64,000 nucleotides of DNA from Elioraea tepida (GTDB lineage Bacteria > Pseudomonadota > Alphaproteobacteria > Acetobacterales > Acetobacteraceae): contig NZ_CP076448.1 in NCBI RefSeq assembly GCF_019203965.1, positions 2,185,001 through 2,249,000 on the forward strand. The letters run 5' to 3'. Below the pieces are notes generated by a model. That model had not been told where the DNA came from and did not search any database. It was given only the letters and a program-made list of their open reading frames with translations. A program made the translations under genes and the position numbers. Below, piece after piece: positions 1-64,000 of this stretch; positions within the stretch are counted from its first letter, which is position 1, and the number at the start of each line of letters is the position of its first letter.

Positions 1-2
1 CG

Positions 3-434
3 CCGCCCGGGACGGACGAGGCGGCGGTCGCGAAGGTCGCGACGCTGTGGCGCAACGCAGGCTCGATGGTCGAGATCATGGAGCCTCAGCACCACGACAA
101 GGTGTTCGCGATCGTCTCGCACCTGCCGCACCTGATCGCCTTCACCATCTGCGGCACGGCAGACGACCTCGAGGAGGAGAGCCGCCAGGCGGTGCTGCGC
201 TTCGCCGCCTCGGGCTTCCGCGACTTCACGCGGATCGCGGCCTCCGACCCGGAGATGTGGCGCGACGTGTTTCTCAACAACCGCGAGGCGCTGCTCGAGA
301 TGGCGCAGCGCTTCACCGAGGACATGACGGCGATGGCGCGCGCGGTGCGCTGGGGCGACGCCTCCTATATCGAGGACAAGATCGCCCGCGGCCGGCGCAT
401 CCGGCGTCGCCTGATCGAGCTCAGGCAGGCCTGA
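3..434 (+). CDS. Prephenate/arogenate dehydrogenase family protein, C-terminal part (cut by window edge)
   Basis: The last 143 residues of a gene that begins before the window. Prephenate or arogenate dehydrogenase performs the NAD(P)-dependent oxidative decarboxylation in tyrosine synthesis. The visible part is the helical dimerisation domain: the H-D-K-V-FA and SHLPH signatures near its start (the second histidine motif is typical of the family), then an FRDFTR-IA-SDP-MW segment and a basic tail. The reading frame is open from base 3. The NAD-binding Rossmann half is missing only because of the window edge. Assignment to the family is firm; preference for prephenate or arogenate cannot be read here. 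Confidence 0.88.
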   Translation, partial: PPGTDEAAVAKVATLWRNAGSMVEIMEPQHHDKVFAIVSHLPHLIAFTICGTADDLEEESRQAVLRFAASGFRDFTRIAASDPEMWRDVFLNNREALLEMAQRFTEDMTAMARAVRWGDASYIEDKIARGRRIRRRLIELRQA

Positions 435-542
435 GGTCGCCCCAGATAACCGAGCGACGGTAAGGCCGCTTCTGCGCGAGCAAGCCGGGTTGCCGAGCGC
501 CGCCGGGCGCAGGACGCGAGGAAGACGATCGAGGCGACCTCG

Positions 543-1127
543 TCAGCTTGGCTGCGCGGGCTCCGGGTAGGGCGCCTCGGCAATCGCGCGGATCAGCCGC
601 ACCATCCCGGGCGCGTCCCATTCCGCCTCGCCCACGAGACGCATCGCCTCGCGCCCGTCGCGCGTGACGACGAGCGTGGTCGGCAGCCCGCGCGCGCCAA
701 GCGTGCGTGCGGCCGCGCCGCGGGGATCAAGCCAGATGCCGAGCTGCTTCACCCCCGTCTGCTCGTAGAAGCGGGCGACCACCGGCGCACCGCCACGGTC
801 CTGCGAGAGCGCGAGCACGCGCACGCCGATGCCGGCCAGCATCGCCTGCAGCCGATCGAGCCTCGGCATCTCGGCGACGCAGGGCGGGCACCAGGTGGCC
901 CAGAGATTGATCACGAGCACCTGGCCGCGGAAATCGGCCACGCCATGGGCGCGCCCCGCGGCATCGGTGAACACGAACTCGGGAAGCGGCCGCGGCGGCT
1001 CGAACAGCTCCGGCACGCCAGGGCGCGCCGCCCTTCCTTGCCCCGACAAGGTGGACATGGCAGAGGTCACCGCACCGGCGAGCAGCGCCCTGCGCCCCGC
1101 CACCATCGCCGTTCCGGACCGCGCCAT
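543..1127 (-). CDS. TlpA-family thioredoxin-like protein with N-terminal export signal
   Basis: A 194-residue periplasmic or membrane-anchored thiol-disulfide protein of the TlpA/ResA type. The redox motif is WCPPC in the context [10 protein letters not shown], followed by the cis-proline loop GLPTT near the C-terminus. The N-terminus has a twin-arginine-like GRRALLAGA stretch, so export (possibly by Tat) is inferred. I chose the ATG at 1127 because GGAGG lies 8 bases upstream on this strand; an internal ATG at 1106 would remove only seven residues. Members of the family reduce apocytochrome c or other exported thiols; the specific partner is not visible. Its start codon overlaps that of the divergent argH. 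Confidence 0.85.
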
Positions 1128-2559
1128 GCCAGACACCTCCACCGCCACCCCGCAGGATCCCGCACCCTCCGGCCGCGACGCGAATGCCCTGTGGGGCGGA
1201 CGCTTCGCCGGCGGCCCGGCCGCGATCATGCAGGAGATCAACGCCTCGATCGGGTTCGATCAAAGGATGTGGCGCCAGGACATCGCCGGGTCCAGGGCGC
1301 ACGCGGCCATGCTCGCCGCCTGCGGCATCATCTCCGAGGCCGATTTCGCCGCCATCTCGCGCGGACTTGATCAGGTCGCGGCCGAGCTCGAAGAGGGGCG
1401 CTTCGTCTTCGACCCCGCCCAGGAGGACATCCACATGGCGGTGGAGGCGCGGCTGACCGAGCTCGTCGGCGATGCCGGGCGGCGCCTGCATACGGCGAGA
1501 AGCCGAAACGACCAGGTGGCGCTCGACCTCCGGCTCTGGGTGCGGGATGCGATCGATGCGCTCGACCGGCAGATCGCCGATCTGATGCGCGCCCTGCTCG
1601 AGCAGGCCGAGCGTCACCATGCCCTGCCGATGCCGGGCTTCACCCACCTCCAGATCGGCCAGCCGGTCACCTTCGGCCACCACATGCTCGCCTATCTCGA
1701 GATGCTCGCGCGCGACCGCGGCCGCTTCGCCGATTGCCGCGCGCGGCTCAACGAGTGCCCGCTCGGTGCGGCCGCTCTCGCCGGCACATCCTTCCCCGTG
1801 GACCGGCACATGACGGCGCGTGCGTTGGGCTTCGACCGGCCGATGGCGAACAGCCTCGACGCCGTCTCGGCGCGGGATTTCGCGCTCGAGTTCCTCGCCG
1901 CCTGCTCGACCTGCGCGATGCACCTCTCGAGGCTTGCCGAGGAGATCGTGATCTGGATGTCCGCGCCCTGGCGGTTCATCCGCCTCTCGGACGCCTTCAC
2001 CACCGGCTCTTCGATCATGCCGCAGAAGCGCAACCCCGATGCGGCTGAGCTCGTGCGCGCCAAGACCGGGCGGATCACTGGCGCCTTCGTCGCGCTGACG
2101 ATGGTGATGAAGGGCCTGCCGCTCGCCTACGGCAAGGACATGCAGGAGGACAAGGAGAAGGTGTTCGATGCGGCCGACAGCCTCGCGCTCTCGCTTGCCG
2201 CGACTGCCGGAATGGTCCGCGACATGGTGCCGGAGCCCGAGAACCTCCGCCGCTGGGCCGGGGCGGGCTTCGCCACCGCGACCGACCTCGCCGACTGGCT
2301 CGTCCGCACGCTGAACCTACCGTTCCGCACCGCCCACCACGTGACCGGGCGGCTGGTCGCGATGGCCGAGGCGAAGGGGTGTGATCTCTTGGAGCTGACG
2401 CTTGCGGAGATGCAGTCGGTCGAGCCGCGCATCACCGAGGCCGTGTTCGGCGTGCTGACGGTCGAGCAGTCGATCGCCTCGCGCACTTGTTACGGCGGCA
2501 CCGCTCCGGCCAACGTGGCTGCGCAGGCGGCGGAATGGCGCCGGAGGCTCGGGGCATGA
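1126..2559 (+). CDS. argH: Argininosuccinate lyase
   Basis: Splits argininosuccinate to arginine and fumarate, the last step of arginine synthesis, in the cytoplasm. The 477-residue protein has the N-terminal LWGGRF motif, the HTARSRNDQ segment, a GFTHLQ-QP motif with the catalytic-region histidine, and the fumarase/lyase superfamily signature [12 protein letters not shown]. Length is normal for the family. The start at 1126 puts LWGGRF about 20 residues in; there is no clear Shine-Dalgarno upstream, and the codon overlaps the start of the divergent TlpA-like gene, so the start is the least certain part. Stop overlaps the next start (ATGA), giving an argH-lptM-lysA operon. Confidence 0.96.
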
Positions 2560-2765
2560 GCGGGCGGCGCTCCGTTGTTGCGGTTGCCCTCGCCGCCCTT
2601 TCCCTGGCAGCCTGCGGCAAGCGGGGTGACCCCGTCCCGCCAGGGCCGGACGCGGCCGTCACCTACCCGCGCACCTATCCGCGCGAGGAGGGCGAGCCTC
2701 CGCTCGCACCACCGCCCGGGTCGGTGTTCCCGCAATCGAGCAGGGGGGTGAGGGGAGGGCCATGA
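2556..2765 (+). CDS. lptM: LptM-like small lipoprotein
   Basis: A 69-residue lipoprotein with a short hydrophobic signal ending in LSLAAC followed by GKRGDP-PP, the hallmark of the YifL/LptM family. In Escherichia coli LptM assists disulfide maturation of the LPS translocon LptDE; that role here is by homology only. The family normally lies between argH and lysA in proteobacteria, exactly as here, with 4-base ATGA overlaps on both sides. The C-terminal half is proline-rich and low in conservation. Confidence 0.85.
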
Positions 2766-4135
2766 GGACGCGATTTGAGGAGAGGACCCGCAGCGGGTCG
2801 GAGGACCGTGGCGCACCCGGGTTCCGTTCGCTGCTCGCCGCCCGCCCGCATCTCGCTCTGACAGCGGTCGGGCTCGCGGTCGAGGCGGTGCCGCTCGCAC
2901 GCGTCGCCGTCAGCCACGGCACGCCGACCTGGGTCTATTCGGCTGCCGCCATCCACACGCGCTATCGCGCGATGTCCGTCGCTCTCGCCGAAACGGGGCT
3001 CGACGCGCGGATCCACTACGCGCTCAAAGCCAACGACTCGCTTGCGGTGGTCACACAGCTCGCGCGCCAGGGCGCAGGCGCGGACGTGGTGAGTGACGGC
3101 GAGCGGCGGATCGCCCGCCAGGCCGGGATCGCGCCGCGCGACATCGTCTTCAGCGGGGTGGGCAAAACGGAGGCGGAGCTCCGCGCCGCGCTGGCCGACG
3201 GTGTCGGGCAGATCAATGTCGAGAGCGCGGAGGAGCTCGCGATGCTCTCGGCGATCGCGCGCGGGATGGGGGTGACGGCGAAGGTCGCGCTGCGCATCAA
3301 CCCCGACGTCGATGCCGGCACCCACGCCAAGATCACCACCGGACTTGCCGAGAACAAGTTCGGCATCCCGTCCACCGATGCGCTCGCCCTCTACAGCCAT
3401 GCCGCGGCGCTTCCGGGGATCGTTCCGGTCGGGCTTGCGATGCATATCGGCAGCCAGATCACCTCGCTCGCCCCATTCCGCTCGGCCTACAGCTTGCTTG
3501 CCGCGCTCGCGCGCGAGGTCCGGTCCGCCGGGCTGCCGATCGCGCTTCTCGACATCGGCGGCGGCCTCGGGATCCCCTATGCCGGCGAGGAGGTGCCGTC
3601 GGCGTCGGCCTATGCGGCCATGGTGAAGGAGACGCTCGGCGCGCTCGGGCTGAGGCTCGTGGTCGAACCGGGCCGTTGGATCGTCGGGCCGGCCGGTGTG
3701 CTGCTCGCGCGCGTGGTGCTGCAGAAGCAAGGGGAGCATCGGCGCTTCGTGATCCTCGATGCGGCGATGAACGACCTGATCCGTCCTTCCCTTTACGATG
3801 CGTGGCATGGCATCCTTCCGGTGACGCCGGCGCGGTGGCGCGCGCCGCTCTCCCCGGCCGATGTGGTCGGGCCGGTGTGCGAGACGGGCGACACCTTCGC
3901 CTCGGCCCGCCCGCTGCCTGATCTTGGCCCCGGCGAGCTCGTCGCCATTCTCGATGCCGGCGCGTATGGAGCGGTGATGAGCAGCACCTACAATGCGCGG
4001 CCGCTCGCTGCGGCCGTGATGGTGAGCGGCACGGCGGATGCGGTGATCCGCCCGAGGCAGAGCTTCGAGGCGATGCGCGCGGGCGAAGTCCTGCCCCCCT
4101 GGCTCGGCCCGCTCCTGCCGCCGCCCGAGCGGTAA
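2762..4135 (+). CDS. lysA: Diaminopimelate decarboxylase
   Basis: PLP enzyme making L-lysine from meso-diaminopimelate. The 457-residue protein has the PLP lysine in HYALKAN (about residue 89), the HIGSQ motif, the glycine-rich phosphate-binding DIGGGLGIPY, the EPGRWIVG motif and the active-site CETGD from the partner subunit. It is longer than the usual 410-430 residues because of an N-terminal extension of about 25 residues, encoded by the overlap with lptM; a shorter protein is possible, but no better ribosome site was seen. Last gene of the argH-lptM-lysA operon. Confidence 0.96.
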   Translation: MRTRFEERTRSGSEDRGAPGFRSLLAARPHLALTAVGLAVEAVPLARVAVSHGTPTWVYSAAAIHTRYRAMSVALAETGLDARIHYALKANDSLAVVTQLARQGAGADVVSDGERRIARQAGIAPRDIVFSGVGKTEAELRAALADGVGQINVESAEELAMLSAIARGMGVTAKVALRINPDVDAGTHAKITTGLAENKFGIPSTDALALYSHAAALPGIVPVGLAMHIGSQITSLAPFRSAYSLLAALAREVRSAGLPIALLDIGGGLGIPYAGEEVPSASAYAAMVKETLGALGLRLVVEPGRWIVGPAGVLLARVVLQKQGEHRRFVILDAAMNDLIRPSLYDAWHGILPVTPARWRAPLSPADVVGPVCETGDTFASARPLPDLGPGELVAILDAGAYGAVMSSTYNARPLAAAVMVSGTADAVIRPRQSFEAMRAGEVLPPWLGPLLPPPER

Positions 4136-4148
4136 GCAGGCCGCGCCG

Positions 4149-6755
4149 ATGACCGCTCGTCGGGCTGGTGGGACGCAGGGGGAAGGCGCAACCGGCAACG
4201 GCGTGAGCGGCGAGCTCACGCACCGCGTCGCGGCGCGGCTCGCCCGGCGCCGGCTGCTCGCCCGCGCTGCTCTCCTGTGGGAGCGTCTGTGGCCCGCCCT
4301 GTGGCCACCGCTCGGCGTCGCCGGCCTGTTCGTCACGCTCGCTCTCTCCGGTCTGTTCACCCTTCTTCCGGGCTGGCTGCACCTCGTCGTCCTCGCCCTG
4401 TTCGCCTGCGGCTTCTGCGTCGCCCTCGTGGCGGGGTTCCGAGGCTGGCGCCTGCCCGACCGCGGCGAGGGGGATCGGCGCCTCGAGAAGGCCTCTGGTC
4501 TGACCCACCGCCCGCTGACGGTGCTTGCCGATCGCCCAGCCGGCCGGATCGACCCGGCGACGGAGGCGCTCTGGCGCGCCCATCAGGCGCGTGCCGCCGC
4601 CGCGGCCGCCGCGCTGAAGGTTGGCGTGCCCCATCCCGGGCTCGCCGCGCGCGACCGGCTGGCGCTTCGCTCGGCCATCGGGCTTGCCGCTGTTGCCGCC
4701 CTCGTCTCGGCCGGGCCGGAGTGGCGGTCGCGCCTTGCCGCCGCGGTCAACCCTGTGCTCGCCGCGCCTCCGGCCGCGCCCCTGCCCCTTCGGCTCGAGG
4801 TCTGGGTGACCCCGCCCTCCTATACCGGCCTTCCCCCCCTGTTCCTTCGTTCCGAGGCGGGCGCGACGGCCGAGGTTCCCGTTCCGGCCGGATCGAAACT
4901 CGCAGCGCACCTCTCGGGTGGGGCGGGTGGCGTGCCGATGCTCGTGATCGACGGGGACCGTACCGCCTTCGCGGCGATCGACCAGACCGCCTACACCGTC
5001 GAGACGACGGTTGCCGCGGGGGCACGGCTCGCGGTCACCCGTGACGGAGCGATCCTCGCCTCCTGGCCGATCCGGGTGATCGCCGATCAGCCGCCAACGG
5101 TCGCCTTCCTCTCCCCGCCGGCCCCGGCGCCGCGCAGCCCGCAGCTGAGGCTCGCCTACGAGGCGCGGGACGACTACGGCGTGGCCTCCGTCGCGGCGCT
5201 CCTCGCTCTGCCGGCTCGGCCCGAGCTTCCCCCGGCCAGGGTGCCGCTCGCCGCGCCGGGCGAGAACACGCGCAGCCTACGCGGCACGGCGCAGCCTGAT
5301 CTGACCGCCCACCCCTGGGCGGGGCTCACCGTGCAGGTCACGCTCGAGGCGCGCGACGGGGCGGACCAGGTCGGCTGGTCGGAGACGATGACCGTCGAGC
5401 TTCCCGAGCGGGCGTTCACCCATCCGGTCGCCCAGGCGCTGGTGGCGTTGCGCAAGCGCATGACGCTTGCCCCCGCGGAGCGCAACGCCCATGCCCGCGA
5501 GCTCGACCGGCTTTCGGCCGCTCCGGAGGCATTCGACGACGACCTCACCGTGTTCCTCGGCCTGCGTGCTGCGCGGTCACGCCTCCTCCGCGACCGACGC
5601 CCCGAGGCCGTCGAGGAGGTTCAGGACCTCCTGTGGGAGCTCGCGATCCGGCTCGAGGAGGGCGGGCGTGACCGGACGCTGCGGGCCCTGAATGCCGCGC
5701 GCGAGGAGCTGCGCGAGGCGCTCGAGCGCGCCGAGCGCGGCGAGCCGATCGACCGGCAGGAACTCGAGCGTCTGTCGCGGCAGCTCGAGGAGGCGATGCA
5801 GCGCTACCTTGAGGCGCTTGCCGAGGCGATGCGTCGCGACGGCGTCGAGACCCTGCCCTTCGACCGCAACGCCCGGGTGCTCGACCAGCGTGACCTACAG
5901 CGCATGGCACGCGAGATGCAACAGGCCGCCCGCCAGGGCGACCTCGAGCGGATGCGCCAGCAGCTCGCCGAGCTCGAGCGGGCGCTCGAGGCGCTCAGGC
6001 AGGGGCGGACGGCCCGGATGGAGAGTCCCGAGCGGGCCCAGCAGCGCGAGCAGGGCCAGCAGATGATGGGCGCGGTGAACGACATGCTGCAGCGGCAGGG
6101 CAGCCTGATGGACCGAAGCCACCAGCGCGCCCAGGAACGGGAACGGCAGCGCCCCCAGCAGCGCGGGCAGCAGCGCGGCCAGCCGCAGGCGCAGGAACAG
6201 ACCCGTCAGCCGGGGCAGCAGGCCGAGCAGGACGCGCGCCAGCAGCAGGCGCTGCGCCGGGCGCTCGGCGAGCTGATGCAACAGTTCGGCGACTTCGCGG
6301 GCGAGGTTCCCGAGCCGCTCGGCCGTGCCGACAGGGCGATGCGCGATGCCGTCGAGGCGCTTCGCCAGGGCAACGACGCGGGCGCCCAGGCGGCCCAGCA
6401 AAGGGCGATCGAAGCCCTGCAGCAGGGCGCGCGCGAGATGCAGAACCAGATGGCCAATCGCATGGGCCTGATGGAGAGCGGCGACGGCGAGGGCGAGCCG
6501 GGCGGCGACAACACCGACCAGGGCGGAGAGACCTCGGGCGAGGGGCGGCAGATGGGCGAGGGGCGAGACCCGCTCGGGCGGCCGAGGCGCGACAGTGTGG
6601 GCGGCCGCGACGAGGGCTCCGATGTCGTGGTTCCCACCGAGATGGAGCTGCAGCGCGCCCGCGAGATCCAGGAGGAGTTGCGCCGGCGCGCCGGCGAGCG
6701 CGAACGGCCGCAGCAGGAACTCGACTACATCGACCGGCTTCTCAGGCGGTTCTGA
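4149..6755 (+). CDS. TIGR02302/DUF4175 family large membrane protein
   Basis: An 868-residue protein found mostly in alphaproteobacteria, function unknown. Residues about 45-105 contain two hydrophobic helices and another follows near 180-200; the rest is predicted periplasmic. It contains a beta-rich region (about 210-430), then a long charged helical part beginning near residue 440 with LRKRMTLAPAERN, and a glutamine/arginine-rich segment around 620-710 that looks disordered. It starts 13 bases after lysA and may belong to the same transcript. This gene commonly follows lysA in relatives, which supports the call; no enzymatic motif was found. Confidence 0.85.
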   Translation: MTARRAGGTQGEGATGNGVSGELTHRVAARLARRRLLARAALLWERLWPALWPPLGVAGLFVTLALSGLFTLLPGWLHLVVLALFACGFCVALVAGFRGWRLPDRGEGDRRLEKASGLTHRPLTVLADRPAGRIDPATEALWRAHQARAAAAAAALKVGVPHPGLAARDRLALRSAIGLAAVAALVSAGPEWRSRLAAAVNPVLAAPPAAPLPLRLEVWVTPPSYTGLPPLFLRSEAGATAEVPVPAGSKLAAHLSGGAGGVPMLVIDGDRTAFAAIDQTAYTVETTVAAGARLAVTRDGAILASWPIRVIADQPPTVAFLSPPAPAPRSPQLRLAYEARDDYGVASVAALLALPARPELPPARVPLAAPGENTRSLRGTAQPDLTAHPWAGLTVQVTLEARDGADQVGWSETMTVELPERAFTHPVAQALVALRKRMTLAPAERNAHARELDRLSAAPEAFDDDLTVFLGLRAARSRLLRDRRPEAVEEVQDLLWELAIRLEEGGRDRTLRALNAAREELREALERAERGEPIDRQELERLSRQLEEAMQRYLEALAEAMRRDGVETLPFDRNARVLDQRDLQRMAREMQQAARQGDLERMRQQLAELERALEALRQGRTARMESPERAQQREQGQQMMGAVNDMLQRQGSLMDRSHQRAQERERQRPQQRGQQRGQPQAQEQTRQPGQQAEQDARQQQALRRALGELMQQFGDFAGEVPEPLGRADRAMRDAVEALRQGNDAGAQAAQQRAIEALQQGAREMQNQMANRMGLMESGDGEGEPGGDNTDQGGETSGEGRQMGEGRDPLGRPRRDSVGGRDEGSDVVVPTEMELQRAREIQEELRRRAGERERPQQELDYIDRLLRRF

Positions 6756-6863
6756 CCGGTCACGCCGGTGCGCCCCGGGTGCCTCAGGCCGCCTGCGCGC
6801 CGACCATCCTGCGTCGGCAACTCCGGTCGCGGCTCTGCCGCTTCGGCTGACGTTTCCTCAGGC

Positions 6864-7496
6864 TCACACCTTGGGCTTGGTCAGACGAGCGAGCTCTTCC
6901 CGCAGCGCCTCGAGCTCGGCCTTCAGCTTGGCGAGCTGGGCTGCCTCGTCCTGGGCCTGGGCGGGCGGCTCCGCCCCTTGCGCCGACGGCGGGCGATAGA
7001 ACGGGGCGAACAGGCTGAACGCGCGCTCCAGCATCGCCATGTTCTGCTTGCCCACCTCCTCCATCGAAAAGGGGAAAAAGCCCTCCATCGTCTGCTGCAT
7101 GGCCCGCCGGAACTGCTCCTGCTGGCGGGCGAAGGCGGCCATCGCGTGCTCGAGATAGCGCGGCACGAGGCCCTGGAGACTGTCGCCGTAGAAGCTGATC
7201 AGTTGGCGCAGGAAGCTGATCGGCAACAGGTTCGACCCCTTGGCTTCCTCCTCGACGATGATCTGCGTCAGCACCTGGCGGGTGATGTCCTCGCCCGTCT
7301 TGGCGTCATAGACCACGAACTCGCGCCCGTCCTTCACCATCTGGGCGAGATGATCGAGCGTGACGTAGGACGAGGCCTCGGTGTTGTAGAGACGTCGGTT
7401 CGCATACTTCTTCACCACCACGGGTGAAGGTGTGTCCGCCGCCTGCGCTCCCGGTTCCTTGGTCACCGCCTCGGCGGCGGGGGCGGGCTCTGCCAT
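6864..7496 (-). CDS. phaR: Polyhydroxyalkanoate synthesis repressor PhaR
   Basis: A 210-residue regulator that binds PHB granules and DNA and represses PHA genes until polymer forms (known for the family). The N-terminal PHB/PHA accumulation regulator domain is visible as VKKYANRRLYNT with SSYVTLDHLAQMV and V-DAKTGEDITR, followed by a region with an ISFLRQLISFYG motif and an acidic alanine-rich coiled C-terminus. The ATG at 7496 is chosen over the longer frame because GGGGA precedes it at normal distance. It is divergent from the PhaE/PhaC-like pair; a GCACTGC motif upstream could be its own operator. Confidence 0.95.
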   Translation of the reverse strand: MAEPAPAAEAVTKEPGAQAADTPSPVVVKKYANRRLYNTEASSYVTLDHLAQMVKDGREFVVYDAKTGEDITRQVLTQIIVEEEAKGSNLLPISFLRQLISFYGDSLQGLVPRYLEHAMAAFARQQEQFRRAMQQTMEGFFPFSMEEVGKQNMAMLERAFSLFAPFYRPPSAQGAEPPAQAQDEAAQLAKLKAELEALREELARLTKPKV

Positions 7497-7524
7497 GGAA
7501 GTTCCCCGTTTCCTCAACCGTGTT

Positions 7525-7531
7525 GCACTGC
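7525..7531. promoter_or_regulatory. Candidate PhaR operator upstream of phaR
   Basis: The divergent region between phaR and the PhaE-like gene contains TTGCACTGCATGC at 7523-7535. The heptamer GCACTGC recurs at 9232-9238 in front of phaA. TGC-rich half-sites are known PhaR targets in other alphaproteobacteria; the link here is inferred from position and the shared motif. Confidence 0.4.
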
Positions 7532-7657
7532 ATGCTAGCACGGCCGCCTTGCCGCGGCGCATTATTCTCGGCCGTTGGAGGAAACGGGGCGGCTCAGGCC
7601 AGGGTTCCTGGGGCTTCCGGGCTTCTCTAATGTCTCTCCCCGCAATGGGCGAGGGTG

Positions 7658-8170
7658 ATGGACGGCGGCAACGGCCAGAAGACGAGCGGTGCGGAAGGTG
7701 GCGGCGGGGGCGGCGGCGAACGCGAGGCGCCGTTCGGCCCAGACCTTTCGTCGCTCGCGCGGGACTGGATCGAGCTCTGGCAGAGCGAACTCGCCGCTCT
7801 GGCGGCCGAGCCGGAGACGGCCGAGACCTGGGCGCGGCTCGCCGCCCTCTGGGCAGGCCTTGCCGCGGCGGGCCTTGGTGCCCTGCCGCGTGGTGTGGCC
7901 GATGAGCGCTTCCGTCCGGGAGGCGACGCCGGGGCCGGGCGAGAGTTCTGGTTCGGCGCTACGACCAGGGGCGCCGGCGCCGCTCCGTCGCCGCGGCCCG
8001 CGGCCGGTGATCCTGCATCTGATCCTGGCGTGGCTCCGTCACAGCGCCTGCTCGAGCGCATTCTCGATCGTCTCGATGCCATCGAGCGCCGGCTCGCGGA
8101 GCTGGAGGAGCGCCACGGCGGCGGCGCGGGCGGCGCGCGTCGTCGAGGCGATCGGCGCCGAGGGGCTTGA
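7658..8170 (+). CDS. PhaE-like/unknown small helical protein encoded before the PhaC-like hydrolase
   Basis: A 170-residue protein I cannot place firmly. It starts with a glycine-rich linker, then a helical SLARDWIELWQSEL segment (residues about 32-45) and a C-terminal amphipathic helix [23 protein letters not shown] segment with D-W---W near the N-terminus and a C-terminal coiled coil recalls PhaE subunits of class III PHA synthases, but it is half the usual PhaE length. Start ATG 7658 follows a GCGAGGG ribosome site; a GTG one codon earlier is possible. Its end overlaps the start of the next gene by about 95 bases, so the two are likely co-expressed. Confidence 0.6.
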   Translation: MDGGNGQKTSGAEGGGGGGGEREAPFGPDLSSLARDWIELWQSELAALAAEPETAETWARLAALWAGLAAAGLGALPRGVADERFRPGGDAGAGREFWFGATTRGAGAAPSPRPAAGDPASDPGVAPSQRLLERILDRLDAIERRLAELEERHGGGAGGARRRGDRRRGA

Positions 8171-9218
8171 GCCGGCCGCGCTGCCGGCGGCGGTGTTCGC
8201 CGAACTCCTGCGGCAGGACGCCGCCCTGATCGCCGGCATCGCCGCCTATCGACGCCACCCCTACGCCCGCGCGCTCGCCGATCCTCCCGTCGTCTGGGCC
8301 GAGGGCGGCTCGCGTCTTCTCGACTACGGCGCGACCGCACCCGACCGTGCCGCCGGGCCGGTGCTGCTCGTCGTCCCCTCGCTGATCAACCGCGCCTATG
8401 TGCTCGACCTGATGGAGGAGGCGAGCTTCCTCCGCTGGCTCGCCGCGCGCGGGATGCGGCCGCTCCTGCTCGACTGGGGCTGGCCCGGCGAGGCGGAACG
8501 GCGTTTCGGCCTCACCGACGTGATCGCCGGCCGGCTCGAGCGCGCCCTCGTCGCGGCGGCCGCGATCGCGGGTGAGCGCGTGGTAATGGTCGGCTACTGC
8601 ATGGGAGGGCTCTTGGCGCTCGCCTCGGCGCTGCGCCGGCCGGAGCTCGTGCGTGCCTTCGCCGCGCTTGCAACCCCGTGGGACTTCCACGCCGGCGACC
8701 CTGCGCGGGCGCGGGTCGCCGCCTCGCTCCTGCCGCTCTTCGAGCCGCTGATGGCGTTCCACGACGCGCTTCCGGTCGATGCGCTTCAGGTTCTGTTCAC
8801 CGCTCTCGACCCCTATGGCGTGGCGGCGAAGTATCGCGCCTTCGGCAGGCTCGCCCAGGACAGCGCGCGCGCCCGGCTGTTCGTCGCGCTCGAGGATTGG
8901 CTCGCGGACGGCGTGCCGCTTGCCGCGCCGATCGCTCGCGAGTGCCTGGGCGGCTGGTACGGGCGGAACGAGCCCGCCCGCCTTGCCTGGAACGTGGCGG
9001 GGCTGCCGGTCGATCCTCGTGCGCTCGCCGTCCCGGCGTTCGTCGCGGTCCCCGGGCGTGATCGGATCGTGTTGCCGGAGGGGGCGCGGCCGCTCGCGCG
9101 GCTGATTCCCAAAGCGGTGCTGCACGAGCCGTGTTCGGGGCATATCGGGATGGTGGCCGGCTCCGGGGCAGAGGCGGCGCTGTGGCGTCCCTTCGCGTCC
9201 TGGATGTCCGGGCTGTAG
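8076..9218 (+). CDS. PhaC-like alpha/beta hydrolase (short PHA synthase-type)
   Basis: About 380 residues with the PHA synthase fold. The family motifs are [23 protein letters not shown] (equivalent to the synthase DWG-P region), the lipase-like box GYCMGG with the nucleophile cysteine near residue 175, an aspartate in VPGRDRIV and the histidine in SGHIGMV. All three catalytic positions of class III PhaC are therefore present. It is about 200 residues shorter than class I PhaC and close to class III. The frame is open from 7689 but only the part after about 8100 looks conserved; the only ATG near it is 8076 (GTG 8193 is an alternative). Polymerase or thioesterase/depolymerase activity is undecided. 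Confidence 0.75.
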
Positions 9219-9231
9219 CCACCGCCCTTGT

Positions 9232-9238
9232 GCACTGC
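9232..9238. promoter_or_regulatory. Candidate PhaR operator upstream of phaA
   Basis: GCACTGC lies in TTGTGCACTGC, 80 bases before the phaA start, and matches the heptamer found before phaR. No good sigma-70 promoter was recognised next to it. Inference only. Confidence 0.35.
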
Positions 9239-9318
9239 GTCATGGCGGGTGCACTCTGTCGGTGAGGAACACGCCTCCCCTGAGCGAGCACATCTCCCAA
9301 CGAAAAAGGGACCGCACG

Positions 9319-10494
9319 ATGACCGATGTCGTGATCGCCTCCGCCGCCCGCACGCCCGTCGGCGCCTTCAACGGCGCGTTTGCAAGCCTTCCCGCCCATG
9401 CGCTCGGCGCAGTCGCGATCAAGGGCGCGCTCGAGCGGGCGAAGGTGGCCGCCGAGGAGGTCGACGAGGTGGTGATGGGGCAGATCCTCGCCGCCGGGGC
9501 GGGCCAGAACCCCGCCCGCCAAGCCGCCATGCTGGCCGGCGTGCCGCAGGAGCGCACGGCCTACGGCATCAACCAGCTCTGCGGCTCGGGCCTGCGCAGC
9601 GTCGCCCTCGGCTACCAGGCGATCCGCACCGGCGATGCCGCGATTGTCGTCGCCGGCGGGATGGAGAGCATGACGCAGGCGCCGCACTGCGCCCAGCTCC
9701 GCGCGGGCGTGAAGATGGGCGACTTCCAGATGGTCGACACCATGATCAAGGACGGGTTGTGGGACGCCTTCAACGGCTACCATATGGGCAACACCGCCGA
9801 GAACGTGGCCCGGCAGTGGCAGATCACCCGCGAGCAGCAGGACGAGTTCGCCTACCAGAGCCAGCGCAAGGCGGCGGAAGCGATGGCGGCCGGGCGGTTC
9901 CGCGACGAGATCGTTCCGGTGACGGTGAAAACCCGCAAGGGCGAGGTGGTGGTCGACACCGACGAGCACCCCAAGCCCGACACGACGCTCGAGGTGCTCG
10001 CCAAGCTCCGGCCCGCCTTCGCCAAGGACGGAACCGTCACCGCCGGAAACGCCTCCGGTATCAATGACGGTGCGGCCGCGGTGGTGCTGATGAGCGCGGC
10101 GGAGGCGGAGCGCCGCGGCATCACGCCGCTCGCGCGCATCGTCTCGTGGGCGACCGTGGGGGTCGACCCCGCGATCATGGGCACCGGCCCCATTCCCGCC
10201 TCGCGGGCGGCCTTGAAGAAGGCCGGGTGGAAGATCGACGATCTCGACCTCGTCGAGGCGAACGAGGCCTTCGCGGCCCAGGCCTGCGCGGTGAACAAGG
10301 ACCTCGGCTGGGATCCAGCGAAGGTGAACGTCAATGGCGGGGCGATCGCGCTCGGCCACCCGATCGGCGCCTCCGGCGCGCGGGTGCTGACGACGCTGCT
10401 CTACGAGATGGCGCGCCGCGGCGCGAAGAAGGGGCTCGCCACACTCTGCATCGGCGGCGGCATGGGAATCGCCATGTGCGTCGAGCGCGGCTGA
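9319..10494 (+). CDS. phaA: Acetyl-CoA acetyltransferase (beta-ketothiolase)
   Basis: Condenses two acetyl-CoA to acetoacetyl-CoA, first step of PHB synthesis. The 391-residue protein has the thiolase start [14 protein letters not shown], the acyl-accepting cysteine in [11 protein letters not shown] (about residue 88), the GGMESMT motif, the active-site histidine in [16 protein letters not shown] and the second catalytic cysteine in LCIGGGMG. Length is exactly typical. ATG 9319 is preferred over an in-frame ATG at 9262 because [13 protein letters not shown] is the usual thiolase N-terminus. Followed 268 bases later by phaB. Confidence 0.96.
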
Positions 10495-10762
10495 GGCGGC
10501 GCACGGCACAAGCCGCCGCGGGGCCACCCGGGCGCGTCGGCGCGCGCGCCCATCGCCGCTCGAGCCCGGGGGGCGGGCCGGACCTCACGGCGGCAGCTCT
10601 CCAAGCGCGTCACCGGCTGTTCGCTGAGCTGGTCGTCTCGGCTCCACGCCTCGGCGTGATGCCCTCTTGTGGCCCGCTCTCTCCCGCGCGACTGTTGCGC
10701 GCGGATGAGGCAGGGCGCCGCCAAGGTGCCGGGAATCGAACCTGAGGGGAGGACATCGTCAC

Positions 10763-11485
10763 ATGGCACGCGTCGCACTCGTCACCGGCGGCACCCGCGG
10801 CATCGGTGCCGGGATCTCGAAGGCGCTGATCGCCCAGGGGCGACGGGTCGTCGCTTCTTATGCCGGAAACGACGCGGCGGCGGCCGCCTTCGCTGCCGAG
10901 ACGGGCTGCAAGGTGTACAAGTTCGACGTCGCCGATTTCGAGGCGTGCAAGGCGGCGGTGGCGCAGATCGAGGCCGAGGTCGGCCCGATCGAGATCCTCG
11001 TCAACAACGCCGGCATCACTCGGGATGCGACGATGCGGCGGATGACGCGCGAGATGTGGGACGCCGTGATCGACACCAATCTCGGCTCCTGCTTCAACAT
11101 GTGCAAGCTCGTCTGGGACGGGATGGTGGCGCGCAAGTTCGGCCGCATCGTCAACATCGGCTCGATCAACGGCCAGGCCGGGCAGTACGGCCAGGTGAAC
11201 TACGCCGCCGCGAAGTCGGGCATCCACGGCTTCACCAAGGCGCTCGCGCTCGAGGGGGCGCGCGCGGGCATCACCGTGAACGCCGTCGCCCCCGGCTATA
11301 TCGACACCGACATGGTCCGTGCCGTGCCCGCGGACGTGCTCGAGAAGATCATCGCCAAGATCCCGGTCGGCCGGCTCGGCACTGTCGAGGACATTGCCCG
11401 CTGCGTGGCGTTCCTCACCGCCGACGAGGCCTCCTTCATCACCGGCTCGACGCTTTCGGCGAACGGCGGCCAGCACATGTACTGA
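10763..11485 (+). CDS. phaB: Acetoacetyl-CoA reductase
   Basis: NADPH-dependent short-chain reductase giving (R)-3-hydroxybutyryl-CoA, the PHB monomer. The 240-residue protein has the nucleotide-binding TGGTRGIG, NNAGITRDATM, the catalytic serine in NIGSINGQAGQ-GQ and the YAAAKSG tyrosine-lysine pair, as well as the PhaB-type ending SANGGQHMY. The start has AGGGGAGG about 10 bases upstream. With phaA it forms the monomer supply for the PhaC-like protein; class and cofactor choice (FabG versus PhaB) follow from the QHMY end and the phaA neighbour. Confidence 0.95.
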   Translation: MARVALVTGGTRGIGAGISKALIAQGRRVVASYAGNDAAAAAFAAETGCKVYKFDVADFEACKAAVAQIEAEVGPIEILVNNAGITRDATMRRMTREMWDAVIDTNLGSCFNMCKLVWDGMVARKFGRIVNIGSINGQAGQYGQVNYAAAKSGIHGFTKALALEGARAGITVNAVAPGYIDTDMVRAVPADVLEKIIAKIPVGRLGTVEDIARCVAFLTADEASFITGSTLSANGGQHMY

Positions 11486-11634
11486 CGCGCTTCGGAGGGA
11501 GGAGGGCAGCACGCGCGGCAGGACACGCGCCGGCGCGGCCGCTCGCCGCCGCTCCGCCACGTTCAGGACGAGATTGCCGCCCCTGCTACGGCGCCGTATC
11601 GTTCCCGGGACGAATGCAGTGACGGGAGGGGCTG

Positions 11635-12807
11635 ATGGCGGTGCGCGTCCACTTCGCGACCAACCGCGAGGAGATCGTCGAGAACGGCGTTGTCACCGGG
11701 TTCGGCCCGCGGCTGAATCCAAAATCGCCGCTCTGGCTCCGCTACGGCGCCGCCGACATGGAACCCGACAGGAGGGGGGAGACCCCGTTCCGGATCGCGA
11801 GGCTCGACGTCGCGCCGGAGAACATTCCGGGCACCCCGGGCGCGGACGGCGAGACGGTCCTGCTCGGGTCGGATGCGGTGTTCGAGGGCCTCAGGCAGCG
11901 CCTGATCGACAACGAGGCCGACCTCGTGCTGATGCTGCATGGCTTTGCCTGCGACTTCCGGAACGCCCTCTCGAACGCCGCCGCGATCAAGACGGCCTGG
12001 GGAACGAGATCCTTCCCCATCGAGACGGCGATGTTCTCCTGGCCGGCGGACGGCAAGGTCGTTCCGTTCCTGAGCTACGCCTCCGACCGGGACGACGCGC
12101 GCTCTTCCGCCAAGGCGATCGCCCGCGCGCTGCAGAGGCTCCTTGGCTACCTGAAGGACCTCCAGGACGAGGCGGTCAAGGAGAGGCTCAAGGCACAGCG
12201 CGAGAACCGCGAGCCGAAGATCGATCTCTGTCACGCGAAGATCCATCTCGTCGCGCACTCGATGGGGACTTACGCGCTGCGCAACGCGCTTCAGGCCTTG
12301 ATCTCGGATTACGGCGGCAAGCGGCTGCCGCGGGTGCTGCACACGATCTTCCTGATGGCGGCGGACGAGGACAACAACGCCTTCGAGCACGAGACGAAGC
12401 TCGCCCGACTGCCCGAGCTCGCCGAGCAGGTCTATGTGTATTTCGCGCGCAACGACAACGCGCTCGTGATCAGCGACGTCTCGAAGGGTAACCCTGACCG
12501 GCTCGGCGCCACCGGCCCGCGCACCCTCACCTCGCTTCCGCAGAAGGTGACGCTCGTCGATTGCACCGAGGTCTCCTCCACCGGCTCGGTGAAGGACGCG
12601 AACCACCAGTACTACCGCAAGCGCGCCGAGGTGATCGCCGATGTGCGCCAGGTGCTCGCGGGCAAGGCGCCGGAGGCGGTGACGGGGCGGGAATGGATCC
12701 CCGCGCGGAGCTGCTTCCGCATCAAGGCAGCGAAGAAAGAGGAGCATAAGCATGGCAAGGCTCGTCCAGTACGAGGAGGCGCCGCCGGAGGTCCGCGCGG
12801 TCTATGA
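11635..12807 (+). CDS. Alpha/beta hydrolase, DUF900 family
   Basis: A 390-residue predicted cytoplasmic hydrolase. The start is MAVRVHFATNRE, typical of DUF900; an LMLHGFACDF oxyanion-side motif is near residue 100, and the nucleophile serine lies in LVAHSMGTYALR. Acid and histidine residues cannot be placed with certainty. GGGAGGGG upstream supports the start. The last 56 bases overlap the next gene in another frame, and the final ~18 residues look like unconstrained read-through. Substrate unknown; DUF900 proteins are esterase/lipase-like. Confidence 0.8.
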   Translation: MAVRVHFATNREEIVENGVVTGFGPRLNPKSPLWLRYGAADMEPDRRGETPFRIARLDVAPENIPGTPGADGETVLLGSDAVFEGLRQRLIDNEADLVLMLHGFACDFRNALSNAAAIKTAWGTRSFPIETAMFSWPADGKVVPFLSYASDRDDARSSAKAIARALQRLLGYLKDLQDEAVKERLKAQRENREPKIDLCHAKIHLVAHSMGTYALRNALQALISDYGGKRLPRVLHTIFLMAADEDNNAFEHETKLARLPELAEQVYVYFARNDNALVISDVSKGNPDRLGATGPRTLTSLPQKVTLVDCTEVSSTGSVKDANHQYYRKRAEVIADVRQVLAGKAPEAVTGREWIPARSCFRIKAAKKEEHKHGKARPVRGGAAGGPRGL

Positions 12808-13147
12808 CGAGATCAAGGCCGCGCGGAACATTCCGGATGTCAACAATTTCTGGAAGGCCCTCGCTGTCCACCCGCCGACGCTCTGTCGCACCCGGGACTC
12901 GCTGCGCGAGGTGATGGGCCCCGGCGTGCTCGACCCGCTGACGAAGGAGATGCTCTCTCTCGCTGTCTCGACCGCGAATGGCTGCGCCTACTGCATGGCG
13001 AGCCACACAGCGGCGGCGCGGGCGAAAGGCATGACGGAGGAGATGCGCGGCGAGCTCCTCGCCATTGTCGCGATGGCGGCGGAGACCAACCGGCTCGCGG
13101 ACGCCTACGACGTTTCGATCGATCCGGCCTATCGCGACCCCGGCTAG
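12752..13147 (+). CDS. Carboxymuconolactone decarboxylase-family (AhpD-like) protein
   Basis: A 131-residue all-helical protein of the CMD/AhpD superfamily. The signature KEMLSLAVSTANGCAYCMASH contributes the CxxC pair and nearby histidine used by peroxidase-type members, so a thiol peroxidase role is more likely than decarboxylation. ATG 12752 has AGAGGAG upstream. It overlaps the end of the DUF900 hydrolase by 56 bases. Its TAG stop shares a CTAG palindrome with the stop of the convergent patatin gene. Specific substrate unknown. Confidence 0.88.
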   Translation: MARLVQYEEAPPEVRAVYDEIKAARNIPDVNNFWKALAVHPPTLCRTRDSLREVMGPGVLDPLTKEMLSLAVSTANGCAYCMASHTAAARAKGMTEEMRGELLAIVAMAAETNRLADAYDVSIDPAYRDPG

Positions 13148-14283
13148 CCCACCCGTCGCGGCGCGAGCGCGGCCCAGGCGGCGAGCGCCTCCGCCGCGGT
13201 GCGGTGGCCGATGTCGGGGTGGCCGGTCGCGCGCTGCATCCGCACCGGCTCGTTCGGCACGAAGCCCGCGAGCCAGCGCTGGCCTAGGCGCTCGATAACC
13301 GCGACGTCCTCCGCGGCAATCGCGTCCATGTCGAGCGCCGCGAGGCGGGCATGCGGCGGGTCGGTCGTCGCGGGCCCCGGCATCGGGTTCAGCCGTACCA
13401 CCGGGCCATCCGTGATCGCATCGCGCGGATTCGTAGGCAGCGCTCCGCCGAGCATGACATGCGCGTGGAAAGGAGCGCTGCTTGCGGGTTCCTTCAGGAT
13501 CGCGCGGAGCATCATGCCAACCTCGCGCGAAAGCCGCTGCAGCTTGAGCCCGAGGTCGTCGGAGGGGGGCGGCAGGCGCTTGTCGGGCACGAGCACGTTC
13601 CCGCTGCCGAGCGAGAGCAGGACGATTTCCCGAGGCTGCCAGCCATAGGCGAGCGCCTCGATCACCGCCACGGCGGCGGGGCAGTTCCAGCCGGCGATCG
13701 CGCCATCCCAGAAATTGCCGGCGGCGAGGCGGGCCGCGTCGTCGAAATAGAGGATCGGCGCGTTGGAGGAGGCATGGATCGCCTCGGCGAGCGTCACCGA
13801 GGGCGGGCGCCCCGCCTCGACGGGCTCGACCGACGCCGCCGGCGCGGTGAGGTCGGAGCGGAACAGGACGCCCTTCTCCTGTTCCACCGCATAAGCCGCG
13901 ATCAGGACGTGCGGCAGAGGGCGCCCGCGATTGCCCGTGCGCGAGGCCACCTCGGGCAACGGCCGGTCAGTCGGCCCGAGGATCGCGCGCAGGCCGGCCA
14001 GCTTGCCGTCGGTGCTGTAGCGCGCCGGAGGCGAGGCTCCGGCGACGAAGATCTGCCGCCGCCGCGCCTCGCTTCGGAACAGCTCCATCAGTTCGCCGAG
14101 GGTGAGGTCCATCAGCAGGCCGCCGAGAACGAGGCTCCCGCCGGAATTGGCGGCGACGAAGTCGAACTCGGCAAGCACATCGTGCCCGGGCGTCTCTGCG
14201 CCATAGGCCTGGATCAGCGACCAGACCTCGAGCAGCGCCCAAGAGCCGCCGCCGTCGAGGGAGAGGATGCGCCGACGTGCCAT
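13144..14283 (-). CDS. Patatin-like phospholipase/acyl hydrolase
   Basis: A 379-residue predicted lipid acyl hydrolase. It begins MARRRILSLDGGG, the glycine-rich oxyanion motif of patatins. The nucleophile elbow appears as AANSGGS, a variant of GxSxG with asparagine before the serine, and the catalytic aspartate is in FWDGAIAG (DGA/G motif). ATG 14283 is preceded by AGGAG 9 bases upstream; the open frame extends further upstream but is not coding-like. It is the last gene of the minus-strand gloB-gst-DUF985-patatin series. Activity on membrane lipids or storage polymer is possible, unproven. Confidence 0.85.
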   Translation of the reverse strand: MARRRILSLDGGGSWALLEVWSLIQAYGAETPGHDVLAEFDFVAANSGGSLVLGGLLMDLTLGELMELFRSEARRRQIFVAGASPPARYSTDGKLAGLRAILGPTDRPLPEVASRTGNRGRPLPHVLIAAYAVEQEKGVLFRSDLTAPAASVEPVEAGRPPSVTLAEAIHASSNAPILYFDDAARLAAGNFWDGAIAGWNCPAAVAVIEALAYGWQPREIVLLSLGSGNVLVPDKRLPPPSDDLGLKLQRLSREVGMMLRAILKEPASSAPFHAHVMLGGALPTNPRDAITDGPVVRLNPMPGPATTDPPHARLAALDMDAIAAEDVAVIERLGQRWLAGFVPNEPVRMQRATGHPDIGHRTAAEALAAWAALAPRRVG

Positions 14284-14380
14284 GGCCCTGTTCTCCTGCC
14301 GGATCGGTGCGCGACCGAAGCGCGAGCCTGCACATGCCCCGGGCGCGGCGCAACGGCCGCAGCCGCGCGCCTGTGCCCGG

Positions 14381-14830
14381 TCACCGCCTCGGCGTCGGCC
14401 GCCAGTCGGGCGGGGCGAGCTCGAACCCCTCGAACCGAAACGCCGGGCTGACGGTGCAGGAGACGAGCGTCCACCGCCCGAGACTCGCCGCGGTCTGCCA
14501 CCACCCGGCGGGGACCAGGCGCTGCGGGTGCTGCCCCGCTCCGAGATCGGGCCCCAGCAGATGCGCCTCGGCATCGTGCCCGTCCGGGGAGAGGGTGAGC
14601 ACAAGCGGCGCCCCCGCGTGCCACAGCCACAGTTCCGCGGCATCCACCCGGTGCCAGTGCGAATGCCGCTCAGCCGCGAGCAGGAACAGGATCGCCGTGC
14701 CGGCGCCGCGCGACCCGTCCTCGGGGGCGTCGCGCCACGTCTCGCGATACCACCCGCCCTCCGGGTGGGGGGAGAGGCCGAGGGCCTTCACCACCTCCTC
14801 GGCGCGCAGGCTCGGGTTGCGGAGGTCCAT
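14381..14830 (-). CDS. DUF985-family cupin protein
   Basis: A 149-residue cupin of the YML079/DUF985 type. Visible features are LSPHPEGGWYRETW near residue 20-35, the SHWHRVD-AE-W metal-site-like motif, and LVPAGWWQTA with VSCTVSPAFRFEGFEL at the end, all standard for the family. The biochemical role is not established; plant and fungal members bind small ligands. It sits 5 bases after the glutathione transferase gene and about 100 bases before the patatin. Confidence 0.9.
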   Translation of the reverse strand: MDLRNPSLRAEEVVKALGLSPHPEGGWYRETWRDAPEDGSRGAGTAILFLLAAERHSHWHRVDAAELWLWHAGAPLVLTLSPDGHDAEAHLLGPDLGAGQHPQRLVPAGWWQTAASLGRWTLVSCTVSPAFRFEGFELAPPDWRPTPRR

Positions 14831-14835
14831 CCCCG

Positions 14836-15438
14836 TCAGCCGACCGGGGCGGTCTCGAGAAAGGCGCGGTGCTTCGCGACGCTGTCGTACCAGGTCGCGA
14901 GCGTCGGATGGCCGTCCCGCCAGCGATCGGCCGGGAAACGGAAATCGAGATAGCCGAGCGCGACCGCAACGGCGATCGACCCGAGCGTGAGCGGGCCCGA
15001 GAGGCTGTCGGCCTCGCGCTCGAGAAGGTCGAGGGCGCGGGCGACCGCTGCCGCCTGCCGCGCCATCACTGCCTCGCGCGCCTCCTCCTTCGGCCGAAGG
15101 CTCTCGCCCCGTCGGCCGACGGCCGCGTCCATGATGCCATCACCGATCGCCTGCTGCCGGAGCACCGCGAGCCGCGCGGGGCCGGCGGCCGGAAGCAGGG
15201 GCGGCGCCTCGCCGATCGTGTCGAGATACTCGCAGATGACCGGGCTGTCGAAATAGGCGACGCCGTCCTCGCCGACGAGCGTGGGCACCTTCGAGAGAGG
15301 GTTCAGCGCGACGAGCTCCGGCGGGGAGAGATGCGGGTTGGTCGGCACCCGTTCGATCCGCCCCTCGATGCCGCGCGCGATGGCGCACGCCATCACCTTC
15401 CGCACATAGGGGCTGGCCGGCGAGTGGAAGAGCCGCAT
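14836..15438 (-). CDS. Glutathione S-transferase family protein
   Basis: A 200-residue soluble protein with the thioredoxin-like N-terminal domain MRLFHSPASPYVRKV, the cis-proline glutathione-binding KVPTLV, and DSPVICEYLD where the glutamate of the usual ES motif is replaced in the D-S-x-x-I form common to this group. The helical C-terminal domain follows. The start 15438 is 5 bases after the gloB stop, so the genes are co-transcribed. This connects it with glutathione-dependent aldehyde detoxification; the electrophile substrate is unknown. Confidence 0.93.
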   Translation of the reverse strand: MRLFHSPASPYVRKVMACAIARGIEGRIERVPTNPHLSPPELVALNPLSKVPTLVGEDGVAYFDSPVICEYLDTIGEAPPLLPAAGPARLAVLRQQAIGDGIMDAAVGRRGESLRPKEEAREAVMARQAAAVARALDLLEREADSLSGPLTLGSIAVAVALGYLDFRFPADRWRDGHPTLATWYDSVAKHRAFLETAPVG

Positions 15439-15443
15439 CACGA

Positions 15444-16199
15444 TCAGGGCGTCCCTCGGCTCGCAGCGGGGGGCTCGCGGAAGGCGTCCTTCTGCGCGCG
15501 CAGCCGCGCGAAGGTTGCGACGTCGGGGGCGCGCAAGAAGGGATTGGCGGCGCGTTCGGTGCCGAGCAGGGAGGGAAGCGTCGGCTCTCCCCGCGCGCGC
15601 TGCGCCTCGGCCTCCGCGGCGCGCGCCTTGAGGGCGGCGTTGTCGGGGTCGACCGTGAGGGCGAAGCGCGCGTTCGCGAGCGTGTATTCGTGGCCGCAGA
15701 GCACCCGCGTCTCCGCCGGCAGGGCGGCGAGGCGACGGAGCGAGCGGAACATCTCCTCTGCCGTGCCCTCGATCAGCCTGCCGCAGCCGAGGCTGAACAG
15801 CGTGTCGCCGCAGACAAGAACGCCTTCCCGGGGGAAGTGGAACGAGATGTGGCCGCGCGTGTGCCCGGGCGTGTCGAGCACTGTCGCGATCGCCTCGCCG
15901 AGCGCGACCGTGTCGCCCTCCTTGAGCCCACGGTCGAGAGCGGGAAGGCGGGCCGCATCGGCTGCCGCGCCGAGCACGGCAGAGCCATGCGCCGCCTTCA
16001 GCGCCGCGACACCGCCGACATGGTCGCCGTGGTGGTGGGTGAGCAGGATGAGGTCGAGCTTCAGGCCGCGCTCGGCAAGAGCGCGCGCCACCGGCTCCGC
16101 CTCGCCGGGATCGACCACGGCGGTGGCTCCCCGAACGGTCTCGTGCAGCAGCCAGGCGTAGTTGTCGGCAAGACAGGGAATTGGGGCGATCTCGATCAT
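15444..16199 (-). CDS. gloB: Hydroxyacylglutathione hydrolase (glyoxalase II)
   Basis: Hydrolyses S-D-lactoylglutathione to glutathione and lactate in methylglyoxal detoxification. The 251-residue metallo-beta-lactamase fold has IPCLADNYAWLLHE at the start, the metal motif THHHGDHVGG, the third histidine in TPGHTRGHISF, an aspartate in VCGDTLFSLGCGR and CGHEYTLAN, with the FLR and LR(A)QKD C-terminal glyoxalase II signatures. Start ATG 16199 gives the canonical MIEIAPIPCLADNY. First gene of the four-gene minus-strand cluster. Confidence 0.96.
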   Translation of the reverse strand: MIEIAPIPCLADNYAWLLHETVRGATAVVDPGEAEPVARALAERGLKLDLILLTHHHGDHVGGVAALKAAHGSAVLGAAADAARLPALDRGLKEGDTVALGEAIATVLDTPGHTRGHISFHFPREGVLVCGDTLFSLGCGRLIEGTAEEMFRSLRRLAALPAETRVLCGHEYTLANARFALTVDPDNAALKARAAEAEAQRARGEPTLPSLLGTERAANPFLRAPDVATFARLRAQKDAFREPPAASRGTP

Positions 16200-16256
16200 G
16201 CCGCCGATGAGTAGCACCCGGCGGCGCGGCGACCAACGCCGTGCTAGGTGTGGGCC

Positions 16257-16979
16257 ATGCACATGCTGGGACACGAGGTCGAGGAGCTTCGGCGCTTCTA
16301 TGGTGGGCCACTCGGCCATGTCGCCGCGCGCACGCTCCGGGCGCGTCTTGCCTCGCTCTGGCCGATCGTTCCGGGAACGGCGCTGCTCGGCCTCGGCTAC
16401 CCGATGCCGTATCTCAGCCTCTGGCGCGAAGCGGGCGACCGAACGGTCGGCTGCGCCTACGCCTCGATGGGCGCGATCCGCTGGCCGCGGCGCCGGGCGG
16501 GGCTCGTCACCGTCGCCGAGGAGGATCGGCTCCCCTTCCCCGACCTTGCCTTCGACCGGGTGCTGATGGTCCATGCGCTCGAACACGCCGAGAACGCGCG
16601 CCGGGCGCTGCGCGAGGCCTGGCGTGTCCTTAAGGACGACGGCCGGCTGATGGTGGTCGCACCGTCACGCACCGGCTGGTGGGCCTACAGCGAGGCCACA
16701 CCCTTCGGGCACGGCCGCCCCTACTCGCAGGGGCAGCTCGAGCGACTGCTCGTCGCGTCGATGTTCCGAGTGGTCAGGCGCGAGGCCGCTCTCTACTGCC
16801 CGCCGCTCGGCTGGGGCTGGCTTCTGCGCGGAGCGGGAGCGTGGGAGCGTGCGGGGCGGCGGGTCGCGCCGCGGCTTGGCGGCGTGGTGCTGATCGAGGC
16901 AGCGAAGGACCTCTACGCGGCTGTCCCGGCTGGCGAGGCGGTGCCGGCGCGTCGGGTGGTAGTCGCCGCCGAGGGCTGA
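16257..16979 (+). CDS. Class I SAM-dependent methyltransferase
   Basis: A 240-residue methyltransferase of the kind commonly encoded divergently from gloB in alphaproteobacteria. The AdoMet site is LLGLGYPMPYL, the acidic loop is LPFPDLAFDRVLMVHALEHAE, and R--W-VLKDDGRLMVV follows as motif III. Alternative in-frame starts are GTG 16248 and ATG 16263. The intergenic space with gloB is only about 60 bases, so the promoters are compact. Substrate not known. Confidence 0.88.
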   Translation: MHMLGHEVEELRRFYGGPLGHVAARTLRARLASLWPIVPGTALLGLGYPMPYLSLWREAGDRTVGCAYASMGAIRWPRRRAGLVTVAEEDRLPFPDLAFDRVLMVHALEHAENARRALREAWRVLKDDGRLMVVAPSRTGWWAYSEATPFGHGRPYSQGQLERLLVASMFRVVRREAALYCPPLGWGWLLRGAGAWERAGRRVAPRLGGVVLIEAAKDLYAAVPAGEAVPARRVVVAAEG

Positions 16980-17004
16980 CAGCGCCGGCGTCGCGGCCTG
17001 CCTG

Positions 17005-17658
17005 CTACGGAAACGCCCGGTCGCCCACGAAGGGATTGGTGCGACGCTCCGCACCGAAGCTCGAGCCGGGCCCGTGGCCGCACAGGAAGGCGATGTCGTC
17101 TCCGAGCGGAAACAGCTTCGAGCGGATCGAGCCGACGAGCGCCGCGTGGTCGCCATAGGGGAAGTCGGTGCGGCCGATCGAGCCGCGGAACAGCACATCC
17201 CCCACGACCGCGACCTTGCCCGGCTGATCGACGAACACGACGTGGCCGGGCGTGTGGCCAGGGCAGTGAAGCACCGCAAACTCACGCCTGCCGATCGAAA
17301 TCGTGTCGCCCTCGGCGAGCCAGCGGTCCGGCGTCACCGCCTCGGCGTCGAGGATGCCGAAGCGCGCCCCGGCGAGCGGCAGCTCCTCGAGCAGGAACCG
17401 GTCCTCGATGCCAGGGCCGAGGATCGGCACGCCGCCGAGCAGGCGCCTCAGTCGGGCTGCGCCGCCCGCATGGTCGATATGCCCGTGGGTGAGGAGGATG
17501 TGCTCGACCGTGACGCCGTGGGCAGCCACGCGTTCGGCAACCCACTCGGAATCGCCGCCCGGGTCCACCACCGCGCCCTGCCCCGTCTCCGGGTCCCACA
17601 GGATGGCGCAGTTCTGCTGCAAGGGCGTGACGGGAACGATGGCGGCCTTCAGTGTCAT
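17005..17658 (-). CDS. MBL-fold metallo-hydrolase, YcbL/glyoxalase II-like
   Basis: A 217-residue metallo-beta-lactamase-fold protein. It has the metal motif THGHIDHAGG, HCPGHTPGHV, GDVLFRGSIGRTDFPYGD and LCGHGPGSSFG, the pattern of the YcbL/GloC group of type II glyoxalase-like hydrolases. ATG 17658 was taken because MTLKAAIVPVTPLQQNC is a normal N-terminus; the frame upstream shows no coding signs. It lies convergent to the methyltransferase and divergent from the rimP operon. Distinct in sequence from GloB nearby, so the two are not a recent duplication. Confidence 0.9.
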   Translation of the reverse strand: MTLKAAIVPVTPLQQNCAILWDPETGQGAVVDPGGDSEWVAERVAAHGVTVEHILLTHGHIDHAGGAARLRRLLGGVPILGPGIEDRFLLEELPLAGARFGILDAEAVTPDRWLAEGDTISIGRREFAVLHCPGHTPGHVVFVDQPGKVAVVGDVLFRGSIGRTDFPYGDHAALVGSIRSKLFPLGDDIAFLCGHGPGSSFGAERRTNPFVGDRAFP

Positions 17659-17755
17659 GGCGTGATCCCGGGTGTTGGGAGCGGCGAGACCTACGCCCCT
17701 CTGGCGTGGCCCGTCCACCCCCACTCCACCCCTGCTGCGCGCCCAGGGCCGGGCC

Positions 17756-17784
17756 TTGCAATCGTCGAACCGGAGGCGTATCTG
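17756..17784 (+). promoter_or_regulatory. Promoter of the rimP-nusA-infB operon
   Basis: TTGCAA at 17756-17761 and TATCTG at 17779-17784 are separated by 17 bases, a sigma-70 arrangement. Transcription would start near 17791, some 58 bases before rimP. Placed just upstream of an attenuator-like hairpin. Confidence 0.6.
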
Positions 17785-17819
17785 AAGAAGCGCACCAAAC
17801 ATCTTCCACGCTGATGGAG

Positions 17820-17845
17820 GGTGGCCTTCACGGGCCGCCTTTTTT
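17820..17845 (+). terminator. rimP leader attenuator-like terminator
   Basis: A 7-base-pair stem (GGTGGCC 17820-17826 with GGCCGCC 17833-17839, one G-U pair) with a 6-base loop is followed by six T residues (17840-17845) and then, three bases later, by the TTG start of rimP. It has the shape of an intrinsic terminator inside the operon leader. Premature terminators upstream of rimP are described for alphaproteobacteria (the Rfam rimP-leader element); this one is placed there by similarity of position and form. The SD-like GGAGG at 17816-17820 lies at its foot. Confidence 0.65.
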
Positions 17846-17848
17846 GCT

Positions 17849-18400
17849 TTGGCCGAAACCTCGCCGCCAGACCAAGCCGATACGCTGCCACGCCATGACG
17901 GGCTGGAAGGGCGCCTCCTGGCGCTCCTCGCACCGCCCATCGCCGCGATGGGTTACGAGATCGTCCGCATCCGGCTCTCCGGCAAGGAGCGGCCGACCCT
18001 GCAGATCATGGCCGACCGGGCCGACGGGGCACCGATCGGCCTCGACGACTGCGAGGCGATCAGCCGCACGGTCTCGGCGATCCTTGACGTCGAGGACCCG
18101 ATCCAGGGCGCCTACACGCTCGAGGTGAGTTCCCCCGGGATCGACCGGCCGCTGACACGGCCCAAGGACTGGGTGCGCTGGGCAGGCCACGCCGCCCGTG
18201 TCGAGACCACCGCTCCGATCGAGGGTCGGCGGCGTTTCTCGGGCACGGTGCTCGGGCTTGCGGAGGTGCCGGCGGCGGCACGGCTGAGGCTCGAGGACGG
18301 GAGGGAGGTGACCGTGCCGCTCGAGGCGATCCGCTCGGCGCGGCTTGTGCTGACCGACGCGCTGATCGAGGCGACGCGGCCCGATCGGCCGCGCAACTGA
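17849..18400 (+). CDS. rimP: Ribosome maturation factor RimP
   Basis: A 183-residue 30S assembly factor. The conserved N-domain ([15 protein letters not shown], then a [17 protein letters not shown] segment), the [10 protein letters not shown] motif and the C-terminal SH3-like barrel are all present. I see no ATG at the right place: the frame is open from TTG 17849, three bases after the T-tract of the leader hairpin. An unusual start codon and a hidden ribosome site fit translational or attenuation control. First gene of the operon. Confidence 0.93.
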
Positions 18401-18430
18401 ACACGGAACGGAATACGGAACGAGGACGGA

Positions 18431-19984
18431 ATGGACATCGCGATCGCCAGGCCCGAGCTTCTCCAGGTCGCCGACGCCGTCGCACGCGAGAAGGCGATCG
18501 ACCGCGAGGAGGTTCTCGAGGCGATGGAGCAGGCCATCCAGAAGGCCGGGCGCGCCAAGTACGGCCACGAGAAGGACATCCGCGCGACGATCGACCGCAA
18601 GACCGGCGAGGTGAAGCTCTCGCGCTGGACCGAGGTGGTAGAGACCGTCGAGAACGAGGCCACACAGATCCCGGTCGCGATCGCGCAGAAGATCCGCCCC
18701 GGGATCAAGGTCGGCGAGTTCATCGTCGACCCGCTGCCGCCGATCGATTTCGGGCGGATCGCGGCGCAGACGGCGAAGCAAGTGATCGTGCAGCGCGTGC
18801 GCGAGTACGAGCGCAAGCGTCAGTACAACGAGTACAAGGACCGGGTGGGCGAGATCGTCAACGGCATCGTCAAGCGCACCGAGTACGGCAACCTGATGGT
18901 CGATCTCGGCCGGGCGGAGGGGCTGTTGCGCCGCGACGAGCTCATTCCGCGCGAGAGCTTCCGCAACGGCGACAGGGTGCGCGCCTACATCTACGACGTG
19001 CGCGAGGAGCCGCGCGGGCCGCAGATCTTCCTCTCCCGCACGCATCCGAACTTCGTCGCCCGCCTGTTCGCCCAGGAAGTGCCAGAGATCTACGACGGCA
19101 TCATCGAGATCAAGGCGGTGGCGCGCGATCCCGGCTCGCGGGCCAAGATGGCGGTGGTCAGCCACGACAGCTCGATCGACCCGGTCGGCGCCTGTGTGGG
19201 CATGCGCGGGTCGCGCGTGCAGGCGGTCGTGCAGGAGATCCAGGGCGAGAAGATCGACATCATCCCCTGGTCGCCCGACCCGGCCACCTTCGTCGTCAAC
19301 GCGCTCGCCCCGGCCGAGGTGACCAAGGTGGTGCTCGACGAGGAGAACCGGCGCATCGAGGTGGTGGTGCCGGACGACCAGCTCTCGCTCGCGATCGGCC
19401 GCCGCGGCCAGAACGTCCGGCTCGCTTCGCAGCTGACACGCTGGGACATCGACATCCTGACCGAGGCCGAGGAAAGCGAGCGCCGCCAGGAGGAGTTCCG
19501 CCGTCGCTCGGCTCTGTTCGTCGAGGCGCTCGATGTCGACGATGTGATCGCCGGGCTGCTCGTGACGGAGGGGTTCACCACCGTCGAGGAGCTCGTGATG
19601 GTGCCGCTCGAGGAACTGGCCGAGATCGAGGGCTTCGACGAGGCGATCGCGGCCGAGCTGAAGCGGCGCGCCGAGGCCTTCATCGCCGACCGTGATGCCA
19701 AGCTCACCGCACGCTACCGGGAGCTCGGCGTGTCCGAGGAGATCGCGGCCCTGGGAAGCTTCACGCCGGCGATGCTGGTCAAGCTCGGCGAGAAGGGGGT
19801 CAAAAGCCTCGATGACCTCGCCGACCTCGCCTCCGACGAGCTGATCGAGATCCTCGGGGCGGAGGCGATGGACGAGGAGACCGCCAAGGCGGTGATCATG
19901 GCCGCACGCGCCCACTGGTTCGAGGGCGAGGACCGTGCGGCGGAGCCGGCGTCGGATGCGGGCGGGGCCGGGCCGAAGCACTGA
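18431..19984 (+). CDS. nusA: Transcription termination/antitermination factor NusA
   Basis: A 517-residue RNA polymerase-binding factor. Domains in order: N-terminal domain (residues 1-125, with [22 protein letters not shown]), S1 (about 135-200, [17 protein letters not shown]), KH1 and KH2 (about 230-345, including [14 protein letters not shown] and [15 protein letters not shown]), and two helix-hairpin-helix acidic repeats from about 360 on. It promotes intrinsic termination at many sites, so it could act back on the leader of its own operon. Normal length for alphaproteobacteria. Confidence 0.97.
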
Positions 19985-20009
19985 GGCGGGGCAGCGCCGG
20001 GACGGTGCG

Positions 20010-20675
20010 ATGGGCGGAGCGGCGCCTCTGGCCGAAAAGGATCCGGGCGAGGAGGAGGTTCACGGCCCCTTCCGCCGCTGCATCGTCACGCGTGCCGTTC
20101 TGCCCAAGGAGGCCATGATCCGCTTCGTGGTCGGGCCTGACGGGATGGTGGTGCCCGACCTTGCGGCACGGCTTCCCGGCCGGGGAATGTGGTTGAGCGC
20201 AAGGGCCGCTGTGCTAGAACAGGCTTGTTCGAGGCGTTTGTTCGCGCGGGCGGCGAAGGCCGAGGTTCGGGTGCCCGAGGGCCTGGGCGCCCAGATTGTC
20301 GCGGGGCTGGAACGGCGGATCGCCGACACGCTCGGCCTCGCGCGTCGTGCCGGGCGGGCGGTGTGCGGCTTCGTCAAGGCACGCGACTGGGTCATGACCG
20401 GGCGTGCCGGGCTGGTCGTGACGGCGCGGGATGGCGCGGCGGAGGGGCGGCGTAAGCTGCTCGCCGGGGCGTCCGTTCCTGTCGTCGCGCCGCTCGATGC
20501 GGTGGCGCTCGGCGCCGTGTTCGGCCGCGAGCAGGTGGTGCATGTCGCCCTGGCGCCGGGGCGGCTCGCGCAGGCCGTGGCCGTCGAGTCGGCCCGGCTT
20601 GCCGGCATGCGCGGGGAGACCGCGAGCGAAGGCGCGGTGAGTGATGCAACGGATGACCGAGACGGGGCCGGCTGA
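20010..20675 (+). CDS. YlxR/DUF448 RNA-binding domain fused to an L7Ae-like (YlxQ) domain
   Basis: A 221-residue protein. The N-half is DUF448 (PFRRCIVTR, then [11 protein letters not shown], characteristic of YlxR). The C-half is a ribosomal L7Ae/L30e-like segment ([14 protein letters not shown] and later [10 protein letters not shown]). In Firmicutes these are separate genes ylxR and ylxQ in the same operon position; alphaproteobacteria have them joined. YlxR is linked to RNase P or transcription control in some species. Start ATG 20010 chosen by the conserved region; stop 4 bases before the infB start. Confidence 0.88.
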
Positions 20676-20679
20676 CAGG

Positions 20680-23403
20680 ATGAGCGACACGAACGAGCAG
20701 GATACGGCCAAGGGCAGGCTCAGCTTGAGCCGAGGCCGGCTTGAGCTCGGCAAGACGGTGGATGCCGGGTCGATCCGGCAGAGCTTCAGCCACGGCCGGA
20801 GCAAGGTCGTGCAGGTCGAGGTGGTGAAGAAGCGCGTCCTGCCGTCCGCCACCGCTTCGGCCGCCCGTGCCCCGGCGGCTGCTCCGGCCGGCCAGGCTGC
20901 GCCGCCTGCGGCGCCGTCCGTTCCCGGGTCGGCCGGTGGCGCGGCGCGCACCCCGCTCGCACGTCCGGCCGGCGCACCGCGCCCGGCCGCCGGCGCGCCG
21001 CGGCAGCTCACGGCCGAGGAGCGCGCCGCCCGGACCCGGGCGCTCGAGGAGCAGCTGCGCGAGCAGCGCCGGCGCGAGGCCGAAGCGCAGTCGATCAGTG
21101 TGCTCTCCGCCGCCGAGGAGGCGCGGCGCCGTGCCGAGGAGGAGGCGCGCCGCCGGGCGGAGGAGGAGGCGAAGGCGCGTGCCGAGGAGGAGGCCCGCCG
21201 TCGTGCCGAGGAAGAGGCACGCCGACGCGCCGAGGAGGAGGCGAAGGCGCGCGCCGAGGACCTCGAGGTGCAGCGCCGCGCCAACGCGGCGGCCGAGCGT
21301 GCCGAGGCACGGGCGCGCGGCGTCGCGCCAGCGGCTGCGCCGAGCCCGGTTGCCGAGGCGCCCGCCGCCGAGAGCACGCTGCGCTTCCGCCGCGCCCTCG
21401 ACGAGGACGACGAGGGTCGGCCCGGGCGTCGCTCGGGCGGCGCGGGCGGGGCGGCGAAGCGGCCGACCCTCGGAGCAGCCAAGAAGGCGCTGGTCGACCG
21501 CCTCAGCCGGTCGGGCAAGGTCAATGTGGCCGCGGTTCTGACCGACGAGGACGAGCGCGTCCGGTCGATCGCCTCGCTGCGTCGGCAGCGCGAGCGCGAG
21601 CGCCGCCAGGCGGAGAACGAGCGCCGGATGTCGGGCGAGCTCAAGGTGATCCGCGAGGTGGTGATCCCTGAGGCGATCACTGTCCAGGAGCTCGCGAGCC
21701 GCATGGCCGTGCGCGGGGCGGACGTGATCAAGACGCTGATGCGCTTCGGCGTCATGGCCACCGTGACGCAGACGATCGACGCCGATACCGCCGAACTCGT
21801 CGTCACCGAGCTCGGGCACAGGCCGAAGCGTGTGGCGGAGAGCGATGTTGAGCTCGGCCTCGAGCGGCCGGCGGATGACCCTGCGTCGCTCGTGCCGCGC
21901 CCGCCTGTGGTCACCGTCATGGGCCATGTCGACCACGGCAAGACGAGCCTTCTCGATGCGCTTCGGCAGACCGACGTGGCGGCGGGCGAAGCGGGCGGCA
22001 TCACCCAGCACATCGGCGCCTACCAGGTGACGCTGTCCTCGGGCGCGAAGATCACCTTCATCGACACGCCAGGCCACGAGGCCTTCACCGCGATGCGCGC
22101 GCGCGGCGCCTCGGTGACCGACATCGTCGTGCTCGTCGTCGCCGCGGATGACGGCGTGATGCCGCAGACTGTCGAGGCGATCCGCCATGCCAAGGCGGCG
22201 AACGCGCCGATCATCGTCGCCATCAACAAGATCGACAAACCGGGCGTCCGGCCGGAACGCGTGCGCACCGAACTGTTGCAGCACGAGGTGGTGGTCGAGG
22301 CGATGGGCGGCGACACCCAGGACGTCGAGGTCTCGGCGCTGAAGAAGATCAACCTCGACAAGCTCGAGGAAGCGATCCTCCTGCAGGCCGAGGTGCTCGA
22401 CCTCAAGGCCAACCCGAACCGTCCGGCGGAGGGCACCGTGATCGAGAGCCGGCTCGACCGTGGCCGCGGCCCTGTCGCGACCGTTCTCGTGCAGAAGGGA
22501 ACGCTCAGGCAGGGCGACATCGTCGTCGCCGGCGCCGAGTGGGGGCGCGTGCGCGCCATGCTCGACGACAGGGGGCGGCAGGTGAAGGAGGCGGGCCCCT
22601 CGATGCCGGTCGAGATTCTCGGGCTGTCGGCTGTGCCGAGTGCGGGCGAGCCCTTCATCGTTCTCGACGACGAAGGGCGGGCGCGCGAGATCAGCGAGTT
22701 CCGCCAGCGCAAGCTGCGCGAGAAGGCGGCCGCCGGCCAGACGGCGGCGCGCGGCACGCTCGACCAGATGCTCGCGCGCATCCAGGCCGGCGAGCAGAAG
22801 GAGGTCGCCGTGCTCGTCAAGGCCGACGTCCAGGGCTCGGCCGAGGCGATCGCCGCCACCGTGCTCAAGCTCGGCAACGACGAGGTGAAGGTGCGGGTCC
22901 TGCACAGCGCGGTGGGCCAGATCACCGAGAGCGACGTGCAGCTCGCCAAGGCCTCGGCGGCCGTGATCGTCGCCTTCAACGTCCGCGCCACGGCCCAGGC
23001 GCGCGACCTCGCCGCCCGCGACGGCGTCGACATACGCTACTACTCGATCATCTACGACGTCGCGACCGACATCGAGAACCTCGTCAAGGGCAAGATCGCG
23101 CCGAAGGAGCGCGAGAAGTTCCTGGGCTATGCCGAGATCCGCCGGGTGTTCGACATCACCAAGGTCGGCAAGGTGGCGGGCTGCATGGTGACGGAGGGCG
23201 TGGTCAAGCGCGGCGCCGGCGTGCGGCTGTTGCGCGACGGGGTGGTGATCCACACCGGCGAGCTCAGCCAGCTCAAGCGCTTCAAGGACGACGTGCGGGA
23301 GGTGACGCGCGGTTTCGAGTGCGGCATGGCCTTCGCGAACTACCAGGACATCCGCGAGGGCGACGTGATCGAGTGCTTCGAGACCGAGACCGTTCCGGCG
23401 TGA
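20680..23403 (+). CDS. infB: Translation initiation factor IF-2
   Basis: A 907-residue GTPase delivering initiator tRNA to the 30S subunit. Features: N-terminal [20 protein letters not shown]-type segment typical of alphaproteobacteria, a charged low-complexity region including a 24-residue tandem repeat, IF2-N, then the G domain from about residue 410 with GHVDHGKTS (G1), TPGHEAF (G3) and NKIDKP (G4), followed by domains II, III and the C-terminal barrel. ATG 20680 is chosen; in-frame starts at 20641-20653 overlap ylxR and are less likely. Confidence 0.97.
21121..21264 (+). repeat. 72-base imperfect tandem repeat inside infB
   Basis: Two 24-codon units (21121-21192 and 21193-21264) encode the same A-R-R-R-A-E-E-E type helix; 22 of 24 residues agree, with many synonymous differences between the units. 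It forms the charged linker of IF-2, a part known to vary in length. Confidence 0.85.
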
Positions 23404-23425
23404 GGCTCTCCGCCGGGAGGAAGGC

Positions 23426-23857
23426 ATGTCAGGTGGCAAGGCCAGAGGGGCGTCCGGCGGTGGCCCCTCGCAGCGGCAGCTTCGCGTGGCGGAGGAGGTT
23501 CGGCATGCGCTCGCCGCCCTGCTCGAGCGCGGCGACTTCCGCGACCCTGAGCTCGCCGTGTCGCGGATCACCGTGACCGAGGTTCGCGCCTCGCCCGACC
23601 TCAGGCACATGACCGTGTTCGTCACTCCCCTAGGGGGCGGCGACCCCTCCGTGATCCTCGCCGCGCTGAGGCGCGCCGCGCCTTTCCTGCGCGGGCAGGT
23701 GGCACAGGCGGTGCGGACCAAGTTCGCGCCCGACCTCGTCTTCCGTGCCGACACCGCGATCGACGCCGCCGCCAGGATCGAGGCGCTGATCCGCTCGCCG
23801 TCGGTCGCGCGCGACCTCTCCCCCCGCCCGGCCGATCCCCGTCGCGACGAGGACTGA
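23426..23857 (+). CDS. rbfA: Ribosome-binding factor A
   Basis: A 143-residue 30S maturation factor with a KH-like fold. The start is GPSQRQLRVAEEVRHAL, then DPEL---RITVTEVRASPDLRHMTVFVTPL, and the LRGQVAQAVRTKFAPDLVFRAD helix-strand are visible, matching RbfA. The acidic and arginine/proline-rich tail is unstructured. It lies 22 bases after infB with GGGAGGAAGG as ribosome site, and 3 bases before truB. Confidence 0.95.
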   Translation: MSGGKARGASGGGPSQRQLRVAEEVRHALAALLERGDFRDPELAVSRITVTEVRASPDLRHMTVFVTPLGGGDPSVILAALRRAAPFLRGQVAQAVRTKFAPDLVFRADTAIDAAARIEALIRSPSVARDLSPRPADPRRDED

Positions 23858-23860
23858 GCC

Positions 23861-24793
23861 GTGCCGCGCACGCGGAAGGGCCGGCCGATCGACGGCTGGA
23901 TCGTGATCGACAAACCGGCGGGCCTGACCTCGACCGATGTGGTGAACGCGGTGAAGCGGTCGCTCGCGGCGCAGAAGGTCGGCCACGCGGGCACGCTCGA
24001 CCCGATCGCGACCGGAGTGCTGCCGCTCGCGCTCGGCGCGGGCACGAAGACCGTCCCTTACGTGATGGACGGCACGAAGGAGTACGTGTTCACGCTGCGC
24101 TTCGGCGAGGCGCGCGACAGCGACGACGCGGATGGCGTGGTGACCGAAACCTCCGACGTCCGCCCGACCGATGCGGCGATCCGCGCTGCCCTGCCCGCCT
24201 TCACCGGCACGATCATGCAGGTGCCGCCCCGGTTCTCCGCCGTGAAGGTTCAGGGAGAACGCGCCTACGACCTCGCCCGCGCCGGAGCCGAGGTCGAGCT
24301 CGCCCCGCGGCCGGCCCAGGTCGACCGGTTCGAACTGGTGGCGCGCCCCGATGCCGACACGGCCGTGTTCGTGGTCGAAAGCGGCAAGGGCGTATACATG
24401 CGGAGCCTCGCGCGCGACCTCGCCCGCGCGCTCGGCACGGTCGGCCATGTCGCGGCGTTGCGCCGGCGTCGGGTCGGCCCGTTCACGGAGGCGCAGGCGG
24501 TTTCGCTGGACAAACTGCTCGCGCTCGGGCAAGACGCCTCGGCCCTGAGCCTCGTACTCCCGGTCGAGACCGCGCTGGCCGACATCCCGGCGCTGGCCCT
24601 GACGGGGGAGGAGGCCGCCCGGCTGGCGAACGGCCAAGCCCTGTCGCTCGTGCCGTTCCTCTCCCGGATGCCGCAGGATGTCGACCCGGACGGTGGTCTG
24701 GTGCGCGTGATGGCGGGGGGCAAGGCGCTCGCGCTCGGCCGGCTTGGCGACGGGATGCTGCACCCTGTGCGGCTCCTCTCCCATGCGGAGTGA
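23861..24793 (+). CDS. truB: tRNA pseudouridine(55) synthase TruB
   Basis: A 310-residue enzyme that makes pseudouridine 55 in the T-loop of tRNAs. The N-terminal GWIVIDKPAGLTST, the catalytic aspartate in GHAGTLDPIATGVLPL, the YVFTLRFGEARDSDDADG segment, and the PP-FSAVKVQGERAYDLAR motif are intact, with a C-terminal TruB-type extension. Start is GTG 23861, 3 bases after the rbfA stop. Confidence 0.96.
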   Translation: MPRTRKGRPIDGWIVIDKPAGLTSTDVVNAVKRSLAAQKVGHAGTLDPIATGVLPLALGAGTKTVPYVMDGTKEYVFTLRFGEARDSDDADGVVTETSDVRPTDAAIRAALPAFTGTIMQVPPRFSAVKVQGERAYDLARAGAEVELAPRPAQVDRFELVARPDADTAVFVVESGKGVYMRSLARDLARALGTVGHVAALRRRRVGPFTEAQAVSLDKLLALGQDASALSLVLPVETALADIPALALTGEEAARLANGQALSLVPFLSRMPQDVDPDGGLVRVMAGGKALALGRLGDGMLHPVRLLSHAE

Positions 24794-24869
24794 GGCGGCG
24801 CTCGAATCGCCCCTGCGGGCATGGCAGGCCGGTGGGGGTGTGGCGAAGCGGGTCTGATGGAGAACCCTG

Positions 24870-25139
24870 ATGTCGATCACGGCCGAGCGCCGCAGCGCGC
24901 TCATCAAGGAATACGCCACCAAGCCCGGCGACACGGGCTCTCCCGAGGTGCAGGTCGCCCTGCTCTCGGAGCGCATCAAGAACCTCACCGAGCATCTGAA
25001 GGAGCACGCGAAGGACTACCACTCGCGCCGCGGCCTTCTGATGATGGTGGGGCAGCGCCGTCGCCTGCTCGACTATGTCAAGCGCAAGGACGCGGCGCGC
25101 TACGACGCGCTCATCAAGCGCCTCGGCCTCCGTCGCTGA
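24870..25139 (+). CDS. rpsO: 30S ribosomal protein S15
   Basis: An 89-residue primary 16S-binding protein. It has the S15 signatures [51 protein letters not shown] and ends in IKRLGLRR. Length is canonical. It lies 76 bases after truB and precedes pnp as in most proteobacteria. Confidence 0.98.
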
Positions 25140-25463
25140 GGGCGGGCGGACGCTCCGTTCCGACCATGGCTGCGGGCTTCCCCCGCCGCCTGACCATTCC
25201 CGCGCGCCGCGGTGGCGCGCGGGCAACCGCCCTCTGCGCCGAGGCGCGCAAGGGCAAGCCGTTGCGCATGGCGGTGATCGACCCCGCCGCGCTCCGCCCG
25301 TCGGGGCCTGCATGACGGCGTTTCCGGCCACATGGATGGCTGGCGCGGGCCTTTTCGCGCCGCCCTGCCATGCCGCCCGAAGCGCCGCCCGCTCCCGAAC
25401 GGCGCAGGCGTGCGGACCAGCCCCGCCATCCGCTTCGGCATCCAGACGAAAGGATGACCGGTG
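25140..25463. other. rpsO-pnp intergenic region with no gene
   Basis: 324 bases. No frame looks coding. The clear element is a hairpin at 25199-25223, reported separately. Nothing else recognisable apart from the ribosome site CGAAAGGATG before pnp. Confidence 0.6.
25199..25223 (+). promoter_or_regulatory. Perfect hairpin in the rpsO-pnp leader
   Basis: CCCGCGCGCC (25199-25208) pairs perfectly with GGCGCGCGGG (25214-25223) around a 5-base loop. No T-tract follows, so it is not a standard terminator. In E. coli an RNase III-cleaved stem-loop at this operon position lets PNPase autoregulate; a similar role here is inferred. Confidence 0.45.
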
Positions 25464-27674
25464 ATGTTCAATGTCTTCCGCAAGGAGCTCTCCTGGGGCG
25501 GGCGGACGCTCTCGCTCGAGACGGGTAAGATGGCCCGGCAGGCGGACGGGGCGGTGCTCGCCCGCTATGGCGAGACGGTGGTGCTCTGCACCGTCGTCGG
25601 CGCGAAGTCGCCGAAACCAGGGCAGGACTTCTTCCCGCTCTCGGTTCACTACCAGGAGAAGACCTTCGCCGCGGGCAAGATCCCGGGGGGGTTCTTCAAG
25701 CGCGAGGGGCGGCCGACCGAGAAGGAGGTTCTGACTTCGCGCCTGATCGACCGGCCGATCCGCCCGCTCTTCCCCGACGGGTTCCGCAACGAGGTGCAGG
25801 TGATCGCGACCGTTCTGTCGCATGATCTCGTGAACGACCCCGACATTGTGGCGATGATCGGCTGCTCCGCCGCGCTGACGCTTTCGGGGATCCCGTTTCT
25901 CGGGCCGATCGGCGGTGCGCGGATCGGCTATATCGGCGGGGAGTATGTTCTGAACCCCACCGCCGAGCAGATGAGGGAGAGCGCGCTCGACCTCGTCGTC
26001 GCCGGCACGACCGAGGGCGTTCTGATGGTCGAGAGCGAGGCGCATGAGCTCTCCGAGGAGGTGATGCTCGGCGCCGTGACGTTCGGCCACGCCGCGTTCC
26101 AGCCGGTGATCGAGGCGATCATCCAGCTCGCCGAGCTCGCGGCGAAGGAGCCCTGGCCGCTGCCGGAGGAGGACCCGGCGCTCGCCCTTCTCAAGTCACA
26201 GCTCGAGGCGGTGGCACGCGGGCCGCTCACCGAGGCCTATGCCGAGAAGGCGAAGCAGGCGCGGGTCGAGAAGGTCGCGGCGGCGAAGCAGGCCGCGCTC
26301 GCGGCGATCGCCGCCGAAGGGCTCGATGCGGAGAAGGCCAAGGGCCTGCTCAAGGAGCTCGAGGCCGACATCGTCCGAAACGCGATCCTCGACACGGGGC
26401 TCAGGATCGACGGGCGCGATACCAAGACGGTGCGCCCGATCTATGTCGAGGTCGGCACCCTGCCGCGCACTCATGGCTCGGCCCTGTTCACCCGCGGCGA
26501 GACCCAGGCGCTGTGCGTCGCCACCCTCGGCACCGGCGATGACGAGCAGATCATCGATGCGCTCGAGGGCGAGTACCGCGAGCGCTTCCTGCTGCACTAT
26601 AACTTCCCGCCCTTCTCGGTCGGCGAGGCCGGGCGGCTGGGCAGCCCTGGCCGGCGCGAGATCGGCCACGGCAAGCTCGCCTGGCGGGCGATCCACCCGC
26701 TCCTGCCCTCGAAGGAGCAATTCCCCTACACGATCCGCGTCGTCTCCGAGATCACCGAGAGCAACGGCTCCTCTTCGATGGCGACCGTCTGCGGCTCCTC
26801 GCTCGCCTTGATGGACGCGGGCGTGCCGCTGCCGCGGCCGGTGGCCGGGATCGCGATGGGCCTGATCAAGGAGGAGCGGGGCTTCGCCGTTCTCTCCGAC
26901 ATCCTCGGCGACGAGGACCATCTCGGCGACATGGACTTCAAGGTGGCCGGCACAGAGCGCGGCATCACCTCGTTGCAGATGGACATCAAGATCACCTCGA
27001 TCACGCCCGAGATCATGCGCATCGCTCTCGACCAGGCGAAGGAGGGGCGGCTGCACATCCTCGGCGAGATGGCGAAGGCGATGAGCCGGCCGCGCGACAG
27101 CGTCTCCGCCCACGCCCCGCGGATCACCGTGATCCACATCCCGCGCGACAAGATCCGCGACGTGATCGGCTCCGGCGGCAAGGTGATCCGCGAGATCACC
27201 GAGGTGACGGGCACCAAGATCGACATCGAGGATGACGGCACGGTCAGGGTGGCGGCGACCGACGACAAGGCGGCGCAGGCCGCGATCAGCTGGATCCGCG
27301 GCATCGTCGCCGAACCCGAGCTCGGCGTGATCTACGACGGCAAGGTGGTCAAGACGGCGGAGTTCGGGGCGTTCGTGAACTTCCTCGGCTCGCGCGACGG
27401 GCTCGTGCATATCTCCGAGCTCGCCCAAGGCCGCGTCGGCAAGACGACGGACGTGGTCAATGTCGGCGACAGCGTGAAGGTGAAGGTGATCGGCTTCGAC
27501 GAGCGCGGCAAGGTGAAGCTCTCGATGCGCGTGGTCGATCAGGTCACCGGCGAGGACATCACTGACAAGGTCGGCCCCAAGGCGGGAGGGGGCCGTCGCG
27601 ACGGCGGGCGCGAGCGCGGTGAGCGTGAGGCGCAGCTGGCCGGCCAGGGCGGCCAGCCCGAGGCGGCCCAGTAG
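25464..27674 (+). CDS. pnp: Polyribonucleotide nucleotidyltransferase (PNPase)
   Basis: A 736-residue phosphate-dependent 3'-5' RNA exonuclease and degradosome component. Two RNase PH domains (first from residue 10 with [19 protein letters not shown]; second from about 315 with LRIDGRD-KTVRPI), a helical linker, a KH domain around 555-610 ([11 protein letters not shown]) and an S1 domain around 620-690 ([21 protein letters not shown]) are all present. The glycine/arginine-rich tail is usual. ATG 25464 is preferred; a GTG sits just before it. Confidence 0.98.
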
Positions 27675-27791
27675 CCAGAGAGGCGCCCGAGCGGGAGCGC
27701 GGGCCCCGCCCTGTGCATGACCCGGTGTCTCCTGTATGTCACTCTGCTGCTTGGGCTCCGGGTCTGACCGGCCGGGGCGCGGGAGGATGTC

Positions 27792-29192
27792 GTGAAGCCG
27801 CTGAATGCCATCCGCATGGGGGGCGTCGAGGTCCTGCCGCTCGTTGAGGGCGGCAAGGGTGTGTCTGTCTCCAACGGCGTCTCCTCTGGCGCCTGGGCCG
27901 CAACGGGAGGGGTCGGCACCTTCTCGGCGGTGAACGCTGACAGCTACACGCCGGACGGGCGCCTCGTGCGCCAGATCTACGAGGGCAAGACGCGGCGCGA
28001 GCGGCACGAGGAGCTGATCGCCTTCGGCATCCAGGGCGGGATCCAGCAGGCGCGGACGGCCTACGAAATGTCGGGCGGCAAGGGGCGGATCCACGCCAAC
28101 ATCCTCTGGGAGATGGGGGGTGCGGAGCGGGTGATCACCGGCGTGCTCGAGGGCGCGAAGGGGCTGATCAACGGCATCACCTGCGGCGCGGGCATGCCCT
28201 ACCGCCTGTCCGAGATCGCGGCACGTTTCTCGGTCTACTACTACCCGATCGTCTCCTCCGCGCGGGCCTTCAACGCGCTCTGGAAGCGCGCCTATTCGAA
28301 GACGCGCGAGTGGCTCGGCGGCGTGGTCTACGAGGACCCGTGGCTCGCCGGCGGGCACAACGGCCTCTCCAACAGCGAGCACCCCGAGAAGCCCGAGCCG
28401 CCCTATCCGCGCGTCGTCGCACTTCGCCGCACGATGAAGGAGTTCGGGCTCGACGACGTGCCGGTGATCATGGCGGGCGGCGTGTGGTGGCTCTCGGAGT
28501 GGGAGGACTGGATCGACAACCCCGAGCTCGGCCCCATCGCCTTCCAGTTCGGCACGCGCCCGCTGCTGACCAAGGAGAGCCCGATCTCGGACGCCTGGAA
28601 GCAGCGCCTGCTGACGCTGAAGAAAGGCGACGTGTTCCTCAACCGCTTCTCGCCGACCGGCTTCTACTCCTCGGCCGTCAACAACGGCTTCATCCAAGAG
28701 CTCAGGGAGCGGAACGAGCGCCAGGTAGCCTTCACGACGGAGGCGATGGGCGAACACACGGAGGCCTTCGCCACCGGACCGCGCGGTCGCGTCGTCTATC
28801 TCACGCCGGCCGACGCGGCCTCCGCCCGGGCCTGGGTGGCGCAGGGCTTCTCGGAGGCGATGCGCACCCCCGACAGCACGCTGATCTTCGTCACGCCCGA
28901 GAAGGCGGCCGAGATCAGGCGCGACCAGATCGAGTGCATGGGCTGCCTCTCCGCCTGCCGCTTCTCGAACTGGTCGCAGCATGGGCCCGACTACAGCACC
29001 GGCAAGAAGGCCGATCCGCGCAGCTTCTGCATCCAGAAGACCCTGCAGGACATTGCCCACGGCGAGGACGTCGACCGCAACCTGATGTTCGCCGGCCACA
29101 ACGCGTACCGTTTCGCGACCGACCCGTTCTACTCGAACGGCTTCATACCGACGGTGAAACAGCTCGTCGAGCGGATCCTCACCGGCCGCTGA
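27792..29192 (+). CDS. Nitronate monooxygenase-family FMN protein with C-terminal cysteine cluster
   Basis: A 466-residue TIM-barrel flavoprotein related to nitronate monooxygenase/2-nitropropane dioxygenase. The VIMAGGVWWLSEW and GPIAFQFGTRPLLTKESP segments fit the phosphate-binding end of the barrel. Near residue 380 is CMGCLSACRF, and another cysteine follows around 415, an extension not found in classical nitronate monooxygenases that could bind metal or an Fe-S cluster. GTG 27792 has GGGAGGA 5 bases upstream. Nitronate as true substrate is not shown. Confidence 0.82.
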   Translation: MKPLNAIRMGGVEVLPLVEGGKGVSVSNGVSSGAWAATGGVGTFSAVNADSYTPDGRLVRQIYEGKTRRERHEELIAFGIQGGIQQARTAYEMSGGKGRIHANILWEMGGAERVITGVLEGAKGLINGITCGAGMPYRLSEIAARFSVYYYPIVSSARAFNALWKRAYSKTREWLGGVVYEDPWLAGGHNGLSNSEHPEKPEPPYPRVVALRRTMKEFGLDDVPVIMAGGVWWLSEWEDWIDNPELGPIAFQFGTRPLLTKESPISDAWKQRLLTLKKGDVFLNRFSPTGFYSSAVNNGFIQELRERNERQVAFTTEAMGEHTEAFATGPRGRVVYLTPADAASARAWVAQGFSEAMRTPDSTLIFVTPEKAAEIRRDQIECMGCLSACRFSNWSQHGPDYSTGKKADPRSFCIQKTLQDIAHGEDVDRNLMFAGHNAYRFATDPFYSNGFIPTVKQLVERILTGR

Positions 29193-29210
29193 CGGGGAAG
29201 GGGCTCGTGC

Positions 29211-30020
29211 TCACCGCCCCGCGCGGTTGACGAACAGGGCGAACCAGGCGGGCGGCGGGGGCGCTCCCTCGACCGGCCGGTCGGCAAGCCGCCCGTCCGG
29301 CAGAGCGGGCAACAGAGCCATGCGCACTGCATCCCCCACATTCCCGCCCACTACCTCGACCACGCCGGGACGGATGCCCACCACCACGTCGCAGTGCATC
29401 GGCACCGGCGTGCCCGTCTCGGCCGCCCGGTGCTCGGGGAGGGCATAGCGGCCGCGCGCCTCGCCGCGCGTCGCGCAGAGGAGGTCGCCCGGAAGCGGCG
29501 CGCGCTCGAACGGACCCGCGACGCCGAAGGCCGCACGGCCGGGCCAGGCCGCCTCACGCGCGATCAGCGCATCGACGATCCGCCAGTGCGCGTCCGACGA
29601 CGGCACGTCCTCGCGGCTGTAGCCCGCCGTGCGCAGCACGAAACTGAGGAAGGCGGCGCTCCAGGGGACGTCGGTCCAGGCCGGCTCGGCCGAGCGGACG
29701 CGGGCGAGATTGGCCGTGATCGTCTCCTCCCGCCCCGGCACGGCGCTCCAGTAGGCGACCAGGGCGGGGAAGGCCTCCCAGTCCTGCTCCTGCCGCTCCT
29801 CGCGCGGCGCGGCCGCCGCAGGGCCGGTGTGGTCGATGAAGGGCCTGCCCCAGTCCTCCCACTCGGCGAGCGCGATCCGAACCAGCCTGTCGCGCGCGCT
29901 TGCAGGATAGGCGATCGGCGGCTCCGGCGGCGGTGCGGCGACGCAGCCGGCGCAGAGCACCGCGAGCGCGACGCGCGCAAGCGGTCGGAAAACGGGGCGG
30001 GGTCGGGCCATGCGGGCCAT
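29211..30020 (-). CDS. DUF2272 domain lipoprotein
   Basis: A 269-residue exported protein. A signal peptide ends in LAVLCAGC, a lipobox, so anchoring to a membrane is expected. The rest matches DUF2272: WSAAFLSFVLRTAGY, a HWRIVDALI segment, GDLLCATR, and MHCDVVVGI with VVGGNVGDAV, reminiscent of NlpC/CHAP-like cysteine peptidase folds, but catalytic function is unproven. Start 30020; 30011 is an alternative. Divergent from the next lipoprotein gene. Confidence 0.82.
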   Translation of the reverse strand: MARMARPRPVFRPLARVALAVLCAGCVAAPPPEPPIAYPASARDRLVRIALAEWEDWGRPFIDHTGPAAAAPREERQEQDWEAFPALVAYWSAVPGREETITANLARVRSAEPAWTDVPWSAAFLSFVLRTAGYSREDVPSSDAHWRIVDALIAREAAWPGRAAFGVAGPFERAPLPGDLLCATRGEARGRYALPEHRAAETGTPVPMHCDVVVGIRPGVVEVVGGNVGDAVRMALLPALPDGRLADRPVEGAPPPPAWFALFVNRAGR

Positions 30021-30206
30021 ACTCTAGCGCAGCTTTCTCCGTCACGGTCGCGGGGGAGCTGCTTCGGCGTGCGCAACGGCGGGGTGCGAGCGGTGACAAC
30101 AGGTCCGCCTGAATCGCACAATCTCGCGCGATCGCGTCGGCGTCGGCCCTTGCCGGGCATGCCCTGTCCCACGTGGCATGGTAGTGTTTGAGAGGGAGAG
30201 ACACTC

Positions 30207-30788
30207 ATGCACCGCCGCATCCTCCTCGCTGTCGGTCTCGCAGCCCTCGCTGGCTGCACGCAGACGCCCGGAACCCCGCCCGAGGCCGGAATCCCGCTCT
30301 CGACCCTCGCGCCCTTCTCGGTGCCGATCGGGTCTGACCCGGTCCTGACCTCCGTCCAGGTCTCCGCCTACTACCTCGCCGATCCGCCGCATCGCCTCGC
30401 CGACCGCCCGGCGCTCGCGGCGCAGACGCTGGCGCAGTTCGAGTACGCCGCCGTCGCGCTCCAGGGCCCGCGTTTCGTCGGCCTCAACCCGTTGACGCAG
30501 ATTCAGATGGCGAACGGGCGCTCTGCTCTGCGGCGGACGATCGGCATACGCGACGATGCCCCGCCCGGGCTCGTCATCCAGGCCCTGACCGAGGCCGCCG
30601 CCGCGCTCGACCGCGGCGACACGGCAGCGGCGGAGGCGGCGCTCGCGCGCCTGCCGCTTGCGGCGAGCCCGGCCGAGACGCTGTCGGTGCTTCGGCGCCT
30701 GCCCTATGTTCGGGAGGCGAACTGGGCGAGCGCATTTGCGCTGCATGAGCTGAACCGGCCGCGCGACAGGTTCGTGCGGTCGCTCTGA
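30207..30788 (+). CDS. Hypothetical lipoprotein
   Basis: A 193-residue protein with a short signal peptide and lipobox LAALAGC, and no recognised domain. The mature part is largely helical, with a segment GRSALRRTIGI near the middle and an alanine-rich helix AALDRGDTAAAEAALARL. GAGAGGGAGAG precedes the ATG. Function unknown; an envelope location is all that can be inferred. Confidence 0.7.
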   Translation: MHRRILLAVGLAALAGCTQTPGTPPEAGIPLSTLAPFSVPIGSDPVLTSVQVSAYYLADPPHRLADRPALAAQTLAQFEYAAVALQGPRFVGLNPLTQIQMANGRSALRRTIGIRDDAPPGLVIQALTEAAAALDRGDTAAAEAALARLPLAASPAETLSVLRRLPYVREANWASAFALHELNRPRDRFVRSL

Positions 30789-30850
30789 GGCCTCCGGAAG
30801 GGGGACAGGGAGCCTCGGCCCTGCGCCGCAGGGCGCGCGACGCCGCGCCG

Positions 30851-31480
30851 CTACCGCACCTCCTCGCCCTGATAGGTGCCCCAGAACCAGGCGCGCTTCA
30901 GATAGCCCCGGTTGCCTCGGACCTCGACCTCGCACCAGGCGGAGCCTGCCTCGCAGCGGCGGATACGCCCGAGCACGCCCGGAGCGAGACGGGCGACCAC
31001 CGGAGCGCGCTCCTCCGGCCGGCGCAGGAGGGGGCGTGTCTCTCCGCGAACGACGAAGTGGCGCCGGCCAGTGAGGAAGCTCTGCTGCACCCAGCCTTGG
31101 GCGCCGTCATGGTCACGCACCTGGCGCCAGATGTCGAACTCGCGCACGATCTCCACCGGCCAGCCGGCGCGCTGGTAGGTCCAGTCGATCGGGAACTGCG
31201 TTCCCGGCCCGCGGCGGAGGTTGATCCGGTTCGAGCCGAGCGAAGCGAAGCGCGGCAGCGGCAGGCCAGTGACGGGCCCCCTCGGCGCGTCCGCAGGCCG
31301 AACCGGCACGGGCGGCTCGGGTGGCGGCGGAGGAGGCGGCGTGGGCACCGCTGGGGCCGCCTCGCGTCCGCGCGGCTGCGGCACCACCTCGGGCCAGGGC
31401 GGCGGCACCGGCAGCGGCCTCTGCCCGGCCGCCGGAAGGCTTGCGAAGGCGGCGAGGCAGAGAAGGGCGAGTCGCAGCAT
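30851..31480 (-). CDS. Secreted SH3-like (SH3b) domain protein
   Basis: A 209-residue protein with a cleavable signal peptide (MLRLALLCLAAFASLPAAG), a proline-rich stretch of about 50 residues, and two tandem SH3-like units: the first around NRINLRRGPGTQFPIDWTY and GWVQQSFLTGRR, the second around RPLLRRPEERAPVVARL and GYLKRAWFWG. Bacterial SH3b domains often bind peptidoglycan. ATG 31480 fits the signal peptide. It lies 75 bases from the IS remnant. Confidence 0.82.
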   Translation of the reverse strand: MLRLALLCLAAFASLPAAGQRPLPVPPPWPEVVPQPRGREAAPAVPTPPPPPPPEPPVPVRPADAPRGPVTGLPLPRFASLGSNRINLRRGPGTQFPIDWTYQRAGWPVEIVREFDIWRQVRDHDGAQGWVQQSFLTGRRHFVVRGETRPLLRRPEERAPVVARLAPGVLGRIRRCEAGSAWCEVEVRGNRGYLKRAWFWGTYQGEEVR

Positions 31481-31555
31481 GCCACGCCTCTGCCAAGCGG
31501 CGCCGCGCCGGGTCAACAGGGGGGCGGCCACGGGCGAGGCCGGCACGCGCCGCTA

Positions 31556-32386
31556 GGCTCCGGTCTCATGGATTGAGCCAGAAGGTGACGGTTGCGGCGA
31601 GGGTGATGGCTGCGAGGAAGGTGTGAGCGCATCGGTCGTAGCGCATGGGGATGCGCCGCCAGTCCTTGAGGCGGCCGAACATGTTCTCGATGCGGTGGCG
31701 TTGTCGGTAGAGCGTTGGGTCGTGCGGGATGGGCTGCTTGCGCGAGCGCGTCGAGGGGATGCAGGCGGCGATGCCACGCGCTGCGCGTTCGGCCCTGAAG
31801 CGGGCGCTGTCGTACCCCCGGTCTGCGATCAGCTCGCGCGCGGGCGGGAGCCTCGGGAGCATCAGCGCAGCGCCGCGGTGGTCACTCGCCTGGCCCTCGG
31901 TGAGCAGCAGGACCACGGGGCGCCCCTGACCGTCGCAGACGGCGTGGAGCTTGGCGTTCAGCCCGCCCTTGGTGCGGCCGATGCACCGATCAGGCGCCCC
32001 GTTTTGAGGAGGCTGGCCGCGGTGCGGTGGGCCTTCAGGTGCGTGCTGTCGATGATTAGCCGGTCGGGCTCGCCGGCCTCGCCGGCGAGGGCGGCGAAGA
32101 TGCGGCTGAACACTCCAGCGGACGAAGCGGTTGTAGAGGGTCTTGTGCGGGCCGTAGCCCGGCGGGGCGTCGCGCCAGCGCAGGCCGCCCCGGATGACGA
32201 AGATGATGCCGCTGAGGACGCGCCGGTCGTCCACGCGCGGGATGCCGTGCGAGAGCGGGACGTGCGGCCGGATGCGCCGCATCTGCGCCGGGGTGAGCAG
32301 GAACGGGACGGACATCAGGGCACCTCCGCCCCGTTCAGAATCACGCCCGCCCGCGTCGCCACAAGCAGATGAATGGGTCCTGAGCC
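31556..32386. mobile_element. IS5-family (IS427-type) insertion sequence, degenerate
   Basis: An 831-base element. The terminal inverted repeats start GGCTC at both ends: GGCTCCGGTCTCAT inward from 31556, and GGCTCAGGACCCAT inward from 32386 on the other strand (11 of 14 identical). Both ends are flanked by TA (31554-31555, 32387-32388), and the rebuilt target is CTAG, the usual site of IS427-group elements. It carries one frameshifted transposase on the minus strand. It is inserted exactly in the stop codon of the DsrE-like gene, which keeps a TAG stop. Confidence 0.88.
31566..32315 (-). pseudogene. IS5-family transposase, two compensating frameshifts
   Basis: The start at 32315 (GGAGG upstream) reads into a normal N-terminal part ending NRFVRWS. 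The middle part with GVFSRIFAALAGE and the catalytic aspartate in IIDSTHLKAH lies in another frame; the C-terminal part with LIADRGYDS and HRIENMFGRLKDWRRI, the other two DDE residues, is back in the first frame. The break near 32113-32116 fits an 11-base deletion between short repeats, and the one at 31997-32000 fits loss of one G in a G-run. The open frame therefore runs through but its central 45 residues, including the first catalytic aspartate, are lost. Confidence 0.85.
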
Positions 32387-32850
32387 TAGAGCGTGACGAT
32401 CTGCCCGCCCTCTGTCTCGGTGAGGAAAGTGACGATCCCCGCGACCTCGCCTTCAAGCGTGTCGTCGAGCATGGCGGGTGTGAGCCCTTCTGACTTCAGG
32501 CCTGTTTCGCAGACGATCAGGCGCACGCCGAGCTCCTTGGCGGAGGCGAGAAGCTCGGCGAAGCCGGCAACACCGCGGCTGCGAAGCTCCTCGTCGCGTT
32601 TCGACGCCCCGCCATAGTGGGCGAGCGTGGTCCAGCCCGGGGCGCCGTCGGGCCTCGCCGCGAGAAAGGCGCGCACGCCGGCGTTGGTCGCGAACAGGAC
32701 CACGGGCCGCGCTGTCGCGGCGGCGGCGGTGGCGAGCATGAGCGCGTAGTGCGCGCGCTCGTACGTGCCGCTGATCAGGAGAACGCCGAGCGGCGTTGGC
32801 TCGCGTCCGGCGAGCTCGGGCGGCAGGGGAAGCGGGTCGAACAGGCTCAT
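32386..32850 (-). CDS. DsrE/TusD-like family protein
   Basis: A 154-residue DsrE-fold protein. It shows the strand-helix LGVLLISGTYERAHYALMLATAAA, VVLFATNAGVRAFL, and a cysteine in LIVCETGLKSEGL, the position usual for sulfur-carrying or YchN-type members. The start overlaps the MoeB-like stop (ATGA). Encoded directly after a MoeB/ThiF-type E1, so a sulfur-transfer role is inferred, not shown. Its TAG stop is formed at the junction with the IS element; the protein itself is intact. Confidence 0.82.
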   Translation of the reverse strand: MSLFDPLPLPPELAGREPTPLGVLLISGTYERAHYALMLATAAAATARPVVLFATNAGVRAFLAARPDGAPGWTTLAHYGGASKRDEELRSRGVAGFAELLASAKELGVRLIVCETGLKSEGLTPAMLDDTLEGEVAGIVTFLTETEGGQIVTL

Positions 32851-33668
32851 GCGGGAACCCTGCAGGCCGGGGAGGTGCTCGCCTCGTGCGCGGAGAGGTC
32901 GCGGATGGTCGCGGAGGGGCCGCAGAGGGGGCAGGCCGGGTCGGGGCGGAGCCGAACGGTGCGGAACTGCGCGGCGAGCGCGTCCCACAGCAAAAGCCGC
33001 CCGCTCATGCTCTCGCCGATCGCGAGGATCTCCTTCAAAGCCTCCGTCGCCTGGAGCGTGCCGAGCACGCCGGTGACGGCACCGAACACACCTGCCTCGG
33101 CGCAGGTCGGAACGAGGCCCTCGGGCGGCGGAGCGGGATGGAGGCAGCGATAGCAGGGCTCGCCTGGGCGATGGCTTCGGAAGGTCGAGAGCTGGCCCTC
33201 GAAGCGAAGCACCGCGGCGGAGATGAGCGTTCGGCGCGCGAGATGGCAGGCGTCAGCGACGAGGAAACGGGTGGCGAAGTTGTCCGAGCCGTCGCAGACG
33301 AGATCATAGCGCCCGATTAAGTCGAGCGCGTTCGCAGCCGTAAGTCGCGCGGCATGCTGCTCGACCCGCACGTCGGGGTTCAGGGAGCGGATCGCCTCCG
33401 CGGCGGAGGCGACCTTGGGGCTCCCGAGGCGCGCGGTCGTGTGGGCGATCTGCCGCTGCAGGTTGGAGAGATCGACCATGTCGTCATCGACGAGCCCGAT
33501 CGTGCCCACGCCGGCCGCGGCGAGATAGAGCGCCACAGGCGAGCCGAGCCCGCCCGCGCCGATGATGAGCACGCGCGCCGCCGCCAGCCGCGCCTGGCCC
33601 GACGCCCCGACCTCGGGCAGGAGGATGTGGCGCGCGTAGCGCCGGATCTGGTCCTCGGTGAAGTCCAC
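32847..33668 (-). CDS. moeB: MoeB/ThiF/HesA-family adenylyltransferase
   Basis: A 273-residue E1-like enzyme that adenylates the C-terminal glycine of a sulfur carrier such as MoaD or ThiS. The ATP loop GAGGLGSP, the DDDMVDLSNLQRQI segment, CDGSDNFATRFLV and the zinc ligands CYRC and CPLC are in place; the catalytic-cysteine region is VPTCAEAGVFGAV. GTG 33668 gives the usual start VDFTEDQIRRYARHILLPE; a GTG at 33707 would overlap dut. Which carrier it serves is not decided by the window. Confidence 0.9.
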   Translation of the reverse strand: MDFTEDQIRRYARHILLPEVGASGQARLAAARVLIIGAGGLGSPVALYLAAAGVGTIGLVDDDMVDLSNLQRQIAHTTARLGSPKVASAAEAIRSLNPDVRVEQHAARLTAANALDLIGRYDLVCDGSDNFATRFLVADACHLARRTLISAAVLRFEGQLSTFRSHRPGEPCYRCLHPAPPPEGLVPTCAEAGVFGAVTGVLGTLQATEALKEILAIGESMSGRLLLWDALAAQFRTVRLRPDPACPLCGPSATIRDLSAHEASTSPACRVPA

Positions 33669-33696
33669 GGCGGAGATATGGCACGTGCCCGCGGCG

Positions 33697-34158
33697 TCAC
33701 CAACCACGGGAGGGCAGCGTGCCGGTCGAGCCGAAGCCGCCCTCCCCGCGCGCGCTCGCGGGCAGGCGCTCGACCTCCTCCCACGCGGCCGTCTCGTGCC
33801 GGGCGATCACGAGCTGGGCGATCCTCGAGCCGCGCTCGACCGTGAACGGCGCCTCGCCGTGGTTGACGAGGATCACCCCAATCTCGCCGCGATAGTCCGA
33901 ATCGATCGTTCCGGGGGCGTTGAGAACGCCGATCCCGTGGCGAAGCGCAAGCCCTGAGCGCGCCCGCACCTGCGCCTCGAACCCTGGCGGGAGGGCGATC
34001 GCGATCCCGGTGGGGATCAGCGCGCGCGCACCCGGTGCGATCGTCACCGGCTCGGCCACGGCGGCAAGCAGGTCCATTCCGGCGGCATGCTCGGAGGCGT
34101 AGGCCGGAAGCGGCAGATCGGCACCATGGGGCAGGCGAAGGACAGGGACCTTGATCAT
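33697..34158 (-). CDS. dut: Deoxyuridine 5'-triphosphate nucleotidohydrolase (dUTPase)
   Basis: A 153-residue trimeric dUTPase. The five motifs are visible: [35 protein letters not shown] and the C-terminal P-loop-like GEGGFGSTG. Removes dUTP and supplies dUMP for thymidylate. The start overlaps the coaBC stop by ATGA, so translation is coupled. Confidence 0.97.
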
Positions 34159-35348
34159 GCGAAGACGGCGGCGATCCGGTCGGCAAGGCGCGCGGCGACC
34201 GCCTCCTTCGGCAGCCTCGGCCAGTGCTCAACGCCCTCTTCGGTGATCAGATGCACCTCGTTCTCCGCCCCGCCCATCACGTCTCCCGACACGTCGTTGG
34301 CGACGATCCAGTCGCAGCCCTTGCTGCGCCGCTTCGCCTCTCCGTGCGCGACCACGTCGTTCGTCTCGGCGGCGAAACCGACCACGAGCGCAGGCCTGAG
34401 CGGCCCCGGAGCCGAGAGGGTGGCGAGGATGTCGGGGTTCTCCGCGAGCGCGAGCGCGGGCGGCGGAGTGCCGGCGCCTTTCTTCAGTTTAAGGGTGGCG
34501 GTCTCGGCCGGGCGCCAGTCCGCCACCGCAGCGGCGCAGATGGCGATGTCGGCAGGCAGCGCCGCCGTGCAGGCGGCGAGCATCTCCCGCGCCGTCTCCA
34601 CCCGCGTCACCGTCACGCCGGACGGAGGGGGAACGCTGACGGGGCCGGAGACGAGGGTGACGCGCGCGCCACGATCGGCAAGGGCTGCGGCGATCGCGTG
34701 GCCCTGCCGGCCGGAGGAGCGGTTGGCGAGGAAGCGCACCGGGTCGATCGGCTCCCAGGTTGGCCCCGAGGTGACGAGCGCGTGCCGCCCGGAAAGAGGG
34801 CCTCCCGCGAGAAGCGAGCGGATGGCCTCGAGGATCGCCGCCGGCTCGGCGAGCCGCCCCGGACCCGTCTCTTCTTCCGCCATCGCGCCGCTCTCGGGCC
34901 CCGCGAAGCGCACGCCGCGCGCGGCAAGAGTGGCGACATGGCCCTGTGTGGCCGGATGCGCCCACATCGTCGGGTTCATCGCCGGCGCAACGAGGACCGG
35001 CCGCGTGGTCGCAAGCAGGACGGTGGTGGCGAGGTCGTCGGCGAGCCCGAGCGCCATCTTCGCGATCAGGTCGGCCGAGGCGGGCGCGACGACGATCGCG
35101 TCATGGTCGCGCGCAAGCCGGATGTGCCCCGCATGCGTCTCCTCCTCGAGCGACCAGAGGTCGCCATGGACGCGGCTGCCGGTGATCGCGGCCATGGCGT
35201 GCGGCGTGACGAAACGCGACCCCGCCGCCGTGAGCAGGCCCGTCACCGCCGCACCCTCCTTGCGCACAAGACGCGCGAGCTCGAGCGCCTTGTAGGCGGC
35301 GACCGAGCCCGAAACGATCAGGAGCAGGCGTCGTCCCGCGAGCCTCAT
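34155..35348 (-). CDS. coaBC: Bifunctional phosphopantothenoylcysteine decarboxylase/phosphopantothenate-cysteine ligase
   Basis: A 397-residue enzyme for two steps of coenzyme A synthesis. The N-terminal flavoprotein (CoaC) has [12 protein letters not shown], the catalytic-region [27 protein letters not shown] and the APAMNPTMW substrate-clamp motif. The CoaB part begins near residue 190 with [14 protein letters not shown], then AAAVADWRP and the KLKK segment. Start 35348 lies 16 bases after ubiE. In many relatives ubiB lies between these two genes; here it does not. Confidence 0.96.
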
Positions 35349-35364
35349 GGCGCGACCCGCACGC

Positions 35365-36123
35365 TCAGAGGCGCCAGCCGGAGTGGATCGCCGCGATCCC
35401 GCCCGAGAGGTCGCGCCAGGCGACGCGGGCGAAGCCCGCCCGGCGCATGAGCGCTGCAAGCTCCTCCTGTGGCGGGAACCTCCGGATGCTCTCGGCGAGG
35501 TAGCGATAGGCCTCCTCGTCGCGCGCAACCAGACGCCCGAGAGCGGGCAGCACACGGAACGAATAGGCGTCGTAGAGCGGCGCGAGCGGCGCGACCGTCA
35601 CACGGCTGAACTCGAGGCAGAGGAAGCGACCGCCCGGTTCGAGCACGCGGCGCGCCTCGGCGAGCACGGCGGCGATGTCGGTGCAGTTCCTGAGCCCAAA
35701 GGCGATGGTGACGGCGGTGACGGCGCGGTCGGGGATGGGCAACTGTTCGGCATCGGCGCAGAGGAGGGCGATCCGCCCCGCAAGCCCGCGCTCCATCGCC
35801 CGGTCCTGCGCCACCGCGAGCATGGCGGCGTTGATGTCGGAGAGAACGACGAAGCCCGCCCCGCGCTCGAGCGCGCCGAAGGCGATGTCGCCGGTGCCGC
35901 CGGCAAGGTCGAGCAGACGCATCGACGGGCGCGGCGCGAGCTGGGCCAGGAAGGCGCGCTTCCAGAGGCGGTGCACGCCCAGGCTCATGAGGTCGTTCAT
36001 CAGGTCGTAGCGCCGGGCCACACCGTCGAACACGCCGCGGACGAGTGCCTTCTTCGCCTCGCGCGGCACGGTGCGGAAGCCGAAATGCGTCGTCTCTTCG
36101 CCTGGGGCGGCGTTGTCGGTCAT
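35365..36123 (-). CDS. ubiE: Bifunctional demethylmenaquinone/2-methoxy-6-polyprenyl-1,4-benzoquinol methyltransferase
   Basis: A 252-residue C-methyltransferase of ubiquinone synthesis. It begins with [22 protein letters not shown], has [16 protein letters not shown], the AdoMet-binding [13 protein letters not shown] and the UbiE signature [11 protein letters not shown], ending [10 protein letters not shown]. Complete and of normal length. First gene of the minus-strand ubiE-coaBC-dut-moeB-dsrE operon; divergent from mutM with only 47 bases between them. Confidence 0.97.
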
Positions 36124-36170
36124 GCGACGCGAGACTAGCCTTGCCGCCGCAAGTGCGCGAGAGGGAGGCG

Positions 36171-37007
36171 ATGCCGGAGCTGCCTGAGGTCGAGACGGTG
36201 CTGCGCGGCCTCGCGGTCCGGCTCGAGGGGCGCGTGCTCGTCCGCCTCGCTGCCTCGCGTCCTGATCTCCGCTGGCCGCTGCCCGATCTCTCCCCCGCCG
36301 AGGGACGCCGCGTCGTCGGCCTCGCGCGGCGGGCCAAGTACATCCTCGTTCGCCTCGAGGGCGGGCTGACCCTTCTGATTCATCTCGGGATGAGCGGGCG
36401 CATCGTTCTCGCGCCGCCGGGGGCGAACGCCACGCCACCCGCGCACGAACATGTGGTGTTCGAGACCGACGAGGGGTGGCGAGCGGGGTTCGTCGACCCG
36501 CGACGCTTCGGCAGCCTCGATCTGATCCGAACCGAGGCGGAGGCGACGCACCCGCGGCTTGCCAGGCTCGGGCCGGAGCCGCTCGAGGACGGGTTCACGC
36601 CCGAGGCGCTCTCCGCCGCTCTCGCGGGGCGCCGGACGACGATCAAGGCCGCACTTCTCGACCAGGGCACCGTCGCCGGGCTCGGCAACATCTATGTCTG
36701 CGAGGCTCTCTTCCGCGCAGGCCTCTCGCCGCGGCGGTCGGCGCACACGGTCGCCGGCGCGCGGGCACGGCGCCTCGTCCAGGCGATCAGGGAGACGCTC
36801 GCTGACGCGATCGCCGCCGGCGGATCGTCGCTGCGCGACTGGCGCCAGGCGAACGGTGAGCTCGGCTATTTCCAGCATGCCTGGAAGGTGTATGGCCGAG
36901 CGGGAGAGCCGTGCGAACGCTGCCCCGGCCCGCCCGGCTGCGGCGGCATCGCGACCTACCGGCAGAGCGGGCGCAGCACCTTCGCCTGCCCGCTCACCCA
37001 GCGTTGA
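36171..37007 (+). CDS. mutM: Formamidopyrimidine-DNA glycosylase (zinc site altered)
   Basis: A 278-residue base-excision enzyme removing 8-oxoguanine. The N-terminal PELPEVETV with the catalytic proline, [17 protein letters not shown] and the helix-two-turn-helix with [12 protein letters not shown] are intact. The C-terminal zinc finger is odd: CERC is followed by an extra PGPPGC and the usual final C-P-x-C appears as FACPLTQR, so the fourth standard zinc cysteine is a threonine. It could use the extra cysteine instead or have a weakened finger. ATG 36171 gives the canonical start with GGGAGG upstream. Confidence 0.94.
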
Positions 37008-37067
37008 CGCGCCGCCCTGCGATGCAACACAAGGGCGCCCGAATGGGCCGCCACGAGAAAAGGACGA

Positions 37068-37847
37068 ATGCCGATGCCTGAGCACATCCTGGTCGAGACA
37101 CGCGGCGCTGTCGGCCTCGTCAGGCTCAATCGCCCGCAGGCGCTGAACGCTCTCTGCGACGCGCTCATGCTCGAGCTCGGTGCCGCGCTGCGCGCGTTCG
37201 ACGCCGACGAGGCGATCGGCGCGATCGTGCTCACTGGCAGCGAGAAGGCCTTCGCCGCCGGAGCCGACATCAAGGAGATGAAGGACCGAGGCTTCGCGGA
37301 CGTCGTGGCCGACGACTTCATCGGCAACCGCTGGGAGACGGTGCTCGAGATCCGCAAGCCGGTGATCGCGGCGGTGGCCGGTTTCGCGCTCGGCGGCGGC
37401 TGCGAGCTTGCGATGATGTGCGACCTCATCATCGCCGCCGATACGGCGAAGTTCGGCCAGCCGGAGATCACCCTCGGCGTCATTCCCGGCGCGGGCGGAA
37501 CGCAGCGGCTCACGCGCGCGGTGGGCAAGTCGAAGGCGATGGAGATGATCCTCACGGGGCGGATGATGGATGCGGCGGAGGCCGAGCGTGCCGGCCTCGT
37601 CGCGCGGGTCGTGCCCGCCGCCGAGCTGATCGACGAGGCCGTGAAGCTCGGCGAGCGGATCGCCTCCTTCAGCCGCCCCGTGGTGGCGATGGCGAAGGAG
37701 GCGGTGAACGCGGCGTTCGAGAGCTCGCTCGCCGAAGGCGTGCGGCTCGAGCGCCGCCTGTTCCAGTCCTGTTTCGCACTCGCCGACCGTGCGGAGGGCA
37801 TGGCGGCCTTCGCGGAGAAACGCAAGCCCGTGTTCGTGCACCGCTGA
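37068..37847 (+). CDS. Enoyl-CoA hydratase
   Basis: A 259-residue crotonase-fold enzyme for fatty-acid beta-oxidation and related pathways. The oxyanion and catalytic signatures are [11 protein letters not shown] (first oxyanion loop), the glycine-rich [14 protein letters not shown], the glutamate in [20 protein letters not shown] where both catalytic glutamates of classical hydratases are present, and [10 protein letters not shown] at the end. Frequently adjacent to rpsT in alphaproteobacteria. ATG 37068 or 37074 are both possible. Confidence 0.94.
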
Positions 37848-37882
37848 TCGTTCGGCCGCCAGCGAGGCGCCGCCGCAGCGGC

Positions 37883-37911
37883 TTGACGCGGTCGGGGGCG
37901 GCGTGTACCTA
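37883..37911 (+). promoter_or_regulatory. rpsT promoter
   Basis: TTGACG (37883-37888) and TACCTA (37906-37911) are 17 bases apart, a close sigma-70 match in a GC-rich setting. The start of transcription would be near 37918, giving a 57-base leader for rpsT. Confidence 0.65.
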
Positions 37912-37974
37912 GCCGCCTCTTGCCGCGAAGGACCTCTTCGCGCTTTGATCCATTGCTGTGGGGCGTGACCGGAC

Positions 37975-38244
37975 ATGGCCAACACCGCATCGGCGCAGAA
38001 GCGCATCCGCCAGACCGCGCGTCGCACCGCCCGAAACCGCTCGGCGATGTCGCGGCTTCGAACCTTCGTCAAGAAGGTCGAGAATGCGATCCGTTCGGGT
38101 GCGACCGAGGAGGCACGCGCGGCGCTGAATGCGCTGAAGCCCGAGCTGATGCGCGCGGCGTCAAAGGGTCTCGTCCATCGCAATCTCGTGGCGCGCAAGC
38201 TATCGCGCCTCTCGCGCCGCGTTCGGGCGACGGAAGCGGGCTGA
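37975..38244 (+). CDS. rpsT: 30S ribosomal protein S20
   Basis: An 89-residue basic helical 16S-binding protein with the start [27 protein letters not shown] broken by no indels, and the motif [17 protein letters not shown] near its end. Length is canonical. It has its own promoter and lies just before dnaA, as in many alphaproteobacteria. Confidence 0.98.
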
Positions 38245-38309
38245 ACGGGCTGCTCCCGCGGCCGCGCCGAGGCAAGCGGTGCCACGGCCGGCACAGGCCG
38301 GCGAAATCC

Positions 38310-38440
38310 GTGCAAGTCAAAGCCAAGTATAAGCCAACAACTACTTAGGATTTGTCTTTGATCCGTAACATGATCGCAAATAATCATTTGCATTCCCCCC
38401 GCCCTCCCTCGTAGAAATGGTTAGGCGAGCGAGAGGGGCG
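38310..38440. other. AT-rich dnaA leader, weak oriC candidate
   Basis: In a genome near 70% GC, the bases 38313-38397 are markedly AT-rich. They include the imperfect palindrome GCAAAT-AATC-ATTTGC (38376-38391) and a sequence TGATCCGTA (38369-38377 region) that matches the Caulobacter-type DnaA G-box in 7 of 9 bases. No consensus TTATCCACA box is present. It may be an origin, a dnaA promoter region or a regulator site. Confidence 0.4.
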
Positions 38441-38444
38441 GCTC

Positions 38445-39932
38445 ATGACAGCCGTATCGCACTCCGCTCAAGCCGATCGGGGGCGCTCGGGAGAGGCGGG
38501 GCTGAGGCTGGTGCGCCGATTGGACGGAGAGCTTGCTGCCCAATGGGCGCGCGTGCGCGGCCGTCTCCGCGAGGAGGTCGGCGAGGTCGAGTACCGCACG
38601 TGGCTTAAGCAGATGACGCTCGCTGACGTCGATCAGGACGAGGTGGTCATTGCCCTGCCCACGCGGTTCCTGCGCGACTGGGTGCGAAGCCACTATGGCG
38701 ACCGTCTTCGCAGCCTCTGGTGCGCCGAGAACCCGGAGATACGCCGCGTCGCGCTGCGGATCGCCGCAGGCGCGAGCGCGGGGCTGGCGGGAGAGGTGAG
38801 CCCCGGCGGGACGACGGCTGCCGAGGCTGACACCGCCGCCCTCAACGGCGAGCGGGTGACGCTGCGCGAGGACGCGCAGCGGGGTGATGGCGCGCGCGCG
38901 GAGCTCGCGGGCCAGCTCGACCCGCGTTTCACTTTCGCGACCTTCGTGGTCGGCAAGCCGAACGAGTTCGCCTATGCCTGCGCCCGGCGTGTCGCCGACA
39001 GCGACCGGCCGCAGCCTGGCTTCAATCCTCTGTTCCTCTACGGCGGCGTGGGCCTCGGCAAGACCCATCTGATGCACGCGATCGCCTGGTCGATCCGCGA
39101 GCGCGCTCCGGGCCGGGTCGTCGCCTACATGTCGGCCGAGAAGTTCATGTACCGGTTCATCGCGGCGATCCGCTCCCAGAACACCGTCGAGTTCAAGGAG
39201 CAGCTCCGGTCGGTCGACGTGCTGATGGTCGACGACCTGCAGTTCCTGATCGGCAAGGAGAACACCCAAGAAGAATTCTTCCACACCTTCAACGCTCTCG
39301 TCGATGCCGGCAAGCAGATCGTGGTCTCGGCCGACAAGTCTCCCTCCGACCTCTCCGAGCTCGATGCGCGGCTGCGCACGCGGCTCGGCTGCGGCATGGT
39401 GGCCGACATCCACGCCACCACCTACGAGCTCAGGATCGGCATCCTGCAGGCCAAGGCCGCACTCGCCGGCATGATCGTGCCGCAGAAGGTGATGGAGTTC
39501 CTCGCCCACAAGATCACGACGAACGTACGCGAGCTCGAGGGCGCTCTGAACCGCGTCGTCGCGCATGCCCAGCTCGTCGGCCGGCCGATCACGCTCGAGA
39601 GCACGCAGGAGGTGCTGCACGACGTTCTGCGCGCGCAGGACCGGCGCGTCACGATCGAGGAGATCCAGAAGCGTGTCGCCGAGCACTACAACATCCGGCT
39701 GACAGACATGTCCTCGGCCCGCCGCGCACGCGCGGTGGCGCGGCCGCGCCAGGTGGCGATGTATCTCGCCAAGCAGCTCACCTCGCGCTCGCTTCCCGAG
39801 ATCGGCCGCAAGTTCGGCAACCGCGACCACACGACGGTGATGCACGCCTGCGCCCGCGTCGCCGAGCTGATGCAGCGCGACGCCGCCTTCGCCGAGGATG
39901 TCGAGCTCCTGCGGCGCATGCTCGAGAGCTGA
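38445..39932 (+). CDS. dnaA: Chromosomal replication initiator protein DnaA
   Basis: A 495-residue AAA+ initiator. Domain I (about residues 30-100) has EVEYRTWLKQM; a variable linker follows; domain III has the Walker A motif GGVGLGKTHLMHAI, Walker B VLMVDDLQFL, and sensor I/II regions; domain IV ends with the DNA-binding signature NRDHTTVMHACARV. The linker of about 60 residues is alanine/glycine-rich. Gene context rpsT-dnaA and dnaN-recF-gyrB downstream is classical, apart from the intervening trans-sulfuration gene. Confidence 0.98.
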   Translation: MTAVSHSAQADRGRSGEAGLRLVRRLDGELAAQWARVRGRLREEVGEVEYRTWLKQMTLADVDQDEVVIALPTRFLRDWVRSHYGDRLRSLWCAENPEIRRVALRIAAGASAGLAGEVSPGGTTAAEADTAALNGERVTLREDAQRGDGARAELAGQLDPRFTFATFVVGKPNEFAYACARRVADSDRPQPGFNPLFLYGGVGLGKTHLMHAIAWSIRERAPGRVVAYMSAEKFMYRFIAAIRSQNTVEFKEQLRSVDVLMVDDLQFLIGKENTQEEFFHTFNALVDAGKQIVVSADKSPSDLSELDARLRTRLGCGMVADIHATTYELRIGILQAKAALAGMIVPQKVMEFLAHKITTNVRELEGALNRVVAHAQLVGRPITLESTQEVLHDVLRAQDRRVTIEEIQKRVAEHYNIRLTDMSSARRARAVARPRQVAMYLAKQLTSRSLPEIGRKFGNRDHTTVMHACARVAELMQRDAAFAEDVELLRRMLES

Positions 39933-40135
39933 CACTGCCGCGCACCACCGGAGCGGACGTATCGTCCTGCCCGATCGCGAGCCGCCTCCGCGGCAACGCC
40001 GCCCGAGGCTCGGCCGGCCCCTGGCGCGGCCGGTGGGCGTGTCGCACGCCCCTGCGCACGCAGCCTGACTCTGCGACGCCCCCCCCTGGATCGTCCCGCC
40101 GACGGAGTGGCGACGCAACGCGAGGAACACAGCCC

Positions 40136-41302
40136 ATGACCGACGACACCGCGACAGCGAGCCGCTGGTCGCCCCGCACCCTCGCCGCTCAGGCGCTCGG
40201 GCGGATCGACGAACAGACACGTGCGGTCGTGCCGCCGATCCACCTCTCCACCACCTTCCTGCGCGACCCGGACAACCAGTACCGCTCGGGCTACGCCTAT
40301 GGCCGGCCCGACAACCCGACGGTGCGCGAGGCGGAAGCGCTGATCGCCGCACTCGAGGGGGCCGACGAGGCGCTCGTGCTCGGCTCGGGCATGTCGGCGG
40401 CGACCGCTCTCTTTCTTGCCCTCGCACCTGGCGACCATGTGATCGCGCCTGCGGTGATGTACTGGTCGCTACGCAACTGGCTGCGGACGGAGGCGACACG
40501 CTGGGGGCTCGCCGTCGATCTCGTTGACATGGCCGATCTCGATGCCGTGCGCGCCGCGCTCCTGCCGGGACGGACAAAGCTCGTCTGGATCGAGACGCCG
40601 GCGAACCCGCTCTGGTCGGTGACGGACATCGCAGCGGTGGCAGAGCTCGCGCACGCCGCCGGCGCCGCCGTCGCGGTGGACAGCACCGCCGCGACCCCGC
40701 TTCTCACCCGCCCGCTCGAACACGGCGCCGACATCGTGATGCACGCCGCGACCAAATATCTCGCCGGACACTCCGACGTCGTGGCGGGCGCGCTCGCGAC
40801 ACGCTCGGCGGGACCCTTGTGGGAGCGCGTGAAGAGGAACCGCTCCACGCTCGGGCAGATCCTCGGGCCGTTCGAGGCCTTCCTCCTGATTCGAGGCATA
40901 CGCACCCTCGCGCTTCGGGTGGCTGCCGCCTCGGCCTCGGCGCTCGCGCTCGCCGAGCGTCTCGCCGCGCATCCGGCCGTGGCCGAGGTTCTCTACCCGG
41001 GCCTTCCCGCGCACCCCGGCCACGCGGTGGCGCGGCGGCAGATGTCGGGCGGGTTCGGCGGCATGCTGAGCCTCAGGGTGCGCGGCGGCGAACGCGCCGC
41101 GATCGGCACTGCGGCGCGGGTCGAGCTCTGGAAGCGGGCGACCTCGCTCGGCGGGGTGGAGAGCCTGATCGAGCACCGGGCCTCGATCGAGGGCGAAGGA
41201 ACTCCCTGCCCGCCCGACCTCATCAGGCTCTCGACCGGGATCGAGGACCCCGAGGACCTCTTCGCCGATCTCGATCGGGCGCTCAGGGCGGCGCACGCCT
41301 GA
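40136..41302 (+). CDS. Trans-sulfuration PLP enzyme (cystathionine gamma-synthase/beta-lyase family)
   Basis: A 388-residue PLP enzyme of cysteine/methionine metabolism. YGRPDNPTV at the start, the GSGMSAATALFLAL motif, the PLP lysine in HAATKYLAGHSDVVAGA (about residue 207), and the C-terminal SLGGVESLIEHRAS are typical. Whether it is a synthase (MetB/MetZ) or lyase (MetC) is not decided by the sequence I can see. Insertion of this gene between dnaA and dnaN is unusual in general but may be normal for the lineage. Confidence 0.9.
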   Translation: MTDDTATASRWSPRTLAAQALGRIDEQTRAVVPPIHLSTTFLRDPDNQYRSGYAYGRPDNPTVREAEALIAALEGADEALVLGSGMSAATALFLALAPGDHVIAPAVMYWSLRNWLRTEATRWGLAVDLVDMADLDAVRAALLPGRTKLVWIETPANPLWSVTDIAAVAELAHAAGAAVAVDSTAATPLLTRPLEHGADIVMHAATKYLAGHSDVVAGALATRSAGPLWERVKRNRSTLGQILGPFEAFLLIRGIRTLALRVAAASASALALAERLAAHPAVAEVLYPGLPAHPGHAVARRQMSGGFGGMLSLRVRGGERAAIGTAARVELWKRATSLGGVESLIEHRASIEGEGTPCPPDLIRLSTGIEDPEDLFADLDRALRAAHA

Positions 41303-41333
41303 ACCGCGCGGAACGTCCCGCTCGGGCGCTCGC

Positions 41334-41362
41334 TTAACCCTTGCGGGAGCGGTTGCTATAGT
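41334..41362 (+). promoter_or_regulatory. dnaN promoter
   Basis: TTAACC (41334-41339) and TATAGT (41357-41362) with a 17-base spacer. It allows dnaN to be transcribed on its own, about 90 bases upstream of its start. Confidence 0.6.
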
Positions 41363-41459
41363 CCGCGCCCCCACGTCGGGCGATCAGCGGAGTCCTGCCG
41401 CCTCGGGGCGCGCGGTCCGCACCGCCTGACGCGAGGTGAACGAGGCTTCGGGGTCATCC

Positions 41460-42596
41460 ATGAAGATCAAGGTCGAACGCTCCGCCCTGATGAAGGCGCT
41501 GTCGCACGTCCAGAACGTGGTGGAGCGTCGCAACACCATCCCGATCCTCGCCAACGTGCTCCTGCGCGCCAAGGACGGGGTTCTGACGCTCGCCGCGACC
41601 GACATGGAGATCGCCGCCGTCGAGCAGGTTCCGGCCGACATCCTGAAGCAGGGCGCGACCACCGCCCCGGCCGCGACCCTCTACGAGATCGTGCGCAAAC
41701 TGCCCGAAGGCGCGACGATCGAACTCGACCATCCGGGCGGCGACGCGCAGCTTGCGCTCCGCTCCGGCCGGTTCGCGACCTCGCTCGTCTGCCTGCCGGT
41801 GGAGGACTTCCCGGCCCTGCAGGACGGCGTCCTGCCGCACCGGTTCGGCCTCAAGGCGGGCACGCTGCGCGAGCTGATCGACCGCACGCGGTTTGCGATC
41901 TCGACGGAGGAGACGCGCTACTACCTCAACGGCATCTATCTTCATGTGACCGAGAGCGACGGCGTGCCGGTTCTGCGCGCGGTCGCGACCGACGGCCACC
42001 GCCTCGCCCGCGTCGAGGAGGACCTGCCCGAGGGAGCGGCCGGCATGCCGGGCGTGATCGTGCCGCGCAAGGCGGTGCTCGAGCTGCGCAAGCTGCTCGA
42101 CGACGTGCCAGGGCAGGACCTCGTCGAGATCGCCCTCTCTGACACCAAGATCCGGTTCGCCTTCGGGCCGGTGACGCTCACCTCGAAGCTGATCGACGGC
42201 ACCTTCCCCGACTACGAGCGGGTGATTCCGCGCGACAACGACAAGCTCCTGCGCATCCCGAAGCGCGATTTCGCCGAAGCCGTCGACCGCGTGGCCGCGA
42301 TCAGCTCCGAACGGTCGCGGCCGGTGAAGCTCGCGATCGCGAAGCAAGGGCTGACCCTCTCGGCGGCGAGCCCGGAACAGGGCACGGCGAGCGAGGAGAT
42401 CGACGCCGACCGCGTGGAGTACGACGCGCCACCGATCGAGATCGGCTTCCAGGCGCGCTATCTGCGCGACATCACCGACCAGATGGCGGACGGCACGCGC
42501 GTGGAGTTCAAGTTCCACGACGGCGCGGCGCCGACGCTGATCCGTGCCGAAGGCGACCCGCGCGCGGTCTATGTGCTGATGCCGATGCGCGTCTAG
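41460..42596 (+). CDS. dnaN: DNA polymerase III beta subunit (sliding clamp)
   Basis: A 378-residue clamp with three similar domains. The start MKIKVERSALMKALSHVQ, the LYEIVRKLPEGA segment, a long central GTFPDYERVIPRDND, and the C-terminal VYVLMPMRV (the clamp end that contributes the peptide-binding site) are present. Start ATG 41460 matches the canonical N-terminus. The TAG stop is placed where the palindromic element begins (CTAGAGC), so the stop is shared with the element end. Confidence 0.98.
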   Translation: MKIKVERSALMKALSHVQNVVERRNTIPILANVLLRAKDGVLTLAATDMEIAAVEQVPADILKQGATTAPAATLYEIVRKLPEGATIELDHPGGDAQLALRSGRFATSLVCLPVEDFPALQDGVLPHRFGLKAGTLRELIDRTRFAISTEETRYYLNGIYLHVTESDGVPVLRAVATDGHRLARVEEDLPEGAAGMPGVIVPRKAVLELRKLLDDVPGQDLVEIALSDTKIRFAFGPVTLTSKLIDGTFPDYERVIPRDNDKLLRIPKRDFAEAVDRVAAISSERSRPVKLAIAKQGLTLSAASPEQGTASEEIDADRVEYDAPPIEIGFQARYLRDITDQMADGTRVEFKFHDGAAPTLIRAEGDPRAVYVLMPMRV

Positions 42597-42689
42597 AGCG
42601 GTTTCCAGATGAGTGGAAACCGCTCTGGCCTTGTCTTGCGAGCATTTTCACGCATACGGCTGTTTCCAGCCGTATGCGATCTGCTCTAG
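42593..42689. repeat. MITE-like palindromic element between dnaN and recF
   Basis: A 97-base element bounded by CTAGAGC (42593-42599) and its complement GCTCTAG (42683-42689). Inside are two perfect hairpins: 13 base pairs (AGAGCGGTTTCCA 42595-42607 with 42614-42626) and 12 base pairs (CGCATACGGCTG 42651-42662 with 42667-42678). The ends inside CTAG/TA resemble IS5/IS427-type insertion. No coding capacity. It could also act as a bidirectional transcript barrier or a processing site. Confidence 0.75.
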
Positions 42690-42735
42690 CGCCTCCGCCA
42701 CGCCACGCCTCGGCGCCTTGGGGCGCCATGACGGC

Positions 42736-46441
<3,706 letters not shown>

Positions 46442-46635
46442 GCGGTCAGCGCGCTCGCTGGCTGCGCGCGGCGGCCGGATGGGGGCAACAGGGCGCCGAA
46501 GCTCGGGGCGGGAGCGATCGGGCCGCACGACGACGATGTGCGGCGACGGTTCGGGACGGCCGCTGCAAAGCATCGGGGCGCGCTAGGGCGCGGCCCGTCA
46601 TCGCGAGCGGGCCGGCCCGCTGGCGCCGCTGAGGC

Positions 46636-47898
46636 TTACACGCCCGCGGCGATGTCGCGGCGGCAGAATCCGTCCGGCCAGCGGATCACGTCCACCGCCG
46701 CGTAGGCCCGCGCCCGCGCTTCGGCCACCGTCGCCCCGGTCGCACCGATGCCGAGCACGCGGCCGCCATCGGCGAGCACGCGCCCGGCTGCCAAGCGCGT
46801 GCCGGCGTGGAACAGGCGCACCTTCGGCATCGCCGCCGCTTGCTCGAGCCCCTCGATCACGCTTCCCGTCGCGTAGGCGCCCGGATAGCCGCGCGACGCC
46901 AGCACCACCACCACGGAGGCCTCGTCGCGCATCCGGACCGTGACGTCGCCGAGCCGCCCGCGCGCGCAGGCCGCAAGCGCCGCAAGCACGTCCCCCTCCG
47001 CCCTGAGCATGAGTGCCTGGCATTCCGGGTCGCCGAAGCGGACGTTGAACTCGATCAGCTTCGGGCCAGCCGCCGTGAGCATCAGCCCGCAGAAGAGGAC
47101 GCCGCGGAACGGCGTGCCGCGCCGCGCCATCGCCGCGAGTGTGGGCTGCACGATCCGCGCCATCACCTCCGCCTCGAGCGCCGGCGTGAAGCCCGCGGGC
47201 GGCGAATAGGCGCCCATGCCGCCGGTGTTCGGGCCTCGGTCGCCGTCGCCCACGCGCTTGTGGTCGGCGGCGACGCCGAAAGGAACGGCGTTCTCCCCGT
47301 CGCACAGGGCGAAGAAACTGATCTCCCGCCCCTCGAGGCGCTCCTCGATCACGACGCGCTCCCCGGCCGGCCCGAAGGCGCGATCGCGCATCATCGCGAC
47401 GATCGCCTGCTCGGCCTCTGTGATCGTTTCGGCGACGACGACGCCCTTGCCAGCGGCGAGGCCATCGGCCTTGACGACGAGGGGCGCGCCGTGCGCGCGC
47501 ACATGCGCAAGTGCGGCCTCGACGTCATCGAAGGTCGCCGCGGCGGCCGTCGGCACCTGGGCTTCCGAGCAGAGCTCCTTGGCGAAGGCCTTGCTGCCCT
47601 CGAGCCGGGCGGCGGCGGCGGTGGGGCCGAAACAGGCGATCCCTTCTGCCGCGCAGGCATCGGCAAGCCCCGCCACGAGCGGCGCCTCAGGGCCCGCGAC
47701 CACGAGATCGACCGCATGGTCCCGCGCAAAGGCGACGAGGCGCGCGACGTCGCCGGCCCCGATCGGCACGCAGGTGGCGATCTCGGCGATCCCGGCATTG
47801 CCCGGAGCGCACCAGAGCTGGCTCAGTTTCGGCGAGGCGGCGATCGCGGCGGCAAGCGCATGCTCCCGCCCGCCTCCGCCGACCAGAAGGACGCGCAT
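46636..47898 (-). CDS. purD: Phosphoribosylamine-glycine ligase
   Basis: A 420-residue ATP-grasp enzyme, second step of purine synthesis. The N-terminal [23 protein letters not shown], the GSKAFAK motif, ATP-binding [26 protein letters not shown], and the metal-binding ENV-FGDPECQ segment ([12 protein letters not shown]) are present. Complete, with start codon ATG 47898. Divergent from xseA with about 50 bases between them. Confidence 0.97.
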
Positions 47899-47954
47899 CG
47901 GTGATCGCTCCGCGGCTTCAAACGACCATGCGCGATGGCATAAGCTTCCCGAGC

Positions 47955-49424
47955 ATGCAAGAGACCGCCCCTGACGCCGCGGCGGCGCGGCCGAATATCC
48001 CCGAGTTCACGGTGTCCGAGATCGCGGGCGCCGTGCGCCGGACCCTCGAGGACCGGTTCGGCCGCGTGCGTGTGCGCGGCGAGATCACCGAGTGCAAGCG
48101 CTACCCGTCTGGGCACATCTATCTCGCGCTGAAGGACGAGAGCGCCAAGCTCGCCGCCGTGATCTGGAAGAGCGCCGTGCCGCGGCTCGGGCTCGTTCCG
48201 GAGAACGGGATCGAGGTGGTCGCAACCGGCAGGCTCACGGCCTATGCGGATCGCTCGACCTACCAGCTTCAGATCGAGCGCCTCGACTATGCCGGAACCG
48301 GAGCGTTGCTTGCGCGCATCGAACAGCTCAAGCAGCGGCTCGCCGCCGAGGGCCTGTTCGCGCCCGAGCGCAAGCGGCCGCTGCCGCGTCTGCCTTCCGT
48401 GATCGGCGTCATCACCTCGCCGCGCGGGGCGGTGATCCGGGACATCCTGCACCGGCTTGCGGAGCGGTTTCCGCGCCATGTGCTCGTCTGGCCCGTCGCT
48501 GTCCAGGGCCAGGGGGCGGCAGAGCAGGTGGCGGAGGCGATCAGGGGCTTCAACGCACTCTCTCCGGGCGGCCCGGTGCCGCGCCCCGATGTGCTGATCG
48601 TCGCCCGAGGCGGCGGCTCGCTCGAGGACCTGATGGCCTTCAACGAGGAGGTGGTGGTGCGTGCGGCCGCCGCCTCGACGATCCCGCTGATCAGCGCGGT
48701 GGGCCACGAGACCGACACGACCCTGATCGACTTCGCCTCCGACCGGCGGGCGCCGACGCCCACCGCGGCGGCGGAGATGGCCGTGCCGGTGCGGCTTGAG
48801 CTCGTGCGCGAGGTGAAGGGGCTCGAGGCGCGTCTCGCGGGAGGGCTTGCGCGGCTTCTGAATGAACGACGCCTCAGGCTCGAACGTGCGGCGCGTGCGG
48901 TGCCCGACCTTCCAGCGCTGCTGGCCAACGCGCGTCAGCGGCTCGACGACCGCGGCGCGCGTCTTGACGCCGCCCTGCCCGCCTTCGTGCAGCGGCGACG
49001 GGTGACGCTCGCCGCCCTCGCGGCGCGTCTGCCGCATCCGCGCGAGGCTGTGGCCGCACGGCGAAGCGCGCTTGCCTTGGTCGCGCAGCGTCTGCCCGCG
49101 GCGTTCGCCGCGCTCGCGCAGCGCCGCCACCTACAGCTTGCGCGCGTTCGCCTCTCCGACCAGCCGCTCCGGGCCGCTCTCGCGCAAGCCCGCACGCGTC
49201 TTGAGGCTGCCTCGGCGCGGCTCGAGGGCGCCTCCTACCAGGCCGTGCTCGGCCGCGGTTTCGCTCTCGTCACCGACAGCGCAGGTGCCGCCATCACCGC
49301 CGCCGCTTCCGTCTCGCCGGGCCAGAGGCTCGCGCTCCGCTTCGCCGACGGAACAGTTCGCGCGACCGCCGACGGCGCCGCACGCAAGCACGCGGCGGAG
49401 CCGGCGCAGGGAACGCTCCTGTGA
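47955..49424 (+). CDS. xseA: Exodeoxyribonuclease VII large subunit
   Basis: A 489-residue single-strand nuclease subunit. It has the OB-fold N-terminus with [17 protein letters not shown] and [21 protein letters not shown], then the catalytic [27 protein letters not shown] and [25 protein letters not shown], followed by long coiled helices and a C-terminal [10 protein letters not shown] segment. ATG 47955 or 47928 are both in frame; neither has a clear ribosome site. The small subunit xseB is not in this window. Confidence 0.96.
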
Positions 49425-50239
49425 TCGGCCGCCGCGGCATCCTCGGCTGTGCCCTCTGCCTGCTCGCCGCAGGGGAGGCGCAGGCGCTCGAGTGGACCGG
49501 CCCGATCGCCCAAGGGGGGTTCGTGCGCGGCCGAACCGCTCCCGGAACGCGGCTCAGCCTCGACGGCGTGCCCGTGCGCGTCGGCCGCGCGGGCGAGTTC
49601 GCCTTCGGCTTCGGCCGCGATGCGAAGCCCGAGAGTACGCTTGCGATCACATGGCCTGACGGCAGACGGGAGACGCGCACCCTCGCGGTCGCGCGGCGCG
49701 CCTGGATCGAGCAGGCGATCAGCGGCCTGCCTCCCGCCATGGTCGCGCCGCCTCCCGAGACGCTCGAGCGGATCGCGCGCGAGCGCGAGCTCATCCGTGC
49801 TGCGCGTCGGCATGAGACGCTGGAGCCATTGTTCGCCGCGGGCTTCATCTGGCCCGCCACAGGGCGAATCTCCGGCGTGTTCGGCTCGCGCCGGATCTTG
49901 AACGGGGAGCCGCGCGCGCCGCATCTCGGGCTGGACATCGCCCGTCCCGTCGGCACGCCCGTCGTCGCCGCCGCGCCCGGCATCGTCCGTCTCGCCGAAG
50001 CCGATCTCTACTTCCAGGGCGGAACGATCATCCTCGACCATGGCCACGGCGTTTCCTCGTCCTATCTGCATCTTTCGCGGCTCGACGTGGCCGTCGGCGC
50101 CCGCGTGGCGCAAGGAGAGACGATCGGCGCGATCGGCGCCACAGGGCGGGTGACGGGGCCGCATCTTCATTTCGAGATCGGCTGGCGAGGCATCCCGGTC
50201 GATCCCGAGATGGCGCTGCCGCCCATGCCGCAGAGCTGA
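49421..50239 (+). CDS. Secreted M23-family peptidoglycan endopeptidase
   Basis: A 272-residue exported LytM-type peptidase. A signal peptide (residues 1-22) is followed by a beta-domain (G-F-RG-T-PG motif) and a helical linker, then the M23 domain from about residue 145 with [20 protein letters not shown], the [16 protein letters not shown] motif, and HLHFEIGW. The histidine and aspartate zinc ligands and the catalytic histidine are all present, so it is probably active. GTG 49421 overlaps the xseA stop (GTGA). Confidence 0.93.
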
Positions 50240-50260
50240 CGAGCGAACAGGGAGAGCGAG

Positions 50261-50632
50261 GTGAGCCAGAGAGAGGAGTTCCACAACCTCGACCATCCGG
50301 AGGACGGGCTGTTGCGCGAGCTCGCGCCCGGGATCTCGACGCGGATCTTCGCGGGCGAGCACGCCATGCTGTCGATCGTGACGATCGCTCCCAGCACGGA
50401 AGGACAGCTTCACCAGCACCCAGAGGAGCAGTGGGGCGTGCTGCTCGAGGGCTCGGCGGTGCGGATCCAGGGCGGCGAGGAGATCCCGGTGCGCAAGGGC
50501 GATTTCTGGCGCACCCCGGGCGGGGTGCCGCACACGATGCGGGCGGGACCGGAAGGGGCCAAGGTGCTCGACATCTTCAGCCCGCCGCGACCGGAATATC
50601 GCATTCCCGGAAAGGGCTTCGGCGCTGGCTGA
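50261..50632 (+). CDS. Small cupin-domain protein
   Basis: A 123-residue single-cupin protein. [15 protein letters not shown] carries the metal histidine pair with glutamate, and [12 protein letters not shown] carries the second-motif histidine. GTG start at 50261 has AGAGCGAGG upstream. No partner enzyme domain; could be a sugar or small-molecule-sensing cupin. Function unknown. Confidence 0.85.
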
Positions 50633-50733
50633 GGCGCCTCGTCGTCCGGCTGCGGCAGCGTGTGCGCGGGTTCTGTCGCGCCGATCGCGGGGCGAAGCCC
50701 CATTTTTAACCTTGGCGCTCCAGGACGGGGGAC

Positions 50734-51042
50734 ATGACGACGCGGTCCCTTACGCCTGTGGCCTTGGGGCTGCTTGCCGCGCTGAGCCTTGGCGGACCTG
50801 TGGCGATCGCCCTTCGCCCGGTTCCCGACGCAGCACTCCTTGTCTGGTTCGGGCCGGACGGGTTTGCGCGCGCGATCGCAGCAGATGCACGCCCGATCGC
50901 CCCCGGTCCGCTCGGGTCGCTGCTCGTCAGGGGCGAAGGCGACCTCGCCGCGCGCCTGTTCGACGCCGGGGCGTTGCTGATGCTGCGGGCCGATGCTCTG
51001 ACGGGGTGTCCTGGCGCGACGGCTGCGGAAGGACGACGATGA
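50734..51042 (+). CDS. Small exported or membrane protein of unknown function coupled to a chemoreceptor gene
   Basis: A 102-residue protein I do not recognise. One hydrophobic segment spans residues about 9-27, which could be a signal or membrane anchor; the remaining 70 residues are probably outside. It has an [21 protein letters not shown] stretch of no known family. Its TGA overlaps the ATG of the chemoreceptor (ATGA), so translation is coupled. A ligand-binding accessory role for the receptor is a guess from context only. Confidence 0.7.
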
Positions 51043-52514
51043 TGCCCGCGACGACCCTCGACTCGCTCACTCTGCTTCGCGCCACTGCGAGCCGATGGCT
51101 TCTCGGCCTGTTGTGGCTCGCGGTTGCGGTGTCGGTGGCTGTCGCCATCGCGGTGGGCGTTCGACCATGGCTGCCGCTCGGGCTCGCGGCGGCGGCTGCG
51201 ACGATTGCAACGGTGCTCGTTTGGCACGATCCCGCCGGGCTCTCCGCCCGTGTTGCGGTGACGCTCGCAGCCGTCGCCGTGCCGGCACAGCTCGTGGCCC
51301 TGCTCGCGGGACACCCGTGGCAGATCGACCTGCACATGCCCTTCTTCGCGGTGCTCGCGATGCTCGCCGCCTATGCCGACTGGCGCCTGATCCTGCTCGG
51401 TGCCGCCGTCATCGCCGTGCATCACCTGGCGCTCAATGTCGTGCTGCCGGAGCCCGTCTTCCCAGTCGGTGCGGATCTCTCCCGCGTTGTCCTGCACGCG
51501 CTGATCGTCGTTCTGCAGACGGGAGTGCTCGTGTGGCTGACCGCTCGCGTCGCCCGTCTCATTCCTGCTGCCGAACGGGCGGCGCGGGACGCCGAGGAGA
51601 AGGTGGCGATCGTCGCGAGGCTGACCGCCGAGCGCGAGGCCGAGGCAGAGCGTGCGGCGGCGGCTCGGCGTGAACAGGCGCTTGGCGTTGCCGACAGGTT
51701 CCAGAGCGAGATGGGCGGTGTCGTCGGCGAGCTCGAAGCGGCGGCGGCACGGATGGATGCGTCTGCCGAGGCGCTCGCCGCGGCATCGACACGGGCCGGG
51801 GCGGAGGCAGACCGCGCCGCATCGGCGGCGACGCGCTCTGCCGACGCGGTGCGATCTGCCGCTGCCGCCGTCGAGCAGGTCAGCGGGTCGATCGGTGAGA
51901 CCACCCGCCAAATCGGCGAGGCAGCACGCATTTCCTCCGAGGCAGCACGCAGCGCGGGCATGGTCGAATGGACGGTTGCGAATCTCTCCGAGGCGGCGAA
52001 ACGGATCGGTTCCGTTGCCGACATGATCGACGGTGTTGCGGGGCAGACCAACCTGCTCGCTCTGAATGCGACGATCGAAGCGGCCCGCGCCGGCGAGGCG
52101 GGCAAGGGGTTCGCGGTGGTGGCGAACGAGGTGAAGGGCCTCGCCGCCGAGACCGCACGGGCGACAGAGCAGATCACCCGTGAGATCGCCGCCATGCAGG
52201 CCGCGACCGAGGACACCGGCAGGGCCGTGGCCGAGATCATCGGCGTCGTCAGGCGGATCGACGGCATCGCCTCGGCGATCGCCGCAGCGATGGAACAGCA
52301 GGCCGCCGCGATCGGCGAGATCGGACGGGCGATCGAGGCGGCCGCGGACGGAACGGCGGAGAGCAGCGCAGCGATCGCACCTTTCTCCGGGGTAGCTGCG
52401 GAGAACGATCGACTTGCCGACCGTACGCGCGAGAGTGCGCGGGTTCTGTCGGAAACGACGGCGATGCTGTCGAATCGGCTCGGCTCCTTCCTTGCGACGT
52501 TGCGCGCAGCCTGA
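51039..52514 (+). CDS. Methyl-accepting chemotaxis-type receptor with an N-terminal multi-helix membrane domain
   Basis: A 491-residue chemoreceptor-type protein. The first 180 residues form about six membrane helices, with [18 protein letters not shown] and [12 protein letters not shown] containing conserved-looking histidines; there is no large periplasmic domain and no clear HAMP. The cytoplasmic part is the signalling hairpin, with the tip [34 protein letters not shown] nearly canonical. ATG 51039 has GGAAGGA upstream. What it senses is unknown; no che genes are in the window. Confidence 0.92.
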
Positions 52515-52547
52515 GGGAATGAGCGCCCGTCCGAGCTACGGGGCCGC

Positions 52548-53462
52548 TCAGCGATAGAGCGCCTTGTCGAAGCGCCGGTGCAGCCAGAGCCATTCGCCCG
52601 GGCGGTCGCGGATCCAGCGCTCCAGCGTGTCGTTCACGGCTTGGGTGAGGGCGGCGATGTCGGCCTCCCGGTCGCCGCTCTCCGGCAGCGTCAGGGGTGG
52701 TTCGGCCTCGAACCGGTAGCGCGCGGGCCCGATGCGCAGGCTTCGCCCGGGCACAACCGGGCAGCGGAAGCGGAGCGCGAGCTGGGCGAGAGCCGGTGCG
52801 GTCATCGCCCGGACGCCGAACAGGCGCGCGGCGATGCCGTCATTCATCTTCTGGTCGACGAGCATGCCGAGGAAACCGCCGCGGCGGAGATGCGCGAGCA
52901 TCGCCCGCGCGCCGTGCGCGCCCTTCGGGAAGAGCGGCGCGGCGAGCGGGGCGAGCGCCGCCTCGCGGCAGCGCAGGATCATCGCGTCGACGAAGGGGTT
53001 GCTCGGCGCGCGGTAGACCGAGGACATTGCGATTCCAAAATGGCCGACCACGGGCGGGAGGAGTTCCCAGTTGCCGAGATGGCCGGAGATGAAGATCGCG
53101 GGCCCGCCCCGGGCGGCGACCTCGCGCAGCACCGCCTCCCCCGCGATCTCCCACCCTGGCCCCGAGGCGGACCGTTTCAGGTTCCCAAGATGCGGATACT
53201 CCGCCGTCACGCGCCCGAGATTCTCCCAGGCGTCGCGGATCGTGGCGCGGCGCCAGCCGGCGTCACGGTCGGGGAAGGCGATCGCGAGATTGCGCTCCGC
53301 CACTCGGCTGACGGGAAGGAGCGGGCCGACCAGTCGCGCCACCCGGCCGCCGAGATTGGAGGCCCGCACCGGGCCCAGAGCCCGGGACAGGGCGAATACC
53401 GCGCGCACCGCCCACGCCTCCGCCCGCCAGCGGAGGCGTGTGCCGAGCCCTGGAGAACTCAT
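52548..53462 (-). CDS. Lipid A lauroyl/myristoyl acyltransferase family protein
   Basis: A 304-residue LpxL/HtrB-family acyltransferase that adds secondary acyl chains to lipid A or a related lipid. The catalytic HX4E motif is SGHLGNWEL (about residue 125-135), followed by R-P-N FVD and DQK motifs (VDQKMNDGIAARLFG). It ends WLHRRFDK, a typical C-terminus. Start overlaps lpxK by ATGA. Last gene of the minus-strand lipid A/Kdo operon. Confidence 0.93.
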   Translation of the reverse strand: MSSPGLGTRLRWRAEAWAVRAVFALSRALGPVRASNLGGRVARLVGPLLPVSRVAERNLAIAFPDRDAGWRRATIRDAWENLGRVTAEYPHLGNLKRSASGPGWEIAGEAVLREVAARGGPAIFISGHLGNWELLPPVVGHFGIAMSSVYRAPSNPFVDAMILRCREAALAPLAAPLFPKGAHGARAMLAHLRRGGFLGMLVDQKMNDGIAARLFGVRAMTAPALAQLALRFRCPVVPGRSLRIGPARYRFEAEPPLTLPESGDREADIAALTQAVNDTLERWIRDRPGEWLWLHRRFDKALYR

Positions 53463-54487
53463 GCCGTGCAGGCGGCAGGGTCGGGCGGCGCGATCTCCCT
53501 TGGCGCGGGCTTCGGGGGGAAGAGCGGCGCGAGCAGCGCCTCCAGGGCCTCGAGGTCGTCCCAGGCGAGGCCGACCCGGGAGACCGCGATCCGGTCATGG
53601 AAACGTGCGGGAATGCGCACGATGTCCTTGCGCGTGGTCACGGGCAGGGCGGCAAGCGCCTCCGCCTCGGCGAGAACCGCCTCGATGTCGGCATCATCAT
53701 AGGGGTAGTGGTCGGCGAAGGTGCGGCGCCCGACCATGATGGCACCGGCCTCCGACAGCGTGTCGAAGAACTTGCTCGGGTTGGCGATTCCGGCGAAGGC
53801 GAACACCGGCCGGCGCGCGAGCGCTGCGGTGTCCGGACCCGGAACCAGCCGCGCGCGCAGCACCGGCAGATGCGCGGGAAGCAGGGAGCGCGCGCCCGTC
53901 TCGTCCTCACCGATCAGCACCGCCGCATGGGCGCGCGCCGCCGCCGCCGCGACCGGCTCGCGCAGCGGCCCGGCCGGGATCACCCGCCCGTTGCCGAAGC
54001 CGAAGCTGCCGTCGATGACGAGCAGCGACAGCGACTTCTCGAGCGTGGGGTTCTGCAGCCCGTCATCCATCACAATCGCGTCCGCCCCGGCCGCGACGGC
54101 ACAGCGCGCACTTGCCGCGCGATCGGCGCCCACCCAAGTCGGCGCGTGTTTCGCGAGCAGAAGCGCCTCGTCGCCGACCGCGCGGCTGTCGTGACGGTCT
54201 GGCTCGACCCGGAGCGGGCCTTTCGCGGTGCCGCCATAGCCGCGGATCAGGGCATGGGGGGTGAGGCCGCGTGCCGAGAGGCGGCAGATGAGGTCGAGCG
54301 CGACGGTCGTCTTTCCCGCTCCGCCGGCGGTAACGTTGCCGCAGCAGATCACGGGAACGGGTGCCCTCCAGCCTGGGCGCGCCACGCGCCGCGCCGTGGC
54401 GCGGGCGTAGATCGCGGAGACGGGCGAGAGGAGAAGCGGCGCGAGACCCCTCCGGCCCGGAAGCCAGAATGCAGGTGCGCGAAGCAT
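53459..54487 (-). CDS. lpxK: Tetraacyldisaccharide 4'-kinase
   Basis: A 342-residue inner-membrane kinase that phosphorylates the lipid A disaccharide. Walker A is GNVTAGGAGKTTVAL (about residue 50), preceded by an N-terminal hydrophobic segment; RGYGGTAKGP, VGDEALLLAK and DDGLQNPTLEK are LpxK signatures. It is immediately upstream of lpxL and 8 bases after waaA. Confidence 0.97.
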   Translation of the reverse strand: MLRAPAFWLPGRRGLAPLLLSPVSAIYARATARRVARPGWRAPVPVICCGNVTAGGAGKTTVALDLICRLSARGLTPHALIRGYGGTAKGPLRVEPDRHDSRAVGDEALLLAKHAPTWVGADRAASARCAVAAGADAIVMDDGLQNPTLEKSLSLLVIDGSFGFGNGRVIPAGPLREPVAAAAARAHAAVLIGEDETGARSLLPAHLPVLRARLVPGPDTAALARRPVFAFAGIANPSKFFDTLSEAGAIMVGRRTFADHYPYDDADIEAVLAEAEALAALPVTTRKDIVRIPARFHDRIAVSRVGLAWDDLEALEALLAPLFPPKPAPREIAPPDPAACTA

Positions 54488-54495
54488 CGGTTCTG

Positions 54496-55821
54496 CTACT
54501 CCGCCGTGCAGCCTTGCTCGGGCAGAAGGGGTAGCAGCGCAGCGAGGGTCAGGTCCAGCGCCTCGGTGCCGCGGGCGGCGGCGGCGCGGGCGGCGGCTCC
54601 CGCTTGTGCCGCCCAGGAAGGCTCCGCAACCAGCCGTTGTAGCCAGGCGGCGAGGCCGGAGACATCCGCAACCCGTGTCGCCGCGCCGGCGTCGATGAGA
54701 TCCTTCGCCACCTCGGCGAAATTGGCGGTGTGCGGCCCGAACGCCACCGGCAGGCCGAGGCGAGCGGGCTCAAGCGGGTTCTGGCCTCCGTGCGGCACGA
54801 GCGAGCCGCCCACAAAGGCGCCGCGCGCGAGCCTGTACCAGAGGCCGAGCTCGCCCAAGCTGTCGGCGATCCAGACAGGACCGGCAGGGTCCTCGCGTCG
54901 GCTGCGCCTCCCCGCCGCGAAGCCGAACGCTGCGGCAAGGGCGGCCACCGCCTCGCCCCGCTCGGGGTGGCGCGGAACGAGAATAAGCAGAAGGTTCGGC
55001 GCAGCGGCGAGGGCGGCGGCGTGGGCGGCCAGCACCTGCTCCTCCTCGCCTGCGTGGGTGCTTGCTGCGACCCAGACCGGACGGTCGCCGATGATGGCGG
55101 AAAGCCGCTCGAGCTCCGCCGGGTCGGCCGGCAGAGGAGGTGAGGCGAGCTTCAGGTTGCCGGGCGAGGAGACCGTCCTGCCCGACAGCGCGGAGAGCCT
55201 GGCGGCATCGGCGCGGCTCTGGGCGAGGATCACGGCGAAGCTCGAGAGCGCCTCGGCTGCCAGCCCTCGCACCCAGGCCCAGCGTGCGGTGGAGCGTGAC
55301 GACAGTCGGGCGTTGACCAGCGCCGCAGGCACACGACGCGCCCGTAGCGCGGCGAGCATCACGGGCCAGATCTCGCTCTCGACGAATACCGCCGCATCGG
55401 GGCGCCAGTGGTCGAGGAAGCGGTCGCACCAGGCGCGGACGTCGAGCGGCACGAACTGGTGGATCAGCCAGGGCGAGACCGGCAGCTCACCGGAGTCCTC
55501 GGGCCGTGCCCCCTCGCCGCCGAGGCGGCGGGCGAGCAGACGGGCGGAGGTGACGGTGCCGGTGGTGACCAGAACGGATAGCCTCGGCCGCTTCTCCTTC
55601 AGCGCCTCGAGGAGAGGAAGCGCGGAGAGGCTCTCTCCGACCGATGCCGCGTGCAGCCACAGGAGCGTCCCCGCCGGGCGCGGAAGCGCGGCGATGCCGC
55701 GACGCTCGGCAAGTCGCGCGGGGAACTCCTTGCCGCGGCGTGCCCTGCGCCTGAGCCAGAGCGGCAGAAGAGGGGCGGCCACGGTTGTGCCCGCCTGCCA
55801 GAGGCTGAGCGCCACCGTCAC
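54496..55821 (-). CDS. waaA: 3-deoxy-D-manno-octulosonic acid (Kdo) transferase
   Basis: A 441-residue GT-B glycosyltransferase that attaches Kdo to lipid IVA. The N-terminal domain has LLWLHAASVGESLSALPLL and FVPLDVR-W-RFLDHWRPD, with the C-terminal VWVAASTHAGEEEQVL, LVPRHPERG, and FVGGSLVPHGGQNPLEPARLG motifs of Kdo transferases. GTG start overlaps the stop of the upstream acyltransferase gene (GTGA). Confidence 0.97.
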   Translation of the reverse strand: MTVALSLWQAGTTVAAPLLPLWLRRRARRGKEFPARLAERRGIAALPRPAGTLLWLHAASVGESLSALPLLEALKEKRPRLSVLVTTGTVTSARLLARRLGGEGARPEDSGELPVSPWLIHQFVPLDVRAWCDRFLDHWRPDAAVFVESEIWPVMLAALRARRVPAALVNARLSSRSTARWAWVRGLAAEALSSFAVILAQSRADAARLSALSGRTVSSPGNLKLASPPLPADPAELERLSAIIGDRPVWVAASTHAGEEEQVLAAHAAALAAAPNLLLILVPRHPERGEAVAALAAAFGFAAGRRSRREDPAGPVWIADSLGELGLWYRLARGAFVGGSLVPHGGQNPLEPARLGLPVAFGPHTANFAEVAKDLIDAGAATRVADVSGLAAWLQRLVAEPSWAAQAGAAARAAAARGTEALDLTLAALLPLLPEQGCTAE

Positions 55822-56516
55822 GGCGCCACCGCAAGCCCGGCGCGCCGCGCCGCCTCGTCGGCCGCCTCGGACATGCCGCTCGCGATCCGCCCGAGCATCG
55901 CCTCCTCTGTCTCCGCCTGCTCGGGCAGGACCGGCTCACCATAGACGATCGCGCCGCGGCCAAGGGGGAGGGGCAGGATCATCCTGTCCCACGAGCCGAG
56001 CCGGCGGGCGCGCGACACCGCCACGCCGAGCGGGATGACCGCCGCGCCGGTCAGCCGTGCCAGCCGCGCGACCCCAGGCTGGGCGACGCGCCGCGGCCCG
56101 CGCGGGCCATCGGGCGTGATCGCCACCGCTCGCCGTTCCGCCAGCACGCGCTGCGCCTCGCGGAACACCGCCGCCCCGCCGCGGCGTGACGAGCCGTACG
56201 CGACGTCGAGCCCAAGCCGCGCCACCACATCCCCGATCAGCCGCCCGTCGCGATGCCGCGAGACGAGAACGGTGATGCCCGTGTCGCTTTGCGACCCCGA
56301 CCAGTCCCACGCGATCGCCGGGGCCAGGGCGAGCTGCTCGTGCCAGAAGGCGCCGATCAGCGGCCTGCCCCGCAGCGCCTCGACCCGCTCGCGGCCCGTG
56401 ACCGACCAACGTGTCGTCGCGGCGACGATGTGCAGGTGGCGCGCGAGCAGGGCGGCGGCGAGGGCGAGGGTGCGCGGGTGGCGGAGCAGGTGCTTCAGCA
56501 TGCGGCGAGGGCGCAT
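55818..56516 (-). CDS. DUF374 lysophospholipid acyltransferase-like protein
   Basis: A 232-residue PlsC-like membrane-associated protein that commonly precedes waaA in alphaproteobacteria. The acyltransferase-type H is in GAFWHEQLALAP; the VSRHRDGRLIGDVV, SSRRGGAAVF and the ITPDGPRGPRR motif define DUF374. ATG 56516 gives a short basic start and a first helix; the long upstream frame is not coding-like. Its substrate may be Kdo-lipid A related, unproven. Confidence 0.88.
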   Translation of the reverse strand: MRPRRMLKHLLRHPRTLALAAALLARHLHIVAATTRWSVTGRERVEALRGRPLIGAFWHEQLALAPAIAWDWSGSQSDTGITVLVSRHRDGRLIGDVVARLGLDVAYGSSRRGGAAVFREAQRVLAERRAVAITPDGPRGPRRVAQPGVARLARLTGAAVIPLGVAVSRARRLGSWDRMILPLPLGRGAIVYGEPVLPEQAETEEAMLGRIASGMSEAADEAARRAGLAVAP

Positions 56517-56833
56517 CGCGCCGTGGCGGCGCGGCAGCGACGAGGGCGCGTCGGCGGCGCGGGTAGCACGGGAGGGTTCGGCCGCCAACCCGACGAGGCT
56601 TCTCGCTCCCAAACGCCGCGACCGGGCGGATGCCCGGCACTCCGTGCCGAGCCTCGACCACGAGGCGGTGACACGGCCGAGCGCGACCGGCACGGCCCTG
56701 GGGAGGCGCCGTCCCGCGGCATCCGCGGCGACGCAACACACTGTCGCGAGCGCAGCGTCCATGCCGGTTGCGCCAGCCCGCCCGCAGGCCAGTGTTCGCG
56801 CAATCCTCTCTTCTGCCGGGCAGGAGAGACGTC
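56517..56833. other. Spacer between the divergent acyltransferase and the MipA pseudogene
   Basis: 317 bases. It should hold promoters for both sides but none stood out. No RNA gene, repeat or convincing frame was seen; only the GCAGGAGAG ribosome site of the pseudogene at its right end. Confidence 0.5.
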
Positions 56834-57661
56834 ATGGTGTTGCACCGTCCCGCCGCCGGTGCGGCCGGGCTTGTCCTTGTCGCGTCCCTCGCCTCGGCCC
56901 CCGCGGCCGCGCAGGGGCTCCTCCAGCGCGGCGAGACGATCGGCATTCCGACACCGCCCTCCTGGACGCTGACCCTCGGGGCTTTGGGGGGCATACGCCC
57001 GGACGACGAGGGCTCGGATGACCTCGCCGGGTTCGGCGCGCCGCTCATCGACCTCCGCTTCCGCGACCTCTTCTTCCTGTCCTCGCGTGACGGCCTCGGC
57101 GTCTCGGTGCTGCGCGGCGGCGGCTTCGCCGCAGGCCCTCTCCTACGCTAACGCTTCGGCCGCGACCAGGATGACAATGATGCGCTGAAGGGACGCGGCG
57201 ATGTCGGCGGCACGCTTGAGGGCGGCGCCTTTCTCCGCTGGCAGGGCGGCGGCTTCGTGGTGAACGTCACCGCCGTGCAGGGGCTCAACGGAGGCGGCCA
57301 TCGCGGGTTCGCCGCTCATGCCTCGGTCGGCTATGGCGGGCGCCTCGGGGAGCGCTGGAGCTACTCGATCGGGCCGAACATCACCTGGGGCGACAGCCAG
57401 TTCCTGCAGGCCTATTTCGGTGTCACACCGGAGCAGGCGGCACGCTCGGGCTATCGCCTCTCCAGCCCGGGATCGGGGGTGAAGGATGTCGGGCTTGCCG
57501 GCATGCTGACCTGGCGCTTCGCCGACCGTGCCGCGGCGATCGCTCGCGTCGAGGTGAGCCAGCTTCTCGACCGCGCCGCCGACAGCCCGATCGTCGATCA
57601 GCGCGGGTCGGCGACGCAGGCCTTCTTCGGGCTCGGGCTGAGCTACCGGTTCAGCTGGTAG
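56834..57661 (+). pseudogene. MipA/OmpV-family outer membrane protein, interrupted by a nonsense codon
   Basis: A signal peptide (residues 1-25) and strand motifs such as IDLRFRDLFFLSSRDGLGVSVLRGGGFAAGP are followed by a TAA at 57149-57151. After the stop the same frame continues with RFGRDQDDNDALKG, WQGGGFVVNVTAVQGLNGGGHRGF and ends with SYRFSW, as in complete family members. Homologs have tyrosine (TAC) in this R-Y-R-F-G stretch, so a single C-to-A change explains it. The 275-residue frame is otherwise intact, implying a recent loss or a sequencing error. Confidence 0.88.
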
Positions 57662-58733
57662 GGCGCGGCTCGGCAGAGCGATCGATCGGCGCGAGGCGCT
57701 CGAGCAGGATCTCGGCCGTGCGCCGCCAGGAGAAGCCTTCGGCGAAATGGCGGCACGCCGCGCGGTCGAGGCCAAGGGCGGCGAGTGCCGCGGCGCGCAG
57801 GTCGTTATCCAGCACACCCACCGGCGCGCCGTCGATCACGTCCTTTGGGCCTGTGACCGGGAAGGCCGCGACCGGCGTGCCGCAGGCGAGCGCCTCGACG
57901 ATGACGAGGCCGAAGGTGTCAGTCAGCGAGGGGAAGACGAACACATCCGCCTCCGCATAGGCAGCGGCGAGCTCTTCGCCGAACTTCGCGCCGAGGAAAT
58001 GCGCTTTCGGAAAACGCTGCTCGAGCGCCTGGCGCAGCGGCCCGTCCCCCACCACGACCTTCGAGCCGGGCAGGTCGAGGCCGAGGAAGGCCTCGATGTT
58101 CTTCTCCACCGCCACGCGCCCGACATAAAGGAATACCGGGCGGGGCAGGTTGAGCTGTCCCCGCTCGCGCGGTCGGAACAGCCCGAGATCGACCCCACGC
58201 GTCCAGGCGGCGACATTGGCGAAGCCGCGCGAGACGAGCTCCTCGCGCAGCGAGGCGGTGGCGGTGAGCACGGCGGAGGAGGGGCGGTGGAAGCGGCGCA
58301 TCAGCGCCCAGGTCATGCGCTCGGGCACGCCGAGCCGCGCCTTGAGGTATTCTGGGAAGCGGGTGTGGAAGGCGGTGGTGAAGGGCCAGCCGCGGCGGAG
58401 GCAGATCCGCCGCGCCGCAAGCCCGAGCGGTCCTTCGGTCGCGATGTGGATCGCATCGGGAGCGAAGGCGTCGATGATCCGCCGAAGCCGTCGGCCGGGA
58501 AGCACCGCGAGCCGAACGTCCGGTTCCGACGGAGCGGGGATGGTCAGGAACCGGTCCGGGCCAACGACCTCGACCGCGTGTCCCATCGCGGCGAGCTCGT
58601 CGCGCACGGTGGCGAGGGTGCGCACCACGCCATTGACCTGCGGCGTCCATGCATCCGAGACGATCAGGATCCGCACCGGGCCTGGCGGGGAGAAGAAGGG
58701 AAGGCCGTCCTCGTCGGCCGCGGCGGCGGTCAC
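57651..58733 (-). CDS. Glycosyltransferase family 4 protein
   Basis: A 360-residue GT-B transferase of the kind paired with an LpxH-like phosphatase in alphaproteobacteria. SDAWTPQVNGVVRTL, the FHTRFPEYL motif, LYVGRVAVEKNIEAFL and the E-x7-E motif region SLTDTFGLVIVEALACGTPVAAF are present. It resembles SqdX/diacylglycerol glucosyltransferases that make glycolipids. It starts by ATGA overlap with its partner and ends by 11-base overlap with the convergent MipA pseudogene. Confidence 0.9.
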   Translation of the reverse strand: MTAAAADEDGLPFFSPPGPVRILIVSDAWTPQVNGVVRTLATVRDELAAMGHAVEVVGPDRFLTIPAPSEPDVRLAVLPGRRLRRIIDAFAPDAIHIATEGPLGLAARRICLRRGWPFTTAFHTRFPEYLKARLGVPERMTWALMRRFHRPSSAVLTATASLREELVSRGFANVAAWTRGVDLGLFRPRERGQLNLPRPVFLYVGRVAVEKNIEAFLGLDLPGSKVVVGDGPLRQALEQRFPKAHFLGAKFGEELAAAYAEADVFVFPSLTDTFGLVIVEALACGTPVAAFPVTGPKDVIDGAPVGVLDNDLRAAALAALGLDRAACRHFAEGFSWRRTAEILLERLAPIDRSAEPRPTS

Positions 58734-59539
58734 GCCGGCACCGGGACGGCGGCGCGCTGAGGCGCCACGCGCCAGTGCGAGAGCCGGTTCTGCGCCGCCC
58801 AGTCGATCAGCTCGAGCCTGCCGTCGTGGTGTTCGACCAGAGCGGTGCAGCTCTCCACCCAGTCCCCGTCATTGAGGTAGAGGATGCCGTCGACCTCGCG
58901 CATCTCTGCGTGGTGAATGTGGCCGCAGACGACGCCGTCGAAGCCGCGCCGGCGCGCCTCCTGGGCGAGCGCGCGCTCGAACCGGTCGATCGCCTTCACC
59001 GCCCCCTTCACTTGGCGCTTCGCCCAGGCCGAAAGCGACCAGTAGGGGTAGCCGAGACGGCGGCGGACAGCGTTGAACCAGCGGTTCAGCACGAGGGCCA
59101 CGGTATAGGCCCAGTCGCCGAGCACGGCGAGGAAGCGGGCGTAGCGGACGACGCTGTCGAACTCATCGCCGTGCATGATCAGAAGCCTCCGCCCGTCCGC
59201 CGTCACGTGCTCTGCCTCTTCGCGCAGCTTCACGCCGGCGAAGTCGAGCGGCATCCAGGCGCGGAACAGCTCGTCGTGGTTCCCTGGGATGTAGATCACC
59301 TCGGTTCCGTTCTTCGCCTTGGCGAGGATCAGCCGCACCACCTCGTCATGAATCCCGTCCCAGTACCAGGAGCGCTTCAGACGCCAGCCATCGACGATGT
59401 CGCCCACGAGGAACAGGGTGCGGCACTCGGTGCGGCGAAGGAAATCGGCGAGGAAATCCGACCGGCAGCCGCGCGTGCCGAGATGAAGGTCGGAGATGAA
59501 GACGGTGCGGTAGCGGGTCGTGGGCGACTGGACGGTCAT
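58730..59539 (-). CDS. LpxH-like UDP-2,3-diacylglucosamine diphosphatase family phosphoesterase
   Basis: A 269-residue calcineurin-type metallophosphoesterase. The metal motifs DLHLGTRG, GDIVDGW, GNHDE, HGDEFDS and GHIHHA are complete. Annotated members of this group are called UDP-2,3-diacylglucosamine diphosphatases, but the genuine LpxH role in this lineage may be filled by LpxI, so the substrate is open. ATG 59539 is chosen over the longer frame; its stop overlaps the glycosyltransferase start. Confidence 0.85.
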   Translation of the reverse strand: MTVQSPTTRYRTVFISDLHLGTRGCRSDFLADFLRRTECRTLFLVGDIVDGWRLKRSWYWDGIHDEVVRLILAKAKNGTEVIYIPGNHDELFRAWMPLDFAGVKLREEAEHVTADGRRLLIMHGDEFDSVVRYARFLAVLGDWAYTVALVLNRWFNAVRRRLGYPYWSLSAWAKRQVKGAVKAIDRFERALAQEARRRGFDGVVCGHIHHAEMREVDGILYLNDGDWVESCTALVEHHDGRLELIDWAAQNRLSHWRVAPQRAAVPVPA

Positions 59540-59732
59540 GCGGCGAGACGCCTCGGACTGTCTTCGGTGCCTCCCTCTACCCACCGAAAACCGAGGTTTG
59601 CCATGAACATTTCATGAAACGGTTCAACAAAACGACGTAATCAAGCCGTCCCGCTCGTGTCATCGCTCCGCAACGATCTGTGGATATTTTGACCTCTTCG
59701 CGCGGCGGCCCGGCGTTGGCCCCGCTGTCTGC

Positions 59733-60608
59733 GTGTTTCTGATCGTCAACCCGGCCGCCGGCTCGCGCCGCCGCCGGCGCCTCGAGCGCGTGGTCGCAGC
59801 GCTCTCGGACGCGGGGATCCGCGTCACGCTCGCCGAGACCGTCGCTCCGGGCGATGCCGAGCGTCTCGCGCGCGAGGCGGCCACGCGCGGCGCGCGCGTC
59901 GTGGTCACAGCCGGCGGCGACGGCACGATCGCCGAGGTGGCGAACGGCATCGCGGGCTCCAACACCCTTCTCGGGGTGATCCCGACCGGCACCGCGAACG
60001 TGTTCGCGCACGAGCTCGGGCTTCCGTTCGCTCCGGCGGCGATCGCAGCGTCGCTTGCGGCGGCGCGGACACGCACGGTTCTGCCCGGCCTCGCGCGCTT
60101 CGCCGACGGGCGGGAGCGGCTGTTCCTCCAGATGCTCGGGGTGGGGTTCGACGCAGCCGTGGTGGCCGCTCTCGACACCGCCCTCAAACGCCGGATCGGC
60201 AAGGGTGCCTACGTGGTTGAGACGCTGCGCCAGCTCGCCGCCTGGAGGTTTCCGCGGCTGGCGCTCGCGCTCGACGGCGCGCCGGCCGAGGCGGCCCAGG
60301 TGATCGCGACCAAGGGGCGCTTGTACGGCGGGCGCTTCGTGATCGCCCCCGGTGCCTCGCCCGACCGCCCGGGCCTCGTCGCCTGCCTGTTCGAACAGGG
60401 CGGCCTCTGGGCCGCGCTCCTCGCCGGGCTCGCCCTTCCGCTCGGGCTCGTGCCGCGTCTTCCAGGCTTCGCCGCGCGCCCCGTCGGGCGCCTCGACGTG
60501 CTTGGGCCGCCCGGGCTCCCGGTCCAGGCGGATGGCGATCTGATCGGCCGTACGCCGGTGACGGTCGGCGCGATGGCTGCGTCACTGGAGGTGATCGTCC
60601 CCGCGTGA
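59733..60608 (+). CDS. Diacylglycerol kinase-family (YegS/LCB5-like) lipid kinase
   Basis: A 291-residue DAGK-catalytic-domain protein. FLIVNPAAGSRR is the N-terminal signature; the nucleotide loop is TAGGDGTIAEVANGI, followed by GVIPTGTANVFAHELGLP; the C-terminal sandwich includes VQADGDLIGRTPV. GTG 59733 begins exactly at the conserved start. Substrate could be diacylglycerol or another lipid. The 193-base region before it with the divergent phosphoesterase is AT-rich and contains a lone DnaA-box-like TGTGGATAT at 59679-59687. Confidence 0.9.
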   Translation: MFLIVNPAAGSRRRRRLERVVAALSDAGIRVTLAETVAPGDAERLAREAATRGARVVVTAGGDGTIAEVANGIAGSNTLLGVIPTGTANVFAHELGLPFAPAAIAASLAAARTRTVLPGLARFADGRERLFLQMLGVGFDAAVVAALDTALKRRIGKGAYVVETLRQLAAWRFPRLALALDGAPAEAAQVIATKGRLYGGRFVIAPGASPDRPGLVACLFEQGGLWAALLAGLALPLGLVPRLPGFAARPVGRLDVLGPPGLPVQADGDLIGRTPVTVGAMAASLEVIVPA

Positions 60609-60689
60609 CGTTCCCTGGCCGACCCCTTGCGGCACGGCAATGATCAGCTGAGGATGATCGCTTCCGGGACGTGGCGCTGGGAGGTGGAG

Positions 60690-62264
60690 ATGCGAAGGGT
60701 GTGGCGTGTGGCGGGTCTCTCTGTCGCGATCCTGCTCGCGGGAACGGCCGCACCGGAGGCAAAACAGTTCCGCTTCGCCACCACCTCCGACGCCGTCACG
60801 CTCGACCCGCACGCCAACAACGCCTTCACCACCTATCTGATCACCGGCCAGATCTACGAGAGCCTGATCCACCGCAACGACGCGCTCAAGCTCGAGCCCG
60901 CGCTCGCACTCCGCTGGGAGCAGATCGAGCCGAGGCGCTGGCGCTTCTGGCTCCGCGAGGGTGTTACGTTCCACAACGGCAATGCCTTCGACGCCGACGA
61001 CGTCGTCTTCACCATCGCCCGCACCCTCGCCCCCACCTCGAACTTCACGATCTATGTCGACACGGTGAGCCATGCCGAGAGGGTCTCGTCCCACGTGGTC
61101 GACATCGTCACCCGCGTGCCAGACGCGGTGATCCCAGACAAGCTCACCCGCATCCTCCTCATGGACAGGGAGTGGACGGAGGCGAACCGTTCCGCCCAGC
61201 CGCAGAACCTGCGCGACCGCGAGGAGAGCTTCGCGGCGCGCAACGCCAACGGCACCGGCCCCTTCGTGTTGCGCTCGCGCGAGCCCGACCAGCGCACCGT
61301 TCTCGTGCGCAACCCGCGCTGGTGGGGCGGCCCTCCGGGGCCGAACGACGTGACGGAGTGGCAGCATGTGGTGATCGCCTCCGATGCGACCCGGATCGCC
61401 GCTCTCCTCTCGGGCGAGGTCGATTTCGTGCACACCGTCCCGGCCCAGGACGTCGCTCGGCTGCAGCGCGACCCCCGTCTGAAGGTCCTGATCGGACAGG
61501 AGAACCGGACGATGTGGCTGGCGATGGACCAGGCGCGCGACGAGCTCCTCTATTCCAATGTCAAAGGCCGAAACCCGTTCAAGGACGTGCGCGTGCGCGA
61601 GGCGATCGCGATCGCGATCGATGTCGAGGCGATCCGGTCGCGCGTGCTTCGCGGCCACGCCGTGCCGACGGCGAGCATGTGGACACAGTTCGTCACCGGC
61701 TATGACGAAGCCTTCGCACGACGCCCGCCGGTGGACCGCGACCGGGCGCGGAGGCTGCTCGCCGAGGCCGGCTATCCACAGGGCTTCGAGGTGACGCTCG
61801 ACTGCCCCGTCGGCGCCTATGACGAGGTCTGCCAGGCGATCGCGGGGATGCTCGCCCAGGTCGGCATCCAAATCCGGCTCAACACCGTGCCGAGCGCGGT
61901 GTTCTTCCGCAAGCTGCAGCAGGAGGACATGAGCTTCTACGGCCTCACCTGGGGCGTTCCGACCTTCGATGCGCTCTACACGTTTCGCGGCATCATGATG
62001 ACGCGCGCTCTCGCCGGCGGCGGCTCATGGAACTGGGGCGGGTACTCGAACCCGCGCGTCGATGCCCTGATCCGGGAGGTCGAGGCGGAGACCGCGCCGG
62101 CGCGCCGCATCGCGCTCATCCACGAGGCGCAGCGGATCCACAACGCCGAGTACGGGCACATCCCGCTCTACCACCTGATGATCCCGTTCGCGATGAAGGC
62201 GAACGTGATGGTGACGCACCGCGCCGACAATCTCGTCTTTGGCAGGACAGTGAAGGTCGAGTAG
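60690..62264 (+). CDS. ABC transporter substrate-binding protein, oligopeptide/dipeptide type (family 5)
   Basis: A 524-residue exported solute receptor. A signal peptide of about 27 residues precedes ATTSDAVTLDPHANNA; LIHRNDALKLEPALA and FWLREGVTFHNGNAFDADDVVFT are the cluster-C signature; NPRWWGG and VDFVHTVP follow. No permease or ATPase genes lie alongside, so it is an orphan here. GGGAGGTGG before ATG 60690 supports the start. Ligand unknown. Confidence 0.92.
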   Translation: MRRVWRVAGLSVAILLAGTAAPEAKQFRFATTSDAVTLDPHANNAFTTYLITGQIYESLIHRNDALKLEPALALRWEQIEPRRWRFWLREGVTFHNGNAFDADDVVFTIARTLAPTSNFTIYVDTVSHAERVSSHVVDIVTRVPDAVIPDKLTRILLMDREWTEANRSAQPQNLRDREESFAARNANGTGPFVLRSREPDQRTVLVRNPRWWGGPPGPNDVTEWQHVVIASDATRIAALLSGEVDFVHTVPAQDVARLQRDPRLKVLIGQENRTMWLAMDQARDELLYSNVKGRNPFKDVRVREAIAIAIDVEAIRSRVLRGHAVPTASMWTQFVTGYDEAFARRPPVDRDRARRLLAEAGYPQGFEVTLDCPVGAYDEVCQAIAGMLAQVGIQIRLNTVPSAVFFRKLQQEDMSFYGLTWGVPTFDALYTFRGIMMTRALAGGGSWNWGGYSNPRVDALIREVEAETAPARRIALIHEAQRIHNAEYGHIPLYHLMIPFAMKANVMVTHRADNLVFGRTVKVE

Positions 62265-62288
62265 GGACCGGGCGGTGGGAGCGGGCGC

Positions 62289-63560
62289 TCAGGGGCGTAT
62301 CTGGCCCGTTCCGTACACGTGATAGCGGAAGGTGGTGAGCTGCTGCGGCCCGACCGGCCCGCGCGTATGGATCCGGCCCGTTGCGATGCCGATCTCCGCG
62401 CCGAAGCCGAACTCGCCGCCATCGGCGAACTGGGTCGAGGCGTTCACGATTCCGATCGCGCTGTCGATTCCGGCGAGGAACGCCTCCGCCGCCGCTGCGT
62501 CCTCGGTAATGATCGCATCCGTGTGCTCTGAGCCGTGGCGCAGGATGTGCGCGATCGCCCCCTCGACGCCATCGACGACCGCGACCGAGAGCACGGCGTC
62601 GAGCCACTCGGTGTCGAAATCCTCGGCGTTCGCCGCCGGAAGCTCCGGGCAGATCGCGCGCGCCGCCGCATCGGCGCGGAAGCTGCAGCCGCGCGCGGCG
62701 AGGTCGGCGATGATCGGCGGCAGATGCGTCTCCGCCACTGCCCGGTCGACAAGAAGCGTCTCGGTCGCGCCGCACACGCCGGTGCGCCGGAGCTTGGCGT
62801 TGACCACGATCGCCCGCGCCTTCGCCAGGTCCGCCGCGCGGTGCACGAAGGTGTGGCAGCGCCCCTCGGCGTGCGCGAGCACGGGAACGCGCGCCTCGGC
62901 TTGGACGCGCTCGACAAGCCCCTTGCCGCCACGGGGGATGATCACGTCGACGAGGCCGCCGCCCGCGAGCATCGCCGCGACATAGGCGCGGTCGGCCGTG
63001 GGCGCGACCTGAACCGACGCCTCGGGTAGCCCGGCTTCCGCAAATCCCTCCGTGATCGCCGCGTGGATCGCGGTCACACTCGCCAGGCTCTCCGACCCGC
63101 CGCGCAGGATCAGCGCGTTGCCGCTCTTGACGGCGATCGCTGCCGCATCGGCCGCGACGTTCGGGCGGCTTTCGAAGATCATGCCGATGACGCCGAGCGG
63201 TGTGGCGACACGGCGGATCCGGAGCCCGTTCGGGCGTGTCCACTCGGCGAGCACCGCGCCCACAGGGTCGGGCAGGGCGGCGACCTCCTCTACCCCGCGC
63301 GCCATCGCCTCAAGGCGCGCGGGCGTCAGCGTCAGACGGTCGACGAAACTCGCCGGCCGGTCGGTCACGGCGGCGAGGTCGCGCGCATTGGCCTCGAGGA
63401 TTGCGCCCTCCTGGCGGCGGATCGCCGCGGCGGCGGCGCGCAAGCCCGCCTCCTTCACCGCCGGGGAGAGGCGTGCGAGCGTGTGCGCAGCCGAGCGCGC
63501 CGCCTTCGCCTGGGCGGCGAAGGCGGCGGCAGCGTCGGCGTGGGGTGTGATCACGTTCAT
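62289..63560 (-). CDS. proA: Glutamate-5-semialdehyde dehydrogenase (gamma-glutamyl phosphate reductase)
   Basis: A 423-residue NADPH enzyme of proline synthesis. Early ARDLAAV segment, the [21 protein letters not shown] motif, [12 protein letters not shown], the catalytic cysteine region [16 protein letters not shown], and the end [19 protein letters not shown] identify it. No proB is seen next to it. Complete. Confidence 0.97.
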
Positions 63561-63608
63561 CGGCGGGGGATGAAGACGCGCGGCCGCCTCGCTGTCAAAC
63601 GCCGCGCC

Positions 63609-64000
63609 TCAGCCGCGATGCTTCACCGTGATCTCGGCGATGCGTCGGCCGAAGGCCTTCGCCGTCTCGTGGTCGGAGGCGGGAGGGGTGACATCCGCCC
63701 CCTCGTCCGCGTTCGCCTGGGTGCCGAGGCCGAGGAAATGGCCGGTCCGGTTGAGATCCGCAGGGCTGCCCTTGCTCGAGTTGAAGCCGGGCATCATGCC
63801 GAGCGGGATCCACAGCATCCCGTGCTGGGCCGCGAGCGTGACCATCTGGATCAGCGTCACCTGCTTGTCGCCGGCCCAGGAGCCGCTGTTGGTGAAGCCT
63901 GCGGCGAACTTGTCCTTCCACCCGCCGCGCATCCACACCTTCGAGGTGGCGTCGGCGAAGGTTTTGAAGGGGCCGGAGGCACTGCCCATGTAGGTTGGCG
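63609..64000 (-). CDS. WrbA-like NAD(P)H:quinone oxidoreductase, C-terminal part (cut by window edge)
   Basis: The last ~130 residues of a flavodoxin-fold quinone reductase whose start is beyond the window. It begins near the FMN loop PTYMGSASGPFKTF, with FTNSGSWAGDKQVTL, HGMLWIPLGMMPGFN and the C-terminal ARRIAEITVKH-type helix. The frame is open to the window edge. The family protects from semiquinone radicals. WrbA and related flavodoxin family reductases differ little in this part. Confidence 0.85.
   Translation of the reverse strand, partial: PTYMGSASGPFKTFADATSKVWMRGGWKDKFAAGFTNSGSWAGDKQVTLIQMVTLAAQHGMLWIPLGMMPGFNSSKGSPADLNRTGHFLGLGTQANADEGADVTPPASDHETAKAFGRRIAEITVKHRG

What the first reader, a model, noticed from the sequence alone, without database searches (positions are those of the whole stretch)
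7497..9218. Short PhaE/PhaC-like pair inside a phaR-phaA-phaB locus
The PHB locus has no class I phaC. Instead a 170-residue helical protein and a ~380-residue PhaC-like protein with the class III-type Cys-Asp-His triad (GYCMGG, RDRIV, GHIGM) overlap by ~95 bases in different frames. This could be a reduced two-subunit synthase, or a polymer thioesterase with its partner.
Basis: partly seen in the sequence, partly recalled or inferred. Interest (0 to 1): 0.58.

Follow-up and report, generated by a model that had tools for sequence, protein, structure and literature searches.

The report
Hidden-subunit bioplastic synthase-like gene pair
Two overlapping genes in a bacterial bioplastic-storage locus encode a divergent bioplastic (PHA) synthase-type enzyme and a small helical partner; the pair recurs in many Alphaproteobacteria, the partner was not annotated in the records checked, and the pair nearly always occurs in genomes that also have an ordinary synthase.

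Summary
The PhaC-like gene (C) most likely starts at ATG 7902, not about 8076. It then encodes 438 residues with a conserved N-terminal motif, [R/K]xGPRPLxLHL, and overlaps the small gene (E) by 269 nt out of frame. Substitution patterns in relatives show that both frames are selected. The order phaR(divergent)–E–C–phaA recurs in most Acetobacteraceae loci examined and in many other Alphaproteobacteria. In the 7 Azospirillum plasmid records read, E is not listed and C is called 'alpha/beta fold hydrolase'. C is a PhaC by fold, by catalytic triad and by tree. It forms its own clade on the class III side, with Asp-Arg where the class I–III references have Asp-His. Published primers suggest that R. 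rubrum PhaC1, a reported PHA polymerase, belongs to this clade. E has the layout of a shortened PhaE, but homology to PhaE is not proven. This genome also carries an intact class I phaC, as do 79 of 80 other carriers tested outside Acetobacteraceae. Best reading: a two-subunit class III-like PHA synthase acting beside class I PhaC. A non-polymerising companion remains possible.

The parts
6864..7496 (-). phaR, PHA synthesis regulator, divergent from the pair
   Evidence: TIGR01848 155.5 bits, over the curated cut-off; a PhaR match on the opposite strand in 74 of 80 related loci by my count of the listing, the 6 misses being at contig starts
7658..8170 (+). E: 170-aa helical PhaE-like protein (ATG 7658; GTG 7655 also possible)
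   Evidence: ORF; Shine-Dalgarno energy -6.4 at ATG 7658; AF2 helices 27-49, 52-75, 127-154; no hit for this protein in NCBIfam or Pfam, and only weak hits, mostly coiled-coil, in some relatives
7902..9218 (+). C: 438-aa PhaC-like protein, most likely start ATG 7902
   Evidence: TIGR01836 125 bits, PhaC_N 26.9 bits over Pfam cut-off; the conserved N-terminal motif needs a start at or before 7902
7902..8170 (+). 269-nt out-of-frame overlap, C frame = E frame + 1
   Evidence: Coordinates; dual selection shown in Roseomonas-type relatives, not in this genome itself
7986..8021 (+). C residues 29-40, RRRGPRPVILHL, conserved N-terminal motif of the clade
   Evidence: R30, G32, P33, R34, P35, H39, L40 invariant in 28 sequences
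8036..8119 (+). E residues 127-154, coiled-coil helix, inside the overlap
   Evidence: AF2 block pLDDT 88-89 for residues 131-150, 64 on either side; E-frame selection in the matching part of relatives
8598..8600 (+). C Cys233, nucleophile in GYCMGG
   Evidence: Cys in 27 of 27 clade rows of the tree alignment and in 80 of 80 related loci
9060..9062 (+). C Asp387, followed by Arg instead of the His of class I-III
   Evidence: Asp 27 of 27; next residue R 25, K 1, Y 1 of 27, against His in 19 of 19 class I, II, III, rhizobial and haloarchaeal rows; ten further PhaC-like rows have His 6, Thr 3, Ala 1
9141..9143 (+). C His414, catalytic His (GHIGM)
   Evidence: His 27 of 27 clade rows; by pattern 77 of 80 loci, with one Gln (L038) and two pattern misses whose His is seen elsewhere in the output
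9319..10494 (+). phaA, acetyl-CoA acetyltransferase
   Evidence: TIGR01930 496 bits, over cut-off
10763..11485 (+). phaB, acetoacetyl-CoA reductase
   Evidence: TIGR01829 346.6 bits, over cut-off

Best explanation
The locus encodes a two-subunit, class III-like PHA synthase. Its catalytic subunit C is a divergent PhaC (Cys233/Asp387/His414). Its small subunit E is a shortened PhaE-type protein, a helical hairpin plus a coiled coil, encoded in an overlapping reading frame. I infer that E and C are translated in coupled fashion. I further infer that E binds C, helps it dimerise, and helps bring it to the nascent granule. The pair would polymerise the 3-hydroxybutyryl-CoA made by PhaA and PhaB, whose genes follow on the same strand, under PhaR control. 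It works beside a separate class I PhaC, which is probably the main synthase. Shown here: the dual-coding overlap in relatives, the conserved gene neighbourhood, the clade, the triad and predicted fold, and the co-occurrence with class I. Inferred: E-C binding, co-transcription, polymerisation in this organism, and the division of labour with class I.
For: PhaC models are the best family hits. A profile of the clade scores class III PhaCs at 146-173 bits, class I at 62-68 and class II at 48-59. The tree puts the clade (100% support) on the class III side, apart from class I/II. The top 15 PDB fold hits are all PHA synthases; VIA Z is 28.0-31.0 for seven PHA synthase entries against at most 25.4 for lipases. 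The triad is conserved. Neighbours are phaR, phaA and, here, phaB. Of 3,527 ORFs in 40 loci, the E profile hits (E<1e-3) only 21 ORFs beside C and one 133-aa PhaE-type protein beside a class III-like PhaC. R. rubrum phaC1 primers printed in PMC9999600 encode VEDWLN and PLANIR; EDWL[NAG]D occurs in 26 of 27 clade sequences against 0 of 29 others. R. rubrum phaC1 is described in a phaC1-phaA-phaB operon, and over-expressing it raised PHA 1.4-fold (PMC4026134, passages). [quoted passage not shown]
Against: Asp-Arg replaces the Asp-His of the class I-III references. A class I PhaC is present in 79 of 80 other carriers tested, so polymerisation may not be this pair's job. In R. rubrum the main synthase is PhaC2, and phaC1 mRNA was undetectable in one study's conditions (PMC9999600, passages), though another reports Rru_A0275 transcript rising in CO culture (PMC11268599, passages). 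In A. brasilense a phbC mutant made no PHB granules; the review puts that phbC on the strand complementary to phaAB, so it is probably not this operon's gene (PMC10383645, passages). The E-PhaE profile match (score 29.9) is hardly above reversed controls (28.5, 29.2). Over-expression of PhaC3 gave 1.25-fold and PhaC2 1.8-fold, so 1.4-fold is a modest effect. The R. rubrum sequence itself was not read, and a search for its primer region in 80 genomes found nothing.
Confidence: 0.5

Rival explanations
1. C is a PhaC-derived companion of class I PhaC that no longer polymerises usefully. With E it primes, terminates, releases or tunes chains (thioesterase- or alcoholysis-like), or forms a mixed complex with class I PhaC.
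For: Near-constant co-occurrence with class I PhaC, also in draft genomes of 1.4-1.5 Mb: 79 of 80 carriers tested outside Acetobacteraceae and 74 of 81 Acetobacteraceae carriers. Asp-Arg instead of Asp-His. Weak phenotypes in R. rubrum.
Against: PMC9999600 reports enzyme activity for R. rubrum PhaC1, citing a work I did not read. The full triad and PhaC fold are kept. One 99%-complete genome (G071) has the pair and no class I PhaC match.
Confidence: 0.33
2. C is an intracellular PHB depolymerase or oligomer hydrolase, standing in for PhaZ.
For: This genome has no PhaZ match (TIGR01849, E up to 0.001). C is an alpha/beta hydrolase with Cys-Asp-His.
Against: No PhaZ model among C's hits at E up to 1. 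PhaZ over cut-off is about as common with the pair (43 of 58) as without it (18 of 22) (my count). R. rubrum phaC1 over-expression raised PHA.
Confidence: 0.08
3. E is not a separate protein. Either the E frame is open only because of high GC, or E and C are one protein joined by a +1 frameshift.
For: High-GC frames are often open. In relatives C's ATG has Shine-Dalgarno strength near background (mean -4.05 against -3.58 kcal/mol; phaA -6.21; E -5.85, but that is the best of several candidate starts). The C = E + 1 frame relation held in the loci where I looked.
Against: In overlap nt 109-135, changes fall at E-codon position 3 (29 of 40), not at C position 3 (7 of 40). E's hairpin, upstream of the overlap, is conserved. 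Of 76 loci, 70 have an ATG within 16 codons before the C motif, which points to independent initiation. In the window itself C's ATG scores -5.3, not weak.
Confidence: 0.09

Closest known systems
Rhodospirillum rubrum PhaC1 (Rru_A0275) of the phaC1-phaA-phaB operon
   Same: Same operon place. Its published qPCR primers encode the clade's VEDWLN and a PLANIR stretch that would fit the LDP...F region about 27 residues before it. Low identity (14-18%) to its own PhaC2 and PhaC3 is reported (PMC4026134, passages).
   Different: Its sequence was not read here, and no E partner is mentioned in the passages seen.
Class III PHA synthase PhaE-PhaC (Allochromatium type)
   Same: PhaC without the class I N-terminal domain, a helical partner next to it, and the nearest clade in profile and tree.
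   Different: C scores far below the TIGR01836 cut-off (125 against 365.3). It has Asp-Arg, the EDWLND motif and an N-terminal GPRP motif. E is about 105-215 aa as I modelled it, while most class III PhaE ORFs found here exceed 350 aa, and E overlaps phaC out of frame.
Rhizobial plasmid class III PhaE-PhaC (R. johnstonii pRL10)
   Same: Alphaproteobacterial two-gene phaE-phaC pair, with a 219-aa PhaE.
   Different: Different clade, Asp-His kept, annotated genes do not overlap.
Class IV PhaR-PhaC (Bacillus)
   Same: Small partner of about 20 kDa (recalled, not from a call).
   Different: Not tested: no class IV sequence was obtained.
Class I PhaC
   Same: Same fold and triad.
   Different: No class I N-terminal domain; a class I PhaC is present separately in the same genome.

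Membership tests
PhaC superfamily | Cys-Asp-His triad in an alpha/beta hydrolase fold closest to PhaC | tested here: met
Class III PHA synthase, PhaC subunit (TIGR01836) | Score over the curated cut-off of 365.3 bits | tested here: not met
   125 bits
Class III PHA synthase, PhaC subunit (TIGR01836) | Groups with class III PhaCs in a tree | tested here: inconclusive
   On the class III side with its own long stem; class IV was not in the tree
Class III PHA synthase, PhaC subunit (TIGR01836) | Asp-His at the catalytic Asp (seen in all reference rows here; its status as a defining feature is my reading) | tested here: not met
   Arg after Asp in 25 of 27, His in 0 of 27
PhaE subunit of class III synthase | Sequence homology to PhaE | tested here: inconclusive
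   No PhaE model among the hits of 25 members; hhalign 29.9 against reversed controls 28.5 and 29.2, and 100 block-shuffled controls at most 22.8; the E profile finds one 133-aa PhaE-type protein
PHA synthase | Polymerises hydroxyacyl-CoA | not testable with these tools
   Needs an enzyme assay; literature on R. rubrum PhaC1 only as passages
Class I PHA synthase (TIGR01838) | Score over cut-off and full-length N-terminal domain | tested here: not met
   87 bits against 622.65
Intracellular PHB depolymerase PhaZ (TIGR01849) | Match to the family model | tested here: not met
   Not among the hits of C (from nt 8001) at E up to 1; no place in the genome at E up to 0.001

The most novel reading that the evidence does not exclude
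Alphaproteobacteria carry a further class of PHA synthase, typified by R. rubrum PhaC1. Its second subunit has been overlooked because its gene is hidden in a 130-275-nt out-of-frame overlap with phaC. The enzyme is a dedicated partner of class I PhaC rather than a substitute, for example by starting granules or chains that the class I enzyme extends. Tests of PhaC1 alone would then have assayed half an enzyme.
Probability: 0.35. Interest if true: 0.75.

Novelty: new variant of a known kind. Interest (0 to 1): 0.56.

Why it matters
PHA synthases are the key enzymes of bacterial bioplastic and are sorted into four classes. This pair would add a distinct alphaproteobacterial form. It could explain why R. 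rubrum PhaC1 looked unimportant, if it was tested without a partner, and it would show a conserved gene missed by annotation because it overlaps its neighbour too far. It also raises a testable question: why do bacteria with genomes of only 1.4-1.5 Mb keep two PhaCs?

Tried and rejected
Start at ATG 8076 / overlap of 95 nt: rejected, because the conserved motif and ATG lie upstream. PhaZ stand-in: not supported (PhaZ over cut-off in 43 of 58 clade carriers and 18 of 22 non-carriers; the 80 genomes were chosen by me, and at least one carrier, G071, lacks class I). E as the N-terminal domain of class I PhaC: hhalign gave an 11-column match, probability 1.2, and the E profile's best hit on a class I ORF was E 0.27. 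E as a phasin: best hit of the E profile on ORFs of the two phasin loci was E 1.1. E-PhaE homology by hhalign: collinear over 92 columns, but reversed controls score almost the same over 25-40 columns, so not claimed. Foldseek of the E model against PDB: no match. The E protein in plasmids by tblastn: no match; the E frames in Azospirillum were found by profile and position instead. Search of 80 genomes for R. rubrum's primer region (exact degenerate pattern): no match, so the R. rubrum locus was not read. PADLOC: no hit. Jin and Nikolau 2012 is not held. Class IV sequences were not obtained, so the tree lacks them. Literature: the searches listed no paper that, by title and start of abstract, describes the E gene or the overlap; passages were read in PMC4026134, PMC9999600, PMC11268599, PMC10383645, PMC6761214, PMC12174442, PMC10646324 and PMC5658603 only. 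In PMC10646324 the R. rubrum synthase used was PhaC2, not PhaC1.

Rows dropped. The statistics were conditioned on motifs, and 3 of 82 rows had no coiled-coil match; the unconditioned test is. There, 20 loci with a 215-nt overlap were cut to 16 that differ by more than 3%. In the tree I used 8 of 28 rows of A1 and 19 other clade members, and left out clade members without a recognisable N-terminal motif and the 30 loci L087-L116. E lengths were capped at 210-215 aa when starts were chosen. One search kept the best 80 of 156 relatives. One search tested 80 of the 123 other genomes that matched.

Full report
Observation. The window holds phaR (minus strand), a 170-aa ORF (E), a PhaC-like ORF (C), phaA and phaB. 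C's best curated models are PHA synthases, with class III first (TIGR01836, 125 bits; class I 87; class II 46), all below cut-off; Pfam PhaC_N passes its cut-off. E itself has no NCBIfam or Pfam match; some relatives have weak hits, mostly coiled-coil.

Correction of the gene model. A motif, R[R/K/Q]GPRP followed by LxLHL, was found in 77 of 81 ORFs. Of the 76 related loci with it, 70 have an ATG within 16 codons before it. Residues R30, G32, P33, R34, P35, H39 and L40 are invariant in 28 aligned sequences. In the window the nearest upstream start is ATG 7902, giving 438 aa and a 269-nt overlap with E; GTG 7890 or 7893 cannot be excluded.

Both frames are real. Sixteen non-redundant loci with an ungapped 215-nt overlap were tested without choosing columns by motif. 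In nt 1-81, parsimony changes at C positions 1/2/3 are 13/7/78, the pattern of a selected C frame. In nt 82-135 they are 16/46/19 and in nt 109-135 4/29/7; C position 2 is E position 3, so here the E frame is selected. In nt 136-162 they are 0/9/7, so both frames look constrained. Nt 163-213 shows no clear preference (18/23/27), which is against a clean picture over the whole overlap. Controls outside the overlap are 18/6/77 (C only) and 21/9/51 (E only). In relatives C's ATG has a mean Shine-Dalgarno energy near background, while phaA's is clear; E's value is the best of several candidate starts and so flattered; in the window C scores -5.3 and phaA only -3.7. Coupled translation is my inference.

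Distribution. By my count, a PhaR match is present in 74 of 80 loci (the 6 misses at contig starts), an E match in 74 of 80 (3 of 6 misses at contig starts), and phaA follows in 78 of 80. PhaB was found after phaA on the same strand in only about 11 of 80 stretches. In 120 Acetobacteraceae genomes the C clade is present in 81 and class I PhaC in 84 (E at or below 1e-100); 74 have both, 7 the clade only (one with a class I fragment; completeness 73-94% except G071 at 99%), 10 class I only, 29 neither (my count, with three weak hits at E about 1e-30 set aside as other PhaCs). In 289 genomes drawn across Alphaproteobacteria, 124 match the clade profile at E up to 1e-25, some weakly. In 30 clade loci taken from these genomes, E was found beside C in 21; the 9 misses are mostly divergent members. 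Sixteen loci outside Acetobacteraceae show overlaps of 131-275 nt. The 7 Azospirillum plasmid records have the E frame between phaR and C running into C, with no CDS listed for it; C is named 'alpha/beta fold hydrolase'. That gene table lists only genes with protein accessions, so another kind of entry could be hidden.

Companion of class I. This genome has an intact, stand-alone class I phaC. Of 80 other clade carriers outside Acetobacteraceae (of 123 at hand), 77 have class I over cut-off and 2 more have strong or partial matches (541 and 430.8 bits); the one without, G363, is 87% complete. So the pair rarely stands alone. G071 is an exception worth naming.

Structure and active site. AF2 of C: pLDDT 80.7, pTM 0.80; the N-terminal motif region is modelled with low confidence. 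The first 15 Foldseek matches are PHA synthases. VIA Z is 28.0-31.0 for seven PHA synthase entries, then 24.4-25.4 for gastric and lysosomal lipases. The triad aligns in all 27 clade rows. After the Asp, class I, II, III, rhizobial and haloarchaeal rows have His (19 of 19) and ten further PhaC-like rows have His 6, Thr 3, Ala 1; the clade has Arg in 25 of 27. The meaning of this change is unknown.

Tree. 56 sequences, LG+G4+F, 1000 ultrafast bootstraps: the clade is 100% supported with a long stem, on the class III side; classes I and II lie apart. Class IV is missing and the rooting is a choice.

Is E a PhaE? The layout matches the C-terminal half of PhaE. A profile of E hits, among 3,527 ORFs at E<1e-3, only 21 ORFs beside C plus one 133-aa PhaE-type protein (L186). 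But direct profile comparison is no better than reversed controls. I treat it as 'works like', not 'is'.

Known member. R. rubrum phaC1 lies in a phaC1-phaA-phaB operon, and PhaC1-PhaC3 identities are given as 14.3, 18.4 and 50.2% (PMC4026134, passages). Its qPCR primers in PMC9999600 encode VEDWLN and PLANIR; EDWL[NAG]D occurs in 26 of 27 clade sequences and 0 of 29 others. Over-expression raised PHA 1.4-fold (PhaC2 1.8, PhaC3 1.25), and PhaC2 is the main synthase. PMC9999600 states that PhaC2's enzyme activity was lower than that of the other two, citing its reference 27, which I did not see; Jin and Nikolau 2012 stands in its list as 25 and is not held. One study found no phaC1 mRNA, another saw it rise (PMC11268599). 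In A. brasilense a phbC mutant made no PHB granules; the review places that phbC on the strand complementary to phaAB and a phbCAB operon on a plasmid of strain Sp245 (PMC10383645, passages).

Verdict. A real, conserved, partly overlooked two-gene module. Catalytic subunit: known superfamily, distinct clade. Small subunit: without a family model in the libraries searched. Function as a two-subunit synthase beside class I is the best reading at 0.5; a non-polymerising companion at 0.33.

Noticed in passing
window 11635-12807 (+): A DUF900-type alpha/beta hydrolase (PF05990, 98.7 bits) follows phaB, also near phaB in two Elioraea loci (L004, L005). The genome lacks a PhaZ match, so this could be a PHB-related hydrolase.
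   Followed up: no
L177 (G086), L178 (G064), L179 (G059): Some Acetobacteraceae carry a different class III PhaE-PhaC pair of rhizobial type. G086 (100% complete) shows only that PhaC: no class I and no member of this clade.
   Followed up: partly
L186 4385-4784 and 4885-5953: A very short (up to 133 aa) PhaE-type protein stands beside a class III-like PhaC; it looks intermediate between PhaE and E.
   Followed up: partly
L175 (G071): A 99%-complete genome with the E-C pair but no class I PhaC and no PhaZ match; phaB is near but phaA was not found in the 13-kb stretch.
   Followed up: partly
L038 (C protein): The catalytic His is replaced by Gln (GQVGM) in this one member.
   Followed up: no
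L206 7782-11981: Three transposase (DDE, IS4/5-type) fragments lie downstream of the class I phaC of this genome.
   Followed up: no
L010, L021 (record titles): Two close relatives come from MAGs titled Solirubrobacterales and Nitrosovibrio; the loci look like Acetobacteraceae, so the titles or bins may be wrong.
   Followed up: no
window 13144-14643 (-): A long ORF with an ILSLDGGGSWALLEVWSL stretch looks patatin-like (recalled motif, no family search run).
   Followed up: no
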